64,000 bases of DNA from assembly GCF_024170465.1 (NCBI RefSeq), contig NZ_JALJYF010000001.1, positions 62,001 to 126,000 on the forward strand, in the 5' to 3' direction. Each line of letters starts with the position of its first letter. The first letter of the stretch is position 1. Origin of the DNA: Natronospira proteinivora (GTDB lineage: Bacteria > Pseudomonadota > Gammaproteobacteria > Natronospirales > Natronospiraceae). The notes beneath the pieces were generated by a model, which saw nothing but the letters and a program-made list of their open reading frames with translations, was not told the origin of the DNA and ran no database searches. The position numbers and the translations under genes were made by a program. This document shows, one piece after another, positions 1 through 64,000 of this stretch.

Positions 1-1601
1 ATCGGGACTTCCTCCAGGACCAGGGGCAGGCACGGCATCTGCGGGTGCTGGAAGTGCCGGCCCATCGGGGCATGGTGGTTGACCGTCACGGCGAGCCCAT
101 GGCGGTAAGCACCCCGGTGAACTCCATCTGGGCGCATCCGGGGGAGCTGCTGGCCGCAGAGGGCCGCTTGCCGGATCTGGCGGAAGCCCTGGGGCTGGAT
201 GCCACCCGTCTGCGCATGCGCCTGGAAGCCCGGCATGACCGGGAATTTGTTTACCTCAAGCGCCACTTGGCGCCGGAGCAGGCCGATGCCGTGTTGAGTC
301 TCGGTGTTCAGGGTGTCTACAGCCAGCGGGAATATCGCCGCTTCTATCCGGCCGGGGAAGTAGCCTCCCATGTGCTGGGTTTTACCAATATTGACGACCG
401 GGGCCAGGAAGGCCTGGAGCTGGCCTTTGAAGGCTGGTTGCGGGGTGAGCCGGGGGCCAAGCGGGTGCTCCGTGATCGCCTGGGCCGGGTGATTGAAGAT
501 GTGGAAAGCATCCGTCCGCCTCGTCCCGGTTCCGATCTGACCACCAGCATTGATCTGCGTCTGCAGTATGTGGCGTATCGGGAGCTGAAAGCCGCGGTGA
601 GCGAGCATGGTGCCGAAGCCGGCTCAGTCATCCTCATGGATCCGTCCAGCGGTGAGATCCTGGCCATGGCCAGCCAGCCTGGCTACAACCCCAATAACCG
701 GGCCGGTGTCGCCCCCCCCCAGATGCGCAATCGAGCCGTGATTGACCTGATCGAACCGGGGTCGGCCATCAAGCCCTTTATCGTGGCCGCAGCCCTGGAA
801 GCCGGCGATATTCAGATCGATGATCGTTTCGATACCGCGCCGGGCCGCAAGCGTTTCGCCGGTCACACGGTCAGCGACATCCGTAGCTTTGGCGAGCTGG
901 ATGTTACCGGGATTCTCAAGCGCTCCAGCAATATCGGCGCCACCCTGATTGCCGAGCAGTCGGATGCGGAAACCCTGTGGCAGATCCTGAGACGGATTGG
1001 TCTTGGTGAACTGACCACCAGCGCCTATCCGGGGGAAGCACCGGGCCGACTGCGGCACTGGCGGGAATGGCGTGAAATTGATCAGGTTACCGCGGCCTAT
1101 GGCTATGGATTGTCCACTACCCCTCTGCAGCTGGTGTCGGCCTATGCGGCCCTGGCCAATGGCGGCGTGCTGCCGGAAGTGAGTTTGATCAAGCGGGAAG
1201 AAGCCCCGGCCGGAAAGCGGGTGATGGACGAGGAAACGGCCGGGACGATCATGGGCATGCTGGAAACCGTTACCCAGCCAGGCGGTACCGGAACCCGAGC
1301 CGGCGTGGAGGGTTATCGGGTGGCGGGCAAGACCGGCACCGTCAAGAAGAGCGGTGCCCGTGGCTATGAGGATGACCAGTATCAGTCGGTGTTCGCCGGT
1401 GCCATCCCGGCTTCTCGGCCCCGCCTGGTGGGGATCGTCATGATTGATAACCCGCGCGGCGAGCAATTTTACGGCGGTGCGGTGGCCGGGCCGGTTTTCA
1501 GCCGGGTGATGGCCGATGCCATGCGCCTGCTGGACGTGCCCCGGGACCAGATTGAGCCGGAGCTGGATAGCGTGGTTGTGCGCGCGGGAGGGGCCTCATG
1601 A
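1..1601 (+). CDS. ftsI: FtsI (PBP3), septal peptidoglycan transpeptidase, 5' partial
   Basis: Class B penicillin-binding protein that cross-links septal peptidoglycan together with FtsW. The frame is open from base 3, and residues before the first possible in-window start (GTG at 45) still look like FtsI (FLQDQGQARHLR then VLEVPAHRGMVVDR), so the N-terminal cytoplasmic tail and membrane anchor lie outside the window. Counting from base 45, the active-site SxxK is SAIK at about residue 240, SxN is SSN in KRSSNIGAT, and KTGT is at about 429. It is the first visible gene of the dcw cluster and its TGA overlaps the murE start (ATGA). Confidence 0.97.
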   Translation, partial: RDFLQDQGQARHLRVLEVPAHRGMVVDRHGEPMAVSTPVNSIWAHPGELLAAEGRLPDLAEALGLDATRLRMRLEARHDREFVYLKRHLAPEQADAVLSLGVQGVYSQREYRRFYPAGEVASHVLGFTNIDDRGQEGLELAFEGWLRGEPGAKRVLRDRLGRVIEDVESIRPPRPGSDLTTSIDLRLQYVAYRELKAAVSEHGAEAGSVILMDPSSGEILAMASQPGYNPNNRAGVAPPQMRNRAVIDLIEPGSAIKPFIVAAALEAGDIQIDDRFDTAPGRKRFAGHTVSDIRSFGELDVTGILKRSSNIGATLIAEQSDAETLWQILRRIGLGELTTSAYPGEAPGRLRHWREWREIDQVTAAYGYGLSTTPLQLVSAYAALANGGVLPEVSLIKREEAPAGKRVMDEETAGTIMGMLETVTQPGGTGTRAGVEGYRVAGKTGTVKKSGARGYEDDQYQSVFAGAIPASRPRLVGIVMIDNPRGEQFYGGAVAGPVFSRVMADAMRLLDVPRDQIEPELDSVVVRAGGAS

Positions 1602-3109
1602 TGACCGCTGAGCAGCTTAAGCCGCTTTCCCTGTCCATGCTACTGGACGGTATCGCCCCGATGAGCGAGGACGAGGATCTGGTGCCCGAGCATCTCAGCC
1701 TGGATAGCCGGCAGATCGCCGAGGGCGGGCTGTTTCTGGCTTGCCGGGGCAGTGGCGGCCATCACGGTCTGGACCACGTGGAGCAGGCCGTGGCACAAGG
1801 GGCCGTGGCCCTGTTCTGGGAGCCGGCTGCGGATCGCAAGCCGCCGGCACTGGATATTCCCGTGATTGCGGTGCCCGAACTGTCCCGGCAAGCAGGCCGG
1901 ATCGCGGCCCGATTCTACGGCGATCCTTCTCGTCATCTGCGGGTGATCGGTGTGACCGGCACCAATGGCAAGACATCCATTGCCCATGTCCTGGCGTCGG
2001 CTCTGGACGCTGAGGGTCGGGGCGCCGGGTTGGCTGGCACCCTGGGGGTCGGTCGTCCGGGCCAGCTGGCCCCGGTGCGCCACACCACGGCCGATGCCGT
2101 CACCCTCCAGGCCCAATTGGCGGATTTGCAGCAAAGCGGCGCCCGCTATGCGGCCATTGAGGTGTCCTCTCATGGTTTGGCCCAGCACCGGGTCTCGGCG
2201 GTTCGTTTCCGGGGGGCGGTGTTCAGCAATCTCAGCCACGACCACCTGGACTATCACGGCAGTGAGTCCGCCTATGCCCATGCAAAGCGGCGCTTGTTCG
2301 AGCACCCGGAACTGCAATGGGCCGTGATCAACGCCGACGACTATTGGGGCGAGCACATGGCGGGCGCCCTGGAGCGCTCCGTGCGTGCCCTCTGGATCAG
2401 TGAGCAGCCCCTGGCCGGACAGTCCGGCGATGCCCTGCGTCACCAGCCCGTTCTGGGCAGTGACGGCATGACGCTCTCGATAAGCGGAGCCCTGGGCGAG
2501 GCAACGATCCATTCCAAATGGCTGGGACGATTCAACGGATTCAATCTGGCCGCGGCCTTTGCCGCATTGCGGCTGGAAGGCCTGTCCTGCAAGGCCGCTG
2601 TTCAGGCCTTGGCCTCGGTTCCGCCGGTGCCGGGCCGAATGGAACGATTCGGGGGCGGTCGGCGACCCATGGTGGTGGTGGATTACGCCCATACTCCGGA
2701 TGCCCTGTCCCAGGCCCTGCAAAGCCTGCGGGAACACACCCGGGGCCGGTTGTGGTGCCTGTTTGGCTGCGGCGGCGAGCGGGATCAGGCCAAGCGGCCG
2801 CTGATGGGCCGGATCGCCGTGCGCCTGGCGGATGAAGTGATCATCACCGATGACAATCCCCGGGGTGAGCCGGGGGAGCAGATCGTTGCCGATATCCTGC
2901 GCGGCGCCGGGCGCGATGCCCGCGTCTGCCGCAATCGGGCCGAAGCCATGGAGCAAGCCGTGACCCGGGCCCGTCCGGGGGATGTGATCCTGGTGGCCGG
3001 CAAGGGGCATGAGGAAGAGCAGCTTGTCGCTGATCAGCGGATCCGTTTCAGCGATCGTGACTGGGCCCGCCATCTGGTGGGCCCGGGGAACGGGGAGGAG
3101 GGCGCATGA
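1598..3109 (+). CDS. murE: UDP-MurNAc-L-Ala-D-Glu:meso-diaminopimelate ligase
   Basis: Cytoplasmic Mur ligase adding the third residue of the peptidoglycan stem peptide. The 503 residues hold an N-terminal UDP-binding domain, the ATP loop GTNGKT at 121-126 and the C-terminal DNPR at 419-422, the signature for meso-diaminopimelate rather than lysine. The start is the first of two adjacent ATG codons and overlaps the ftsI stop by four bases. Its own stop overlaps murF in the same way, so translational coupling is likely. Confidence 0.97.
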   Translation: MMTAEQLKPLSLSMLLDGIAPMSEDEDLVPEHLSLDSRQIAEGGLFLACRGSGGHHGLDHVEQAVAQGAVALFWEPAADRKPPALDIPVIAVPELSRQAGRIAARFYGDPSRHLRVIGVTGTNGKTSIAHVLASALDAEGRGAGLAGTLGVGRPGQLAPVRHTTADAVTLQAQLADLQQSGARYAAIEVSSHGLAQHRVSAVRFRGAVFSNLSHDHLDYHGSESAYAHAKRRLFEHPELQWAVINADDYWGEHMAGALERSVRALWISEQPLAGQSGDALRHQPVLGSDGMTLSISGALGEATIHSKWLGRFNGFNLAAAFAALRLEGLSCKAAVQALASVPPVPGRMERFGGGRRPMVVVDYAHTPDALSQALQSLREHTRGRLWCLFGCGGERDQAKRPLMGRIAVRLADEVIITDDNPRGEPGEQIVADILRGAGRDARVCRNRAEAMEQAVTRARPGDVILVAGKGHEEEQLVADQRIRFSDRDWARHLVGPGNGEEGA

Positions 3110-4482
3110 GCCGCTGGACCTTCTCACAATGGGCGGACGTGACCGGTGGACGCCTTGACGGTGAAGACCGGTCTTTCGATGCGGTGTGCACCGACAGCCG
3201 TGCCCTGGTCCCCGGCAGTCTTTTCGTGGCCATCCCCGGGCCGCGCTTTGACGGTCATGATTATGCCCGCGCGGCCCTTGATGCCGGTGCGGCAGGCGTT
3301 CTGGTGGCTTCGGGCCGGGCCGATGGGCTGTCTCCGGCGGTCGTGGTACCCGACACAATGAAGGCCCTGGCCGACTTCGCCCGTTATTGGCGGGATGGTC
3401 TGGAGGGGCCGGTACTGGCGGTCACCGGTTCCAACGGTAAGACCACCGTACGTTCCCTGCTGGCGGCGATCATGACGCAGCACTGGCCGGACCGGGTTCT
3501 GGCCACGGAAGGGAACTATAACAATGAGATCGGCCTGCCCCTGACCTTGCTTCGCCGCCGGACCGAACATCACGCCGTGGTCTTGGAACTGGGAGCCAAC
3601 CATCCTGGAGAGATCGCCCGTCTGGCGGCCATTGCCCGTCCCCAGGTGGGGTTGATCACCAACGCCGGCCCGGCCCACCTGGAAGGCTTCGGGGATCTGG
3701 ACGGGGTGGCCCGGGCCAAGGGCGAACTGATCGAGGCCCTGCCCGTGGACGGGGTGGCCATTCTCAATGCCGATGATCCCCGCCTGCCCATCTGGCACGA
3801 GCTTGCCGGTGATCGGCCCCGCATCGAATTTGGCCTCAAGGCCGGTGATGTTCGTCCCTTGAGCAAGCCAGAACTGGGCCGGGATGGTTGCCAGCTTGAG
3901 GTGACCACGCCGGTGGGTGAATTCGAGCTCAGCCTGCGTTTGCCCGGCGAACACAATCTGATGAATGCCCTGGCGGCTACGGCCGCTGCCCTGGCCGCCA
4001 ATGTGCCGCTGGAAACCATTCGCCGGGGGCTGGCATCGGTGGGCCCCGAGCCGGGCCGTCTGCAAGTACTCCCCGGCCCTGCCGGCAGCACCCTGGTCAA
4101 TGATTGCTACAACGCCAATCCTGGTTCGCTGAAAGCGGCCCTGGATTGGTTGAGCCGTCAGCCCGGGCGCCGCTGGGTATTGCTGGGCGACATGGGAGAG
4201 CTGGGCGAGGGTGCTGAAGCCGCCCATCGGGATGCCGGCGAATGGATTCAGGCCGCCGGCGTTGAGCGTTTGTTCACCCTGGGCGAGCTGGCCGGGTTGG
4301 CCGGTGCCCGATTCCAGGGGGGCAGCCATTTCCAGACTCGGGCAGCACTGATCGACACGCTGGCCGAGGAACTGCACGAGGACGTTACCTTGCTGATCAA
4401 GGGCTCGCGGTCCATGGGGCTGGAGCAGGTCGTGGAACGCCTCCGGGAAACCCAGGATGTCATGGCGGGGAGAGGAGACTGA
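3106..4482 (+). CDS. murF: UDP-MurNAc-tripeptide:D-Ala-D-Ala ligase
   Basis: Adds D-Ala-D-Ala to complete the UDP-MurNAc-pentapeptide. It is a 458-residue Mur ligase with the nucleotide loop GSNGKT at 108-113, the central-domain motif [15 protein letters not shown], and [10 protein letters not shown] at the C-terminal domain boundary, all typical of MurF. It overlaps murE by four bases. mraY begins two bases after its stop, so the mraY ribosome-binding site (GGGGAGAGGAGA) lies inside the end of murF. Confidence 0.97.
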
Positions 4483-4483
4483 G

Positions 4484-5572
4484 ATGCTGCTCTGGTTGAC
4501 TGAATACCTGACCCATTTCCACACCGGTTTCTCGGTGTTTCAGTACCTGACCCTGCGGGCGATTCTGGGGGTGCTCACCGCGCTGGCGTTTTGTTTTATC
4601 GCTGGACCGGCCATGATTCGGCACCTGAGTCATTATCAGATCGGCCAGCATGTCCGGGATGACGGTCCCGAGACCCACTTGGTGAAGGCGGGCACCCCGA
4701 CCATGGGCGGGGCCCTGATCCTGCTGGCCATCACCGTCAGCACCCTGCTCTGGGGGGACCTGGAAAACCGCTACACCTGGGTGCTGATCGGCGTGACCCT
4801 GGCCTTTGGTGCCATCGGCTGGGTGGATGACTGGCGCAAGCTGGCCCTGGGCAACTCGGCCGGCCTGTCCGCCCGAAGCAAGATTTTCTGGCAATCCCTG
4901 GCGGCCATCGGCACTGCCTGCTTTCTGTATTTCACCGTCCCGGAGGGCGGCGGGCCCGAGACCCAGCTGCTGATTCCCTTCCTGAAGGATGTCTTGCTGC
5001 CGCTGGGTGGCTTTTATCTGCTGCTGACCTATGTGGTCATCGTTGGCACCAGCAATGCGGTCAATCTTACCGATGGCCTGGACGGCCTGGCCATTCTGCC
5101 GGCGGTGATGGTGGCCGGTGGCCTGGGCATCTTCGGTTATGCCTCCGGCCATCTGCACTTTGCCGAATACCTGGGGATTCCCTTCATTCCGGGCGCCGGC
5201 GAGGTGGTGGTGTTTTGTGGCGCCATGATGGGGGCCGGGTTGGGTTTCTTGTGGTTCAACACCCATCCGGCCCAGGTCTTTATGGGGGACGTGGGCGCCC
5301 TGGCACTGGGCGCCGCCCTGGGCACCCTGGCGGTGATCACCCGCCAGGAAATCATTCTCATCATCATGGGCGGGGTTTTCGTGATGGAAACCCTGTCGGT
5401 GATCGTGCAAGTCACCTCCTACAAATTGACTGGCCGCCGCATTTTTCGCATGGCGCCTCTGCATCACCACTTCGAACTCAAGGGATGGCCCGAGCCTCGG
5501 GTCATTGTGCGTTTCTGGATCATCACCGTGATTCTGGTGTTGATCGGTCTTTCCAGTCTCAAACTGCGTTAG
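4484..5572 (+). CDS. mraY: Phospho-MurNAc-pentapeptide translocase (lipid I synthase)
   Basis: Integral membrane enzyme transferring phospho-MurNAc-pentapeptide to undecaprenyl phosphate. The ATG at 4484 gives a 362-residue protein beginning [12 protein letters not shown], aligned with the E. coli start; an in-frame upstream ATG at 4457 lies inside murF and is less likely. Visible family motifs are [36 protein letters not shown] (Asp cluster), [11 protein letters not shown] and the HHHFELKGW loop near the C-terminus. About ten membrane segments are expected. Confidence 0.96.
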
Positions 5573-5587
5573 GAGCGGCTAACGGGC

Positions 5588-6934
5588 ATGTCGGCATTGC
5601 CAGACAACAAGACGGTGAACAACCTGGTGGTCGGCCTCGGCCGCACCGGTTTCTCCGTGGCCCGTCATTTGCTGGCCCGCGGGGAATCGGTGAGCGTGGT
5701 GGATAGCCGTTCACAGCCCCCGCTGCTTGAGCGCCTGCGGGCGGAGTTGCCGGCTGCCGTCTGGCTGGGTGACTTGCCCGAGGCCTTCTCCCCCGAGTTT
5801 CAACGGGTGGTGGTCTCCCCCGGGGTACCCGGCAATACGCCTTTGCTGGCTCGGGCCCGGGAGGCCGGTGCCGAGGTACTGGGGGATGTGGAACTGTTCG
5901 CTCGACAAGTCCAGGCACCGGTGATCGGGGTGACCGGCTCCAATGGAAAGAGCACGGTGGTCAGTCTGCTGGGCCATCTGGCCGCGGATGCCGATACCCG
6001 CGTGGTCGTGGGGGGGAATCTGGGCCCGCCGGTGCTGGACCTGCTTGAGCAAAAGGCGGATCTCTTCGTACTGGAACTGTCCAGTTTTCAGCTGGAGTCC
6101 ACCAACGATCTGAATGCCGATGTGGGCCTGGTGCTCAATGTGGTGGCTGATCATCTGGATCGCTATTCAGGCATGGACGATTATGTGGCCGCCAAGGCCA
6201 GACTGGTGGCCCAGAGTCGGGTGGCGGTCCTGAATCGGGATGATCAGCGGGTCCGGGCCATGGCGGAAAATGCCGAGCAATGCATCTTCTTTACCGAGCG
6301 CGAGCCGGGCCCCGGTGAATTTGGTTTACGCCAGGTGGGACAGGCGGAATGGTTTGCCCGGGGTGATGAACTGTTGGCGCCAATCAGCCAATTGCCCCTG
6401 GCAGGTCGCCACAATGCCCTTAATGTCCTGGCCGCCCTGGCTTGTCTGGAGGCCATGGGCCGTCCCCTGGAACCGGTCCTAGACCGCTTGCCGAGTTTCC
6501 GGGGCTTGGCTCACCGCATGCAGCGGGTGGCCAGTGACGATGGTATCTGCTGGATCAATGACTCCAAGGCCACCAATCTGGGTGCGACACAGGCGGCCCT
6601 GGCCGGTTTGCAAACACCGGTCATCCTGATTGCCGGTGGCCAGGGTAAGCAGCAGGATTTCACCGAGCTTGCACCGACCCTGCGTGATTCGGTCCGGGCT
6701 CTGGTATTGCTGGGAGAGGCGCAGGAGGAGATAGCCGCGGTGGTGCCGTCGGACTTGCCGATCCATCGGGTGGGGGACATGGAGGCCGCCGTGGCCTGTG
6801 CCCGCGCCTTGGCGCAAGAGGGCGAGACTGTCTTGTTGTCACCGGCCTGTGCCAGCTTCGATCAGTTTGCGGGTTTCGAGGAACGGGGCCGGGCCTTTAT
6901 CGCGGCCGTTCAGGCCGGGGAGGGTGGCCCATGA
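5588..6934 (+). CDS. murD: UDP-MurNAc-L-alanine:D-glutamate ligase
   Basis: Adds D-glutamate to UDP-MurNAc-L-Ala. The 448-residue protein starts with a dinucleotide-like fold (VVGLGRTGFSVARHL), carries the ATP loop GSNGKST at 117-123, and has WINDSKATNLGAT followed by a GGQGK motif in the C-terminal domain, as in MurD. It begins 15 bases after mraY and overlaps ftsW by four bases. Confidence 0.96.
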   Translation: MSALPDNKTVNNLVVGLGRTGFSVARHLLARGESVSVVDSRSQPPLLERLRAELPAAVWLGDLPEAFSPEFQRVVVSPGVPGNTPLLARAREAGAEVLGDVELFARQVQAPVIGVTGSNGKSTVVSLLGHLAADADTRVVVGGNLGPPVLDLLEQKADLFVLELSSFQLESTNDLNADVGLVLNVVADHLDRYSGMDDYVAAKARLVAQSRVAVLNRDDQRVRAMAENAEQCIFFTEREPGPGEFGLRQVGQAEWFARGDELLAPISQLPLAGRHNALNVLAALACLEAMGRPLEPVLDRLPSFRGLAHRMQRVASDDGICWINDSKATNLGATQAALAGLQTPVILIAGGQGKQQDFTELAPTLRDSVRALVLLGEAQEEIAAVVPSDLPIHRVGDMEAAVACARALAQEGETVLLSPACASFDQFAGFEERGRAFIAAVQAGEGGP

Positions 6935-8100
6935 GTACCACCATGATCGATACCCGCTGGTGGCACCGTTTTGGACAGGGCTTGGACATCCCCCTGTTGG
7001 CAGTGACCGGCGCCTTGATTCTGTTCGGCCTGGTAGCGGTGACCACCGCCAGCATTTCCATTGCCGATCGAAACCTGGGCGAGCCTTTCCATTACCTGCA
7101 GCGTCAGAGTCTGTTTTTGGCCATCGCCCTGATGGGGGCCTTTGTGCTCTATCAGATCCCCACCCAGCTCTGGGCCCGCTCGGGGCCGGCCCTGTTGCTG
7201 GCCGCCTTTGCCTTGCTGTTGCTGGTGCTGATTCCGGGTCTGGGTAAGGAAGTCAATGGGGCGGTGCGCTGGATTGTCGTGGGTCCCTTTCATCTGCAGG
7301 TCTCGGAGCCGGCTCGACTGTTGCTGATTCTATATGTGGCCGGTTATATGGTCCGCCGTCGGGAGGAGTTGGCTGCCCGTTTCTCCGGCTTTCTCAAGCC
7401 GGTGCTATTGGCCGGGCTGGCCGCCTTCCTATTGCTGTTGCAGCCTGATTTCGGCGCCGCCATCGTACTGCTGGCGACCCTGCTGGCCATGCTCTTTCTG
7501 GGCGGCGTGCGGGTGCGGGATTTCAGCCTGCTTGGCGGCGTGGGTGTAATGACCATGGCCGGGCTGGCCTTTTCCTCCCCCTATCGGGTGGAGCGCATGA
7601 CCACTTTCCTCAATCCCTGGGCGGATCCATTCAACAGTGGTTTTCAGCTCACCCAGTCCCTGATTGCCATCGGCCGCGGGGAATGGCTGGGCGTGGGGCT
7701 GGGCGGCAGTGTTCAGAAGCTTTTTTATCTGCCGGAGTCGCATACCGATTTCATCTTTGCCGTGCTGTTCGAGGAATTGGGACTGCTTGGCGCGCTGTTG
7801 CTGATTGGCCTGTTCAGCTTCCTGATCTGGCGCTGCTTCCTGATCGGCTCCCGGGCCTGGGCTGCCGGCCATCAATTTGGCGCCTATCTGGCCTGGGGCG
7901 TGGCCGTCTGGTTGGGGGCTCAGACGGCCATCAACCTGGGGGTAAACATGGGCATGCTGCCCACCAAGGGCCTGACGCTCCCCTTGATCAGCTATGGCGG
8001 TTCCAGCCTGCTGGTCACCATCGCTGCGATTACCCTGGTGCTTCGGGTGTGCCGAGAAACCACGCCGATCTCCAACCGCCGGCGGGAGGTGAGCCCATGA
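6931..8100 (+). CDS. ftsW: FtsW, SEDS-family septal peptidoglycan polymerase
   Basis: Lipid II-polymerising glycosyltransferase of the divisome, partner of FtsI. The 389 residues are strongly hydrophobic with about ten membrane segments. SEDS landmarks are visible: NPWADPFNSGFQLTQSLIAIG in the large periplasmic region, ESHTDFIFAV, and the C-terminal INLGVNMGMLPTKGLTLPLISYGGSS. It overlaps murD upstream and murG downstream by four bases each. Confidence 0.96.
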   Translation: MSTTMIDTRWWHRFGQGLDIPLLAVTGALILFGLVAVTTASISIADRNLGEPFHYLQRQSLFLAIALMGAFVLYQIPTQLWARSGPALLLAAFALLLLVLIPGLGKEVNGAVRWIVVGPFHLQVSEPARLLLILYVAGYMVRRREELAARFSGFLKPVLLAGLAAFLLLLQPDFGAAIVLLATLLAMLFLGGVRVRDFSLLGGVGVMTMAGLAFSSPYRVERMTTFLNPWADPFNSGFQLTQSLIAIGRGEWLGVGLGGSVQKLFYLPESHTDFIFAVLFEELGLLGALLLIGLFSFLIWRCFLIGSRAWAAGHQFGAYLAWGVAVWLGAQTAINLGVNMGMLPTKGLTLPLISYGGSSLLVTIAAITLVLRVCRETTPISNRRREVSP

Positions 8101-9194
8101 GTCGCCGTCACTGCGTAATCATGGCCGGCGGCACCGGCGGACACGTCTTCCCGGGTCTGGCGGTGGCCCGCGTGCTGGAGCAACGCGGTTGGACCGTCAG
8201 CTGGCTGGGGACCGAGGCCGGTCTGGAGGCCCGTGTGGTCCCCGAGGCCGGCATCGAGCTGGATGTGATCGCCGTGCAGAGCCTGCGCGGCGGTGGATTG
8301 AGCCGTTGGCTGCAGATGCCTTTCCGCCTGGCCCGGGCCGTATGGCAGGCGCGGCGGATTTTGACCCGTCGCCAGCCCGCCATGGTTCTTGGTATGGGTG
8401 GCTTTGCCAGCGGGCCCGGGGGGCTGGCAGCGCGCAGCCTGGCACTGCCCCTGGTGATTCATGAACAGAACGGGGTGGCGGGGCTGACCAACCGGGTACT
8501 CGCCCGCATGGCGGCCCGGGTACTGGCCGGTTTCCCCGACAGCTTCCCCGAAAAGTGCCGGGCTGAGATCGTGGGCAATCCGGTTCGCCGGGCGGTATCC
8601 GCCTTGCCGCCACCCGAACAGCGATTCGAGCATCGGCAGGGGCCGGTCCGCATCCTGATCCTGGGGGGCTCCCAGGGCGCCCGGGCCCTGAACGAATGGG
8701 TCCCTCAAGCCGTGCGGCAGCTGCCGGCGCGGCAGGTTCAGGTAAGACACCAATGTGGTCGCCGCTGGCGCGAGGAAAGCCTGGCGGCCTGGCAGGGCAG
8801 TGAGATCGAGGTGCAGGTGGAAGCATTCATCAGTGACATGGCGGAAGCCTGGGCCTGGGCCGATCTGGCCATCTGCCGGGCCGGTGCCCTGACGGTGGCG
8901 GAGTTGTCTGCCGCCGGGGTGGCATCGGTGCTGATCCCCTTCCCGGCTGCGGTGGATGACCATCAGACGGTAAATGCCACTTATCTGGAGCGGGCCCGCG
9001 CCGCCCGACTGCTGCCCCAGCCCCGTCTGGAGGCCGGCGAGTTGGCGGAGCTGCTCAAGGCCCTGACCAGTGACCGCAGTCTGCTGCGGAACATGGCCCA
9101 GCGGGCCCGTGAGAAGGCTTGCCCGGACGCCGATCAACTGGTGGCGGATGCCTGCGAGGCGGCGGCCATGGAAGCCCGGGGAGGTGCGGCATGA
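8097..9194 (+). CDS. murG: Lipid II synthase (GlcNAc transferase)
   Basis: Peripheral inner-membrane glycosyltransferase converting lipid I to lipid II. The start is the ATG at 8097, overlapping the ftsW stop, giving 365 residues; the frame is open further upstream but that part only mirrors ftsW. The N-terminal glycine loop is [16 protein letters not shown], and the C-terminal UDP-GlcNAc site shows [24 protein letters not shown] followed by DDHQTVNA. Downstream it overlaps murC by four bases. Confidence 0.96.
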
Positions 9195-10606
9195 GTGATC
9201 GCATGCACCGCATACATCGAATTCATATGGTAGGCATCGGGGGTACCGGCATGAGCGGTATCGCCGAGGTGCTCAATAATATCGGCTATGAAGTCAGTGG
9301 TTCGGATCTGAAGTCGTCTCCGGTCACGCGCCGATTGGGTGAGCTGGGTATTCGCATTTTCAACACCCATGCGGCGGAGAATGTGCACGGCAGTGACGTG
9401 GTGGTGATCTCCTCGGCGGTGTCCGGGGAAAATCCGGAAATCCAGGCCGCCAAGGAAGCGCGAGTGCCGGTGGTGCCGCGAGCGGAGATGCTGGCTGAAC
9501 TGATGCGCTTCCGTCGGGGTGTGGCGGTGGCCGGCACCCACGGCAAGACCACCACCACCAGCCTGGTGGCCAGCCTGCTGGGAGAAGGCGGGCTGGACCC
9601 GACTTTCGTGATTGGTGGCCGTTTGAACAGCGCCGGCGCCAATGCGCGGCTGGGCAGCGGGCGCTGGCTGGTGGCCGAAGCGGATGAAAGCGATGCCTCC
9701 TTCCTGCATCTGCAGCCCATCCTGGCGGTGGTCACCAATATCGATGCCGATCACCTGGAAGCCTATGAGGGCACCTATCGGCGTCTGCGCGAAGCCTTTG
9801 TTCAGTTTCTCCACAACTTGCCTTTCTATGGTCTGGCGATGGTCTGCGTGGATGATCCGGGCGTGCGCGAGATCCTGCCCGAGGTCAATCGTTCCCTGAT
9901 TCGCTATGGCACCCATGAAGAGGCCGATGTCAGGGGCTATGACTACCGGCCGGAGGGGGCCGGCAGTCACTTCAAGGTGGCCTTTCGGGAGGGCGGAAGC
10001 CTGGATGTGCGCTTGAACCTGCCGGGCCGCCACAACTTTCTCAACGCCCTGGCCGCGATTGCCGTGGCACGGGAGCTGGAGGTGAGTGACGGGCAGATTC
10101 AAAAGGCCCTGGACGAGTTCCAGGGGATTGGCCGGCGTTTCCAGATCCAGGGAAGCATCCCGGCAGGGGCTGGCCAGGCCTTGCTGGTGGATGACTATGG
10201 GCATCACCCCAGCGAGCTCAAGGCGACCTTGAATGCGGCCCGGGAGGGCTGGCCGGATCGTCGCTTGGTGCTGGTGTTCCAGCCTCATCGCTACAGCCGC
10301 ACGCGGGATCTGTTCGAGGACTTCAGCGAGGTCCTCTCGGAAGTGGATGCCCTGCTGCTGACCGATGTCTATGCCGCCGGTGAGGCCGCGATTGAAGGCG
10401 CCGACGGTCGCAGTCTGGCGCGCAGCGTGCGGGCCCGGGGCAAGGTGGACCCGGTGTTCGTGGCCGCCAGCGAGGATCTCTTTGATGCCCTGCCCGGCGT
10501 GATTCAGGACAGGGACCTGGTGCTCACCATGGGCGCCGGGGATATCGGTTCCATCTCGGCACGGCTGCCGGACGCCTTGGCGGCAAAGGAGGGGCGGAAT
10601 GAATGA
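9191..10606 (+). CDS. murC: UDP-MurNAc:L-alanine ligase
   Basis: First Mur ligase, adding L-Ala to UDP-MurNAc. The 471-residue protein begins [23 protein letters not shown]; the ATG at 9191 overlaps the murG stop, whereas the longer open frame from 9119 only mirrors murG. The Rossmann glycine motif [12 protein letters not shown] loop [10 protein letters not shown] and DDYGHHPSE are diagnostic. No murB lies between murC and ddl. It overlaps ddl by eight bases. Confidence 0.96.
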
Positions 10607-11546
10607 TCAAGCCCTGATTCAGCGCCTGGGTCGAGTGGCCGTGCTCTTCGGTGGTGACTCCGCCGAGCGGGCTATCTCGCTGAAAAGCGGTGGAGCCGTG
10701 CTTCGGGCACTGCGAGAAGCGGGTGTGAATGCCGAGGCATTGGACCCGGCGGAAGAGGGTCTGGTGCGCCTGATGGCCGGCAAGTTTGATCGGGCCTTCA
10801 TCGTCCTGCATGGCCGGGGCGGCGAAGACGGCACCATTCAGGGCGCGCTGGAAAGCATGGGGATTCCCTATACCGGCAGCGGGGTGCTGGGCTCGGCGCT
10901 GGCCATGGACAAGCTGCGCAGCAAGCGACTCTGGCAGGGCGAGGGTTTGCCCACGCCGCCCTTTGCGCTGGCCCGCGACGAAGTCGAACTGGAAGCGGCC
11001 ATGGCCGCAGTGGGCTTTCCGATGGTGGTCAAGCCTTCCCGGGAAGGCTCAAGCATCGGCATGAGTCTGGTCCACGATGCCGAGGCGCTGAAAATTGCCT
11101 GGCGGGAAGCGGCGGCCCTGGATGACCAGGTGCTACTGGAACGCTATGTACAGGGGGGTGAGTACACCGCTGGGATCCTGGGTGATTGGGTATTGCCCAT
11201 GATTCGTCTGCAGACGCCCCATGCCTTTTACGACTACGCGGCCAAGTATGAATCCGATACCACCGAGTATCACTGCCCCTGCGGTCTGTCCGAGGCCCGG
11301 GAAGCGGAGCTGGCGGCCCTGTGTCGTCGGGCCTTCGCCTCGGTGGATGGTAATCACTGGGGCCGGGTCGACTTCATGCTGGATGCCGACGATCAGCCCT
11401 GGTTATTGGAAGTGAATACCGTGCCGGGCATGACCGACCACAGCTTGGTGCCCATGGCCGCCCAGGTGGCGGGCATGGATTTTCCGTCGCTGGTGGTGCG
11501 CATTCTGGCCGCCACCCTGGATGAGCGGGACGGAGGTGAACCATGA
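10599..11546 (+). CDS. ddl: D-alanine:D-alanine ligase (DdlB type)
   Basis: ATP-grasp ligase making D-Ala-D-Ala for MurF. The protein has 315 residues. Motifs are [10 protein letters not shown] near the N-terminus, [37 protein letters not shown] (ATP-grasp lysine and serine loop), and the metal-binding [18 protein letters not shown] near the end. The position between murC and ftsQ fits ddlB of gammaproteobacteria. Confidence 0.96.
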
Positions 11547-12340
11547 GTCAGGCGCGCCGAAAGTCCAGCCAACCCCAGACGGTCCCCCTGGCCCAGCGTC
11601 TGCGTTGGCCCCTGGGCCTGGCCCTGGGACTGGCCCTGGTGATCGGAGGCGGCTTCATTGCCCAGCAATGGCTGGCGGAGTTTGAGGGGCCGGCCTTCGA
11701 GACCCTGGTGATCAAGGGAGAGCGGCGACAGTTGAGTCCGGATCATATTCGGGCCCAGGTCAAACCGGCCCTGGAATCCGGTTATTTTGGTGCCGATTTG
11801 TCGGGCCTGCGGCAAAACCTGGAAGCCGAGCCCTGGGTAGCGTCGGTCAGCGTGCGGCGGCAATGGCCGTCCACCCTGGAGCTGACGGTCCGTGAACAGG
11901 TGCCGGTGGCGATCTGGAACCGGCAAGGGTTTTTGAATCACAGCGGGGACTTTTTTGTGCCCCGAGAGATTCACGAGGAACCCGGTTTTCTGCCCGAGCT
12001 CAACGGCCCGGAAGGTAGTGAGTCGGAAGTGCTGGATCGGTATCGGGATTTTCAGGAACAGCTGGATCGCATCGGGCTGGTAGCCGAGACGGTCACGCTG
12101 AGCGAGCGACGGGCCTGGCAGATGGGATTGATGGAGGGGCCAACGCTCTATCTGGGCCGGCAGGACGGGGAACGGCGTTTTACGCGCTTTGTGTCTGTGG
12201 CCTATCCGGCCCTGAAACAGGCCGGCCGCTTCCAGCTGGATGATCTGGATTACATCGACATGCGCTATACCAATGGATTTTCGCTAGCCCCGAAGGTGGC
12301 GTCAGGTGCAAGCGAAACAGAGGACGCAGGCAATGGTTAA
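11543..12340 (+). CDS. ftsQ: Cell division protein FtsQ
   Basis: Bitopic divisome protein bridging FtsL/FtsB and the early division machinery. The 265-residue protein has a short basic cytoplasmic tail, one membrane segment at about 28-45 (LGLALGLALVIGGGFIA), a POTRA domain (FETLVIKGERRQLSPDHIRAQV and on), then the beta domain with the family motif REQVPVAIWN. It overlaps ddl by four bases and ftsA by eight bases. Confidence 0.94.
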   Translation: MSQARRKSSQPQTVPLAQRLRWPLGLALGLALVIGGGFIAQQWLAEFEGPAFETLVIKGERRQLSPDHIRAQVKPALESGYFGADLSGLRQNLEAEPWVASVSVRRQWPSTLELTVREQVPVAIWNRQGFLNHSGDFFVPREIHEEPGFLPELNGPEGSESEVLDRYRDFQEQLDRIGLVAETVTLSERRAWQMGLMEGPTLYLGRQDGERRFTRFVSVAYPALKQAGRFQLDDLDYIDMRYTNGFSLAPKVASGASETEDAGNG

Positions 12341-13568
12341 GAAGTCAGAGAAAAATCTGATCGTGGGTTTGGATATTGGCACCTCCAAGGTTGTCGCCAT
12401 CGTTGGCGAGATCAAGGGGGAAGACCATGTGGAAGTGATCGGTATCGGTCACCACCCCTCCCGTGGCTTGAAGAAGGGCGTGGTGGTGAATATCGAATCC
12501 ACCGTCCAGTCCATTCAGCGAGCCGTGGAGGAAGCCGAGCTGATGGCCGGCTGCGAGATCAACTCGGTCTTTGCGGGCATTGCCGGCAGCCATGTGAAAA
12601 GCCTTAATTCCCACGGCATCGTTGCTATTCGGGACAAGGAGGTTACACCGGGGGATGTAGAACGGGTCATCGATGCGGCCCGGGCAGTGGCCATTCCGGC
12701 GGACCAGAAGATCCTGCATATCCTGCCCCAGGAATTCATCATTGATGATCAGGATGGCATCCGCGAGCCGGTGGGCATGTCCGGGGTTCGGCTGGAAGCC
12801 AAGGTGCATATGGTCACCGGTGCCGCCAGTGCCGCTCAGAACATCATCAAGTGTGTTCGCCGCTGTGGCCTGGAAGTGGATGACATCATCCTGGAGCAGC
12901 TGGCGTCCAGCTACTCCGTGCTCACAGAGGATGAAAAGGACCTGGGTGTCTGCATCGTGGACGTGGGCGGTGGTACCACGGATATGGCCGTGTTTACGGA
13001 CGGCTCCATTCGCCATACGGCCGTGATTCCCATTGCCGGCGATCAGGTGACCAATGACATCGCGGTGGCCTTGAGAACGCCCACCCATCACGCAGAAGAG
13101 ATCAAGGTGAAGTACGCCTGTGCCCTGCCACAGTTGGCCAGCCCCGATGAAACCATCGAGGTGCCCAGCGTGGGGGACCGCCCCGCTCGCCGCCTGGCCC
13201 GACAGACCCTGGCCGAGGTGGTGGAGCCGCGCTACGAGGAATTGTTCAGCCTGGTTCAGGCTGAACTGCGCCGATCCGGTTTCGAAGACATGATTGCCGC
13301 CGGACTGGTGCTCACCGGCGGCAGCGCGAAGATGGAAGGCGCTGTGGAATTGGCCGAGGAAGTTTTCCACATGCCGGTACGGCTGGGTACGCCCCAGCAC
13401 GTCTTTGGCTTGTCCGATGTGGTTCGTAACCCGGTCTATGCCACCGGGGTGGGGCTGTTGCTGTTCGGCAGCAAGGGTCTATCCAGTGGTGGCTCGGAGG
13501 ACAGCATGCAAGGTGGTTTCAAGGAGGTGTGGGATCGTATGAGAAGTTGGTTCCAGGGCAATTTCTAG
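12333..13568 (+). CDS. ftsA: FtsA, actin-like membrane tether of FtsZ
   Basis: Actin-family ATPase recruiting FtsZ and late divisome proteins to the membrane. The ATG at 12333 (MVKKSEKNLIVGLDIGTSK) has GAGGACGCAGG upstream, giving 411 residues. Visible are the phosphate-1 loop GLDIGTSKVVAIVGE, phosphate-2 VDVGGGTTDMAVF, the adenosine motif VLTGGSAKMEGA, and the C-terminal amphipathic membrane-targeting helix (DRMRSWFQGNF). Confidence 0.96.
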   Translation: MVKKSEKNLIVGLDIGTSKVVAIVGEIKGEDHVEVIGIGHHPSRGLKKGVVVNIESTVQSIQRAVEEAELMAGCEINSVFAGIAGSHVKSLNSHGIVAIRDKEVTPGDVERVIDAARAVAIPADQKILHILPQEFIIDDQDGIREPVGMSGVRLEAKVHMVTGAASAAQNIIKCVRRCGLEVDDIILEQLASSYSVLTEDEKDLGVCIVDVGGGTTDMAVFTDGSIRHTAVIPIAGDQVTNDIAVALRTPTHHAEEIKVKYACALPQLASPDETIEVPSVGDRPARRLARQTLAEVVEPRYEELFSLVQAELRRSGFEDMIAAGLVLTGGSAKMEGAVELAEEVFHMPVRLGTPQHVFGLSDVVRNPVYATGVGLLLFGSKGLSSGGSEDSMQGGFKEVWDRMRSWFQGNF

Positions 13569-13585
13569 TGAGTGAGTCATGGCGG

Positions 13586-13605
13586 ATCATGCCCATGGGC
13601 ATGAT
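13586..13605. promoter_or_regulatory. Perfect 20-bp palindrome between ftsA and ftsZ
   Basis: The 108-bp ftsA-ftsZ spacer contains a perfect palindrome with half-site ATCATGCCCA. As RNA it can fold an 8-bp hairpin with a CATG loop. It starts 17 bases after the ftsA stop and is not followed by a T-run, so it does not look like an intrinsic terminator. An operator or an mRNA-processing/stabilising hairpin ahead of ftsZ are both possible; the function is inference. Confidence 0.55.
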
Positions 13606-13676
13606 GCAACGGGGATAACACGCAATTCCATTGAAAGAACTGATGGCAACAGGACGAAAACGCGGGAGATACGGCT

Positions 13677-14825
13677 ATGTTTGAACTAATGGATGGCTAC
13701 AGCCAGAACGCCGTGATCAAAGTGATCGGTGTCGGTGGTGGGGGCGGTAATGCCGTCGCCCATATGGTTAACAACGGGATCGAGGGTGCGGAGTTCATCT
13801 GTGCCAATACCGATGCCCAGGCATTGCAGAACACCAATGTGAAGACCCAGTTGCAGATTGGCTGCAACATCACCAAGGGTCTGGGTGCGGGGGCCAACCC
13901 CGAGATTGGTCGGCAGGCGGCCATGGAAGACCGGGACCGCCTGATCGAGGTGATTGAAGGCACTGACATGCTCTTCATCACCGCTGGCATGGGCGGTGGT
14001 ACCGGCACGGGGGCTGCCCCGGTGGTAGCCCAGGTGGCCCGGGAGCTGGGTGTGCTCACCGTTGCCGTGGTCACCAAGCCCTTTGTTTTCGAAGGCGGCA
14101 AACGTATGGAGTCCGCCCAGGCGGGGATTGAGGAACTTTCCCGCAATGTGGACTCTCTGATTACCATTCCCAACGACAAGTTGCTGGCGGTGCTGGGCAA
14201 GCAGACCAGTCTGCTGGATGCCTTCAAGTCTGCCAATAACATCCTGCTGGGTGCTTGTCAGGGGATTGCGGAACTCATTACCCGCCCGGGTCTGATCAAC
14301 GTGGACTTTGCGGACGTTCGCACGGTGATGTCTGAAATGGGCATGGCCATGATGGGCTCCGGCGTTGCCACTGGCGAGAACCGGGGTCGGGAAGCGGCCG
14401 AGGCGGCAGTGGCCAGTCCCTTGCTGGAGGACATCGATCTTTCCGGTGCCCGCGGCATCCTGGTCAATGTGACCGCCGGCATGGATATGGGTATCGGTGA
14501 ATTCGACGAGGTCGGTCAGACCGTGAAGGAATTCGCCTCGGATGACGCCACCGTGGTGGTGGGGGCCGTGATTGATCCGGAAATGAGCAGCGAAATCCGG
14601 GTCACCGTGGTTGCCACTGGCCTGGGGGCGCCGCAGGCAAATCGCGAGAAACCCGATATGAAGGTGGTCAAGCGGGGGAATGATGGAAAAGTGGATTATG
14701 CGGACCTGGAGCGTCCGGCCATTATGCGCCGCAAGGCCGCCGGTGGTGAGAGTTTCTCCAGCGAGCGGAAAGATGATACCGAGTACCTGGATATCCCGGC
14801 CTTTCTCCGGCGTCAGGCCGATTGA
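13677..14825 (+). CDS. ftsZ: FtsZ, tubulin-like division GTPase
   Basis: Polymerises into the Z-ring. The 382-residue protein carries the tubulin signature GGGTGTG at 106-112, the early glycine loop GVGGGGGNAV, and the T7-loop region NVDFADVRTVM. After a variable acidic/basic linker it ends with the conserved C-terminal peptide EYLDIPAFLRRQAD that binds FtsA/ZipA-type partners. It is separated from ftsA by 108 bp holding a perfect palindrome. Confidence 0.97.
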   Translation: MFELMDGYSQNAVIKVIGVGGGGGNAVAHMVNNGIEGAEFICANTDAQALQNTNVKTQLQIGCNITKGLGAGANPEIGRQAAMEDRDRLIEVIEGTDMLFITAGMGGGTGTGAAPVVAQVARELGVLTVAVVTKPFVFEGGKRMESAQAGIEELSRNVDSLITIPNDKLLAVLGKQTSLLDAFKSANNILLGACQGIAELITRPGLINVDFADVRTVMSEMGMAMMGSGVATGENRGREAAEAAVASPLLEDIDLSGARGILVNVTAGMDMGIGEFDEVGQTVKEFASDDATVVVGAVIDPEMSSEIRVTVVATGLGAPQANREKPDMKVVKRGNDGKVDYADLERPAIMRRKAAGGESFSSERKDDTEYLDIPAFLRRQAD

Positions 14826-14880
14826 TGGCCTGAGCCGCCCGGAGATCGGGATGGTCCGGCTGGGTAAATATGAAAGTCTG

Positions 14881-14925
14881 GCGGGAATCAGGTGCTTGCC
14901 TGAGTCCCGCAGGGTGTGGTAATGT
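14881..14925 (+). promoter_or_regulatory. Hairpin and candidate extended -10 promoter before lpxC
   Basis: The 246-bp ftsZ-lpxC spacer holds a hairpin at 14881-14910 (GCGGGA then TCAGG pairing with CCTGA then TCCCGC, one A/G mismatch, 6-nt loop). Overlapping it are TTGCCT at 14896-14901 and, 18 bases on, TAATGT at 14920-14925 preceded by TG one base upstream (extended -10). The overlap would let structure or transcription state affect lpxC expression. The promoter assignment rests only on sequence. Confidence 0.35.
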
Positions 14926-15071
14926 CCGCCGATCCGTCAGGCGCGGAGCGTTCAGCCCTGCCCGAAGGAAAAGTGATGCCGCCGCTGCGTCCTTGAAATG
15001 GCGCGGCCAGGGGGCCGTTTGACCGGGTCGGGGCAATTTCCGCCACCGCCCGAGCGCAAGAGTGAAGAAAC

Positions 15072-15989
15072 ATGCTGAAGCAGCGCACACTGAAGAACAT
15101 GATTCGTGCCACCGGTGTTGGATTGCACACCGGTGAGAAGGTCTATATGACCCTGCGGCCCGCGGCACCCAATACGGGTATCGTGTTCCGTCGGGTGGAC
15201 CTGGAAGAACCGGTGGATATTCGTGCCCGCGCCCAGATGGTTGGAGACACCTTGCTCTCCACCACCCTGGTGGACGGAGAGGTTCGTGTGGCCACCATTG
15301 AGCATCTGATGTCCGCCTTTGCCGGCCTGGGCATTGATAACGCCTATGTGGATCTCAGCGCGCCCGAAGTGCCCATCATGGATGGTAGCGCCGGGCCTTT
15401 CGTATTCCTGCTTCAGTCCGCCGGAATCGAAGAACAGAATGCGGCCAAGAAGTTTATTCGCATCAAAAAGCCCATTCGCGTGGAAGAAGAAGGCAAGTGG
15501 GCGGCATTTGAGCCCTTCAATGGATTCAAGGTGGATTTTGAAATCGACTTCCAGCATCCGGTGTTCAAAAAGCATAGTCAGAACGCCCTGATCGATTTTT
15601 CCACCACCTCCTTCGTCAAGGAGGTCAGCCGTGCCCGGACCTTCGGCTTCATGCGGGATATCGAAACCCTGCGGGAGCGGAACCTGGCCCTGGGCGGCAG
15701 TCTGGACAATGCCATCGTCGTGGACGACTTCCGTATCCTCAACGAGGACGGTCTTCGTTACGAGGATGAGTTCGTCAAGCACAAGGTGCTGGACGCCATT
15801 GGTGATCTGTATCTGCTGGGGCATAGTCTGATTGGCGCGTTTACCGGTTGTCGCTCCGGCCACAGCACCAACAACAAGCTGTTGCGGGCCCTGATTGCCG
15901 ATGAGTCCGCCTGGGAAGAGGTTACTTTCGATGATGTATCGGAAGCGCCGATTTCCTATATGACCCCCGTGCAGGCGGTGCAGCTCTAA
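15072..15989 (+). CDS. lpxC: UDP-3-O-acyl-GlcNAc deacetylase (lipid A biosynthesis)
   Basis: Zinc amidase catalysing the committed step of lipid A synthesis, which also shows the organism has an outer membrane. The 305-residue protein begins [21 protein letters not shown]. Zinc ligands are His78 in TIEHLMSA and the His and Asp of [11 protein letters not shown]; the basic/nucleophile stretch GHSLIGAF follows. An intrinsic terminator lies 40 bases after the stop. Confidence 0.97.
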
Positions 15990-16028
15990 GCAGCGAATTC
16001 CATTAGGGAAGGGTAGGAATCAATCTGG

Positions 16029-16063
16029 AGCCGGATGCTCGCGAAGCGGGGATCCGGCTTTTG
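16029..16063 (+). terminator. Intrinsic terminator after lpxC
   Basis: AGCCGGAT (16029-16036) pairs with ATCCGGCT (16052-16059) around a 15-nt loop, followed by TTTT. It ends lpxC transcription and sits just before the convergent dciA gene. Confidence 0.7.
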
Positions 16064-16065
16064 CG

Positions 16066-16536
16066 TCAAGACCTGGAGGCTTTCAGGCCCGCCAGACGTT
16101 CGAAAGCTTGACGTAGTTCCGGGTCCCGAATACCCCGTGCCGCCTGACGGATATGTTCGCGGCTGTCGGCGCTCAGCCCTGGGCCTTGGTCCTCAGTGCT
16201 TGATGTGGGGCGGGCCGCCGGGGCCTTGTCACCAGTACGGCCGGCGCGCACTTCCAGTGACTGGGCTGCCGGCATGGGGAGCTGCTTGAGGCTGCTTTCC
16301 AGTTGCGGCAACAGGTAGCGCAGCCGGGTGGCCCAGGCCGGACTGTCCATGGTGATACGCAGTTTGCCCTCGTGAAATTCCACCCCCAGGCAATGGGGAG
16401 CGAGAGGCCCGGGAAGACGGTCTCGAACCCGCATGGTCAGGCTGTTTTGCCGACCAGCGATGTCAATCAGCTGGGCGAGCGGCCCCTGTGCTTGACGCAT
16501 TCGGGCTTGCAGTGACGTTGCAAACATGTTCACCAT
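16066..16536 (-). CDS. dciA: DUF721 protein, likely replicative-helicase operator DciA
   Basis: A 156-residue DUF721 protein. This family includes DciA, which assists loading of DnaB in bacteria without DnaC. The N-terminal part (GPLAQLIDIAGRQNSL, HCLGVEFHEGKLRITMDSPAWATRLRYLLPQL) is the conserved DUF721 domain; the C-terminal third is a low-complexity basic/acidic tail. Start choice is uncertain: ATG at 16536 or ATG at 16527, both with weak ribosome-binding sites. It is divergent from the M23 gene and convergent with lpxC, an arrangement also known from Pseudomonas. Confidence 0.8.
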   Translation of the reverse strand: MVNMFATSLQARMRQAQGPLAQLIDIAGRQNSLTMRVRDRLPGPLAPHCLGVEFHEGKLRITMDSPAWATRLRYLLPQLESSLKQLPMPAAQSLEVRAGRTGDKAPAARPTSSTEDQGPGLSADSREHIRQAARGIRDPELRQAFERLAGLKASRS

Positions 16537-16583
16537 GTGGTTGATTAAGCCTGAATTTTTGCTTTGGGATGCTGAGCCCTTAG

Positions 16584-16589
16584 TATAAT
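16584..16589 (+). promoter_or_regulatory. Candidate -10 element (TATAAT) of the M23 peptidase gene
   Basis: A perfect TATAAT lies 56 bases before the M23 start within the divergent dciA/M23 spacer. The best -35 match is TTGCTT at 16559-16564, with a rather long 19-base spacer. A ribosome-binding site GGAGA precedes the ATG. Confidence 0.45.
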
Positions 16590-16644
16590 CGATGATGGAC
16601 AGGGATGCGGTCAATCCGCTTGCCATCCGGAGACACTCTGATTC

Positions 16645-17580
16645 ATGAATATCATTGTCTGGACAAAAGGGGGCAGTTCCCGTCAGTTCAATCTGGCGAC
16701 GCCGGGCAATCTGGCCTTGTTGACCGTGGGGCTGTTGTTTTTTTCCGGTCTGATCGCCCTCGGCAGTTTTTTCGCCGCCCAGACCTATTTCACCGAAGCG
16801 CCGGACGAGCGCGCCCAGCGTCTCCAGGCCGAATTGGCCCAGGAACGTGCCCGCATTGAAATCCTGGAAAGCGAATCCGAACGCAAGATTGTGGCACTGA
16901 ATACCCAGTTGGGGGTGATGCAGGCCCAGGTGACTCGTCTCAATGCCCTTGGCGAACGCCTGACCCGCATGGCCGGCCTGGAGGAAGGCGAGTTCAATTT
17001 CGGTGCCATGCCCCCTCTGGGTGGCCCGGAAGAGCCCTTGGGCGCGGGCTCCCTGGGGGATGAAGAGGCCAATCTGGGCGTGGAAGAAAGGGTTCAGGAC
17101 CTGGCCAATCAAATCAGTGATCGGGATCGGCAGCTCGGCGTCCTTGAAAACTTGCTCATGAATCGCAATGTTCAGGACAGGGTCAAGCCTCAGGGGCGGC
17201 CCATTGAGGGAGGCTGGGTGTCCTCCGGTTATGGTTCCCGCACGGATCCCTTTAGTGGGCGTCGGGCTTGGCACGGGGGCATTGATTTCGCTGGCCACAA
17301 AGGTACGGACGTCATGGCGGTTGCCGCCGGGGTTGTGACCTGGTCGGGGGATCGTTACGGCTACGGACTCATGGTCGAGGTCAATCACGGTAACGGATAT
17401 GTGACGCGCTATGCGCACAATAAGGAAAATCTGGTTTCCGTGGGGGATATGGTCCAGAAGGGTGATGTCATTGCCTTGTTGGGCCAAACTGGTCGGGCAA
17501 CCGGGCCCCATGTGCATTTCGAGGTTCACCAGAACGGCCGTTCCGTCAACCCTGCCGAATACATTCGAGCCGATAACTGA
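16645..17580 (+). CDS. Membrane-anchored M23 (LytM-type) metallopeptidase
   Basis: Probable peptidoglycan endopeptidase in the periplasm. Of the 311 residues, about 24-46 form one membrane segment, about 53-110 are predicted coiled coil (EAPDERAQRLQAELAQERARI and on), and the M23 domain occupies about 190-305. Zinc-site motifs are intact: HGGIDF (HxxxD) and HVHFEV (HxH), so it is probably an active enzyme rather than an EnvC/NlpD-like degenerate activator. It lies between dciA and secA, where E. coli has secM. Confidence 0.88.
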   Translation: MNIIVWTKGGSSRQFNLATPGNLALLTVGLLFFSGLIALGSFFAAQTYFTEAPDERAQRLQAELAQERARIEILESESERKIVALNTQLGVMQAQVTRLNALGERLTRMAGLEEGEFNFGAMPPLGGPEEPLGAGSLGDEEANLGVEERVQDLANQISDRDRQLGVLENLLMNRNVQDRVKPQGRPIEGGWVSSGYGSRTDPFSGRRAWHGGIDFAGHKGTDVMAVAAGVVTWSGDRYGYGLMVEVNHGNGYVTRYAHNKENLVSVGDMVQKGDVIALLGQTGRATGPHVHFEVHQNGRSVNPAEYIRADN

Positions 17581-17816
17581 TACTGTTTCGTTCGCGGCTC
17601 GGCCTCCGGCCCGCATTCCATGCCCTCAAGCTCCGTCCCTGCTGTCTGTCCTCGGTCTTACGCGCCAAATTCTCGCGCGGAGGGGGTCTCCTGGTGTAGC
17701 CTGTATGCTTTTTCCGCCTCCACTCGGTCTTGTCAAGGAGGCGTGGAGACGGGCGCGCCGCGCCGTCGTGTGGTCCCCGGGGCCACGATCTTTCACTCGG
17801 ACATAGAACCAACACC

Positions 17817-20537
17817 ATGCTAGGTAAAGTCGTTAGGAAATTCATTGGTAGCCGCAATGAGCGCATGCTCAAGAAGATGCACCGGCAGGTGGAACAGATC
17901 AACGCCCTGGAGCCGGATTACGAAGCGCTCAGCGACGAGGAGCTGCATGCCAAGACGGCTCAGTTCCGGCAACGCTATGAGCAGGGAGAGAGCCTGGATC
18001 AATTGCTGCCGGAAGCCTTCGCCGCCGTGCGAGAGGCCTCCCGCCGTACCCTCGGTCTGCGTCATTATGACGTTCAGCTTTTGGGCGGCATGGTCTTGCA
18101 CCAGGGCAAGATCTCGGAAATGAAAACCGGTGAGGGCAAGACCCTGGTGGCCACGCTACCCGTCTACCTGAACGCCATTTCCGGCAAGGCGGTTCATGTC
18201 ATCACCGTCAACGATTACCTGGCCGAGCGTGATGCCAAGTGGATGGAGCCGGTTTACAACGCCCTGGACATGACCGTGGGGGTTATCTACAGCGGGGGGC
18301 AGCCGGCGGGCGAAAAGCGGGAAGCCTATGCTGCCGACATCACTTACGGCACCAATAATGAATTCGGCTTTGACTACCTGCGCGACAACATGGCCTTCCG
18401 GGCCGAGGATCGGGCTCAGCGGGATTTGGGCTTCGGCATTGTTGACGAAGTGGACTCCATCCTGATTGATGAGGCCCGCACTCCGCTGATTATTTCCGGC
18501 CCCGTGGATGACTCCACCGAGCTGTACCAGAAGATCGACAAGCTGGTGCCCCGGCTGAAGGAAGAAAAGGACGAAAGCGATCCGGGCGACTACACCGTTG
18601 ATGAAAAGGCCCGCCAGGTGCATCTCACCGAGCAGGGTCACGAGAACGTGGAGCAGGAGCTGGTTCGCATGGGCTTGCTGGACGAAGAGCAAAGCCTGTA
18701 TGACGCCTCCAACATGAACCTGGTCCATCACGTGAATGCCGCCCTTCGGGCCTATGCCTTGTTCGAGAAAGACGTTCACTACGTCATCAACGATGGCCGA
18801 ATCGTGATTGTGGACGAGTTCACCGGTCGCACCATGCCGGGGCGTCGCTGGTCGGAGGGGCTTCACCAGGCGGTGGAAGCCAAGGAAGGACTCAAGATTC
18901 AGCAGGAGAACCAGACACTGGCCTCCATTACCTTCCAGAACTATTTCCGCCAGTACGACAAGCTGGCCGGCATGACCGGGACGGCCGATACTGAAGCGGT
19001 AGAGTTCCACCAGATATATGGCTTGGAAGTGGTGCAGATCCCCACTCACAAGCCCATGATCCGAAAGGACATGCCGGACCTGGTTTACATGTCCAAGGAA
19101 GAGAAGTACCAAGCCATCATTGAAGACATCAAGGACTGCAACCATCGGGGCCAGCCGGTGCTGGTGGGGACTACCTCCATTGAGGTTTCCGAGTACCTGT
19201 CTGGCATCCTGAAAAAGCACAAGATCAAGCACAATGTGCTCAATGCCAAGATGCATGCCAAGGAAGCGGATGTGATTGCCGATGCGGGCATGCCCGGCGC
19301 GGTGACCATCGCCACCAATATGGCGGGTCGTGGTACGGATATCGTGCTTGGCGGTAATCCGGAGAAATCCCTGGAGAAAGCCAAGGATGAAGCCGAAAAG
19401 GAAAAGGTGAAAAAGGATTGGGAGGCGCGTCACCAGGAGGTGCTGGACGCAGGCGGTCTGCATATTATCGGGACCGAGCGCCACGAATCCCGGCGTATCG
19501 ATAATCAGCTGCGTGGTCGTTCCGGCCGCCAGGGAGACCCGGGTTCCAGTCGTTTCTATCTGTCCCTGGAAGACAGCCTCATGCGGATCTTCGCCAAGGA
19601 CAAGGTGAAGGGTATTCTCCAGAAGCTGGGCATGCAGGAAGGGGAGGCCATTGAGCACCCCTGGGTGACGCGCACCATCGAGAATGCCCAGCGCAAGGTG
19701 GAACAGCACAACTTCGATATCCGGAAGAATCTGCTGGAATACGATAATGTGGCCAACGACCAGCGCAAGGTCATCTATGAGCAGCGTAATGAGCTCATGG
19801 CCACAGATGATGTCTCCGATACCGTGGACGGTATTCGGGATGATGTCATCAGCCAGACCATCGATATTTATGTGCCGCCCCAAAGCATCGAAGAGATGTG
19901 GGATGTGCCCGGCCTGACCGATGCCCTGGACAAGGAATACAACCTGCACCTGCCCATTCAGCAGTGGCTGGATGAAGATGATGAGCTGGACGAAGAAGGA
20001 CTGCGCAAGCGTATTCTTGATGCAGCAGATGACGCCTACCAGGAGAAGGAAAAGATGGTTGGGACTTCAGTGCTACGGCATTTTGAGAAGGCCGTGATGC
20101 TGAGAACCCTGGACCATCACTGGAAGGAACACTTGGCGGCCATGGATTTTCTACGCCAGGGCATCAATCTGCGGGGTTTTGCCCAGAAGAACCCCAAGCA
20201 TGAATACAAGAAAGAAGCCTTTGCCATGTTTACCGAGATGCTGGAACGGTACAAGGCCGAGGTGATCAGTATCTTGTCCAAGGTCCAGGTCCGTGATCGG
20301 GATGATGTGACCGCCGTGGAAGAGCAGCAGCGCCAGGACAAGCAGAAGATGGAATTCCAGCATGCCAAGGCCGCCGGCATGGGCGCCGGCGGGGCCGGAC
20401 AGCAATCCGCCCAGAGTGGCGGCGCGGCACCGGGCAAGCCCGCGCAGGTGGTTCGGGACCAGCCCAAGGTGGGGCGCAACCAGGCCTGTCCCTGCGGTTC
20501 CGGCAAGAAGTACAAGCACTGCTGTGGCCGGCTGTGA
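17817..20537 (+). CDS. secA: SecA, preprotein translocase ATPase
   Basis: Motor ATPase driving Sec-dependent export. The ATG at 17817 gives 906 residues ([20 protein letters not shown]), close to the usual 900. The Walker A loop is GEGKT at 105-109, [19 protein letters not shown] is the DEAD-like region, and the second RecA domain has [16 protein letters not shown] and [20 protein letters not shown]. The C-terminal zinc motif [13 protein letters not shown], which binds SecB and ribosomes, is intact. The 236-bp upstream spacer holds no recognisable secM. Confidence 0.97.
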
Positions 20538-20608
20538 GTTGAGGGTGTCATCCGCTCAGGCGGGCCATTGATACAGTGGGAGCGGTATTCCTGCCGCGAT
20601 TCATTGCC

Positions 20609-21571
20609 ATGTCTGCAAAATCCTATCTGCATATTGTTGCGGCCGTCCTGACTGCTCAGGACGGCCGCATCCTCGCCTCAACCCGTCCCAAGGGGCGTTC
20701 CATGAGCAACCGTTGGGAGTTTCCCGGCGGCAAGGTGGAATCGGGAGAAGGCCGTTGGACAGCCTTGGTGCGTGAACTCCAGGAAGAGTTGGACCTTACC
20801 CCGACCCGGGGCAGACCATTGATTCGCCTCAAGCATGATTATCCCGATGGCCCCTCGGTGGATCTGGATGTATGGCGGGTGTGGGATTGGCAAGGCGTGC
20901 CACGTGCCCGGGAAGGGCAGGTCTTCGACTGGTTTGAAGGGGATGCCCTGACCGAGCTGAATTTTCTGGCAGCCAATACCCCGATCGTGGCGGCGGCTCG
21001 CCTGCCGGATCGCTATTTGATCACGCCGGATTGGGGAGATGCATCATTGATCCCGGATGGGGTGGAAGCTGCGGCCCGTGGCGGCGTTGGTCTGATCCAA
21101 TTGAGAGGCGCATGGTTGAAAACGGGGGCGGCCGAATCCTGGGTCAGCGAGGCGGTAAGCCGGGCCCGGGCCCTGGGGACGAAGGTAGTGGTCAATGGGG
21201 ATGTGGATTTGGCCCGTGCCTGGGGGGCTGATGGCGTACACCTGTCAGCCCGTGCCGCCAGCGTCCTTGAGCAGCGCCCCATGCCCCGACCTGCCTTGGT
21301 GGGGGTGTCATGCCACTCGGCGGAAGAACTACGCCAGGCGGAGGCCCTGGGGGCCGATTTTGCCACCTTGGGCCATGTTCGCACCACGCCCAGCCATCCG
21401 CACCAGCCTCCCCTCGGAGAAGCCACCTTTTTTGCCCTTGCCGAAGACGCCCGAATACCAGTCTATGCCATTGGCGGTATGGGAACGGACGATATTCCCT
21501 GTTTGCAATCCCGCTCCATTCAGGGCGTGGCTGCTATTCGCGGGTTGTGGCCGGAGCGGGATAAGGTTTAG
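20609..21571 (+). CDS. Nudix hydrolase fused to a ThiE/TenI-like domain
   Basis: Residues 1-130 are a MutT-type Nudix domain expected to hydrolyse oxidised nucleotides. The Nudix box runs from Gly41 to Leu63 with E47, R55, E56, E59 and E60 in place, though the usual GxG-type Gly before the final hydrophobic is Asp (EELDL). Residues about 140-320 resemble thiamine-phosphate synthase, but key positions differ: QLRGAW instead of QLREK, VNGDVDL instead of NDRVDL, HLSARAAS instead of HLGQEDL. A regulatory or scavenging role is therefore as likely as true ThiE activity. An alternative GTG start is at 20576. It overlaps the convergent yacG by four bases. Confidence 0.85.
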   Translation: MSAKSYLHIVAAVLTAQDGRILASTRPKGRSMSNRWEFPGGKVESGEGRWTALVRELQEELDLTPTRGRPLIRLKHDYPDGPSVDLDVWRVWDWQGVPRAREGQVFDWFEGDALTELNFLAANTPIVAAARLPDRYLITPDWGDASLIPDGVEAAARGGVGLIQLRGAWLKTGAAESWVSEAVSRARALGTKVVVNGDVDLARAWGADGVHLSARAASVLEQRPMPRPALVGVSCHSAEELRQAEALGADFATLGHVRTTPSHPHQPPLGEATFFALAEDARIPVYAIGGMGTDDIPCLQSRSIQGVAAIRGLWPERDKV

Positions 21572-21753
21572 TCCTGCTCGTCCTCCCAGGCCGGCGGTGC
21601 ATCATCGGGAATACGTTTTTCCTCGCTGAACCACTCGCCCAGATCCACCATGCGACAACGTTCACTGCAAAAGGGGCGCCAGCGGTTTTCTGGAGAAAAG
21701 CGGGTTTTCTCGCCGCAGTGGGGACAGGACACTTCAGGGGGTTTTCGACTCAT
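21568..21753 (-). CDS. yacG: YacG, zinc-binding DNA gyrase inhibitor family
   Basis: A 61-residue zinc protein with CPHC at residues 10-13 and FCSERC about 15 residues later, followed by the family's DLGEWFSEEKRIP. In E. coli YacG inhibits gyrase. The start used is the ATG of MSRKPPEVSCPHC; a GTG nine bases upstream is less likely. It is the last gene in the coaE-zapD-yacG series. Confidence 0.93.
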   Translation of the reverse strand: MSRKPPEVSCPHCGEKTRFSPENRWRPFCSERCRMVDLGEWFSEEKRIPDDAPPAWEDEQD

Positions 21754-21780
21754 GGCAAACACAGGGGTCCGACTTGGGTT

Positions 21781-22578
21781 TTAGAGTTGGCAGAGGGCCA
21801 GCCCGAAATGTACGTCGTCACTTACAGGGTCCGCCTGGCCAGCCAGATCACCGAGATTCAGAAAGCGAACAGTGAAACGATGGCGATTGCCGCTGATCTC
21901 CGGATACAGTCCCGGCTGGGCAATGGTGACTCGCACCATGCGACAATTGGGCTCACCACCGAGGTTGCTGCGATAGAAGCCCCGGATGGCGGTACAGGGC
22001 TCTTCCTGGGCACTGCCGCGAATCAGTTTGAGGACTTCCTTCACCGCCGCCTCAATGGGAGATAGCTGCTCCAGCCAGGCCTCCACATCGGGTTTTCGAT
22101 CTTCCGCGGATTGCTCCAGCCAGGCATGCAGGCGGGGCAAGTCAAAGCCGCAGGTTCCGCCGGGAATGCTCAGGCGTTGCTGGATCATGGCCAGAAAATC
22201 ATTCTCCCGTAATGGCCGGTCCGGCGACATCTGCCCAGCACTCAGCCCCTCCCGTACGATTGCCAGCTGATCCAGCACGCCGTTCAGGCGCTTCTTGTCC
22301 ACGCCTTCATGGTGACTGTAATCCCGGAGCGCCTGGCAGAGGCGATCGGTCTCCTTCAGCAGGGCCCGGCGTACGTCACCCCGACCCATCAGGGCCAGGA
22401 TTTCCAGCACGGTTTCCGCGCCGCTGAGACTGTCCCAGGCCGATTGTCGGGACACGGCGTGACGGGCTCGCCGGAACAGATGTTCGAGACGCAAAAAGGT
22501 CCGAATCTGTTCGTTGAAGGGCTGCTCATAGGTCACCCGTGCCGCAGCGGGTCCATTGACGATCGCGTGGGAACTCAT
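21781..22578 (-). CDS. zapD: ZapD, Z-ring associated protein
   Basis: Cross-links FtsZ filaments through the FtsZ C-terminal peptide. It has 265 residues from the ATG at 22578; E. coli ZapD has 247. The N-terminal helical domain reads VTYEQPFNEQIRTFLRLEHLFRRA, the family hallmark, and the C-terminal beta domain ends RFLNLGDLAGQADPVSDDVHFGLALCQL. It sits between coaE and yacG as in many gammaproteobacteria. The partner FtsZ is encoded 8 kb away. Confidence 0.93.
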   Translation of the reverse strand: MSSHAIVNGPAAARVTYEQPFNEQIRTFLRLEHLFRRARHAVSRQSAWDSLSGAETVLEILALMGRGDVRRALLKETDRLCQALRDYSHHEGVDKKRLNGVLDQLAIVREGLSAGQMSPDRPLRENDFLAMIQQRLSIPGGTCGFDLPRLHAWLEQSAEDRKPDVEAWLEQLSPIEAAVKEVLKLIRGSAQEEPCTAIRGFYRSNLGGEPNCRMVRVTIAQPGLYPEISGNRHRFTVRFLNLGDLAGQADPVSDDVHFGLALCQL

Positions 22579-22659
22579 GCCCGGTATTCTCGCTGACCCA
22601 TGGTCCCTTTCCAACCCCTGGCCGATCCGGCTCTACACAATGTCCGGCAGAGCCGCTTG

Positions 22660-23274
22660 CTACCGGCATTCATTGCGAAGTGCCTGGTCCAGTTTGTCGA
22701 CCTGTAGATGGAGCTGGTCCAGATCACCGTCATTGTCAATTACCCAGTCCGCGATGGCGCGCCGCTCGGTTTCGCTGGCCTGGGCGGCGACCAGTCTTTC
22801 CGCCGCAGCCTCATCCACCCCGTCTCGGGTCATCAGGCGTTGAATGCGGAGCGGTCTGGGGGCTTCCACGGTGATGATGCGGTCAAATTGCCCACCATGG
22901 CCGCTTTCGGCCAGCAGTGGGATTTCGGCCACGGCGTAGGGACCTTCGGCTTGAGCCAGCCGGCTCTTGAGGCGATCCATGATCAGGGGATGAAGAATGG
23001 CTTCCAGCTGACCACGATCCTGTTCACTGTCCAGAATACGGTCTCTCAAAGCGGCCCGATCCAGTCGACCCTGCTGATTCAGTACTTGTTCACCAAAAAC
23101 CGCTACCACGGCCTCCAGCCCCGCCTCGCCCGGCTCAACCACTTCACGGGCCAGGGTATCGGTATCGATGACCGTGATGCCGCTTTCGGCAAGGCGGCGG
23201 GCAACCGCGGATTTGCCACTGCCGGCTCCGCCGGTGAGGGCAATTCTCAGCGGTCCTCGATGCGCCTCAGTCAT
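22660..23274 (-). CDS. coaE: Dephospho-CoA kinase
   Basis: Last step of coenzyme A synthesis, phosphorylating dephospho-CoA. It has 204 residues with P-loop TGGAGSGKS at about 14-22, the substrate motif IDTDTLAREVV, and the lid region RLMTRDGVDEAAAERLVAAQ. It lies 7 bases downstream of pilD in the order pilD-coaE-zapD-yacG. Confidence 0.95.
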   Translation of the reverse strand: MTEAHRGPLRIALTGGAGSGKSAVARRLAESGITVIDTDTLAREVVEPGEAGLEAVVAVFGEQVLNQQGRLDRAALRDRILDSEQDRGQLEAILHPLIMDRLKSRLAQAEGPYAVAEIPLLAESGHGGQFDRIITVEAPRPLRIQRLMTRDGVDEAAAERLVAAQASETERRAIADWVIDNDGDLDQLHLQVDKLDQALRNECR

Positions 23275-23281
23275 ATTGATC

Positions 23282-24166
23282 TCAGTATCCCGACAGTCTC
23301 AGGTAATGCTCGATGATGGGGTCACCCCAGAACAGGCCAATCAGGCCGGCCCCGGCCAGGAAGGGGCCAAAGGGCATGGGCCGGCCCTGGACTTTTTGGC
23401 CGGCCAGCATCATGACCAGGGCCCCCAGCAGGCCCAGGGCCGAGCCTAAGAGCACCACCAGGGGAATCACCGTCCAGCCCATCCAGGCGCCCAGCAGCCC
23501 CATGAGCTTGAAATCTCCATAGCCCATGCCTTCCTTGCCGGTGAGCAGGCGGAACAGGTGGTAGACGCTCCACAGGGAGAGATAGCCCACGGCCGCTCCC
23601 ATGATGGCCTGTTCCGGGGCCAGGGGCGCACTGGGGTGCAGGGAGACGAGCAGGCCCAGCCAGAGCAGGGGCAGGGTGAGCTGGTCCGGCAGTAGCTGAT
23701 GCTCCAGGTCGATGAAACTCATCGCCACCAGGCCCCAGACCAGCGGCAGCAGAGTCAGGCTGAACAGGCTGATTCCGCTGCTCAGCAAGATCCCCACGGT
23801 CAGGGTTGCCACCAGCAATTCCACGGCCGGGTAGCGCAGGGAAATGCGCATGCCGCAGCCCGGGCAGCGGGCCCGGAGCAAAAGGTAGCTGATCAGGGGG
23901 ATGTTTTCCCAAGCCTTGATCATGCGCCCGCAGCCCGGACAGCGTGAACGGGGCTTGACCAGGTTATAGGGCGCTTCATCGGCCGGGGCATGTTCGGGGG
24001 CTTCCAGTAGGGCCGCGCATTCACTTTTCCAGCCCTGCATCATCATGATGGGCAGGCGGTGGATGACCACATTGATGAAACTGCCCACGATCAGCCCCAG
24101 TGCTGTGGCGCCGATCCAAAAGACCCAGGTGAACTCGGCTTTGAAGGCGATGAGTGTGTCGATCAT
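23282..24166 (-). CDS. pilD: PilD, type IV prepilin peptidase and N-methyltransferase
   Basis: Inner-membrane aspartyl protease that cleaves prepilin leaders and methylates the new N-terminus. The start is ATG 24166, giving 294 residues. The cytoplasmic loop contains two CPGCG motifs for zinc. Catalytic aspartates are in SFIDLEHQLLPDQLT and GYGDFKLMG. About eight membrane segments are evident. It is downstream of pilB and pilC and upstream of coaE, the classical order. Confidence 0.95.
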   Translation of the reverse strand: MIDTLIAFKAEFTWVFWIGATALGLIVGSFINVVIHRLPIMMMQGWKSECAALLEAPEHAPADEAPYNLVKPRSRCPGCGRMIKAWENIPLISYLLLRARCPGCGMRISLRYPAVELLVATLTVGILLSSGISLFSLTLLPLVWGLVAMSFIDLEHQLLPDQLTLPLLWLGLLVSLHPSAPLAPEQAIMGAAVGYLSLWSVYHLFRLLTGKEGMGYGDFKLMGLLGAWMGWTVIPLVVLLGSALGLLGALVMMLAGQKVQGRPMPFGPFLAGAGLIGLFWGDPIIEHYLRLSGY

Positions 24167-24240
24167 GTTGGCGCGTCCGAATCGAGGGGCCCTGTGCAAA
24201 GCCCCCAGGTTACTGGTTGAGTGGTCGTCGGAGGGTGTTC

Positions 24241-25479
24241 TTAGACAACCTCACCCAGCTGGAAGATGGGCAGGTACATGGCAATCACCAGACCACCCAC
24301 CAGGACACCGAGGATGGCCATGATCATCGGTTCCAGCAGGCTGGACAGGGAATCCACGGCATTGTCCACCCTTTCCTCGTAGAAGTCCGCTACCTTGTTG
24401 GCCATGGTGTCGATGGAGCCGGCTTCCTCGCCGATGGCGATCATCTGGGTCACCATGCTGGGGAAAATGCCCTGCTCATCCATGGCCACGTTCAATTGCT
24501 GACCGGTGGACACATTATCTTTCATCTTGAGGATGGCTTCCTCGTAGATCACATTGCCGGTGGCGCCGGCCACGGATTCCAGGGCTTCCACCAGGGGGAC
24601 ACCAGCACTGAACATGGTGGACAGGGTACGGGCGAAGCGAGCAGTGGCCGCATCCTGGATGATGGGGCCCAGTTGGGGAATCTTGAGGACCATTCGGTCA
24701 ATCAGGCGATGGAAGGCCGGGCTGCGTTTCTTGAGATAGACGAAGCCGGAGAAAAAGGCCACCAGGCCAATGATCACGATCCAGCCCCGGGTCTGGGCAA
24801 ATTCAGATAAGTCGATGACCATGCGGGTGAAGGCTGGCAAATCGGCACCGAAGCCCGCAAACAAGTCCTCGAACTGGGGCACCACATAGATCAGCAGAAT
24901 GGCTGTAACGATAAAGGCCACTATCAGCACTGCGGTGGGGTAGAACAGGGCCTTCTTGATCTTGGCTTTCAGGGCCTCGGTCTTTTCCTTGTAGGTGGCG
25001 ATCTTGTCCAGCAGGGATTCCAGGGCCCCGGATTGCTCACCGGAACGAACCAGATTGATGTAGAGCTTGTCGAAGTACTTGGGATGACGTGCCAGGGCAT
25101 CCGCCAGATTGGTGCCGGATTCAATGTCTTCCCGGATCTCCAACAACAGGGCCTGAAAGCTGGGGTTATCGCTGCCTCGGCCGATGATCTCGAAAGACTG
25201 TACCAAGGGTACGCCTGAGCTCATCATGGTGGCCATCTGGCGGGAGAAGATGGAGATATCGCCTGGCGTGATCTTCTTGCCCTTGCCCATGTTGGCAAAG
25301 GCACTTTCCCGGCGAACCTTGGTGGGGGCGATACCCTTCTTGCGAACCTGTTGTTTGGCAATCGCCTCGGAAGGGCCGGTTATGGTACCGGAGACCTTTT
25401 TGCCCTTGGCGTCTGTGCCTTCCCACTTGAACTTGTATTCCTTGGTTCGGGCGGTTTTCTTGCTTGCTGCCTTGGCCAT
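24241..25479 (-). CDS. pilC: PilC, type IV pilus inner-membrane platform protein
   Basis: Polytopic platform protein on which the PilB motor assembles pilin. The 412-residue protein has an N-terminal basic region (MAKAASKKTARTKEYKFKWEG), two T2SSF domains (one from about 80, starting ISIFSRQMATMMSSGVPLVQSFEI; one from about 280, starting ARFARTLSTMFSAGVPLVEALESV), and three membrane segments. Confidence 0.95.
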   Translation of the reverse strand: MAKAASKKTARTKEYKFKWEGTDAKGKKVSGTITGPSEAIAKQQVRKKGIAPTKVRRESAFANMGKGKKITPGDISIFSRQMATMMSSGVPLVQSFEIIGRGSDNPSFQALLLEIREDIESGTNLADALARHPKYFDKLYINLVRSGEQSGALESLLDKIATYKEKTEALKAKIKKALFYPTAVLIVAFIVTAILLIYVVPQFEDLFAGFGADLPAFTRMVIDLSEFAQTRGWIVIIGLVAFFSGFVYLKKRSPAFHRLIDRMVLKIPQLGPIIQDAATARFARTLSTMFSAGVPLVEALESVAGATGNVIYEEAILKMKDNVSTGQQLNVAMDEQGIFPSMVTQMIAIGEEAGSIDTMANKVADFYEERVDNAVDSLSSLLEPMIMAILGVLVGGLVIAMYLPIFQLGEVV

Positions 25480-25611
25480 TACTTACCCCATATCAAGAAA
25501 TGTCAGCCGACTTGGCCCGGCGACATGAACCTCGGCTATTAAAGCACAGTCCCAGTCTGGTAGCGAAATTTCACCCAAAACCATCGGGCCGGCAAGCCTG
25601 CCCACCCTTTT

Positions 25612-27330
25612 CTAGTCGGTGGTTACCCGCATGATTTCCTCCAGGCTGGTGACCCCTTCCTTGACCTTGTTGAGACCGGAACGGCGCAGGTCCTGGATGC
25701 CGTCTTCATCGGCGGTTTCGGCAATTTGCATGGAATTACCCCCTTCCATGATGATCCGACCGATGTTCTCGGTCACCGGCATGACCTGATAGATACCCAC
25801 CCGGCCCTTGTAACCCTCATTGCATTGGTCACAGCCCACCGGACCGTAAGGCTTGACCCCTTCGTCCAGTTCCTGCTCCGTGAAGCCGGCCCGGGAGAGG
25901 GCTTCCCGGGGGATATCCACGGGCTTCTTGCAGTTGTTGCAGAGACGCCGGCCGAGCCGCTGGGCAATGATCAGGCTCACCGAGCTGGCGATGGCATAGG
26001 GTTGCACGCCCATGTCCACCAGGCGGGCTAGGGTCTTGGGGGCGTCATTGGTATGCAGGGTGGAGAGCACCATGTGGCCGGTCTGGGCGGCCTTGATGGC
26101 GATCTCGGCCGTTTCCAGGTCACGGATCTCACCCACCAGGATCACATCCGGATCCTGACGCAAAAAGGCCCGCAGGGCGGCGGCGAAGGTCAGTCCCACC
26201 TTGGGTTGAACGTTGACCTGGTTTACCCCGGGCAGCTGGATTTCGGCCGGATCCTCGGCGGTGGAGATATTGCGGTCCGGGGTGTTGAGGATATTCACCC
26301 CGGTATACAGGGAGACCGTCTTACCGCTACCGGTGGGGCCGGTCACCAGAATCATGCCGTAGGGCTTGTTGAGATTGTCCAGATAAAGCTCTTTTTGATG
26401 CTCCTCATAGCCCAGGGCCTCGATGCCCATCATGGCACTGCCCGGGTCGAGAATACGCATGACGATCTTTTCGCCGAACAGTGTGGGGCAGGTGCTGACA
26501 CGAAAGTCGATGGACTTGTTCTTGGACAGCTTCATCTTGATCCGCCCGTCCTGGGGGATGCGGCGTTCCGAGATATCCAGACGGGACATTACCTTGAGCC
26601 GTGCCGCCAGTTTGGTGGAGAGATTCACCGGCGGTTTGGCCACTTCCCGCAGCATGCCGTCCTGGCGAAAGCGGACCCGGTAGAATTTCTCATAGGGTTC
26701 GAAATGGATATCCGAGGCGCCCTGCTTGATGGCATCCAGCAGCACCTTGTTGACGAAACGCACCACCGGGGCGTCGTCGGCATCGTCCTTGGCACTGACC
26801 GCGCCCTTGTCGCCGCCTTCTTCATCTTCACCCACCTCCAGATCGAGTTCGTCGTCATCGAACTCGCCCAGGGCGTCGTCCATGCTTTCGAAGACCTTGT
26901 CCAGGGCCAGCATGAGCTTGTCGTCTTCCACCACCACCGGCTCCACCATGCAGCCGGTGTGGAACTTGATTTCATCCTGGGCCTGGAGATTGGTGGGATC
27001 GGAGAGGCCGAGAAACAGGCGCTTGCCCCGCTTGAAAAGGGGTAGAGCGTGGTGGCGGCGGAGCAGCTTTTCCTCCACGTCCTTTACCGGCGCCTGGGCC
27101 AGGTCCATGATGCTCAGGTCCAGCAGGGGGGCACCGAACTCCTCGGCTGCCAGGTGGGCCAGGGAGTAGGCATCCACCTTCTTCTCTGCCACCAGATAGC
27201 TGATCAGGGATTGGCTGGACTTGACCGCAGCCTGGTTGGCCTCGGCGGTGGCCTCTTCGGATAGCAGGCCCTCGGCGGCGATGCGCCGGGCCAGACCACT
27301 GAGCCGAATGTTGTTTTGGGTTGCCGACAT
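25612..27330 (-). CDS. pilB: PilB, type IV pilus extension ATPase
   Basis: Hexameric secretion ATPase powering pilus extension. The 572-residue protein has a T2SSE N-domain, an unusually acidic linker at about 148-190 (DDALGEFDDDELDLEVGEDE), Walker A GPTGSGKT at 331-338, the Asp box and Walker B (DPDVILVGEIRDLETAEIA), and the tetracysteine zinc site (CNNC then CDQC). The acidic linker fits the acid-rich proteins of the window. Of the usual pilB-C-D set nothing is missing. Confidence 0.95.
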   Translation of the reverse strand: MSATQNNIRLSGLARRIAAEGLLSEEATAEANQAAVKSSQSLISYLVAEKKVDAYSLAHLAAEEFGAPLLDLSIMDLAQAPVKDVEEKLLRRHHALPLFKRGKRLFLGLSDPTNLQAQDEIKFHTGCMVEPVVVEDDKLMLALDKVFESMDDALGEFDDDELDLEVGEDEEGGDKGAVSAKDDADDAPVVRFVNKVLLDAIKQGASDIHFEPYEKFYRVRFRQDGMLREVAKPPVNLSTKLAARLKVMSRLDISERRIPQDGRIKMKLSKNKSIDFRVSTCPTLFGEKIVMRILDPGSAMMGIEALGYEEHQKELYLDNLNKPYGMILVTGPTGSGKTVSLYTGVNILNTPDRNISTAEDPAEIQLPGVNQVNVQPKVGLTFAAALRAFLRQDPDVILVGEIRDLETAEIAIKAAQTGHMVLSTLHTNDAPKTLARLVDMGVQPYAIASSVSLIIAQRLGRRLCNNCKKPVDIPREALSRAGFTEQELDEGVKPYGPVGCDQCNEGYKGRVGIYQVMPVTENIGRIIMEGGNSMQIAETADEDGIQDLRRSGLNKVKEGVTSLEEIMRVTTD

Positions 27331-27424
27331 GGGTTCTTCCAGAAGGAGGAGTCTGTCGGAAAGGTTACAACATGCTCGGGGTCTTGCCTACCGGCGCTTT
27401 CAAGCTATATCCGTATTATGCGCT

Positions 27425-27952
27425 TTACCAGCCTCTGCAGATTCCGGACCCCAGCAAATCCAGCTCGGATTCGGAGAAATCACTGTCATCGGCACAACGC
27501 CAGGCCCGCTGATCGTTCTCATCCACCTGGAAGGTGAGGCCATAGGCGCGTCCATCCAACGCTGCGGCTACCTCGATATCCACATCATCCGGGACGCCGG
27601 CGGCATCGGAGCCGAACTGACAGCTCAAGGTCATGCTGGGGTTATCGCCGCTACTGTCCACTTCCGGGTCGTTAAGCCCGCCGTGGCGGCCATGGACCCG
27701 GATGCCCAGTTTGTCGTTGAGATCGGCCACCGTGGTGATCTCGTTTTCAAATCGGGGAAAGCCGCGGCTGGCAATATATTCTTCCAACGGCGTACGCGCC
27801 CCGGCCAGCAGGTTATTGCATTCTGCGAACTGGGAACGAGCTATATAATTGGTGTACTGGGGAATGGCGATGGCTGCGAGAATGCCGATTATAGCCACCA
27901 CAATCATCAGTTCAATCAGTGTAAAACCTTGATTACGGGGTTGGCGTTGCAT
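27425..27952 (-). CDS. pilA: Type IV major-pilin-like protein, copy 1
   Basis: Prepilin of 175 residues with leader MQRQPRNQG cleaved before [24 protein letters not shown]. Mature Phe1 and Glu5 are present. Four cysteines occur, the last two (RAWRC and GICRGW) framing a probable disulfide loop at the C-terminus. The globular part is acid-rich. The ribosome-binding site is GGAGG five bases before ATG. It has its own sigma-54 promoter at 28001-28016 and is isolated from the upstream pilin by a strong terminator. Confidence 0.93.
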
Positions 27953-28000
27953 GATCGCCTCCGGGAATGGCTACTGGAAAAACAGGAATACCGTTTATCA

Positions 28001-28016
28001 AGCAACACCTGTGCCA
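28001..28016 (-). promoter_or_regulatory. Sigma-54 promoter of the downstream pilin gene
   Basis: On the minus strand this reads TGGCACAGGTGTTGCT. The GG and GC dinucleotides are separated by exactly 10 bases, as required for RpoN, and TGGCAC/TTGC match the consensus. It lies about 50 bases before the ATG of the pilin at 27425-27952. The activator is presumably PilR, encoded at 28920-30302. Confidence 0.85.
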
Positions 28017-28081
28017 GGCTAAAAAAATGGGATTAAAGGATCAGGCGTTTAACGTGTGGCTCGGGCCATAGGGGGTTTGGC

Positions 28082-28118
28082 AAAAAAAAGCCCCCGGTCA
28101 TTGACCGGGGGCTTTTTT
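28082..28118 (-). terminator. Strong intrinsic terminator between the two pilin genes
   Basis: GCCCCCGGTCA (28090-28100) pairs with TGACCGGGGGC (28102-28112); a run of eight A on the left and six T on the right gives U-tracts in both directions. In the minus direction it terminates the pilin at 28169-28675, so the second pilin depends on its own promoter. A further inverted repeat (GTTACC and GGAGC arms, 28123-28151) lies between the stop codon and this terminator. Confidence 0.88.
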
Positions 28119-28122
28119 GCGA

Positions 28123-28151
28123 GTTACCGGGAGCGGAAGCTCCTTGGTAAC
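28123..28151. repeat. Inverted repeat just after the second pilin stop codon
   Basis: GTTACC then GGGAGC pair with GCTCC then GGTAAC around GGAA. It is close enough to the following terminator to form a double hairpin in the pilin mRNA 3' end. It also lies about 110-135 bp upstream of the next sigma-54 promoter, so an enhancer function cannot be excluded. Confidence 0.5.
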
Positions 28152-28168
28152 AACATACGCGTTAGGCC

Positions 28169-28675
28169 TTAGTCGCCGTCTTCTTCTGCAGCTTCTTCAC
28201 ACAGGCCGGTCAGGAAGCGGGCTTCCACAGTGGTCTCACAGCTCCACTGATAATCCGGGGTGTCACCATCGTCAGCCTGGTCTTCATAAATATAGGTGGC
28301 GGTTTCATCGCGCAGCATGTCGGAGACTTCAACAGTGTCATCACCTTCACCGGAGCCGAAGGTGTATTCAATTTCCACACTGCCTTCGTCCACGCTGGTG
28401 ATGGCACCGTGACGGCCATAAATGCGCACGCCCAGACGGTCACGGAGTTCATCCGGATCAGTGATGTTGTCATGGAAGGATTCTTCACCACGGCTAGCCA
28501 CATACTCTTCCACGGGGGTGCGGGCACCGCCCAGGATCATGTTGGCCTCGGAGAACTGGGACCGGGCAATGTAGTTGTTGTACTGCGGGATGGCGATGGC
28601 GGCCAGGATGCCGATAATGGCCACCACGATCATCAGTTCGATCAGGGTGAAACCTTTTTGTGCTTGGTTTTTCAT
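28169..28675 (-). CDS. pilA: Type IV major-pilin-like protein, copy 2
   Basis: Prepilin of 168 residues: leader MKNQAQKG, then [20 protein letters not shown]. Its N-terminal region is nearly identical to copy 1, while the globular domain diverges. A C-terminal cysteine pair (WSC and GLC) marks the likely D-loop. By hand count the mature protein has about 36 acidic and 9 basic residues. The start is the ATG at 28675 with a perfect AGGAGG upstream. A sigma-54 promoter is at 28751-28766 and a candidate PilR site at 28839-28853. Confidence 0.93.
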
Positions 28676-28750
28676 TGCAACCTCCTCAGGTTGATTCCGT
28701 TCAGCTATCGATTCGACGCAAGGTGCTTCTGTCACCTGAGGGATATTATT

Positions 28751-28766
28751 AGCAATTCACATGCCA
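28751..28766 (-). promoter_or_regulatory. Sigma-54 promoter of the upstream pilin gene
   Basis: The minus strand reads TGGCATGTGAATTGCT with the GG-N10-GC spacing of RpoN promoters. It predicts a start near 28740 and a leader of about 65 nt before the ATG at 28675. Confidence 0.85.
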
Positions 28767-28838
28767 AAAGGAAACCCCTGTGCGGGGCGGTTTTGCGGGG
28801 GGCATTTTTGGGAAAAGGTGACTATTGATGGCGTTGGT

Positions 28839-28853
28839 TGACAAAAAATGTCA
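28839..28853. promoter_or_regulatory. Candidate PilR enhancer site
   Basis: Perfect inverted repeat TGACA-AAAAA-TGTCA centred roughly 105 bp upstream of the predicted sigma-54 start. PilR of Pseudomonas is known to use TGTC-type elements about 80-120 bp upstream of pilA. Assignment to PilR is inference. Confidence 0.55.
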
Positions 28854-28919
28854 GTCGCTATCGATTATCGTGCTTATGTCAGGTTCAGGTCGCCCCGAAA
28901 GACCCAATTCGGCCGTGAA

Positions 28920-30302
28920 TCAGTCCAGGTCCAGCTTCTTGATACGGTAGCGGAGTTGCCGGAAGGTCATGCCCAGGGTGCGGGCGGCCTCGGTCTTGTT
29001 GAAGCGACAGCGTTCCAGGGCCCGTTGAATGGCCTCGCGCTCCATGTCTTCCAGGAAATCGGGCAGGGGCTGGCCGTTATCCGGCGGCAGACTGAGCTCA
29101 CCCTCGCCGCCATTGGCCGGCTGTGTCGGGGTCTTGATGAAGATATCCGCCGCTTCGATCTGGCCCCCGTCGCTCAGGGTAATGGCCCGTTCCAGCATGT
29201 TTTCCAGTTCCCGCACATTGCCGGGGAAGGGGTGGCTCTGGAGTTTTTCCAGGGCGGCGTCCGACAAGCGAGGCTGGGGCATGTCCAGGCGGCAGGCCAG
29301 ATTGGCCAGGATGTCCTCGATCAGGCCGGGCAGATCTTCCCGGCGCTGACGCAGGGAAGGGACGGGCAGCTCGATGACATTGAGGCGGTAGAAGATGTCT
29401 TCGCGGAATTCGCCGGCCTGCACCGCTTCGGCCAGGTTGCGATGGGTGGCGCTTAAGATACGCACATCCACGGGGATTTCTTCGCGGCCCCCCACGGGGC
29501 GCACACTGCGCTCCTGAATCACCCGCAATAGCTTGACCTGCATGGCCAAGGGCAGTTCGGCCACTTCATCCAGAAAAAGGGTGCCCCCCTCGGCGGCCTG
29601 GAACAGGCCTTCCCGGTCGGCGGTGGCCCCGGTGAAGCTGCCCTTGCGGTGGCCGAAGAGCTCGCTTTCCATCAGCTCGGCGGGAATGGCCCCGCAATTG
29701 ACCGGCACGAAGGGCGCCGAGGCCCGGGGCCCGCTGTCATGAATGAGCCGGGCCACCAGTTCCTTGCCGGTGCCGGATTCCCCGCTGATCAGCACCGGGG
29801 CCTGGCTGCGCGCCACCCGGCCAATGAGCTGTCGCAGCTGGCGCATTTCCGGACTGTCCCCGGTCAGCCGGGAGCGGGCCAGTTCACTGTCGGGGTCTTC
29901 TTTTCTGCGATCGTCGCCGGTTTCCCGGAGTTTCAGGGCGGTGGTGATCAGGGCCCGCAGCTCCTGCAAGTCCACCGGTTTGGAGACAAAATCGAAAGCC
30001 CCGGCCTTGAGCGCCGCGACGGCCGCCTCCACATTGCCGTGGGCGGTGATCACCGCCACCGGCAGCTGGGGGCGGTGATCGGTGATCCAGCGCACCAGGC
30101 TCATGCCGTCGCCATCAGGCAGGCGCATGTCGGTGAGGCAGAGGTCGAAGTGCCCCGCTTCCAGGGCCCGGTTGGCCTCGGCCAGATCGGCGGTGGCGAC
30201 TGAATCCACCGACATCCGCGCCAGGGTCATGCCCAGCAGTTCCAGGATGTCCGGTTCGTCGTCAACGATAAGGGCGCGGGGTTTGCTGCTCATAAGCGGC
30301 AT
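28920..30302 (-). CDS. pilR: PilR, sigma-54 dependent response regulator of pilin genes
   Basis: NtrC-family activator of 460 residues. The receiver domain has phosphoacceptor Asp58 (LCLTDMRLP), DDE acidic pocket at 14-16 and the conserved Lys of VSKPV. The AAA+ domain has Walker A GESGTGKE (174-181) and a sigma-54 contact loop GSFTGA (221-226, the common GAFTGA variant with Ser). A Fis-type helix-turn-helix is at the end ([23 protein letters not shown]). The start may be the ATG at 30302 or the one at 30293. A pilS kinase gene is not adjacent. Confidence 0.94.
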
Positions 30303-30316
30303 GGTAATGCAGCGGC

Positions 30317-30334
30317 CAGCTGCAAGCTACATGC
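30317..30334. repeat. Remnant of a heptamer-repeat arm upstream of pilR
   Basis: CAGCTG, CAAGCTA and CATGC in 7-base register match the left arm of the heptamer elements described between 31164 and 41436, but no right arm follows. It directly precedes a REP-type inverted pair. Confidence 0.45.
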
Positions 30335-30349
30335 GGTTGTGGGCCAACA

Positions 30350-30426
30350 CCGCCGTAGGAGCGGATTTATCCGCGATTGGGTCAACTATAGACCTCAAAT
30401 CGCGGATAAATCCGCTCCTACGGCGG
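30350..30426. repeat. REP-type inverted pair 1
   Basis: Perfect 29-bp arms (30350-30378 and 30398-30426) with core GTAGGAGCGGATTTATCCGC separated by 19 bp. Each arm is itself a small hairpin (GCGGAT/ATCCGC). This is the GTAGGAGCG class of repetitive extragenic palindromes common in gammaproteobacteria and linked to RAYT transposases. It fills the pilR-lipoprotein spacer. Confidence 0.9.
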
Positions 30427-30444
30427 TGGGGAGATTCGGCCGAT

Positions 30445-31143
30445 CTATTCCGTCCAATATCGGGTGGGCAGGTAGCAGATGCGTTGGTCTTCATAACCTT
30501 CCCGCTCGGTTTGAGCTTGCATCTCTTCCAGGGGGCTAGCATCCCAGCCGATGGCTTCCCCGTCGGCATCCTGTTCTTCCCAGCGCATGTCCAGGATTTC
30601 CAGGCGTGGATAGCCGCCTGGGTTATCGACTATGGGCGACAGCTGGATCCGGGTGGTATCCCGGCCGCCGACGGCATTCTCCCAGTCACCGGCCACGGTC
30701 CAATCGTCTTCACTGCGGTCCACCGGGCCAAGGTCCCGTTCATGGCGTTCCATCTCGAAGTCGCCGCCGCCTTCGTGCACCATGCGCTCGGTGATCAGCA
30801 CCATATGCAGGGCCGATTCATCCTCCGCCGTCGCTGCGAGATGGAAATGGGCGCCATCCTGAAGGCCGCCGTCCTCGCCCAGGCGATAACGCAGCAGGGC
30901 GTGGAGGGCATCGCCCTCATAGTCCAGCTCGGTTCGCCACTGCGCCCGGTCTTCACCGAGAAACTGAGTCAGGATCATTTCGGACTCATTCTGCATGCCC
31001 CGGTAATCGAGGCTGTCCGGCTCCTGTGCAAAGCAATAGCCCATCATGTACGTGCCGACCCAGCGCTCCTCCCTGGTCTCGGAACCACAAGCGGACACCA
31101 TACCGGCCAGCAAGACCAGGCCGGCCATGCCAATGCGATTCAT
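30445..31143 (-). CDS. Putative lipoprotein of unknown function
   Basis: I do not recognise a family. The 232-residue protein begins MNRIGMAGLVLLAGMVSACGS with a signal peptide and lipobox VSAC, so Cys19 should be lipidated. The mature part is acid-rich with three further cysteines (GYC, and ICYLP near the C-terminus among them) and no membrane segment. It is flanked by a REP pair on the 3' side and a heptamer element on the 5' side, so it may be its own transcription unit. Confidence 0.75.
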   Translation of the reverse strand: MNRIGMAGLVLLAGMVSACGSETREERWVGTYMMGYCFAQEPDSLDYRGMQNESEMILTQFLGEDRAQWRTELDYEGDALHALLRYRLGEDGGLQDGAHFHLAATAEDESALHMVLITERMVHEGGGDFEMERHERDLGPVDRSEDDWTVAGDWENAVGGRDTTRIQLSPIVDNPGGYPRLEILDMRWEEQDADGEAIGWDASPLEEMQAQTEREGYEDQRICYLPTRYWTE

Positions 31144-31163
31144 GTCGATTCCCCTTTTTTAGA

Positions 31164-31321
31164 AAGCTGCAAGTTACAAGCTGCAAGCGGCAAGCAGATC
31201 ATTTCCACCGAGCGCTTGTGGCCTTAGCCAGGGTTTGAGCTCGGCCGCCTGGGAAAAACCGGCTATGGCTGACGGGCTTGGCCCCTTTGCGGGCAGCTTG
31301 TCGCTTGCAGCTTGCAGCTTG
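31164..31321. repeat. Heptamer-arm element C
   Basis: The left arm (31164-31198) has five 7-base units, ending CAAGCGG and CAAGCAG. The right arm (31294-31321) is four inverted units: CAGCTTG, TCGCTTG and two more CAGCTTG. A core of about 95 bp separates them. The arms can pair over about 28 bp, including the variant unit CAAGCGG against TCGCTTG. Confidence 0.75.
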
Positions 31322-31323
31322 AA

Positions 31324-31381
31324 GGGCGAAGTAATCCAGCTTCCGCTGGATTACTTCGCCCTTCCACTGGATTACTTCGCC
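31324..31381. repeat. Inverted and direct duplication of the HSD10-like gene 3' end
   Basis: The last bases of the gene plus its stop codon (minus strand GGCGAAGTAATCCAG) occur three times: in place (31367-31381), as a direct copy (31346-31361), and inverted (31324-31339). The last two form a perfect 16-bp stem with a 6-nt loop. No T-run follows. Confidence 0.8.
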
Positions 31382-32139
31382 TGCATACGAATGCCGCCAT
31401 CCAGGCGGATGGTGGTGCCGTTGAGATTGATGTTCTCGCAGACCGCTTCCACCATCTGGCCGAATTCTTCCGGCTTGCCCATGCGGGAGGGGAAGGGGAT
31501 CTGCTTGTTGAGAGATTCCTGCACCTCGTCCGGCAGGCCTTCCATCATGGGGGTGTAGAAGATGCCCGGTGCAATCGAGACGGCCCGCACGCCGATCCTG
31601 GAGAACTCCCGGGCCATGGGCAGCATCATGGAGGACACACCGCCCTTGGAGGCGGAGTAGGCAGCCTGGCCGATCTGGCCTTCAAAGGCGGCCACCGAGG
31701 CGGTGCTGATCAGCAGACCGCGCTCGCCGTCGTCCCGGGCCGGGTTGTCAGCCATCTTCTCGGCGGCGGCCTTGAGCAGGTTGAACGTGCCCACCAGATT
31801 GACCTGGATGGTCTTGGAGAAGATCTCGCTGGGCATGGGGCCCTTGCGGGAGATTACTTTTCCGGCACCGATGATGCCGGCGCAGGCCACCGCCACATCC
31901 ACCTGACCGAAGCTGTCCACGGCCTTGGCCACGGCGGCATTGACCGCTTCCTCGGAGGTGACATCCGTCTGCACGAAGAGGGCCTTGTCCCCCAGCTCCT
32001 TGGCCGCGGCCTGACCCTGTTCCTCGTTTACATCCAGCAGGGCCACCGAGCCACCGGCCTCGACAAAGCGCTTGGCCGTGGCAAAACCCAGCCCGGAGGC
32101 ACCACCGCTGATCACGGCATTGAGATTCTCGAATTTCAT
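31372..32139 (-). CDS. 3-hydroxyacyl-CoA dehydrogenase type II (HSD10-like SDR)
   Basis: Short-chain dehydrogenase of 255 residues, very like HSD17B10, which oxidises 2-methyl-3-hydroxybutyryl-CoA in isoleucine breakdown. Visible are the NAD loop GGASGLGFATA (12-22), DVTSEEAV, VACAGI (NAG-like), the catalytic Ser in LLISTASVAAFEGQ, YSASKGG (Tyr/Lys) and the type-II ending PFPSRMGKPEEF then LNGTTIRLDGGIRMQ. AAGGAGC precedes the ATG. It is the last gene of the Leu/Ile block. Confidence 0.9.
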   Translation of the reverse strand: MKFENLNAVISGGASGLGFATAKRFVEAGGSVALLDVNEEQGQAAAKELGDKALFVQTDVTSEEAVNAAVAKAVDSFGQVDVAVACAGIIGAGKVISRKGPMPSEIFSKTIQVNLVGTFNLLKAAAEKMADNPARDDGERGLLISTASVAAFEGQIGQAAYSASKGGVSSMMLPMAREFSRIGVRAVSIAPGIFYTPMMEGLPDEVQESLNKQIPFPSRMGKPEEFGQMVEAVCENINLNGTTIRLDGGIRMQAK

Positions 32140-32179
32140 TGCTTGCTCCTTGATGCGGTAAAAATTGATTGTGAAAGAA

Positions 32180-32277
32180 GAACACGGAGATCACGGAGAA
32201 GCACGGAGGGCCACGGAGGGCCACGGAGGCAAAGCTGTTTAGGTTAACCTCCGTGTTTCTTCGTGATCTCCGTGTTC
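32180..32277. repeat. CACGGAG-type inverted repeat
   Basis: Arms of 30 bp (32180-32209 and 32248-32277) built from CACGGAG units, with two mismatches. The left side carries two further direct GGCCACGGAGG copies. It lies in the liuE-HSD10 spacer next to REP pair 2. Confidence 0.8.
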
Positions 32278-32289
32278 CCAACTAACAAG

Positions 32290-32370
32290 CCGTAGGAGCG
32301 AATTCATTCGCGATTGGGAAAGGGCCGATTTCGGCCGCCGCAATAATCGCGAATGAATTCGCTCCTACGG
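32290..32370. repeat. REP-type inverted pair 2
   Basis: Perfect 26-bp arms (32290-32315 and 32345-32370) with GTAGGAGCGAATTCATTCGC. The 29-bp spacer has its own small hairpin (GGCCGA/TCGGCC). Compared with pair 1 the arm hairpin is GCGAA/TTCGC instead of GCGGAT/ATCCGC. Confidence 0.9.
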
Positions 32371-32386
32371 GGGTGGTTTCAGGCTT

Positions 32387-33310
32387 TTACCACCCCAAAG
32401 GGGCTAGGGCCTTCTCCACCGGGATGCGCCCCAACTTGCTGGCCGGTTCCCGGCCCAGCTGTTCGCTGATCCAGACGGCGGTGGCGTGGAGCTTTTCCAG
32501 ATCCACGCCGGTGTCGATGCCCATGCCTTGGAGCATGAAGATCACATCTTCGCTGGCCACATTGCCGGAGGCGCCATCGGCATAGGGGCAGCCGCCCAGG
32601 CCCGCCACCGAGGCATCCACCGTGGCCACGCCCAGTTCCAGGCAGGCCTGGATATTGGCCAGGGCCTGGCCGCGGGTGTCATGGAAATGGATGGCCAGCT
32701 TGTCCATCGGGACCCGCTCGGCCACCGCCGCCAGCATTTCCCGGGCCTTGAGAGGGGTGCCGGAGCCGATGGTGTCGCCCAGGGAGACTTCATAGCAGCC
32801 CATGGTAATCAGCTTCTCGCTGACTTCGGCCACCGCCTGGGGCTCGATTCGGCCCTCATAAGGACAGCCCAGTACGCAGGAAACATAGCCACGCACAGCC
32901 ATGCCCTTGTCCCTGGCCAGGGCCATCACCGGCTCGAAGCGTTCCAGGGATTCGGCAATGGAGGCGTTAATATTCTTCTTGTTGAAGCTTTCCGAGGCTG
33001 CGGTAAACACGGCAATCTCTTCCACCCCGGCTTCCACGGCCCGCTCCATGCCCTTCATATTGGGCACCAGCACCGGATAGGCCACGCCCGGCTTGCGCTG
33101 AATGGAAGGGAACAGCTCGGCTGCATCGCCCAGCTGGGGGATCCACTTGGGACTGACGAAACTGGTCGCCTCCACCACCGGCAGACCGGCATCGGCCAAG
33201 CGATGAATCAGCTCCCGCTTGGTGGCCGTGGGGATGGGCTCGGCTTCGTTCTGCAGACCGTCCCGGGGGCCGACTTCAACGAGTTTTACTTTGTTGGGGT
33301 AGTTAGACAT
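32387..33310 (-). CDS. liuE: Hydroxymethylglutaryl-CoA lyase
   Basis: Final step of leucine breakdown, cleaving HMG-CoA to acetyl-CoA and acetoacetate. The 307-residue TIM-barrel protein has VEVGPRDGLQNE at the N-terminus (catalytic Arg/Asp), EATSFVSPKWIPQLGD, the metal-binding HFHDTRG, and the glycine loop with catalytic Cys in GLGGCPYADGASGN. Confidence 0.95.
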   Translation of the reverse strand: MSNYPNKVKLVEVGPRDGLQNEAEPIPTATKRELIHRLADAGLPVVEATSFVSPKWIPQLGDAAELFPSIQRKPGVAYPVLVPNMKGMERAVEAGVEEIAVFTAASESFNKKNINASIAESLERFEPVMALARDKGMAVRGYVSCVLGCPYEGRIEPQAVAEVSEKLITMGCYEVSLGDTIGSGTPLKAREMLAAVAERVPMDKLAIHFHDTRGQALANIQACLELGVATVDASVAGLGGCPYADGASGNVASEDVIFMLQGMGIDTGVDLEKLHATAVWISEQLGREPASKLGRIPVEKALAPLGW

Positions 33311-33346
33311 TTTGGGGCCTATTCAGCGTCATTGTTTCTATTGGAG

Positions 33347-33499
33347 AGCTACAAGCTTCAAGCCTCAAGCTACAAGCAGAGTTTCCCGGCCGAAGGCCTT
33401 TTACCCATAGCTGTCGGTGAACTTGATTACATCTAAAGCGGATGCCTTATCAGGCATTTGCGGACAGCTTGAAGCTTGTCGCTTGCAGCTTGAAGCTGG
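33347..33499. repeat. Heptamer-arm element A
   Basis: Left arm in 7-base register: CAAGCTT (33352), CAAGCCT, CAAGCTA, CAAGCAG (ends 33379). Right arm: CAGCTTG (33465), AAGCTTG, TCGCTTG, CAGCTTG, AAGCTGG (ends 33499). The 85-bp core begins TTTCCCGGCCGAAGG, shared with elements B and E. Confidence 0.8.
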
Positions 33500-33531
33500 T
33501 GGATATTCAGCCATCCGCCTGAATATCCACC
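33498..33531. repeat. Inverted duplication of the liuD 3' end
   Basis: GGTGGATATTCAG (33498-33510), partly beyond the liuD stop, is the exact inverted copy of CTGAATATCCACC (33519-33531) inside liuD. The 8-nt loop and first arm contain the stop codon, so a 13-bp hairpin straddles the end of the gene. Confidence 0.8.
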
Positions 33532-35495
33532 AAAGGCACCTCGGCTTCCACCATATCCCCTTCCCCGTGTTTCAGCTTCTCCACCGTGCCGGCGACGCCC
33601 GCCTTGACGGTGAACTCCATCTTCATGCCTTCCAGCACCAGGATGGGGTCGCCCACTTCTACTCGGTCGCCTTCCTTCACATGCACGGCCACGATGCGGC
33701 CGGGCATGGGGCTGCCCGGATGGGCTTCGTCGGCGGCCGCGCCACCGGCGGCGGCATAAGGATCGATTCGTTTCAGGACATGGGTCACCCCGGCTTCGGT
33801 GATCTGCAGGTCATCGCCATCGGCCAGCACATCAAAGCGTTTGGCATGACCGTCGATGGCCAACACCAGGGCATCGGCCTCCACATCCACCAGCGCCACG
33901 GCCAGGGATTCTTCGCCAATGCTCAGGGCCCATTGCTCGGGGCCCACGGATTGCAGCCAGATATCCTGCTCTTCACCCGCCGCCGCTAGACGCACCCGCA
34001 GGCCCCCGTCACCGGAGACCCGCCAGCCGTCCGGCTGGTTCCAGGGGGAGATGGGGTCGTCGCCATCCTCGCGGTCCAATTCCAGCTCAAGCTGGCGGTA
34101 GACGGCGGCCGCCGCCAGCACGCCGGGGGTAGGCGCGGGCAGGGTGGTCCAGGCGTCCAGACGCTGATCCACCATGCCGGTATCCATGTCGCCAGCCGAG
34201 AAACGATCATCGGCGGCGATGGCCCGCAACAGGGAGAGATTGGTGTCCAGACCAAACACGGCGGTCCGGGCCAGGGTGTCGCGCAACAGGCGCAGGGACT
34301 GTTCCCGGTCTTCATCAAAGACGATGAGCTTGGCCACCATGGGGTCGTAATGGATGCTGATCTCGTCACCGGCTTCCACGCCGGTATCCAGGCGCACCCC
34401 GTCTTCCTCTTCCGGGCAATCGAAGCCGCTCACGGTGCCCACGGAGGGCAGAAAGCCTTCGGCCACTTTCTCCGCGTAGATGCGGACTTCGAAGGCATGG
34501 CCGAATTGTTCGATCTCATCCTGTTCCAGCGGCAGGGGCTCGCCATCGGCCACGCGCAACTGCCATTCCACCAGGTCCAGGCCGGTGGTCATTTCGGTCA
34601 CCGGGTGTTCCACCTGCAGGCGGGTATTCATCTCCATGAAGTAGAAGCCGCCATCGGCCCCCATGATGAATTCCACCGTGCCGGCATTGATGTAATCCAC
34701 CGCCTTGGCGGCATTCACCGCCGCCTCGCCCATTTCAGCCCGCAGCTTGTCATCCAGGGCCGGGGAGGGGGTCTCTTCCACAATCTTCTGGTAACGGCGT
34801 TGCAGGGAGCATTCCCGTTCGAACAGGTGAATGACATTACCCTGGCTGTCGCCAAAGACCTGGAATTCGATATGGCGGGGCTGCTCGATGAACTTTTCCA
34901 GCAGCACCCGATCATCGCCGAAGCTGGACTTGCCTTCCCGGCGGGCCCCATCAAGGGCCGTCTGCAGTTCCTTCTCCTCACGCACCACCCGCATGCCCTT
35001 GCCACCACCGCCGGAGACCGCCTTGATCATCAGCGGAAAGCCGATCTTCTTGGCCTCACTAATCAGGATGTCATTGCTCTGGTCATCACCGTGATAACCC
35101 GGCACAACGGGGACACCCGCCTTTTCCATGATGGTCTTGGAGGCGGATTTGGAACCCATTTGGTCGATGCTGTCGGGTTTGGGCCCGATAAAGACGATGC
35201 CGGCTTTCTGGCAGGCGCGGGCGAATGCCGTGTTTTCGGACAGAAAGCCATAGCCGGGATGCACTGCCTCGGCCCCGGTCTCCCTGGCCACTTCCAGAAT
35301 CCGATCGGCCTTGAGGTAGGACTCTGCCGCAGCGGCGGGTCCAATGTGCACCGCTTCATCCGCCATGCGCACATGCCTCGCACCGGCGTCCGCATCGGAA
35401 TACACCGCGACCGTTTTCACCCCGAGGGCCCGGCAGCTTTCCATGATGCGGCAGGCGATCTCGCCGCGGTTGGCTATTAGCACTTTTTTAAACAT
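33507..35495 (-). CDS. liuD: 3-methylcrotonyl-CoA carboxylase, biotin-containing alpha subunit
   Basis: ATP-dependent carboxylation of biotin for 3-methylcrotonyl-CoA. The start is ATG 35495 (MFKKVLIANRGEIACR), giving 662 residues. Biotin carboxylase occupies about 1-447 (KAVSGGGGKGMR ATP-grasp loop, EMNTRLQVEHPVTE). The C-terminal biotinyl domain has EGMKM with Lys625 as the biotin site; Gly replaces the more usual Ala before Met. It partners with liuB, with liuC encoded between them. Confidence 0.95.
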   Translation of the reverse strand: MFKKVLIANRGEIACRIMESCRALGVKTVAVYSDADAGARHVRMADEAVHIGPAAAAESYLKADRILEVARETGAEAVHPGYGFLSENTAFARACQKAGIVFIGPKPDSIDQMGSKSASKTIMEKAGVPVVPGYHGDDQSNDILISEAKKIGFPLMIKAVSGGGGKGMRVVREEKELQTALDGARREGKSSFGDDRVLLEKFIEQPRHIEFQVFGDSQGNVIHLFERECSLQRRYQKIVEETPSPALDDKLRAEMGEAAVNAAKAVDYINAGTVEFIMGADGGFYFMEMNTRLQVEHPVTEMTTGLDLVEWQLRVADGEPLPLEQDEIEQFGHAFEVRIYAEKVAEGFLPSVGTVSGFDCPEEEDGVRLDTGVEAGDEISIHYDPMVAKLIVFDEDREQSLRLLRDTLARTAVFGLDTNLSLLRAIAADDRFSAGDMDTGMVDQRLDAWTTLPAPTPGVLAAAAVYRQLELELDREDGDDPISPWNQPDGWRVSGDGGLRVRLAAAGEEQDIWLQSVGPEQWALSIGEESLAVALVDVEADALVLAIDGHAKRFDVLADGDDLQITEAGVTHVLKRIDPYAAAGGAAADEAHPGSPMPGRIVAVHVKEGDRVEVGDPILVLEGMKMEFTVKAGVAGTVEKLKHGEGDMVEAEVPLVDIQADG

Positions 35496-35551
35496 GGTGC
35501 TTGTCTCATCCAGTTGTACAGGCAGCCAGTTTGGTGCCATTGGTTTGGTTT

Positions 35552-35731
35552 TAAGCTTTAAGCCTCAAGCTGCAAGCAGGGTGTGTCCGCTGGGATTCCT
35601 TGGCAGTAGCCCGAGAAATTGCATACGGCGAATTTTTTGGAACTCGCTTTTTGCCGTCGTCGAACTGCTTGCAGCTTGCAGCTTGCAGCTTGCAGCTTGC
35701 AGCTTGCAGCTTGCAGCTTGCAGCTTGCAGC
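35552..35731. repeat. Heptamer-arm element D with long perfect tandem array
   Basis: Left arm: TAAGCTT (35552), TAAGCCT, CAAGCTG, CAAGCAG (ends 35579). Right arm: CTGCTTG (35665-35671) then eight identical CAGCTTG units (35672-35727) running into the liuC stop codon at 35731-35733. The array is the longest exact tandem repeat in the window. Confidence 0.9.
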
Positions 35732-36525
35732 TATTTTTCAACCCAATTGGGTGCCCGCTTTTCCAGAAAGGCGGACAGCCCCTCCTGACCTTCCTCAGAC
35801 ACCCGCAGCTGGGCGATCAGGCGGGAGGTCTTCATCTTGGCTGCCTCCCGGGCGGAGATGCCCTGGCCGTAGATGTCATCAATCAGTTCCTTGCTGGCCC
35901 GCAGGGCATTGGGCCCGCCTTTGAGCAGGCGTTTCACATGCACGGTGACGGCTTCATCCAGCTGCTCGGCGGCCACCGCCTCGTGGACCAGGCCGATGCG
36001 TTCGGCCAGTTGGGCATCCATGGCCTCGCCGGTCATGAAGAATCGGCGAGCCTGCCGGTTACCGATGGCACGAATCACGAAAGGTGAGATCACCGCCGGC
36101 ACCAGGCCCAGGCGCACCTCGGTGAGGGCAAACTTGGCACTGTCCACCGACACGGCGATGTCGCAGCAGGCCACCAGGCCCACGCCGCCGCCGAATACCG
36201 AGCCGTTGATGCGGGCCACGGTGGGCTTTTGCAGCCCGTCCAGCACCCACATCAGTTCGGCCAGGCGCAGGGAGTCCTCCAGGTTCTCGTCTTCGCTGTA
36301 CTCGGCCATGGAGCGCATCCAGTTGAGATCCGCCCCGGCCGAGAAGGACTTGCCTTCGCCGGTCAGCACCACCACCCGAACCGAGTCGTCATTGTTCAGT
36401 TCCGACAGGGTCGTGGTCAGTTCTTTGATGACAGCCTGATTGAAGGCGTTGTGTTTCTCGGGGCGGTTGAGCGCGACCGTCGCGACACCGCGTTCGTCGA
36501 TGTTTACCTGAACTTGATCAGACAT
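35731..36525 (-). CDS. liuC: Methylglutaconyl-CoA hydratase (enoyl-CoA hydratase family)
   Basis: Hydrates 3-methylglutaconyl-CoA to HMG-CoA. The 264-residue crotonase-fold protein has the CoA/oxyanion segment GKSFSAGADLNWMRSMA and the second oxyanion loop INGSVFGGGVGLVACCDIAV. Ala and Leu in ALTEVRLGLVPA follow the family. Placement between carboxylase subunits supports LiuC over a general enoyl-CoA hydratase. GGGAGA precedes the ATG. A 12-bp palindrome ACCCAATTGGGT lies just before its stop. Confidence 0.92.
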   Translation of the reverse strand: MSDQVQVNIDERGVATVALNRPEKHNAFNQAVIKELTTTLSELNNDDSVRVVVLTGEGKSFSAGADLNWMRSMAEYSEDENLEDSLRLAELMWVLDGLQKPTVARINGSVFGGGVGLVACCDIAVSVDSAKFALTEVRLGLVPAVISPFVIRAIGNRQARRFFMTGEAMDAQLAERIGLVHEAVAAEQLDEAVTVHVKRLLKGGPNALRASKELIDDIYGQGISAREAAKMKTSRLIAQLRVSEEGQEGLSAFLEKRAPNWVEK

Positions 36526-36558
36526 TGGGCTCTCCCTGTTTCTCGACCTTCGGTCGCG

Positions 36559-36690
36559 AGCTGCAAGCTGTCTTTCCCGCCCGAGGTCTTGTTGCTCATA
36601 GCGATCGGCGAGGCCGGAACTAGCTATGTTTCAAAAGCTGACAGTTATTCGCGGCCAGCTTGTAGCTTGTGGCTTGCAGCTTGAAGCTGC
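36559..36690. repeat. Heptamer-arm element B
   Basis: Short left arm (AGCTG, CAAGCTG, 36559-36570). The right arm has five units from 36656: CAGCTTG, TAGCTTG, TGGCTTG, CAGCTTG, AAGCTGC. The core begins TTTCCCGCCCGAGGTCTT and continues with CTCATAGC then TCGGCGA, parallel to element A (CCATAGC then TCGGTGA). Confidence 0.75.
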
Positions 36691-36696
36691 GTTCGT

Positions 36697-38307
36697 TCAC
36701 ATTCGAAACACACCAAACCCATCGGGCTCGTCGATAGGCGCATTCAGCGACGCCGAAATCGCCATTCCGAGAACGCGCCGGGTATCCGCCGGATCAATGA
36801 TGCCGTCATCCCAGAGCCTGGCGGTGGCGTAGTAGGGATGGCCTTGGTCCTCGTACTGATCCCGGATGGCGTCCTTGAACTGTTCTTCTTCCTTTTCCGG
36901 CCAGTCCTTGCCCCGGGCTTCCAGACCATCCCGGCGCACGGTCGCCAGCACGGAAGCGGCCTGTTCGCCACCCATCACGGAGATACGGGCATTGGGCCAC
37001 ATCCACATCATGCGGGCCCCATAGGCCCGGCCACACATGGCGTAGTTGCCGGCCCCGAATGAGCCGCCGATGACCATGGTGAACTTGGGCACGCTGGCGG
37101 TGGCCACGGCGTTGACCATCTTGGCCCCGTCCTTGGCAATGCCGGCGTTCTCGTATTTCTTGCCCACCATGAAGCCGGTGATGTTCTGCAAGAACACCAG
37201 GGGAATGCCCCGTTGCTCGCAGAGCTGAATGAAGTGGGCGCCTTTCTGGGCGGACTCGGCAAAAAGAATGCCGTTGTTGGCAATGATGCCTACCGGATAA
37301 CCATGGATGCGGGCAAAGCCGGTAACCAGGGTCTTGCCGAACAGCGGCTTGAATTCATGCATCTCGGAGCCATCCACCACCCGGGCGATGATCTCGCGTA
37401 CATCCACCGGATGACGGGTTTCTTTTGGCGTAATCCCATAGAGATCATCTGCGGGATAAATCGGCTCCACAGGCTCAGCGATATCCAGGTCCACATACTT
37501 GCGGCCATTCAGACTGGCCACGATATCCCGGCAGATGGACAGGGCATGGGCGTCATCTTCGGCCAGATGATCCGCCACCCCGGAGATGCGGGTATGGACT
37601 TCACCGCCACCGAGGGATTCCGCATCCACTTCCTCACCCGTGGCGGCTTTTACCAGGGGCGGACCACCCAGGAAGATGGTGCCCTGTTCCCGCACGATGA
37701 TGGCTTCATCCGACATGGCGGGCACATAGGCCCCACCGGCGGTGCAGGAACCCATGACCACGGCGATCTGGGGAATGCCTTCAGCCGACATCTGGGCCTG
37801 GTTGTAGAAAATACGCCCGAAGTGTTCCTTGTCCGGGAAGACCTCGTCCTGCAGGGGCAAAAAGGCCCCGCCGGAGTCCACCAGATAAATGCAGGGCAGA
37901 CGGTTCTCCCGGGCGATTTCCTGGGCCCGGAGATGCTTTTTCACCGTCATGGGGTAGTAGGTGCCGCCCTTGACCGTGGCGTCATTGGCCACGATCACCA
38001 CTTCCCGACCTTGGACCCGACCGATGCCGGTAATCATGCCGGCGGCGGGGGCGGCATCGTCATACATGCCGTGGGCGGCCAGAGGGGAGAACTCCATAAA
38101 GGCGCTGCCATCATCCAGCAGGGCCTCGATCCGCTCCCGGGGCAAGAGCTTGCCCCGATCCGTATGCTTTTTCCGGGCCCGCTCACCACCGCCCAGGGCG
38201 GCCTTGCCCAGTTGATCCTTGAGGTCCGCCACCAGGCCTTCCATGTGTTCGGCATTGGCCTGAAAGGCCGGGTCGGAGCGATCGATTGTCGTCTTTAGGA
38301 CTGGCAT
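36697..38307 (-). CDS. liuB: 3-methylcrotonyl-CoA carboxylase, carboxyltransferase beta subunit
   Basis: Transfers the carboxyl group from biotin to 3-methylcrotonyl-CoA. The 536-residue protein has two crotonase-like halves, with [21 protein letters not shown] and [16 protein letters not shown] in the first and [21 protein letters not shown] plus [16 protein letters not shown] in the second, matching MCC beta. AAGGA precedes the ATG. A 274-bp MITE-like element begins 22 bp upstream, inside the spacer from the thiolase gene. Confidence 0.95.
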
Positions 38308-38329
38308 GGGAAAAATCCTTTGGATTTAG

Positions 38330-38603
38330 GGAACCTCTGATTAATCTATTCGCGCCCGCAGTTGGTGCTGAGAGCGGCTGCTTCAAGGCGCATTGCGCAG
38401 CACAGTAGCCTCTGCGCTACGGGCAAGCAATGCGCCTTGAAGCAGCCGCTCTCAGCGCCAACCCCCTGCGGGCCAACGGGATTTTCCCTCTCGACTTCGT
38501 TGCTCCTCGCTCATGTAGCACTGAGGCTACACTACGCTCGTCGCGCCTCGCGAGAGAAAAAATCCCGTTGGCTGCGGGCGCGAATGGATTAATCAGAGGT
38601 TCC
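38330..38603. mobile_element. 274-bp MITE-like element with 32-bp terminal inverted repeats
   Basis: The ends are GGAACCTCTGATTAATC and on (38330-38361) and the inverted copy (38572-38603), with one mismatch over 32 bp. TTA flanks both sides (38326-38328 and 38604-38606), a possible 3-bp target duplication with one extra G at the left end. Inside are two large hairpins: 38362-38396 with 38427-38461 (35-bp arms, one mismatch) and 38473-38493 with 38551-38571 (21-bp arms, two mismatches). No open frame for a transposase is present. Confidence 0.85.
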
Positions 38604-38607
38604 TTAT

Positions 38608-38761
38608 CAAGCTACAAGCCGCAAGCTACAAGCAGGGGAGAGGTTGCCTCTGACAAGTGCATTTCTCCGGACCGAGGTGCTTCTCCGCGGCCTATTTCAA
38701 GGCTGCAAGCTCGACGCTCTCGCGGCCTGCTTGCAGCTTGAAGCTTATAGCTTGCAGCTCC
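38608..38761. repeat. Heptamer-arm element E
   Basis: Left arm: CAAGCTA (38608), CAAGCCG, CAAGCTA, CAAGCAG (ends 38635). Right arm: CTGCTTG (38727), CAGCTTG, AAGCTTA, TAGCTTG, CAGCTCC (ends 38761). The core includes TTTCTCCGGACCGAGG, related to A and B. It abuts the MITE-like element with only four bases between. Confidence 0.8.
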
Positions 38762-38765
38762 CTCT

Positions 38766-39950
38766 TTATACCCGCTCAACCGCAATGGCCGTGGCCTCAC
38801 CACCGCCAATGCAGAGCGAAGCCACGCCGCGCTTGCCGCCGGTGCGTTTCAGATTATGCAGCAGGGTGGTGATGATGCGTGCGCCGGTGGCGCCGATGGG
38901 ATGGCCCAGGGCGCATGCTCCGCCGTTGATGTTGAGTCTATCGCGGGGAATGCCCACGTCATGCATGGCGGCCATGGCCACCACGGCAAAGGCCTCATTC
39001 ACTTCATATAGGTCCACATCGTCCACCGACCAGCCCAGCTTTTCCTGGAGGTTCTTGATGGCGCCCACTGGAGCGGTGGTGAACCACTCGGGCTCCTGGG
39101 CGTGTCCGGCGTGGCCGACGATCTTGGCCAGGGGCTGAAGACCACGCTTCTCAGCTTCGGAAGCGCGCATCATCACCAGCGCCGAGGCGCCATCGGAAAT
39201 GGAGGAAGAGGTGGCGGCGGTGACGGTGCCATCCTTCTTGAAGGCGGCACGCATGGACGGGATCTTGTCCACATTGCATTTGCCGGGCTCTTCATCCGTG
39301 TCCACCACGGTATCGCCCTTGCGGCCCTTGATGGTGACCGGAGTGATTTCATCATTGAAAAAACCCTTTTCCACGGCAGTCTGAGCCAGTTTCACTGACT
39401 CAATGGCGAACTCGTCCTGGGCCTCGCGGGTAAAGTTGTACTTGTCGGCACAGGTTTCGCCAAAGCCACCCATCATCTGTCCGTCATAGGGGTTCTGCAG
39501 GCCATCGAAGAACATGTGATCGATGACTTCCTGGTGACCCATGCGCATGCCGCCGCGAGCCTTGGGCAGGAGATAAGGGGCGTTGGTCATGGATTCCATG
39601 CCACCGACCACAATCACATCGGCCGAGCCGGCCGCGATCAGATCATGGCCCATCATGGCGGCCTTCATGCCGGAACCGCAGACCTTGTTGATGGTGGTGC
39701 AGCCGGTGCCCTTGTCGATGCCCGCGCCCAGGGAGGCTTGGCGGGCCGGGGCCTGGCCGAGACCGGCCGGCAGCACACAGCCGAAGATCACTTCGCTCAC
39801 ATCCGTGCTGCCCAGCTTGGCGTCTTCCATCACGGCCTGAATGGCCGCAGAACCCAGCTGCGGAGCTTGCGCACCGGAAAGACCGCCCTGGAAAGAACCA
39901 ATGGGGGTGCGGCGGGCGGCGGCGATGACGATGGGATCATTGCTAGACAT
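38766..39950 (-). CDS. Acetyl-CoA C-acyltransferase (thiolase)
   Basis: Thiolase of 394 residues. The nucleophile is Cys in NKVCGSGMKAAM, and the other active-site motifs are VNEAFAV, GGACALGHPIGATGAR and the C-terminal SLCIGGGEA. In this setting it could cleave acetoacetyl-CoA from leucine and 2-methylacetoacetyl-CoA from isoleucine; the second would match the HSD10-like gene at the end of the block. AGGAGG lies six bases before the ATG. Confidence 0.93.
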   Translation of the reverse strand: MSSNDPIVIAAARRTPIGSFQGGLSGAQAPQLGSAAIQAVMEDAKLGSTDVSEVIFGCVLPAGLGQAPARQASLGAGIDKGTGCTTINKVCGSGMKAAMMGHDLIAAGSADVIVVGGMESMTNAPYLLPKARGGMRMGHQEVIDHMFFDGLQNPYDGQMMGGFGETCADKYNFTREAQDEFAIESVKLAQTAVEKGFFNDEITPVTIKGRKGDTVVDTDEEPGKCNVDKIPSMRAAFKKDGTVTAATSSSISDGASALVMMRASEAEKRGLQPLAKIVGHAGHAQEPEWFTTAPVGAIKNLQEKLGWSVDDVDLYEVNEAFAVVAMAAMHDVGIPRDRLNINGGACALGHPIGATGARIITTLLHNLKRTGGKRGVASLCIGGGEATAIAVERV

Positions 39951-39973
39951 GGGAAACCTCCTGAAAAAATGAC

Positions 39974-40053
39974 CGTAGGAGCGAATTCATTCGCGATTTC
40001 CATGCATTGTCCTGCCACCCGGAGGTGGAATCGCGGATGAATCCGCTCCTACG
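39974..40053. repeat. REP-type inverted pair 3
   Basis: Arms 39974-39998 and 40029-40053, 25 bp, differing at two positions. The left arm hairpin is GCGAA/TTCGC, the right GCGGA/TCCGC: the two changes compensate each other within each arm. It is the main content of the liuA-thiolase spacer, which lacks a heptamer element. Confidence 0.88.
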
Positions 40054-40072
40054 CAGCTGTTAGAAATTCTGC

Positions 40073-41239
40073 TTAGGGGCTCATGGCGTTAAACAATTCG
40101 CGGCCGATGAGCATCCGCCGAATCTCGTTAGTGCCAGCGCCGATGTCGTATAGCTTGGCGTCGCGCAGGATTCGGCCGGTGGGGTATTCATTGATATAGC
40201 CGTTGCCGCCCAGGCACTGGATGCTTTCCAGGGCCACCTTGACGGCGGATTCGGAGCAATACATCAGGCAGGCGGCAGCATCCCAGCGCACCTGTTCGCC
40301 CTGGTCAAAGGCTTCCGCCACCCGATAAGCAAAGGCCCGGGAGGACTGCAGGGCGGTGTACATATCGGCAATCTTGGCCTGCATGATGCCGAAGGCCCCG
40401 ATGGACTTGCCGAACTGCTTTCGCTCATGCATGTAGGGCAGGACCTGATCCATGCCGGCCTGCATCAGTCCGACAGGGCCGCCGGACAGCACCAGGCGTT
40501 CCGAATCCAGGCCCCGCATGAGGATATAAACTCCCTCATTGACCTCACCCAGGATGTTTTCCTCGGGGATCTCGCAATCTTCGAAGACCAGCTCGCAGGT
40601 GTTGGAACCCCGCATGCCCAGCTTGTCCAGCTTCTGGGCGGTGCGGAAACCTTTCATGCCCTTTTCCACCAAAAAGGCGGTCACGGTCTTGGAGCCCAGA
40701 TCCTTGTTGGCGGTGCGCATGTAAACGATCAGCACATCGGCCTCGGGACCATTGGTGATCCACATCTTGTTGCCATTGGCCACCCAGACATTGCCTTTCT
40801 TCTCGGCCCGACAGCTCATGGAACCCACCACATCGGAACCGGCCCCCGGTTCAGACATGGCAAGAGCCCCCACCCATTCGCCGGAACAAAGCTTGGGCAG
40901 GTACTTCTGCTTTTGCGCTTCGGTGCCGTTCAAGAAGATATTGTTGATGCAGAGATTGGAGTGGGCCCCGTAGGACAGGCCGATGGAGCCGGAGGCCCGG
41001 GAGATTTCCTCCATGCAGACCAGATGGGCCAGATAGCCCATGTTCGAGCCGCCGTATTCTTCCGAGACGGTCATGCCCAAAAGGCCCATTTCACCCATCT
41101 TTTGCCACATTTCCTGGGGGAATTCGTTCTTCTCGTCCACCTCGGCGGCGATGGGTGCAATCTCGCTCTGGGCAAAGCGCTCCACGGATTCACGGAGCAT
41201 GTCCAGTTCTTCGTTGATATGGGTGTTGATGACGGTCAT
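40073..41239 (-). CDS. liuA: Isovaleryl-CoA dehydrogenase
   Basis: FAD enzyme oxidising isovaleryl-CoA to 3-methylcrotonyl-CoA. The start is ATG 41239 ([12 protein letters not shown]) after AGGAGC, giving 388 residues. Acyl-CoA dehydrogenase motifs are [17 protein letters not shown] and [15 protein letters not shown], then [19 protein letters not shown], where the Glu is the position used by isovaleryl-CoA dehydrogenases as catalytic base, and [21 protein letters not shown]. Confidence 0.94.
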
Positions 41240-41256
41240 AAACGGCTCCTTCGGAG

Positions 41257-41436
41257 AGCTGTAAGCTACAAGCCACAAGCTTCAAGCAGACCGTGCAGTC
41301 TCGTCGCTTTTCGGCTGGAACCACTTTCTAAGCGGTTTCCAGTCCTGGCTTTATCCAAGAGAGGTTCCCTGCCAGTCGACCTGCTACCGGTAGGGAACCC
41401 GAATTCGGCTTCAAGCTGCTTGCAGCTTGAAGCTGG
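41257..41436. repeat. Heptamer-arm element F
   Basis: Left arm: TAAGCTA (41262), CAAGCCA, CAAGCTT, CAAGCAG (ends 41289). Right arm: CTGCTTG (41416), CAGCTTG, AAGCTGG (ends 41436). The core of about 125 bp is longer than in A and B and shows little similarity to them; it holds its own hairpins such as GGTTCCCTGCC and on with GGTAGGGAACC. Confidence 0.75.
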
Positions 41437-41460
41437 CCGAAGGCCGTTAGGCCTTCGGCC
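41435..41460. repeat. Inverted duplication of the leucine dehydrogenase 3' end
   Basis: GGCCGAAGGCC (41435-41445) is the exact inverted copy of GGCCTTCGGCC (41450-41460) at the end of the gene; the stop codon is in the 4-nt loop. The 11-bp hairpin straddles the stop and leads into element F. Confidence 0.8.
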
Positions 41461-42550
41461 GACGGCCGGACATGCGCTTGGAACGCCGCTCTACATGGGG
41501 CAGCTTCACATGGCTCATGGCCTCGATGCGCTCTTCGGCCAGTCGGTCGGCGGCCTGCCAGCTGGGGATGCCGTCGCGATCGGCAATGGCAAAGATATTC
41601 TCGATGATGTCGTAAATGCCCTTCACCTGCCGGAAGGCGCGGTCCCGGTTATAGCCCTGCAGCTCAATGGCTACATTCATCAGGCCGCCGGCGTTGATGG
41701 CGTAGTCCGGGGCGTAGATCATGCCGCGCTTTTCCAGCTCGGTGCCGTGGCGTTCCTCGGCCAGCTGGTTGTTGGCGGAACCGGCCACGATGTCGCACTT
41801 GAGGCGGCCAATGGTGTCGTCATTGACTGTGGCACCCAGGGCACAGGGCACGTAGACATCGCAGTCCACATCGTAGATGGCATCCAGGTCCACGATCTCG
41901 CAACCCATTTCCTTGCACTCGTCCAGCCGTGCCTGGTTCATGTCGCAGACCGTTACCTTGGCGCCTTCCTCGCGCAGCTTGCGGATAATATGGATGCCCA
42001 CATTACCGGCCCCCTGGACGGCGTAGCTGGCCTTGCCCAGGTCGGTATGGCCGTATTTGCGGTTCAGGCAGGCCTGGATGCCGCGAATGGTGCCATAGGC
42101 TGTCAGGGGGGAGGGGTCGCCACCACCGCCGTGGACTTCGGGTACGCCCACCACATTGTCGGTTTCGGTGAAGATATATTCCATGTCGCCGACGGTGGTG
42201 TTCACGTCCTCGGCGGTGATGTAGCGTCCGCCCAGGGAGTCAATGAACTTGCCCAGTGCCCGGAAGAAGGCCTCGCTCTTGTCCTTCTTGGGATCACCAA
42301 TGATGACGGACTTGCCGCCACCCAGGTTCAGGCCGGACACGGCTGCCTTGTAGGTCATGCCGCGGGACAGGCGCAGTACATCGGTGAGCGCATCGTCCTC
42401 GCTGTCATAGGGCCACATCCGTAGGCCACCCAGGGCGGGGCCCAGCACGGTGTTGTGGATCGCCACGATGGCTTTCAGACCGCTGTCCTTGTGATGGAAG
42501 AACACGACCTGTTCATGACCCATCTGTTCTGCAGTGGCGAAAAGCTCCAT
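41447..42550 (-). CDS. ldh: Leucine dehydrogenase (NAD-dependent, Leu/Val/Ile)
   Basis: Oxidatively deaminates branched-chain amino acids to 2-oxo acids, the entry step of the pathway. The 367-residue protein has GPALGGLRMWPY and LSRGMTYKAAVSGLNLGGGKS, containing the catalytic lysines, and VQGAGNVGIHIIRKLREEGA for NAD binding. The ending is basic (RRSKRMSGRRPKA). AGGAGG lies six bases before the ATG. It is the first gene of the minus-strand block, so the following Leu/Ile genes may share its promoter. Confidence 0.94.
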   Translation of the reverse strand: MELFATAEQMGHEQVVFFHHKDSGLKAIVAIHNTVLGPALGGLRMWPYDSEDDALTDVLRLSRGMTYKAAVSGLNLGGGKSVIIGDPKKDKSEAFFRALGKFIDSLGGRYITAEDVNTTVGDMEYIFTETDNVVGVPEVHGGGGDPSPLTAYGTIRGIQACLNRKYGHTDLGKASYAVQGAGNVGIHIIRKLREEGAKVTVCDMNQARLDECKEMGCEIVDLDAIYDVDCDVYVPCALGATVNDDTIGRLKCDIVAGSANNQLAEERHGTELEKRGMIYAPDYAINAGGLMNVAIELQGYNRDRAFRQVKGIYDIIENIFAIADRDGIPSWQAADRLAEERIEAMSHVKLPHVERRSKRMSGRRPKA

Positions 42551-42829
42551 ATTGTCCTCCTGAGACGGAAAGAAACTGTTTTGTTACCGGACCCGCCCGT
42601 AGCCGGTCCCAAATGGTTTTGGTGACCGGGCGATGATCCGGCCATGGCGCCAACCCGTTGTCTGTTTCAGCATCGGGTCGGACAGTAGGATCCGGATCGT
42701 CGGGGATTGTGTCAGCGTCAGCGTGTTGTCAGCGTTTGACGAGACCTTAATTCAAGACACCGCCTGAATGGGCGGTCTTAAACCATGCCTGTTTGTCTGA
42801 ACTGGGGCCGGTGGTTTTCGGGAGCGCGA

Positions 42830-42860
42830 ATTATAGCAGCAAGTTTGCTTGCCGGGGCCA
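42830..42860 (-). promoter_or_regulatory. Candidate leucine dehydrogenase promoter with palindrome in the spacer
   Basis: The minus strand has a perfect TATAAT at 42830-42835. The -35 region is poor (TGGCCC with a 19-base spacer). The spacer is filled by the palindrome GCAAG-TTTG-CTTGC (42839-42852). A palindrome inside a long spacer is the layout used by MerR-family activators, and LiuR, a known regulator of liu genes, is a MerR-family protein. No regulator gene lies in the window, so this is inference. Confidence 0.45.
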
Positions 42861-43072
42861 GGAGCGGGCTGAAATGCTGCAAACGCCCGTTTGAAACGTG
42901 GCTTGATTTCTCGGCCCTGTATCTACCTTATGCAGCTGAAAATTCATGAAAAAACACGGCCGTGGCTGTTTGAATTCGGTCGGTTTGGGCTCCCTCGAGG
43001 GTAGGTGGTGTCGGCACTTGTCCGGGGGCTTTTACCGGTGATTGGCGGACCATAAAGGCCGGAAACTCGCTG

Positions 43073-43096
43073 TAACGGTGGCATGACCGTTATAAT
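43073..43096 (+). promoter_or_regulatory. icmF promoter -10 overlapped by a perfect inverted repeat
   Basis: TATAAT at 43091-43096 lies about 70 bases before the icmF ATG. The perfect inverted repeat TAACGGT-N6-ACCGTTA (43073-43092) covers the -35/-10 spacer and the first two bases of the -10, the expected place for a repressor operator. Confidence 0.55.
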
Positions 43097-43163
43097 CGCC
43101 GGTTTCAGACTTCAGTATTTTCCATCCGCGCCCGGCGCGGAGGCGACAAGAGGCGTACACACA

Positions 43164-46100
43164 ATGGGTAGCGCAGCATCTCGCATTCAAGGTTCCGCCA
43201 ACACCGCCGGTCAGGAAGTGCCCCTGCGCTTTGTGACCGCCGCCTCCCTGTTTGATGGTCACGATGCCGCTATCAACATGATCCGGCGCATTCTCCAGTC
43301 CAACGGGGCGGAGGTGATTCATCTGGGCCATAACCGGGCGGTGGCCGATATCGTGCGGGCCGCCATCCAGGAGGATGCCGACGGCATTGCCGTGTCCTCC
43401 TACCAGGGCGGCCACATGGAGTACTTCAAGTACATGGTGGACATGCTGCGTGAGAAGGACTGCGAGCATATCCGCGTGGTGGTGGGTGGTGGCGGCACCA
43501 TCGTGCCCCATGAGATCGCCGAGCTGGAAGAATACGGCGTGGAGAAGGTCTACACCCCCCATGACGGCATGTCCATGGGCTTAAAGGGCATGATTGATGA
43601 TGTCTTTGAACGGGTTCATGCCTGGCAAAAACCCGCCTTCGAGCCCAGCCGTGGCGACAAATCCGACCATATCGAGGTGGGTAGGACCCTGTCCCTAATC
43701 GAGCAGGCCGCAGGGGATCAAGACTTGCTCAAGGACCTGACCAAGGACTGGCATGCCACCGCCAACCGGCCCCCGGTGCTGGGGATTACCGGCACCGGCG
43801 GGGCCGGCAAGAGTTCCCTGACTGATGAGCTGCTCAATCGATTCCGCCGCTTCTTCCCGGATCTGGATATCGCCGTGCTGGCGGTGGATCCCACCCGCCG
43901 ACGCACCGGCGGGGCCCTGCTGGGGGATCGCATTCGCATGAATTCCCTCATGGACGAGAAGATCTTCATGCGTTCCATGGCCACCCGGCGGGCCCATCTG
44001 GCCACCAGTGCGGCCATCCAGGAATCCCTGCAATACCTGCGCTCCTGCGGTTTCGGTCTGATTATCCTGGAGACCGCCGGTATTGGTCAGAGCGATTCGG
44101 AGGTGGTGGACCTGGTGGATTACTCCCTGTATGTAATGACCAGCGAATTCGGTGCGGCCAGTCAGCTCGAGAAGATCGAGATGCTGGATTACGCCGATAC
44201 CATCGCCATTAACAAGTTTGAAAAGCGTGGCTCCAAGGATGCCCTGCGGGATGTGCGCAAGCAGTGGAAGCGCAATCACCTGGCCTTCGACAAGCCCGAG
44301 GACGAGATCCCGGTCTATCCCACCATTGCCAGCCAGTTCAACGACCCGGGCATGAACCGCCTGTTCAAGGCTCTGGTGAACGGTTTCACCGAAAAGCTGG
44401 AGCTGTCCGAAGACCGCTGGCGGGTGGATGCCGAGTTCCCGGAAGTGGATGTGGAACGCCAGGCCCTGATTCCGCCGTCTCGCGAACGCTACCTGGCCGA
44501 GATCGCCCAGGTGGGCCGCCGCGCCCACGAAACTGCCGAGACCGCCGCCGAAGCCGCCTCCCGGGCTCATGCCTGTTATGAAGCCTTGAAAACCCTGGAG
44601 GATGAACGCCTGCCGGAACCGCTGACCCCCTATCCCGGGGACGCCTTGACCGAGGGCGACGACAACAGCCTGCGGACCCTGCGCCAGCGCTACAACGCCG
44701 CCCTGGAAGATATCGGCGAAGAAGGCCGCAAGCTGCTGGAATCCTGGCCCGAGCGACGGGAGGCGGCCCGTTCCGAGACCTTTAGCTACAAGGTCCGGGG
44801 CAAGGAAATCACCGGCGACAATTACACCGAATCCCTGGCCGGAATCCAGATCCCCAAGATCGGCGTGCCCCGTTATCGCGACTGGGGTGACATCCTCCAT
44901 TGGCGGATGAAGGAGAACCTGCCCGGGGACTTCCCCTTCACCGCCGGTGTCTTCCCCTACCGCCGGGAAGGCGAGGACCCCACCCGCATGTTTGCTGGTG
45001 AGGGTACGCCCGAGCGCACCAACCGGCGATTCCACTATGTGGCCGGCGGTCAGCCCTTCACCCGTCTGTCCACCGCCTTCGATTCGGTGACCCTCTACGG
45101 GGAAGACCCGGACGAGCGGCCGGATATCTACGGGCGGATCGGCAACTCCGGGGTGTCCATTGCCACCGTGGACGATATGAAAAAGCTGTACTCCGGCTTT
45201 GATCTGCTGGCACCCACCACCTCGGTGTCCATGACCATCAACGGCCCGGCGCCCATCATCCTGGCCATGTTCATGAATGCGGCCATTGATCAGCGGGTGG
45301 AAACCTGGCTCAAGGAGGAAGGCCGCTGGGACGAGGCCAAAAAGCAGATCGATCAGCTGTTCAGTGACGGCGAAACCCCGCATTACTCCGGTGAGGTCCC
45401 GGAAGGGCATAACCGCCACGGTCTGCGTCTTCTGGGTGTGCCCGGGGATCAGTTGGTGCCGGCGGAGGTTTATGAAAAGCTCAAGACCGAAGCCATCCAG
45501 TCGGTGCGGGGTACCGTGCAGGCCGATATCCTGAAAGAGGACCAGGCTCAGAATACCTGTATCTTCTCCACGGAGTTCGCGCTCAAGATGATGGGGGATG
45601 TGCAGCAGTACTTCTCCGAAAACAATGTGCGCAACTTCTACAGTGTCTCTATCAGCGGCTATCACATTGCCGAGGCCGGGGCGAACCCCATCACCCAACT
45701 GGCCCTGACCCTGTCCAACGGCTTTACCATCGTGGAGTACTACCTGGCCCGGGGCATGGATATCAATGAATTCGCCCCCAACCTGAGTTTCTTCTTCTCC
45801 AATGGCATGGACCCGGAATACGCGGTGATCGGGCGGGTGGCCCGCCGCATCTGGGCCCGGGCAATGCGGGATATCTACCAGGGCAATGAGCGCTCCCAGA
45901 AGCTCAAGTACCACATCCAGACTTCCGGGCGTTCACTCCACGCCCAGGAAATCCAGTTCAACGATATCCGTACCACCCTGCAGGCCCTGTATGCCCTTTA
46001 CGACAACTGCAACAGCCTGCACACCAATGCCTATGACGAGGCCATTACCACCCCCACCGAGGAATCGGTGCGCCGGGCCATGGCTATCCAGATGATCATC

Positions 46101-46607
46101 AACAAGGAGCTGGGGCTGAACAAGAACCAGAACCCCATTCAGGGCTCCTTCATCATCGAGGAACTCACTGATCTGGTGGAAGAGGCGGTCTACATGGAGT
46201 TCGAGCGCATTGCCGAACGCGGTGGTGTGCTGGGTGCCATGGAGACGATGTACCAGCGGGGCAAGATCCAGGACGAAAGCCATTACTACGAGCAGAAAAA
46301 ACACGATGGCTCCCTGCCCATCGTGGGTGTGAATACTTTCCAGCCCCGCGAGGATGCCGAGGAGGAAGACGAAGTGGAGCTGATCCGTTCCACCGAGGAA
46401 GAAAAGCAAAGCCAGCTGCGCAATATCCAGGCCTTCTGGCGGCATAACGAGGCCAAGGCCGAGGAGAGCCTGGCCCGTCTCAAGCAGGTGGCCTCCGAGG
46501 ACGGCAACCTGTTCGCCGAGCTGATGGAGGCGGTGAAGTACTGCTCCCTGGGCCAGATCACCCATGCCCTGTATGAAGTGGGCGGGCAATACCGGCGCAG
46601 CATGTAA
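43164..46607 (+). CDS. icmF: IcmF, fused isobutyryl-CoA mutase with G-protein chaperone
   Basis: Adenosylcobalamin enzyme interconverting isobutyryl-CoA and n-butyryl-CoA. The start ATG 43164 follows AAGAGG and gives 1147 residues; an in-frame ATG at 43083 lies upstream of the predicted -10. The domains in order are B12-binding (DGHDAA 31-36), a MeaB-like GTPase (GTGGAGKS 210-217), then the mutase barrel from about 560. At the substrate-defining positions it has Phe610 (TRMFAGEG) and Gln796 (DQAQNTC), as in IcmF, rather than the Tyr/Arg of methylmalonyl-CoA mutase. It is divergent from the leucine dehydrogenase block. Confidence 0.95.
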
Positions 46608-46654
46608 GGCAGCGACTGCCTGGCTGTGTCGTTCTTCTATGTGAGGGCGGATGA

Positions 46655-47653
46655 TTGGCTGATAAAGATCGAGATAAACGGTGGGCTCAGTATTGGTCTC
46701 AGGGCAATCTCCATTCACTGGGTAGGGCCTATTCCGGGAATTACGGAGGCGTTATCAAGCGATTCTGGCATTCCATGTTTGCCAGGCTCCCCGAGAGAGC
46801 GTGCATTCTTGATGTATGTGCCGGCAATGGTGCGGTGGCACTGTTGGCGGCGGAGTATTCGGAGCAGCATGGCCGCGGGTTTGAGATTCACGCGGTGGAC
46901 CGCTCGCCACTCCCCCTCGAACAGCTTTCCGCTAATACCTTCAATTTGATGGGTGAGGTGAGCGTGGAGTCGCTCCCTTTTGAAACTGCGAGCTTTGACC
47001 TGGTGACCTCGCAGTTTGGTCTTGAGTATACGGAAGCCGAACGTTCGGTTGCCGAGGTCCGCCGGGTACTTCGTCCAAACGGCATGCTGGCAGCGGTTCA
47101 CCATGATCCTGATTCCCAGGTGATCCGGACGGCGAGATCGGAGCTTGGTCTGCTGAGGTATTTCGACGGGGATGACGGAGGATTTGAGCTTGCAGCCCAG
47201 CTGTTGAGGCGCTTGAGCGATTTCCAGAGGCGCAGTGGGAGCAAGCAGTTGGCGATCCGCGCGCTCCAGGAGGATCGGGAAGCGTCGCGATTGCGTGAGC
47301 GATTGAATGACACTGTGGCTCAGGCGAAGGAGGCCTTGCGACAGCCATCTTTCCATGTGGCTGCTCCGTTATGTGCGGAGATATTGGATAAGCTGCAGAG
47401 GATTCTGCAAGAAATGGCTACTCGCCCGGCTGATCATCTGTTGGCCAGTCTGGAGTCCGTGCGTACTGAATACCGGGGCAGTCGCCACCGCCTGGATGAC
47501 CTCCTGGCCTGCCAGATGGTGCCTGGGGGGTTCGCACTTTCTCAACGCTTTCAAGACGCCGGTGTACATTGTGCCGAGAGGGGGGCATTGCGAGAGGAAG
47601 TGGGCGGGGAGCAAGTGTATCTGGGTCGTTTCTGGTACGGGAATGTCGCTTGA
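46655..47653 (+). CDS. Class I SAM-dependent methyltransferase, substrate unknown
   Basis: The 332-residue protein has the Rossmann motif I ILDVCAGNGAVALLAAEYS (about 51-69), the acidic motif II (IHAVDRS) and SFDLVTSQFGLEYTEAERSVAEVRRVLRPNG, typical of Methyltransf_11/25. The C-terminal 150 residues are helical with no domain I recognise. The start is TTG at 46655, with GAGGGCGG just upstream; no ATG in frame keeps the domain whole. It stands alone between icmF and the TonB receptor. Its codon use looks less GC-biased than that of its neighbours. Confidence 0.8.
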   Translation: MADKDRDKRWAQYWSQGNLHSLGRAYSGNYGGVIKRFWHSMFARLPERACILDVCAGNGAVALLAAEYSEQHGRGFEIHAVDRSPLPLEQLSANTFNLMGEVSVESLPFETASFDLVTSQFGLEYTEAERSVAEVRRVLRPNGMLAAVHHDPDSQVIRTARSELGLLRYFDGDDGGFELAAQLLRRLSDFQRRSGSKQLAIRALQEDREASRLRERLNDTVAQAKEALRQPSFHVAAPLCAEILDKLQRILQEMATRPADHLLASLESVRTEYRGSRHRLDDLLACQMVPGGFALSQRFQDAGVHCAERGALREEVGGEQVYLGRFWYGNVA

Positions 47654-48033
47654 GTTGGGCCCGCTCCCGGTCCCGGTTTTGTTGCGCCTATCGTACAGTT
47701 TCTGGTGATAAGGCCCCGCCCATTTACGCCCGAGCGCCGCTCATCCTGTTGTCTTGTTGCAACTCGCCCTTCTTTTTTCCCCGTTTTTTCTTTTTAAGAT
47801 GTTGATTAGTAAGAAAAAAATATGGGGCTTAAAAAAAACAACAAAAAACCTTTTTTTTTGAGCCTTCTTTGATATCCTTTTCGTCGATGGAGCGCGTTGT
47901 CTGCTCGCGACACTCTGCTACGGAAGGGCGGGTAGTGGCAGTCAACGACACATACAGCCGGCCAGTTGAGAGTTTTCTCAACACTCGTGCCGGGTAAACC
48001 TCGTTCGCATGGTTGTTTTTAGGAGGAAAGTAA
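47654..48033. other. 380-bp AT-tract leader before the TonB-dependent receptor
   Basis: No gene is seen. From 47770 to 47875 the sequence is dominated by A and T runs, unusual for this GC-rich window. GGCTT plus eight A (47826-47838) can pair with nine T plus GAGCC (47851-47864). Nearer the gene, GTTGAGA-GTTT-TCTCAAC (47965-47982) forms a small hairpin, and AGGAGG (48021-48026) is the receptor's ribosome-binding site. The A/T tracts could terminate the methyltransferase transcript or act as a curved upstream promoter element. Confidence 0.5.
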
Positions 48034-50733
48034 ATGGCCTCATTTAACGTTAGGAATGCAGTTCGCTTCGCGCTGGGCGCAGGTATGGCGGCTGCCATGA
48101 CTGCACCCGCCGCAGTTGCCCAGGAAGAAGAAGGTGCTCGTGAGCTTGATCGAGTTCAGGTGACGGGCTCTCGTATTTCCCGTACCCAGCTGGAAGGCGC
48201 GACCCCTGTTGTCACGATTGACCGTGAAGACCTGGATGGTCGCGGTTATCAGAATGTGGCGGATGTGCTCCGTAACACATCTTTCAATACGGCGGGCTCC
48301 TTCCGTGAGGATTCCGGTACCACTTGGCAGGGTCAGGCAACGCTGAACCTGCGTGGTATTGGTTCCAACCGGACGCTGGTTCTGCTGAACGGTCGTCGTA
48401 TGCCGGGCTCCCCGGTGATGGATGGTCAGACCCAGAACCTGAACGCCATCCCCTTTGCGGCGGTTGAGCGCATCGAGGTGCTCTCCGACGGTGCTTCCGC
48501 CATCTATGGTTCCGATGCCATTGGCGGTGTGGTCAACGTGATTCTGCGTTCTGACTATGAAGGCGTGGAGATCAGTGCCCGTACTACCTTCAATGAGCGT
48601 GACGGTGGTGAAGAGAACTCCATGAGCGTGATTGGTGGTGCTTCCGGTCCTCGCGGCAACATCACCTTTGGTCTTGAGTGGGACGAGACTGACATCATCT
48701 TCTCCCGGGATCGCCATTTCTTCGCGGCTGAAGACTTCAATGAGCCGGGGGGGAACGATTGGGCCGAAGTGACCGGCTTGAGTGAGGCGGCTCGGAACAT
48801 TCTGGGTGCCGATGGTGTGATGCGCCCGATGGTGGATGGGGATTGCTCCGTGTACGGTGACAACTATCCCGACACCATCTGGGACCTGGGTGGTGGTGAC
48901 ACCGCTTGCGGCTACAATCACACGGCCTCGTCCGCCGGTTCCGCTGCTCTGGACCGGACCAGCGTGTTCCTGGACGCCAATTATGAAATCAACCCGGACA
49001 TCGATTTCTACGCCCGGGCAAATCATATGCGGGTGGAAAGCTTCGGTCGTTACGCGGCTGCTGCCGGTGCATTTGCCTGGAATGGCCCCGCGTTGGCGGA
49101 AGAGCAGCTGGAAGACGGTCAGACCTTGACCGAGCTGAACCCGGGTGACCAGGTCTGGTACCGTTTTGATAACACCGGGCCCTCCCGTGACAGTTACCAG
49201 AACGATTACCAGACCGATCTGCAGTTCGGTTTCGAAGGTCGCGCTGGCGCCCTCGACTGGGAAGTGGGTTACCAGTACAACATGTACGACATGCATGAGT
49301 GGGGTACCGGCTATGTGAATACCCTGGGCCTCGATGCAGCGGGCGATGCGGGCTGGGATCCCCGTCAACCTGACCAGGAGCAGTTCTCGGAACTGGTTGA
49401 CGACATGACGGACAACGCCAACCGCCGTAGCCAGGCCACCTTCCAACGTGTGGACTTCGGTCTGCAGTTTGATGGGCCGGATCTGACCGGTGGCCCCATG
49501 GCCTTCTTCGTGGGTGGTGAGTACTTCGAGCAGGACTACACCGATGTGACTGCAGCCCAGGCTGAGGCCGACAATATCCTCGGTACCGCTGGCGGCTCTT
49601 CCGGTGGCTCTCGTGATGTGAGTGCGGTTTATGGTGAAACGGTACTGCCGTTGACCGATACCGTCGAGCTGGATTTCGCCCTGCGTTACGATGATTACAG
49701 CGATTTCGGTGACAATGTCTCCGGCAAGATCGGGGCACGCTGGCAGCCGAACCGCAATTTCATCCTGCGTGGTTCCGCGAGTCAGGGCTTCCGGGCCCCG
49801 AGTCTGGATAACCTCTTCCAGGCACCATCACAAGGGTTCGCCTTTGCCCAGGATATTCCGCGGTGTATCGCCGATGGGAATGATATCGCCACCTGTGCCG
49901 AAGCACCGACAACGCAGACCGAGACCTTCACGGCTTCCAACGAAGACCTGGAGGCTGAAGAGTCCACCCAGTTCATGATTGGTACGGTCTTCGACTTCAG
50001 CGACTTCATGGAAGGTGATCTGTCCCTGTCGATTGATTACTACAACATTGAAATCGACAACCAGATCACCAGTGTCAGTACGCAGGATGCATTCTGGCTC
50101 GAGTACCTGGGTCAAATGGACACCATTGACGGTGTGAGCATTGAACGTGCTGGCGGTGGTGGCCCTGGAAACACGCCGACCCGAGCCGAAGTGGGTCCGA
50201 TTAACTACGAGGACTTTGATACCTCTGGGCTCGACTTCAACGTTCGTTACGGCACGGAACTTGGGAACTTTGGTCGTCTGACGGCCAATGTGAACTTGAA
50301 CTATGTGTTGGAGTACAACTCTCGTTATCTGATTCAGTCCGAGAAGCAGGATTTCACGGACGTGACTCAGCCCGAGTGGCGTGCGGATTCCCAGCTCAAC
50401 TGGCGTTATGGGGATCATGGCGTGACCTTGTCCACCATGTACATCCCTGGCCGTTGCGTGAGTTCCGTGCTGGATGAGAGCACTATCGAGACCGAGGAGT
50501 TCTTCGCTACTTGTGCCACTGATGGTGAAACGGGCGAAGACCGTGAACTCGGTGGATGGGTGCACCATAACCTGACCTACGACTGGCACACCCCGTGGGA
50601 CGGTCGAGTGACCGTGGGTGTCAACAACCTGACGGACAAGGATCCGGCGCTGAATCGCAACAAGGAATTCAGCAACGACCTGTATCCCTTCGTGGGCCGT
50701 CAGTATGTCCTGGGTTATACCCAGAACTTCTAA
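48034..50733 (+). CDS. TonB-dependent outer-membrane receptor
   Basis: The 899-residue receptor has a signal peptide (MASFNVRNAVRFALGAGMAAAMTAPAAVAQ is too long to be cytoplasmic), a TonB-box region near ELDRVQVTGSRI, a plug domain at about 50-180 (TLNLRGIGSNRTLVLLNGRR, SDGASAIYGSDAIGGVVN), and a barrel ending in aromatic QYVLGYTQNF. The ligand is unknown; similar receptors in proteolytic gammaproteobacteria are often linked to peptides. A terminator follows, then a TonB2-type energiser operon. Confidence 0.93.
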   Translation: MASFNVRNAVRFALGAGMAAAMTAPAAVAQEEEGARELDRVQVTGSRISRTQLEGATPVVTIDREDLDGRGYQNVADVLRNTSFNTAGSFREDSGTTWQGQATLNLRGIGSNRTLVLLNGRRMPGSPVMDGQTQNLNAIPFAAVERIEVLSDGASAIYGSDAIGGVVNVILRSDYEGVEISARTTFNERDGGEENSMSVIGGASGPRGNITFGLEWDETDIIFSRDRHFFAAEDFNEPGGNDWAEVTGLSEAARNILGADGVMRPMVDGDCSVYGDNYPDTIWDLGGGDTACGYNHTASSAGSAALDRTSVFLDANYEINPDIDFYARANHMRVESFGRYAAAAGAFAWNGPALAEEQLEDGQTLTELNPGDQVWYRFDNTGPSRDSYQNDYQTDLQFGFEGRAGALDWEVGYQYNMYDMHEWGTGYVNTLGLDAAGDAGWDPRQPDQEQFSELVDDMTDNANRRSQATFQRVDFGLQFDGPDLTGGPMAFFVGGEYFEQDYTDVTAAQAEADNILGTAGGSSGGSRDVSAVYGETVLPLTDTVELDFALRYDDYSDFGDNVSGKIGARWQPNRNFILRGSASQGFRAPSLDNLFQAPSQGFAFAQDIPRCIADGNDIATCAEAPTTQTETFTASNEDLEAEESTQFMIGTVFDFSDFMEGDLSLSIDYYNIEIDNQITSVSTQDAFWLEYLGQMDTIDGVSIERAGGGGPGNTPTRAEVGPINYEDFDTSGLDFNVRYGTELGNFGRLTANVNLNYVLEYNSRYLIQSEKQDFTDVTQPEWRADSQLNWRYGDHGVTLSTMYIPGRCVSSVLDESTIETEEFFATCATDGETGEDRELGGWVHHNLTYDWHTPWDGRVTVGVNNLTDKDPALNRNKEFSNDLYPFVGRQYVLGYTQNF

Positions 50734-50779
50734 GCTGAGAAAGCGCGTTTACGCTTAATCGCAATGAACGTGACTTGAG

Positions 50780-50813
50780 GGGCCGTACCCGCTGGGTACG
50801 GCCCTTTTGTTTT
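50780..50813 (+). terminator. Intrinsic terminator after the TonB-dependent receptor
   Basis: GGGCCGTACCC (50780-50790) pairs with GGGTACGGCCC (50794-50804) around GCT, followed by TTTTGTTTT. The 237 bp from here to the DUF3450 start hold no gene; they presumably carry that operon's promoter, which I could not assign with confidence. Confidence 0.88.
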
Positions 50814-51050
50814 GTGCGGGGAATTTATCTGCACAAGGTGCAGCCAGAGGGGTATCCCTTGGCCTCTTGACGGCCCGAATCTGGGCGCTTTTTCACAAGT
50901 ATTTGATTTTCAAGGGGATACGTCTGGCAGGGATGGGTTTCCTTTTTTGAGCCCATTTGCTAGAGTCAACTTGTTCTGGGATGGATACGTCGAAGTCGTG
51001 TCTGTCTGTTCATATCCACCTTCCATACGATAGGTAAAGAAGGTATTGGC

Positions 51051-51833
51051 ATGCTCAATCGCACCCGTTTAAAGATTGCAGGGATTGCCGCACTGGGTTT
51101 GGCCTTGTCTGGGCCGACCATGGCGGACACTCCCGAAGTATTGAAGACATCCATTGATGTCGAGCGTCAAATCAGCCAATCCGCCATTGCGTCCCAGCAA
51201 AGGGTGGATGACCTCGCGGATGAAGCCCGCGATATGCTGGCTGACTACATGCAGGTGACGCAGCAGACGGATCGCCTGGAGGTCTATAACGACCAGGTCG
51301 AGCGTCTGATTCGCTCACAGGAGGAAGAGAAGCGCTCCCTTGAAGAGCAGCTTGAGGAAGTGGAAGTGGTGGAGCAGGAGATCATCCCGCTCATGATCCG
51401 CATGATCGAAAGCCTTGAGCGTTTCGTCGAGCTGGATATGCCCTTCCTTCCGGATGAGCGTGAAGAACGGATCCAGCGTCTTTGGGACACCATGGATCGT
51501 TCCGATGTATCCGTTTCCGAGAAATACCGGAATGTCATGGAGGCCTATCAGATCGAGGCCGAGTATGCCCGCAACATGGAAGATTATCGGGGCACCCTGG
51601 AGGTGAACGGCGAGGAACGCACCGTGGACTTCCTGCGGGTTGGACGTCTTTTGCTGGCCTATCAGACCCTTGATCGTCAGGAAACCGGTTTCTGGAATCC
51701 GGTTACCCGCGATTGGGAGCAGCTTCCGGACCGCTATCGGAGCTCCATCAATGAGGGTATCCGTATCGCGCGTCAGCAAGCGGCCAGTGACATCCTTCAA
51801 CTTCCCGTCCCGGCTCCGGAGCGTGTGCAATGA
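51051..51833 (+). CDS. DUF3450 periplasmic coiled-coil protein of the TonB system
   Basis: The 260-residue protein has a signal peptide ending at TMADTPEV, then long helices at about 30-140 (QISQSAIASQQRVDDLADEA and on, RSQEEEKRSLEEQLEEVEVVEQE), and a conserved C-terminal part (RVGRLLLAYQTLDRQETGFWNPVTRDWEQLPDRYR). DUF3450 genes are regularly first in TonB2-type operons; the molecular role is not established. The stop overlaps the next start by four bases. Confidence 0.88.
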   Translation: MLNRTRLKIAGIAALGLALSGPTMADTPEVLKTSIDVERQISQSAIASQQRVDDLADEARDMLADYMQVTQQTDRLEVYNDQVERLIRSQEEEKRSLEEQLEEVEVVEQEIIPLMIRMIESLERFVELDMPFLPDEREERIQRLWDTMDRSDVSVSEKYRNVMEAYQIEAEYARNMEDYRGTLEVNGEERTVDFLRVGRLLLAYQTLDRQETGFWNPVTRDWEQLPDRYRSSINEGIRIARQQAASDILQLPVPAPERVQ

Positions 51834-53194
51834 AATTGATGAGTAATAGTCTGATCGTCCTGGGCTTGTCCCTGGGCATGATGGCCTTCACTGCACCCGT
51901 GATGGCCCAAGATGAAGCTTCCACTCTTGATGAGCTGCTCCAGCAGGTGCGGGAAGCCCGTACCGAAGCGGATCGTCGCTATCGAGAGCGGGAACAGCGG
52001 TTTATCGAGCAGCGTGATCAGCAGGAGGACCGCCTGCAGGAAGCACGTGATCGCCATGCCGAGGAAGAGGAACGGCAGGAACGCCTTTCCGAGGCCTTTG
52101 AGGACAACGAGCAGGAGCTGTCCGAGCTGAACGACCGCCTGCAGGTACGCATGGGCAACCTCGGTGAACTGTTCGGTGTGGTTCGACAGGTATCCGGTGA
52201 TGCCCAGGGCATCGTCCGGAACTCCATTGTATCCGCTCAATTCCCGGATCGCGGTGATACCGTTGCGCGCCTGTCCGAGGCTCGGGCCTTGCCCTCCATC
52301 GATCAGTTGGAGCAGCTTTGGTTCCTCTTTCAGGAAGAGATGACCGAGTCTGGCAAGGTGGTGCGTTACCCCACCAGCATCGTCCGTGCTGATGGTACTC
52401 GCGAAGATGTGGATGTGGTCCGTGTTGGTGTCTTCAACACCATTTACGATGATCTCTTCCTTCGCTATCTGCCCGAAACCGGACAGCTGGTGGAGCTTGG
52501 CCGTCAGCCGGCCGGTCGGTACCGGAATATGGCATCCGGCCTTTACAATGCCGAGGAAGGCACCATCAACAGCATGGCTGTTGACCCCTCCCGGGGCAGC
52601 TTGCTGGCGCTCCTGATTCAAACGCCCTCTCTGGGTGAGCGGATCCAGGATGGTGGCGTGCCGGGCTACATCATCCTCGCATTGGGTCTCATCGGTGTCT
52701 TGCTGGTAATCGAGCGGTTGATCTTCCTGACCCTGGCCGGTCAGCGGATCAAGGCTCAGATTGGTGCTGGAAAGCCCAATCCGAATAATGCCTTGGGCCG
52801 TGTCATGGGCGCCTACGCCGAGAACAAGGACGACGACGTGGAAACCCTTGAGCTGAAGATCGATGAAGCGATCCTCAAGGAAACGCCGGCGCTGGAAGCC
52901 CGACTCGGGGCGATCAAGATTATCGCTGCCGTGGCACCACTGTTGGGTCTGTTGGGTACTGTGATCGGTATGATCCGGACCTTCCAGATGATTACCCTGT
53001 TCGGTGCCGGTGATCCGCAGCTGATGGCCGATGGCATTTCCCAGGCACTCATGACGACTGCCATGGGCCTGTCCGTTGCCATTCCGCTGGTGCTCCTCCA
53101 TGCCGTGGTTGCTGCCCAAAGCAAGCGCCTTGTGCAGATTCTGGAAGAGCAAAGCACCGGGATTATCGCTACTCACGCGGATAAGCTGAAATGA
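51830..53194 (+). CDS. Long ExbB/TolQ-family protein (TtpC-like)
   Basis: The 454-residue protein has a signal peptide (cleaved near VMAQDEAS), a periplasmic coiled coil at about 30-110 rich in Glu, Arg and Gln, and a mixed periplasmic region. At about 280-450 is a MotA/TolQ/ExbB domain with three membrane segments (GYIILALGLIGVLLVIERLIFL; IIAAVAPLLGLLGTVIGMIRTF; TTAMGLSVAIPLVLLHAVVAA). This layout matches TtpC, the extra energiser of Vibrio TonB2 systems. It overlaps the following exbB by four bases. Confidence 0.88.
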   Translation: MKLMSNSLIVLGLSLGMMAFTAPVMAQDEASTLDELLQQVREARTEADRRYREREQRFIEQRDQQEDRLQEARDRHAEEEERQERLSEAFEDNEQELSELNDRLQVRMGNLGELFGVVRQVSGDAQGIVRNSIVSAQFPDRGDTVARLSEARALPSIDQLEQLWFLFQEEMTESGKVVRYPTSIVRADGTREDVDVVRVGVFNTIYDDLFLRYLPETGQLVELGRQPAGRYRNMASGLYNAEEGTINSMAVDPSRGSLLALLIQTPSLGERIQDGGVPGYIILALGLIGVLLVIERLIFLTLAGQRIKAQIGAGKPNPNNALGRVMGAYAENKDDDVETLELKIDEAILKETPALEARLGAIKIIAAVAPLLGLLGTVIGMIRTFQMITLFGAGDPQLMADGISQALMTTAMGLSVAIPLVLLHAVVAAQSKRLVQILEEQSTGIIATHADKLK

Positions 53195-53715
53195 TTTGGA
53201 TTGCTGAGTCATACGCGGCTCTGCGCGATTTCTTCGAGGCCGGCGGGGATGTGCTCTGGGCCATCCTGGTGGTGACCATTCTACTCTGGACGTTCATTCT
53301 GGAGCGGTATTGGTACTTCCGGTTGATCCAGCCGCGCAAGACCCGCGAGGCCTTGGAGAAATGGAACGCCATGTCGGATCACGATAGCTGGTATGCGCGG
53401 GAATACCGTGAACGCTTGCTGTCGGAGATCCGGGTGGATGCATCTCAGTTCATAATTTACATCAAGACCATCGTTGCCGTGCTGCCCCTTCTGGGGCTGC
53501 TCGGGACCGTGACCGGTATGATTCAGGTCTTTGATGTGATGACGGTACTGGGTACGGGTAATCCACGCGCCATGGCGGGCGGGGTGTCCGCAGCAACTAT
53601 TCCGACCATGTCGGGCATGGTGGCTGCGCTCTCCGGTCTCTACTTCGCAGCCAGCCTGGACAAGCGGGCCAAGGTGGAAGTGGAGCGCGCTGCCGACTTG
53701 CTTCGCTACCACTAA
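53191..53715 (+). CDS. exbB: ExbB proton-channel subunit
   Basis: A compact 174-residue ExbB with the first membrane segment VLWAILVVTILLWTFILERYWYF, then IYIKTIVAVLPLLGLLGTVTGMIQVFDVM and IPTMSGMVAALSGLYFAASLDKRA. With ExbD it converts proton-motive force into TonB movement. It follows the TtpC-like gene with overlap and precedes exbD by 14 bases. Confidence 0.92.
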   Translation: MIWIAESYAALRDFFEAGGDVLWAILVVTILLWTFILERYWYFRLIQPRKTREALEKWNAMSDHDSWYAREYRERLLSEIRVDASQFIIYIKTIVAVLPLLGLLGTVTGMIQVFDVMTVLGTGNPRAMAGGVSAATIPTMSGMVAALSGLYFAASLDKRAKVEVERAADLLRYH

Positions 53716-53729
53716 GGGTGACTAGATAA

Positions 53730-54131
53730 ATGCGTCGCAAACATCGACGAAGCCAAGACGAGGGTGGAGACGTCAATGTCACACCGCTCCTGGATATCGT
53801 ATTCATCATGCTGATCTTCTTCATTGTGACAGCATCGTTTGCGCGGGAGCACGGCATTGACGTTGACCGACCGTCTGACGAGCCGTCCGAAGTCGAGCAG
53901 GAAGTGGACGTTGTCTTTATCGAGATCGACCAGTCCGGACAGATACAGATCGATAGCCGAAATGTGGATATCCGCGCTGTCCAGGCCAACGTTCAGAATA
54001 TGCTTTCTGCCAACCCGGATGCGCCGGTCGTGGTGTCCGCCCATGAAGATGCAGAGTCTGGCCTGCTGGTTCGAGTTATCGATCAGGCTCGCCGGGCGGG
54101 TGCGGATAACGTGTCCATTGCCACCAACTGA
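53730..54131 (+). CDS. exbD: ExbD, first copy
   Basis: The 133-residue protein has a short basic cytoplasmic tail, one membrane segment with the essential Asp (VNVTPLLDIVFIMLIFFIVTASF), and a periplasmic domain ending VRVIDQARRAGADNVSIATN. Its stop codon lies inside a perfect 14-bp hairpin separating it from the second exbD. Confidence 0.92.
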   Translation: MRRKHRRSQDEGGDVNVTPLLDIVFIMLIFFIVTASFAREHGIDVDRPSDEPSEVEQEVDVVFIEIDQSGQIQIDSRNVDIRAVQANVQNMLSANPDAPVVVSAHEDAESGLLVRVIDQARRAGADNVSIATN

Positions 54132-54154
54132 TGGGCATTTGCCCATCAGTTGGT
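54123..54154 (+). promoter_or_regulatory. Perfect 14-bp hairpin at the exbD1 stop codon
   Basis: ACCAACTGATGGGC (54123-54136) pairs exactly with GCCCATCAGTTGGT (54141-54154) around ATTT. The TGA of the first exbD is in the left arm. There is no T-run, so it is more likely an mRNA-stability or partial attenuation element inside the operon than a full terminator. Confidence 0.65.
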
Positions 54155-54175
54155 GCATGACGAACGGATAAGAGA

Positions 54176-54595
54176 ATGGCGAGAAGACAAGCACAATCGC
54201 AGGAAGACACGGAAGACGAAATCAACATGACACCGATGCTGGACATCGTGTTCATCATGTTGATCTTCTTCATCGTGACCAGTTCCTTCATCCGAGAAAC
54301 CGGTATTGACCCCTTGCGTCCCGAGGCGGAAACCGCCGTGGAGCAGGCCCGGGGCAATATCCTCATCGGCGTTTCTCCGGCCGGAGAAATCTGGATGAAT
54401 CAGGAAAATATCGAGCTCGGCCAGGTACGGCCCATGGTCGAAGACATGCTTTCGCAGAACCCTGAGAGCACTGTTGTTGTCGTATCTGATGAGACTGCCA
54501 GAACCGGGACGGTGATTGAGGTCATGGATGAGGTCCGTCGGGCGGGTGTGCAGGATATTGCCATCGCCACTGAAGGTGGGGGAGGTCAATTATGA
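54176..54595 (+). CDS. exbD: ExbD, second copy
   Basis: A 139-residue ExbD paralogue with INMTPMLDIVFIMLIFFIVTSSF (Asp retained) and periplasmic domain ending EVMDEVRRAGVQDIAIATEGGGGQL. It differs from copy 1 outside the membrane segment, so the pair is not a recent duplication. It overlaps tonB by four bases. Confidence 0.92.
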   Translation: MARRQAQSQEDTEDEINMTPMLDIVFIMLIFFIVTSSFIRETGIDPLRPEAETAVEQARGNILIGVSPAGEIWMNQENIELGQVRPMVEDMLSQNPESTVVVVSDETARTGTVIEVMDEVRRAGVQDIAIATEGGGGQL

Positions 54596-55221
54596 CGCGT
54601 TTTCTGATGGCCCTGGTTGGCGGTGCAGTGGTGGCTGTACTGCTTTTTGTGCTCATGCAGCGCATGATCATGACCGATGAGGATGGAGCGCCCTCACTGG
54701 ACGATGGCGAACGGATCGACTTTATCCGCGTGGAGCGGGACGAGCAGGTCCGTGAGCGTGATCGCCAGCCTCCCGAAGAACCGGAGGAACCGGAGGAACC
54801 GCCACCCCCGCCGGAGATGGAGATTCAGCAGGATCAACCGCCCCAGCAGCAAATGGATTTTGATATGCCGCAATTGGATGTCCCCACCGGCATGGAAGGC
54901 GGTGCATTTATTGGTAGCGGTGGTGGTGCTGAAGGTTCCGGTGATGGGGATGTTGTCCCCATTGTCCGGGTGGAGCCACAATGGCCCCGCGAGGCCCTGG
55001 TCCAGGGCATCGAAGGTTGGGTTCAGGTGGAGTTCACCATTCGCGAGGATGGTTCTGTCTCCAACCCACGAGTCGTCGATTCGGAACCTCGTCGTGTGTT
55101 TGACCGAGCGGCGCTTCGAGCTATCCAGCGCTGGCGCTTCCGTCCCCGAATCGTGGATGGGCGTCCAGTGGAACGGCAGGCTACCCAGACCATTGAATTC
55201 AATCTGGAGGACGCGCAATGA
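54592..55221 (+). CDS. tonB: TonB energy transducer
   Basis: The 209-residue protein has one N-terminal membrane segment (about 5-23), an acidic stretch, a Pro/Glu-rich spanner (PEEPEEPEEPPPPPEMEIQ, about 60-78), and the C-terminal receptor-binding domain (RVEPQWPREALVQGIEGWVQV then DRAALRAIQRWRFRP). It is short, like TonB2-type proteins, with only one acidic Pro-rich block instead of Lys-Pro repeats. It overlaps the TPR gene by four bases. Confidence 0.93.
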   Translation: MTRFLMALVGGAVVAVLLFVLMQRMIMTDEDGAPSLDDGERIDFIRVERDEQVRERDRQPPEEPEEPEEPPPPPEMEIQQDQPPQQQMDFDMPQLDVPTGMEGGAFIGSGGGAEGSGDGDVVPIVRVEPQWPREALVQGIEGWVQVEFTIREDGSVSNPRVVDSEPRRVFDRAALRAIQRWRFRPRIVDGRPVERQATQTIEFNLEDAQ

Positions 55222-56486
55222 TCCATTCCAGAAATACATTCAAGGGTATGACCGCTAGGCTCAGGATTCTGGCCTTGGCAATGCTGGTGTCAGTGATGTT
55301 CGCTGGTCCGGTATTGGCCCAGGGTTTGATGACCAGCCAGACTTATAATCGGCTTGAGCAAGTGCACGACTTCATGGAAGAGGAAGAGTATGAAGAGGCA
55401 CTCGACCGGTTGAGAAGGGCCAGAGACGGGGCGCAGAATACCCACGAAGAAGCGGTCATCGCGCAACTTTTCGGCTTTGTCTATATTAACCTTGAGCGAT
55501 ATGAAGATGCTCTGGACGAGTTCAAAACGGCAGCCGAAATCGAAGATAACGGTTTGCCAGAGGATCGTCGTTTAGGGGTGATGCAGAATGTCATCCAGCT
55601 TCACCTTCAGTTTGAGCAATATAGGGATGCATTGGAGTGGGTTGATCGCTATTTGGCGGTAGTTGAAGCCTCTGAGGATAAGGAAGAAGCTCCCTCTCAG
55701 GTTCACGTGATGGCGGCTCAGTCGCATATGCAGCTGGAAGAATTCCGTGAAGCGTTGCCATTTATTTCCAAGGCTATTGAGCTGGAAGATGAGCCTAATG
55801 AGCAGTATTACCGGGTTAAGCTGGGTATACTGTTCGAGCTGGAAGATTTTAGAGATGCCGCCGAGCATCTGGAAGACATGGTGTCCTATTGGCCAGACAC
55901 GATGGACTATTGGTTCCAGCTGTTCCAAATCAATTGGCAGCTTGACCGGGAAGATACCGCACTGAGTGTTCTTAAGCTGGCTTACCGTAAAGGGCTGTTC
56001 GATAGTGAGGATCACTACGTCAATCTCTTCCGTATGTATATGATGGAAGGGGCGCCCTACGATGCTGGCGTCGTGATGGAAGAGGGCATGGATGCAGGTG
56101 AGGTTCCTAGGGACCAACGTCGAATGGAGATGTTGAGTCGTGCCTGGATCCAAGCCCAGGAGCGTGATCGAGCGATTGCGGTCTTGGAAGAGCTGGCCGA
56201 ACTTCAGGGTACGGGGGAATCTTACTATCTAATTGCTCAGATTGAGCAAGAAAGAGGTAACTGGGAAGCCATGCGTTCGGCGGCACTGGAAGCTTATGAT
56301 CGTGGTGAATTGGATGAGCCTGGAAATGCCTTGTTGATGGCCGGCCGGGGTGCTGCGGAATCCAAGGATTATGACGCGGCAATGGCGACTTTCCAACGGG
56401 CCATGGAATACGAAAGGGTTCAAAATCAGGCAAGTAGCTGGGTCGAGTTTGTGCAAGAAGAACAAGCGCTCAGAGAACAGAACTAA
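55218..56486 (+). CDS. Periplasmic TPR-repeat protein of the TonB operon
   Basis: The 422-residue protein has a signal peptide (about 1-35, LAMLVSVMFAGPVLAQ), then helical TPR-like repeats: YEEALDRLRRARDG, YEDALDEFKTAAEIE, YRDALEWVDRYLAVVE, FREALPFISKAIELE, and others to YDAAMATFQRAMEYE. Such proteins close TonB2-type operons; a scaffold role is plausible but unproven. Its base composition is lower in GC than upstream genes. A terminator follows. Confidence 0.88.
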   Translation: MIHSRNTFKGMTARLRILALAMLVSVMFAGPVLAQGLMTSQTYNRLEQVHDFMEEEEYEEALDRLRRARDGAQNTHEEAVIAQLFGFVYINLERYEDALDEFKTAAEIEDNGLPEDRRLGVMQNVIQLHLQFEQYRDALEWVDRYLAVVEASEDKEEAPSQVHVMAAQSHMQLEEFREALPFISKAIELEDEPNEQYYRVKLGILFELEDFRDAAEHLEDMVSYWPDTMDYWFQLFQINWQLDREDTALSVLKLAYRKGLFDSEDHYVNLFRMYMMEGAPYDAGVVMEEGMDAGEVPRDQRRMEMLSRAWIQAQERDRAIAVLEELAELQGTGESYYLIAQIEQERGNWEAMRSAALEAYDRGELDEPGNALLMAGRGAAESKDYDAAMATFQRAMEYERVQNQASSWVEFVQEEQALREQN

Positions 56487-56537
56487 GTGCACCGGCAAGA
56501 CGTTGCTCGAGTGATGCAGCTTTGTTGATGTTCAATG

Positions 56538-56567
56538 GCCCCGGGGTTTCCCCGGGGCTTTTTTTTT
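56538..56567 (+). terminator. Intrinsic terminator of the TonB operon
   Basis: GCCCCGGGG (56538-56546) pairs with CCCCGGGGC (56550-56558) around TTT, followed by nine T. Confidence 0.92.
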
Positions 56568-56611
56568 CTGTATTGCGGGTAAGTCTGGTCCTGAACCATG
56601 CAATTCTCATG

Positions 56612-57406
56612 CTATTCACGATCCGGCTCGTTTAGTGCTGATAGTATTGCTTCTCTGGCTTGAGTTTGTAGCCGTAAGCGTTCCTGTCGGCTGCGCAGCT
56701 CGGGAATCAATGGCTGATGCATTGTTATTACGATGCGAGTACCTGCTAGTATGCAGTAGGACTGTGCTGGCAATGCGCGGCGAGTCCCATTGATAGTGAT
56801 GGGGCAGATCGGGATACCGTGCTTTACTGCGGTCACAAATGCGCCGGAGCGAAAGGGCAGCAGTCCAGACTGTCGTTTGAATGTGCCTTCTGGAAAGATC
56901 CCGATGGCCTTGCCCTGGGCGGCGCCTTGAAGGATGGCATGACTGTCGGCAGATGCTCTTGCGCTATTGCCCCCTCGATCCACGAAAAGAGAACCCAGGC
57001 GCCGTAGCAGCAGTCCGACCAAAGGGAAGTCCGCCATTTCACGTTTAATCACGAAGGTGAATCGTGGTGGAAGAATGGCGGTTAGCAGAATGCCATCCAG
57101 ATAGGAGGCATGGTTGGCGACCACGATGCAGCGTCCCGGAGGAAGCGATGGCAGGCCATGGGCTTGTATACGCAATCCCAGGAGCCTCAATAGGCCCCTG
57201 GCCGATGCTCGCGCCATTCTGCGTCGACGCAGTTGTCCTGGGATCAGGCAGATGATAGAAGCATTCCCCAGGGTCCAGAGGCTCGCCAAGGGCAGGGACA
57301 CTACGCTCCCAAGGCGGCTGAGCCAGTTTTCCAAGGGCTTTCTGGGCTCGATTTCCCCATGAGGGCCAAAGTTTGACATAATAATTTGTGAGAGCTTATT
57401 AACCAT
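56612..57406 (-). CDS. 1-acylglycerol-3-phosphate acyltransferase-like (PlsC family)
   Basis: Likely membrane lipid acyltransferase of 264 residues. The HX4D motif is NHASYLDG (about 97-104), followed by FVIKREMADFPLVG, FPEGTFKRQSG and PICPITINGT, the four PlsC blocks. A hydrophobic segment lies at about 35-56. The start is uncertain (ATG 57406 or ATG 57379, neither with a clear ribosome-binding site). It is divergent from xerD with about 20 bp between starts. Confidence 0.88.
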   Translation of the reverse strand: MVNKLSQIIMSNFGPHGEIEPRKPLENWLSRLGSVVSLPLASLWTLGNASIICLIPGQLRRRRMARASARGLLRLLGLRIQAHGLPSLPPGRCIVVANHASYLDGILLTAILPPRFTFVIKREMADFPLVGLLLRRLGSLFVDRGGNSARASADSHAILQGAAQGKAIGIFPEGTFKRQSGLLPFRSGAFVTAVKHGIPICPITINGTRRALPAQSYCILAGTRIVITMHQPLIPELRSRQERLRLQTQAREAILSALNEPDRE

Positions 57407-57423
57407 GTCGGATGAGAAGCATA

Positions 57424-58341
57424 ATGAGTCAGAAACGGAGTCAGGAAATTAACGGGAGCATGGATTCCATCGAGCGATTTCTGGATGCCATGTGGATGGA
57501 ACGCGGGTTATCCGAAAATACCCTGGCGGCCTATCGGGCTGACCTTCAGAATTTAGCCAAATGGGCGCAAGGGGTGGAGCGTGAAGTGGAAACCCTGGCT
57601 CGAGACGATATTCTGGAGTTTTTGGCTTGGAGAGTCCAGCAGGGGGCTCGTCCCCGTTCCACGGCACGTCAGTTATCCAGTATTCGACGATATTTTCGTT
57701 ATTTGGTCCGGGAGGGGCGACGTTCGGATGATCCATCGTCGGATATTGAGATGCCACGCCTGGGACGGCCACTGCCGAAATCCCTGGGCGAGAGTGAAGT
57801 GGAGGCCCTTCTGGCAGCGCCGGAGGTTGAGAAGCCCCTGGGGCTGCGTGATCGTGCCATGCTGGAGTTACTCTATGCCACCGGGCTGAGGGTGTCGGAG
57901 TTGGTGTCTTTGCGACTGGACCAGGTCAATCTGCGCCAGGGCGTGATTCGTATTAACGGAAAGGGTGAACGAGAGCGACTGGTGCCCTTGGGTGAGGAGT
58001 CTCAGGCCTGGCTGCAGCGATATGTTGAGGAAGGCCGGTCAGGTATTCTGGGGGGGCGGCAGAGTCCCTTCCTGTTTCCCACTCGTCGCAGTGAGCATAT
58101 GACCCGCCAGGCCTTCTGGCACATTATCAAGCGCTACGCCCAGCGGGCTGGCATATCCCGGGGGCTTTCTCCCCATACGCTTCGCCATGCCTTTGCCACC
58201 CATCTGCTGAACAATGGCGCGGATCTGCGGGTGGTGCAGATGTTGTTGGGGCACAGTGATGTCTCCACCACGCAGATTTATACACATGTGGCTCGGGAGC
58301 GGCTCAAGAGCCTGCATGAAGAGCACCACCCCCGTGGCTGA
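57424..58341 (+). CDS. xerD: XerD, site-specific tyrosine recombinase
   Basis: Resolves chromosome dimers at dif with XerC. From the ATG at 57424 it has 305 residues; ATGs at 57412 and 57460 are alternatives. The N-terminal core-binding SAM-like domain reads MDSIERFLDAMWMERGLSENTLAAYRADL. The catalytic domain has Arg in ATGLRVSELVSL, Lys in INGKGERER, HTLRHAFATHLL (HxxR), LGHSDVSTTQIYTHV (His and nucleophile Tyr). Adjacent dsbC is convergent, the usual xerD-dsbC neighbourhood. Confidence 0.95.
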   Translation: MSQKRSQEINGSMDSIERFLDAMWMERGLSENTLAAYRADLQNLAKWAQGVEREVETLARDDILEFLAWRVQQGARPRSTARQLSSIRRYFRYLVREGRRSDDPSSDIEMPRLGRPLPKSLGESEVEALLAAPEVEKPLGLRDRAMLELLYATGLRVSELVSLRLDQVNLRQGVIRINGKGERERLVPLGEESQAWLQRYVEEGRSGILGGRQSPFLFPTRRSEHMTRQAFWHIIKRYAQRAGISRGLSPHTLRHAFATHLLNNGADLRVVQMLLGHSDVSTTQIYTHVARERLKSLHEEHHPRG

Positions 58342-58365
58342 CGGGGCCTAGGGCAAGATCGGGCT

Positions 58366-59112
58366 TCAGTCTCCATTTTCCAGGTCGCGAATACGGCTGA
58401 TTAGATTATCGGCCGGCACATAACCCCGGATGATATGGCCTGATTCGGTGATGATGGTTGGTGTACCGCTGACCTGCATCTGGCGGCCCAGTTGGAAGTG
58501 GGCCTCGGTGGGCGTTTCTTCGCAGGTATCACCCTGCAGGTTGGCGCCGCTCTTTGCTTCATCCATGGCTTCATGCTTGTCGTCTGCGCACCAGACTTGA
58601 TCGGATTTCTCCCAGGCTGCCGTACCTTCCCCGCCTCGTGGATAGAACAGATAGTGGACGGAGATACCCGCCTTGTTGAGCTCATCCATGTCCCGATGCA
58701 GCTGTCGGCAATATCCGCAATCAATATCGGTGAAAACCGTGATGTTGAAGGCTTCCTCCTCGGCTATATAGCTGAGCCGTGTTTCCGGGTCCACTCCCGA
58801 CAATGTCTCGCGGCGGGCCTCGGCACGATCGGCCTCACTGAGATTTTCCCGGCTGGGAAGGTGGATCATGTCACCCTGGAAAAGGTGCTCCCCTTCCTCA
58901 TCCACATAGACCACTTCCGGTCCAATGGTGAGTATCCACAAGCCGTCGATGGGGCTGGGGCGCAATTGCTCCCGGGAAATGCTGAGATTGGGCAGGTGTT
59001 GTTCCAGATTCTTCAGGATGATGTCCTTGTGGTCCTGTTCCGCAGCCAGGGGTGCACTGCCCATTATGCCAACAGCCAGCATGAGGTAATAAACCAGGGT
59101 CTTGAATCTCAT
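58366..59112 (-). CDS. dsbC: DsbC, periplasmic disulfide isomerase
   Basis: The 248-residue protein has a signal peptide (MRFKTLVYYLMLAVGIMGSAPLAA), an N-terminal dimerisation domain to about 95, and a thioredoxin domain with active site CGYC in DIDCGYCRQLHRDMDEL and cis-Pro loop SGTPTI. A second cysteine pair (QVWCADD and DTCEE) matches the structural disulfide of DsbC. GGGAGA precedes the chosen ATG. Confidence 0.94.
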   Translation of the reverse strand: MRFKTLVYYLMLAVGIMGSAPLAAEQDHKDIILKNLEQHLPNLSISREQLRPSPIDGLWILTIGPEVVYVDEEGEHLFQGDMIHLPSRENLSEADRAEARRETLSGVDPETRLSYIAEEEAFNITVFTDIDCGYCRQLHRDMDELNKAGISVHYLFYPRGGEGTAAWEKSDQVWCADDKHEAMDEAKSGANLQGDTCEETPTEAHFQLGRQMQVSGTPTIITESGHIIRGYVPADNLISRIRDLENGD

Positions 59113-59244
59113 CTGTCTCTCCCACAACCTTCACGCCCTCGGGCGGCTTGGCTGCCTACTATATGCGTATAGAAGCGTCGGCCAATGGCTCAACTGCCAG
59201 CTCACCATGCATCATATCAGTCCGATTTCCTTTTGCGCAGCAGC

Positions 59245-59682
59245 TTAGGGTGTCAATCCCGCCAGCCGCCGAACCCGACTCAGATAGGCCGTTTCATCCG
59301 GTGGCAGGCCCTGCCTTTGGGCATTCCAGAGGATTTCGCCCAGGATCTCCATGATTTCATGCTCAGCCCGCATGGGGTTGCCTAGCGTCCGGCACAGCTC
59401 GGCGTGGGCTTCCCGGATCCCGGGGGGCCTGTCCACGGCAATCTGCTCCCGGATGGTGATGTGCATCCCCATATGCAGGAAAGGATTCTCCTGGCCGTGT
59501 TCAGGCGTCCATTCTTGCCCAATGCCACGGTCTCCGGATTCCAGCAGCCCCTGGTACTCCGGGTGTTCCTCAATGACCCCGGCAATGATTTTCTCCAGGT
59601 CCTGCAGCGGTTCACCGGCCCGGGCCTTGTCCCAGGTCCGGATGAACATTTGCCGAACCTGGTCGCGATCGGCATCAAACAT
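59245..59682 (-). CDS. DUF1841 family protein
   Basis: The 145-residue cytoplasmic protein matches DUF1841: FDADRDQVRQMFIRTWDKARAGEPLQDLEKI, HPEYQGLLE, and NPFLHMGMHITIREQIAVDRPPGIR followed by HEIMEILGEILWNAQRQGLPPDETAYL. Its function is unknown. It lies downstream of nth and is probably co-transcribed with the rsx genes. Confidence 0.85.
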   Translation of the reverse strand: MFDADRDQVRQMFIRTWDKARAGEPLQDLEKIIAGVIEEHPEYQGLLESGDRGIGQEWTPEHGQENPFLHMGMHITIREQIAVDRPPGIREAHAELCRTLGNPMRAEHEIMEILGEILWNAQRQGLPPDETAYLSRVRRLAGLTP

Positions 59683-59715
59683 GGGCGTATCTCACCATGG
59701 CGGCGTGCAGAATAT

Positions 59716-60348
59716 TCACAGGGGCTTCTCCGGCCATTCGCAAAGATCCGCGATGGGGCAGTTGAAACAGTCGGGTTTTCTCGCTTTGCAAACATAGCGG
59801 CCGTGCAGGATCAGCCAGTGATGGGCATCCCGCTTGAATTCAGGGGGCGTGACCTTCATCAGCTTGTCTTCCACGGTGCGTACGGTTTTACCCGGTGCCA
59901 GGCCTGTCCGATTGGAGACGCGGAAAATATGGGTATCCACGGCAATGGTGGGTTCACCGAAGGCGGTGTTAAGGATGACATTGGCGGTTTTTCGGCCCAC
60001 CCCCGGCAAGGCTTCAAGGGATTGGCGGTCCCGGGGTACTTCACCGTCGTGTTCTTCCAGCAATTTTCGGCAGGTCTTGATGATATTGGCGGCTTTGCTG
60101 TTATACAGACCAATGGTCTTTATGTAGTCCTTCAAGCCTTCTTCGCCCAGCGCCAGAATGGCCTCCGGCGTGTTGGCCACGGGGAACAAGCGCTTGGTGG
60201 CCTTATTCACGCCCACATCCGTGGCCTGGGCAGACAAGGCCACGGCCACCAACAACTCGAAGGGTGTACGGTAGTTTAGCTCCGTGGTGGGGGCCGGGTT
60301 CGCTGTCCGCAGGCGCTGAAAGATTTCGCGGCGCTTTTCGGCGTTCAT
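59716..60348 (-). CDS. nth: Endonuclease III
   Basis: DNA glycosylase/AP-lyase for oxidised pyrimidines. The 210-residue protein has helix-hairpin-helix [13 protein letters not shown] with the catalytic Lys, [11 protein letters not shown] with the catalytic Asp, and the 4Fe-4S ligands C-X6-C-X2-C-X5-C ([17 protein letters not shown]). It overlaps rsxE by four bases, the rsxE-nth order typical of gammaproteobacteria. Confidence 0.96.
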
Positions 60349-61019
60349 GTTGAAACCCTCCTGATTGCCCCCGCTTTCACGGTGGCGGCGCTAGCCCGGG
60401 CATCCAGCCAGTTCTTCAGTGCCACCAGCAGGCCCAGGCCGATGAAGGCCCCCGGCGGCAGAACCGCCAACAGGAATCCGTCATAGGCAGGAATGGGGCG
60501 GAGGGTGATGTCCATGGCGCTACCGAACATCATCTCGGCACCTGAGAACAGCGTGCCCTGTCCCAGCAGTTCCCGGAAGCCACCCAGGACAATCAACACG
60601 GCCGCGAAACCCAGCCCCATGGCAAGGCCATCGGCGGCGGCCCGGGGTACGGGGTTGCGTGAGGCGAAGGCTTCGGCGCGTCCAATGATGGTGCAGTTGG
60701 TCACAATCAGGGGGATGAAAATGCCGAGTACTTGGTAGAGGTCGTGGAAGAAGGCGTTCATTGCCAACTCCACCGCCGTGACCAGGGCGGCGATAATCAT
60801 GACGAAGACCGGAATCCGTATCTCCGGATGCACCGCATGGCGAATGGCGGAGACGGCCAGGTTGGAGCCCAGGAGAACGAACAGGGTCGCGAGGCCCAGG
60901 CCAAGGCCATTGATGGCGGTCCCAGTAACCGCTAGCAAGGGACATAAACCCAGGAGCTGGACCAGGCCCGGGTTATTGGTCCAAAGGCCCTCTCGGGCGA
61001 TGTTGCGGTAGTTCGTCAT
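60345..61019 (-). CDS. rsxE: RsxE, membrane subunit of the Rsx/Rnf electron-transfer complex
   Basis: The 224-residue protein from ATG 61019 has six membrane segments including [22 protein letters not shown] and [24 protein letters not shown], the conserved Rnf/Nqr motif whose Cys helps bind an iron centre. A TTG six bases upstream is an alternative start. It sits 86 bp downstream of rsxG. Confidence 0.95.
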
Positions 61020-61105
61020 AGACAAGTGAACAGTTCCCCATTCTCAGCAAACAGCAAGTCGGTGATGTGGCCCGTGAGCCGGATATCTGGCACGGCCGCT
61101 CCCAT

Positions 61106-61765
61106 TCACTGCTCAGGGTCTTGCGGGAACGTTTCTTCGGGAAATATCAGTGGCTTGTTGGTCTCGAAGTATACCAAACCTCGCCGCACCGCCCGGACCA
61201 CTGCCCGAGGGGTAATGGTGGCCCCGGTGAATTGATCAAATTCGCCACCATCGGCCTGGACCTGCCACTTCTCATCAGCCGCATCGCCCAGTTGTCTGCC
61301 CTGGAAATCGTGAATCCAGTCGGAGCGTCGGGCCTCGATGGGGTCCCCCAGGCCGGGGGTCTCGGAGTGTCTTGTCACTCGAACGCCGGCGATTCGTCCG
61401 TCCATGTGCACTCCCATCAGTAGATGGATGGGGCCGCCATAACCGTCTGGGGCCACCAGCGGGAAGATGGCTGCAACCGGCTCGCCCTCCTTGAAGGCCC
61501 GGTGGATTACCACCGAAGGTTCCAGGTTGAGTCCGGTCACATCCTGAAGCTCAATGGTGTCTTCCACCAGGTCGTTGTCATAGGCATCGGCGGGCAGTAT
61601 TTCCTGAAGGCTGGCCAGCCGGGCGCGGCGCTCATTCTCCGCAATGCGGTCCCGGGTCAGTTGTTCGGTCAGGGCCACCAGGCCGCCACCCACCACTGCA
61701 AAAATGGCCAACAGGCCAGCGCTGATCACCATGGAGCGAATTACTTGGCTTCGAGTTACTTTCAT
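61106..61765 (-). CDS. rsxG: RsxG, FMN-binding subunit
   Basis: The 219-residue protein has one N-terminal membrane helix (SMVISAGLLAIFAVVGGGLVAL) and a periplasmic FMN-binding domain. The flavinylation motif is TGAT at 180-183 (usually SGAT), with Thr183 as the expected covalent FMN site. HSETPGLGDPIE is the conserved loop preceding it. It is six bases after rsxD. Confidence 0.94.
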   Translation of the reverse strand: MKVTRSQVIRSMVISAGLLAIFAVVGGGLVALTEQLTRDRIAENERRARLASLQEILPADAYDNDLVEDTIELQDVTGLNLEPSVVIHRAFKEGEPVAAIFPLVAPDGYGGPIHLLMGVHMDGRIAGVRVTRHSETPGLGDPIEARRSDWIHDFQGRQLGDAADEKWQVQADGGEFDQFTGATITPRAVVRAVRRGLVYFETNKPLIFPEETFPQDPEQ

Positions 61766-61771
61766 GATGGC

Positions 61772-62806
61772 TTACTTTTGATGGCCATAGGCTCTCGGCT
61801 TGGTGTAGCGGTCAATCAGCGGGACCGCCATGTTCATCAGCAGTACCGCGAAGGCCACCGCATCCGGATAGCCCCCCCAGCTGCGAATGGCATAGATCAG
61901 AAAACCGATACCGGCGCCATAAATCAGCCGCCCGGTGCGGGTGGTACTGGCGGAAACCGGATCGGTGGCAATGAAGAAAGCACACAGTAGGGTGGCGCCG
62001 CTGAACAGATGAAAGGCCGGCGAGGCATGGCTGCCCGGGTCCAGCAGATAGAAGAAGGTGGCCGGAATCAATACGCCTGCAAGCACGGCCACTGGAATCT
62101 GCCAGCGAATGACCTTTTTGTAGATCAGCCAGATGCCGCCCAGCAGCACGCCATTGCCGATCCATTCCCAGCCATAGCCGCCCAGGTCTCCGAAGCGGGG
62201 ATCGGCGGTGATTTCGGCGATGGTACGGGCCTGGCCCAGCTCCGTGCGCATCACATCCAGTGGTGTGGCCCGACTGATGGCATCCAGGCTGGCTCCGGGC
62301 AGCTCGCCGGTGAGGATGGCCACCAGCTGGGCCCAGGCGGTGGGGAACTGGCCGTCTTCCATCAGTTGGCGGGGCGGCAGCCACTGGGTCATCTCCACGG
62401 GGAAGGAGATCAGCAAAACCACATAACCGGCCATGGCCGGATTGAAGGGATTGTGCCCCAAGCCCCCGTAAAGGTGTTTGGCGAAGATGATGGCAAAGGC
62501 CACGCCGGTGACCGTGATCCACCAGGGCGTGGTGGGGGGCAGACAGAAGGCCAGCAGGACGGCGGTGACAATCGCGCTCAGGTCCAGCAGATGGGCCCGG
62601 ATGGCCTTACCCCGAAGATAGAGCATCATCACTTCGGCCAACAGGGCGGTGGCCGAGGCAATGACAATATTGAAGACGATCCCCCAGCCGAAGAACCAAA
62701 CCCAGACCAGCAGTGCCGGTACCAGGGCCAGCAGCACCCGCAGCATCATGGTGGTGATGGAGTTCTGCGGCGCCAGGTGGGGCGCCGGCCCGGTGGGGAA
62801 TCGCAT
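61772..62806 (-). CDS. rsxD: RsxD, FMN-binding membrane subunit
   Basis: The 344-residue protein has about nine membrane segments. The periplasmic flavin-attachment motif is near DAISRATPLDVMRTEL, with the Thr of ATPL as probable FMN site, and KHLYGGLGHNPFNPAMAGYVVLL is the conserved family signature. Its start abuts the rsxC stop without a gap. Confidence 0.94.
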   Translation of the reverse strand: MRFPTGPAPHLAPQNSITTMMLRVLLALVPALLVWVWFFGWGIVFNIVIASATALLAEVMMLYLRGKAIRAHLLDLSAIVTAVLLAFCLPPTTPWWITVTGVAFAIIFAKHLYGGLGHNPFNPAMAGYVVLLISFPVEMTQWLPPRQLMEDGQFPTAWAQLVAILTGELPGASLDAISRATPLDVMRTELGQARTIAEITADPRFGDLGGYGWEWIGNGVLLGGIWLIYKKVIRWQIPVAVLAGVLIPATFFYLLDPGSHASPAFHLFSGATLLCAFFIATDPVSASTTRTGRLIYGAGIGFLIYAIRSWGGYPDAVAFAVLLMNMAVPLIDRYTKPRAYGHQK

Positions 62807-64000
62807 TTAATTGTCGCCCTTTTTGCGCTGCTTGACCCGGGACATGATGGCGTCGAGCTCGGACTTCACCTTATCATCCCCCTTCTTTCGACCAGCCAGG
62901 GCCTTTTTCTTTTCTTCATGCCGACGTTTCTTTTCCTCGGCTTCCCGCGCCAGTCGGGCCTGACGTTGTTCATATCGGGCTCGGGCAATGTCCGATTTCT
63001 CCCGATCCCGTTGCCGGGCCCAGATTTCGGTCTTGGCCGCCCGAAAATACTGAACCAGGGGGATATGGCTGGGGCAGACCACGTCGCAGCAGCCACATTC
63101 AATGCAATCGAAGAGGTGGAAATTCTCCACGCCTTCCCAGTCTCGCTCATGGGCATGCCAGTAGAGCTGTTGGGGCAGCAGCCCCGCGGGACAGGTCTCG
63201 GCACATTCACCACAGCGGATGCAGGGCATCGACTGCTTCTCCAACAGGATTTCACTGTTGTCGGCGGCCAGGATACAGGTGGTCCCCTTGACCACCGAAA
63301 CCTCATCCGAGCCCAGGGCAAAGCCCATCATGGGCCCACCCATGATCAGACGCGCCACCGAATCGGTATAGCCACCGCAGAAGGCCACCAGATCCGCCAC
63401 GGGGGTGCCTAGGCGGGCAATCACATTGCGAGGGGCAGTGACCCCATTGCCAGTCACCGTCACCACCCGTTCAGTCAGGGCCTCCCCGTGGTGGATGGCC
63501 CGCCAAGCGGCGCGCGCCGTACCCACGTTGTGGCAGATGACGCCAATATCGGCCGGCAGGCCCCGGCTGGGAACTTCCCGCCCGGTGAGGGTCTGGATCA
63601 GCTGGCGTTCCCCCCCTTCGGGATAGATGGTAGGGACCGCCACCCGGCGAATGCGATCATCACTGTAGCGGGCCAGGGCCTCGTCCACCGCGGCCATGGC
63701 CTGGGGGGTGTCGTTTTCGATGGCGATCAGGGCCTGGGAGGCATGCAGGGCGGTAAGCATGACCGCCGTACCCGCCACCACTTCATCCGCCTTTTCCCGC
63801 AGCAAACGATCATCACAGCTGATATAGGGTTCGCACTGGGCGCCATTGATGATCAAGGTCTCAATGGGGCGCTCGGCGGTGGGATTGAGTTTCACATGGG
63901 TGGGGAAGGCCGCCCCGCCCAGGCCCGCCACCCCGCACTCTCGCAGGCGATTGCGCAGGCGCGAGGGGTGCACGGCGGCAGGGTCTTCAATAGGCGCCTT
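62807..64000 (-). CDS. rsxC: RsxC, iron-sulfur subunit, 5' partial
   Basis: The frame stays open to the last base of the window, so the N-terminus lies outside; a GTG at 63973 is internal. The visible 397 codons have the NADH/FMN-type fold start (GVAGLGGAAFPTHVKL), NGAQCEPYISCDDRLL, and two 4Fe-4S clusters (CIRCGECAETCP and CIECGCCDVVCP). The tail is a Lys/Glu/Arg-rich coiled coil, shorter than the long repeat tail of E. coli RsxC. Confidence 0.95.
   Translation of the reverse strand, partial: KAPIEDPAAVHPSRLRNRLRECGVAGLGGAAFPTHVKLNPTAERPIETLIINGAQCEPYISCDDRLLREKADEVVAGTAVMLTALHASQALIAIENDTPQAMAAVDEALARYSDDRIRRVAVPTIYPEGGERQLIQTLTGREVPSRGLPADIGVICHNVGTARAAWRAIHHGEALTERVVTVTGNGVTAPRNVIARLGTPVADLVAFCGGYTDSVARLIMGGPMMGFALGSDEVSVVKGTTCILAADNSEILLEKQSMPCIRCGECAETCPAGLLPQQLYWHAHERDWEGVENFHLFDCIECGCCDVVCPSHIPLVQYFRAAKTEIWARQRDREKSDIARARYEQRQARLAREAEEKKRRHEEKKKALAGRKKGDDKVKSELDAIMSRVKQRKKGDN

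Follow-up and report, generated by a model that had tools for sequence, protein, structure and literature searches.

A probable IS5-type miniature transposon with a hairpin-pair body between atoB- and liuB-like genes of Natronospira proteinivora

The window, a stretch of 64,000 nucleotides from the genome of Natronospira proteinivora, carries a 274-bp repeat-bounded element between two genes located on the minus strand. The features of this locus are listed below.

36697 to 38307, minus strand: liuB, acyl-CoA carboxylase carboxyltransferase subunit, the downstream neighbour, named from protein resemblance and from an earlier sequence-only reading of this DNA
38326 to 38329: left flank TTAG, a presumed target duplication (YTAR), by comparison with the YTAR duplications of sister copies
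38330 to 38361, plus strand: left terminal inverted repeat of 32 bp, the outer 17-18 bp of which match the end of an IS5-family IS
38361 to 38462, plus strand: arm A, a hairpin whose stem pairs 38361-38396 with 38427-38462, with tip 38397-38426 and core CAAGGCGC
38463 to 38471: inter-arm linker CCCCTGCGG, with a predicted 2-bp mini-stem
38472 to 38572, plus strand: arm B, a hairpin whose stem pairs 38472-38493 with 38551-38572; it is homologous to arm A on the other strand
38572 to 38603, minus strand: right terminal inverted repeat of 32 bp
38604 to 38607: right flank TTAT, the presumed second copy of the target duplication, altered at one base
38766 to 39950, minus strand: acetyl-CoA acetyltransferase-like gene (atoB type), upstream on the same strand, named from sequence resemblance alone

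The element opens at 38330 with GGAACCTCTGATTAATCTATTCGCGCCCGCAG and closes at 38603 with the inverted partner of that sequence. The terminal inverted repeats differ by one mismatch (97%) and extend outward to 35 nt at 94%; the spacing between these outer ends is 210. Inside them, the stem sides of arm A form an inverted repeat of 36 nt (97%) and those of arm B one of 22 nt (91%). The 17-bp end occurs twice within the window at up to 3 mismatches, against a chance expectation of 0.15. A single strand of the element is predicted to fold into a three-way junction made of an outer stem and the two arms, with an energy of -196.2 kcal/mol as compared to a mean of -100.7 for 200 shuffles; this is about 95 kcal/mol better (z -20.9), and none of the 200 shuffles reached as low a value. 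The only open reading frame of at least 80 amino acids inside the element (38430-38741) starts in arm A, extends past the element end and does not correspond to a transposase. Short, bounded by terminal inverted repeats and lacking a transposase gene, the element has the general makeup of a MITE.

The start of liuB at 38307 lies 22 bp from the element. On the other side, immediately after the right 4-bp flank, a repeat of the heptamer type, CAAGCTACAAGC, follows from 38608. The sequence-only reading had described the unit correctly in these respects, including its length, its 32-bp ends with one mismatch, its distance from liuB, its lack of a transposase and its heptamer neighbour, which stands behind the 4-bp flank; the two inner repeats that it had reported are also present, at 36 and 22 nt rather than 35 and 21 bp. 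No promoter or terminator match was found in the element, and an AAGGA stretch that may serve as the liuB ribosome-binding site lies outside it. Both other Natronospira genomes analyzed (G001 and G002) have an atoB-liuB gap without the element and with other repeats in its place. The repeats in this gap differ in each genome: the element and heptamers in the window (38308-38765), GTGAACAG-type repeats in G001 (L109) and two REPs of the RAYT type in G002 (L108).

Copies with these ends were found once in the element's own genome, in small number in G001 and in large number in G002. Sister copies are flanked by perfect 4-bp duplications (CTAA at L012, CTAG at L013 and TTAG at L062), which identify the target as the 4-bp YTAR and not TNA; YTAR is the published target of IS5 (PMC10359306). 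The flanks of the window copy, TTAG and TTAT, agree at three of four bases. An IS of 1178 bp in G001 (L102) has TTAG followed by GGAACCTCTGATTAATTC at its left end and a related repeat followed by CTAG at its right, where the match is a loose one (GGAAGGTCTGATCAATT). Its transposase scores 351 bits against the NF033581 IS5 family model, with a cut-off of 140, and is also above cut-off for PF01609 and PF05598. On the Methylomonas plasmid pUP202, an annotated IS5 transposase stands behind a GGAACCTCTGATTAATTC left end with TTAA and CTAA as flanks. Both partner ISs begin with GGAACCTCTGATTAATTC and have diverged right ends. An IS5-type DDE transposase together with a YTAR target places the partner IS in the IS5 family, while ends in common with an autonomous IS, target duplications at sister copies, and occurrence at multiple sites along with empty sites are the features by which the element is assigned to the MITEs.

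The sequence-only reading had proposed mobilization in trans, perhaps by an IS5-type transposase making TNA duplications. Its mobile element and IS5-type link are supported by the matching IS ends and the empty sites, whereas the TNA unit is not; the flanking TTA that it noted is present as read (TTAG/TTAT) and forms part of a YTAR unit with one changed base. It had also regarded a single copy without matching IS ends anywhere and with its site conserved across genera as evidence against mobility. The copy is indeed single in its own genome, but full-length ISs with a matching end exist in the congener G001 and on pUP202, and neither of the other Natronospira genomes has the element at this site.

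A DDE_Tnp_1 gene was detected neither in the element's own genome nor in G002, the genome richest in copies. Since its own genome yielded no such transposase gene, the window copy is probably stranded and immobile at present. Only the GGAACCTCTGATTAATTC type of end was tied to an IS; a search of plasmids for a second end type as an IS end gave nothing convincing, and the exact ends GGAACCTCTGATTAATCNATTCGCG had no match in the public genome collection. For some Natronospira relatives (L002, L003, L014, L026 and others), no clear target duplication borders the outer ends, suggesting that part of the family may spread in another way. At L011, L012, L013, L062 and L141, the copy directly follows an apparent stop codon, the TAA or TAG being within the YTAR target.

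Nucleotide searches with the element gave matches restricted to the same bacterial family. The exact arm-A pattern also matched the chromosome of a gammaproteobacterial MAG, bin397, where the same two arms have different stems and the ends AACCTATCTCATAATCC lie between two CTAG. A covariance model (R1) built on arm A matched 51 of 369 gammaproteobacterial genomes; these represent 41 genera and often had numerous hits in a single genome. Window arm A was among the training sequences and is matched by construction. Independently of training, the window element fits the two-arm family by its arm B match on the other strand, its layout, its TTAG flank and its spacing of 210. Among 19 genomes of the same order, 13 remained unmatched at E 0.01 and two of the six with matches were borderline, indicating that the model is not a generic detector of long hairpins. 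Three regularities lie outside what the model describes: neighbouring arm pairs are on opposite strands in 28 of 28 cases, terminal repeats surround the arm pair at an inner distance of mostly 199-204, and YTAR borders 43 of 80 left and 52 of 80 right ends, compared to a chance background of 2.2%.

Elements with placeable ends are mostly about 270 bp long and contain a pair of homologous arms, each of about 100 nt, in inverted orientation. Their end sequences form 18 clusters by shared 10-mers, although some singletons probably belong to larger clusters from which they have diverged, and about a dozen types is a safer count. One member, with CTAG next to GGGTCTGTTGACG ends, is on an Azotobacter chroococcum plasmid; this was the single match when two other family types were searched in plasmids and one in phages. 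The Natronospira body was not detected in plasmids, phages or E. coli genomes, and three patterns searched in viral contigs gave no match. Judging by these sequence comparisons, the hairpin bodies of distant genera appear to constitute one family occurring behind many end types.

The core kept in the arms reads CAAGGCG ... CGCAG ... CAAG ... GCAACGC.G. Over 113 arm matches, covariation scores 0.839 as compared to 0.211 after shuffling and at most 0.13 with partners slid, and 36 of 38 pairs vary on both sides; these values come from an alignment that is fitted to the model and leans to its structure, and from shuffles that do not preserve relatedness. Hardly any base of the basal stem is conserved across 62 clusters (below 80% identity), so its pairing is not due to shared sequence. 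A core mismatch, CAAGGC opposite CAACRC, is kept in 78 of 108 arms across many genera. Window arm A is the sole arm of the 108 in which the 3' side is GCCTTG, the full complement. Within Natronospira, an alignment of 15 cores has conserved arm tips and stems that vary yet remain complementary, 47 of 90 pairs showing at least two Watson-Crick types.

Two pairs of Natronospira copies, L002/L003 and L026/L028, have the 270-bp core turned round with respect to the flanks; the core is more similar (96-97%) than the flanks are (72-83%). Such relatives that are not MITE-like are embedded in longer palindromes with ill-defined ends of their own. For L026 and L028 of G001, nested palindromes of about 700 bp surround the two-arm core, which is inverted between these copies, and self-complementary stretches of about 290 bp lie beside it. 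G002 contains short palindromes of 34-61 bp that are barely more than the element's two ends, several of them flanked by YTAR (C40:1908-1941, C41:142648-142689, C67:15361-15415 and C26:8293-8353). Also in G002, about 80 bp are inserted within arm B of L018/L025 (C41:187266-187626), and L021, at the end of contig C52, consists of arm B only. The flanks of L021 are mutually reverse complementary, which is probably a fold-back assembly artefact at the contig end.

We interpret the element as a MITE, a non-autonomous transposon of the IS5 type whose body is a three-way junction, at a probability of about 0.82. A transposase of the IS5 family would have recognized its outer 17-18 bp in trans and placed it in a YTAR target in the atoB-liuB gap. 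The body would be a single ancestral quasi-palindromic hairpin of about 100 nt in duplicate, its two copies facing opposite ways. Since one body stands behind many end types, the hairpins seem to be the lasting part and the ends to have been exchanged or replaced, presumably tracking whichever YTAR-targeting transposase a lineage has. Complementarity of the stems is probably kept by template switching between the two sides as the sequence turns over, with selection maintaining the core. Window arm A looks like the product of one such correction that changed its 3' side to a full complement; template switching is reported to make and repair hairpins, and in a quasi-palindrome it yields block changes like this one (PMC8794818). 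The arms most likely act as folded DNA, for example by joining the two ends or binding a host factor. The broader proposal is that three-way-junction elements of about 270 bp make up an ancient superfamily spread across the Gammaproteobacteria, recognizable by its two inverted hairpin arms and their conserved core. Its members would exchange terminal repeats and thereby use different YTAR-targeting transposases, and their arms would act as folded DNA in transposition or maintenance. This proposal seems to us evenly poised.

One alternative is that the arms have no function and the element is an ordinary IS5 MITE with passive palindromes kept complementary through template switching alone. Stem sequence that is free while pairing is retained, the block change in window arm A and the documented ability of template switching to create and repair hairpins (PMC8794818) would all be expected in this case. 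However, blind correction should erase the core mismatch, which instead persists and has given way to full complementarity in one arm only, and arm spacing is near constant across dozens of genera; we consider passive arms unlikely, if still the most credible of the alternatives. A structured non-coding RNA or liuB regulatory leader with a selected RNA fold, placed between repeats by accident, could likewise account for the very strong fold and the covariation, and the window element would fall within an atoB-liuB transcript. In addition, G-T mismatches exceed A-C mismatches on the core strand (30 vs 8 in arm matches across the family), but this excess is concentrated at few positions of matches selected with an RNA model and is weak within Natronospira (16 vs 10 columns). 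The same site lacks the element in relatives, and copies occur at many unrelated places. The arms are always opposite, so that a single transcript exposes the core strand of one arm only, and the consistent orientation fits a role at the DNA level better than one strand-specific RNA. There is no promoter match, and Rfam 15 assigned the element to no family, giving only microRNA-type long-hairpin matches far under the gathering threshold. We regard a selected RNA or leader as quite improbable.

REPINs are inverted pairs of imperfect palindromes, as is the body of this element, and Y1_Tnp genes occur in all the Natronospira genomes (at least one in each), which could suggest a RAYT/REP-type element moved by a single-strand Y1 transposase. 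This is very improbable given the IS5-type ends and 4-bp YTAR duplications, which Y1 enzymes are not known to make. Different repeats, GTAGGAGCGNNTTNATNCGCG, flank the RAYT gene; they are unlike the palindromes of the element, which does not belong to the REPs or REPINs, and mobilization by RAYT was rejected. The RAYT-like Y1 transposase gene is in the same neighbourhood in all three genomes (L104 in G000, L105 in G001 and L103 in G002), and in G000 it is flanked by GTAGGAGCG..CGC REPs.

MITEs are normally defined by their parent IS. Hairpins common to dozens of genera with differing ends suggest that a non-coding body may outlast the transposases that move it. If so, many long hairpins scattered in gammaproteobacterial genomes would be one old family. 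Such a family may prove useful as a large natural data set for weighing template-switch hairpin repair against selection on shape, since its stem sequence is free, yet the pairing and one internal mismatch persist.

As a MITE, the element is of a known kind. A description of the two-arm core behind many ends was not found in the accessible text of open papers searched by topic and by sequence strings. REP/REPIN sequences with their RAYTs are also inverted imperfect-palindrome pairs scattered between genes, but REPs are 20-40 bp long with GTAG or CGTC tags and have another mobilizer (PMC3116915, PMC3733652). The R0, R2 and R6 repeats of Pseudomonas fluorescens have inverted ends of 24-43 bp and a proposed movement in trans by an IS transposase; they are shorter (up to 177 bp), and the accessible part of their description, by which we set them apart, reports no two-arm structure or shared core (PMC2718517). 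The QMITEs of Coxiella burnetii are likewise gammaproteobacterial MITEs with transcripts that would fold strongly, QMITE2 having direct repeats of 7-9 bp, terminal repeats of 23-29 bp and a core of 113-145 bp; in the accessible part of that source, no shared hairpin core is reported (PMC10969869). The closest likeness is to IS5-derived MITEs, which are also short, intergenic and without a transposase gene, with IS5-family ends and YTAR duplications (here at sister copies). Unlike in those MITEs, the interior of this element is not an IS remnant but an inverted pair of hairpins with a conserved core, which recurs behind many other ends in other genera.
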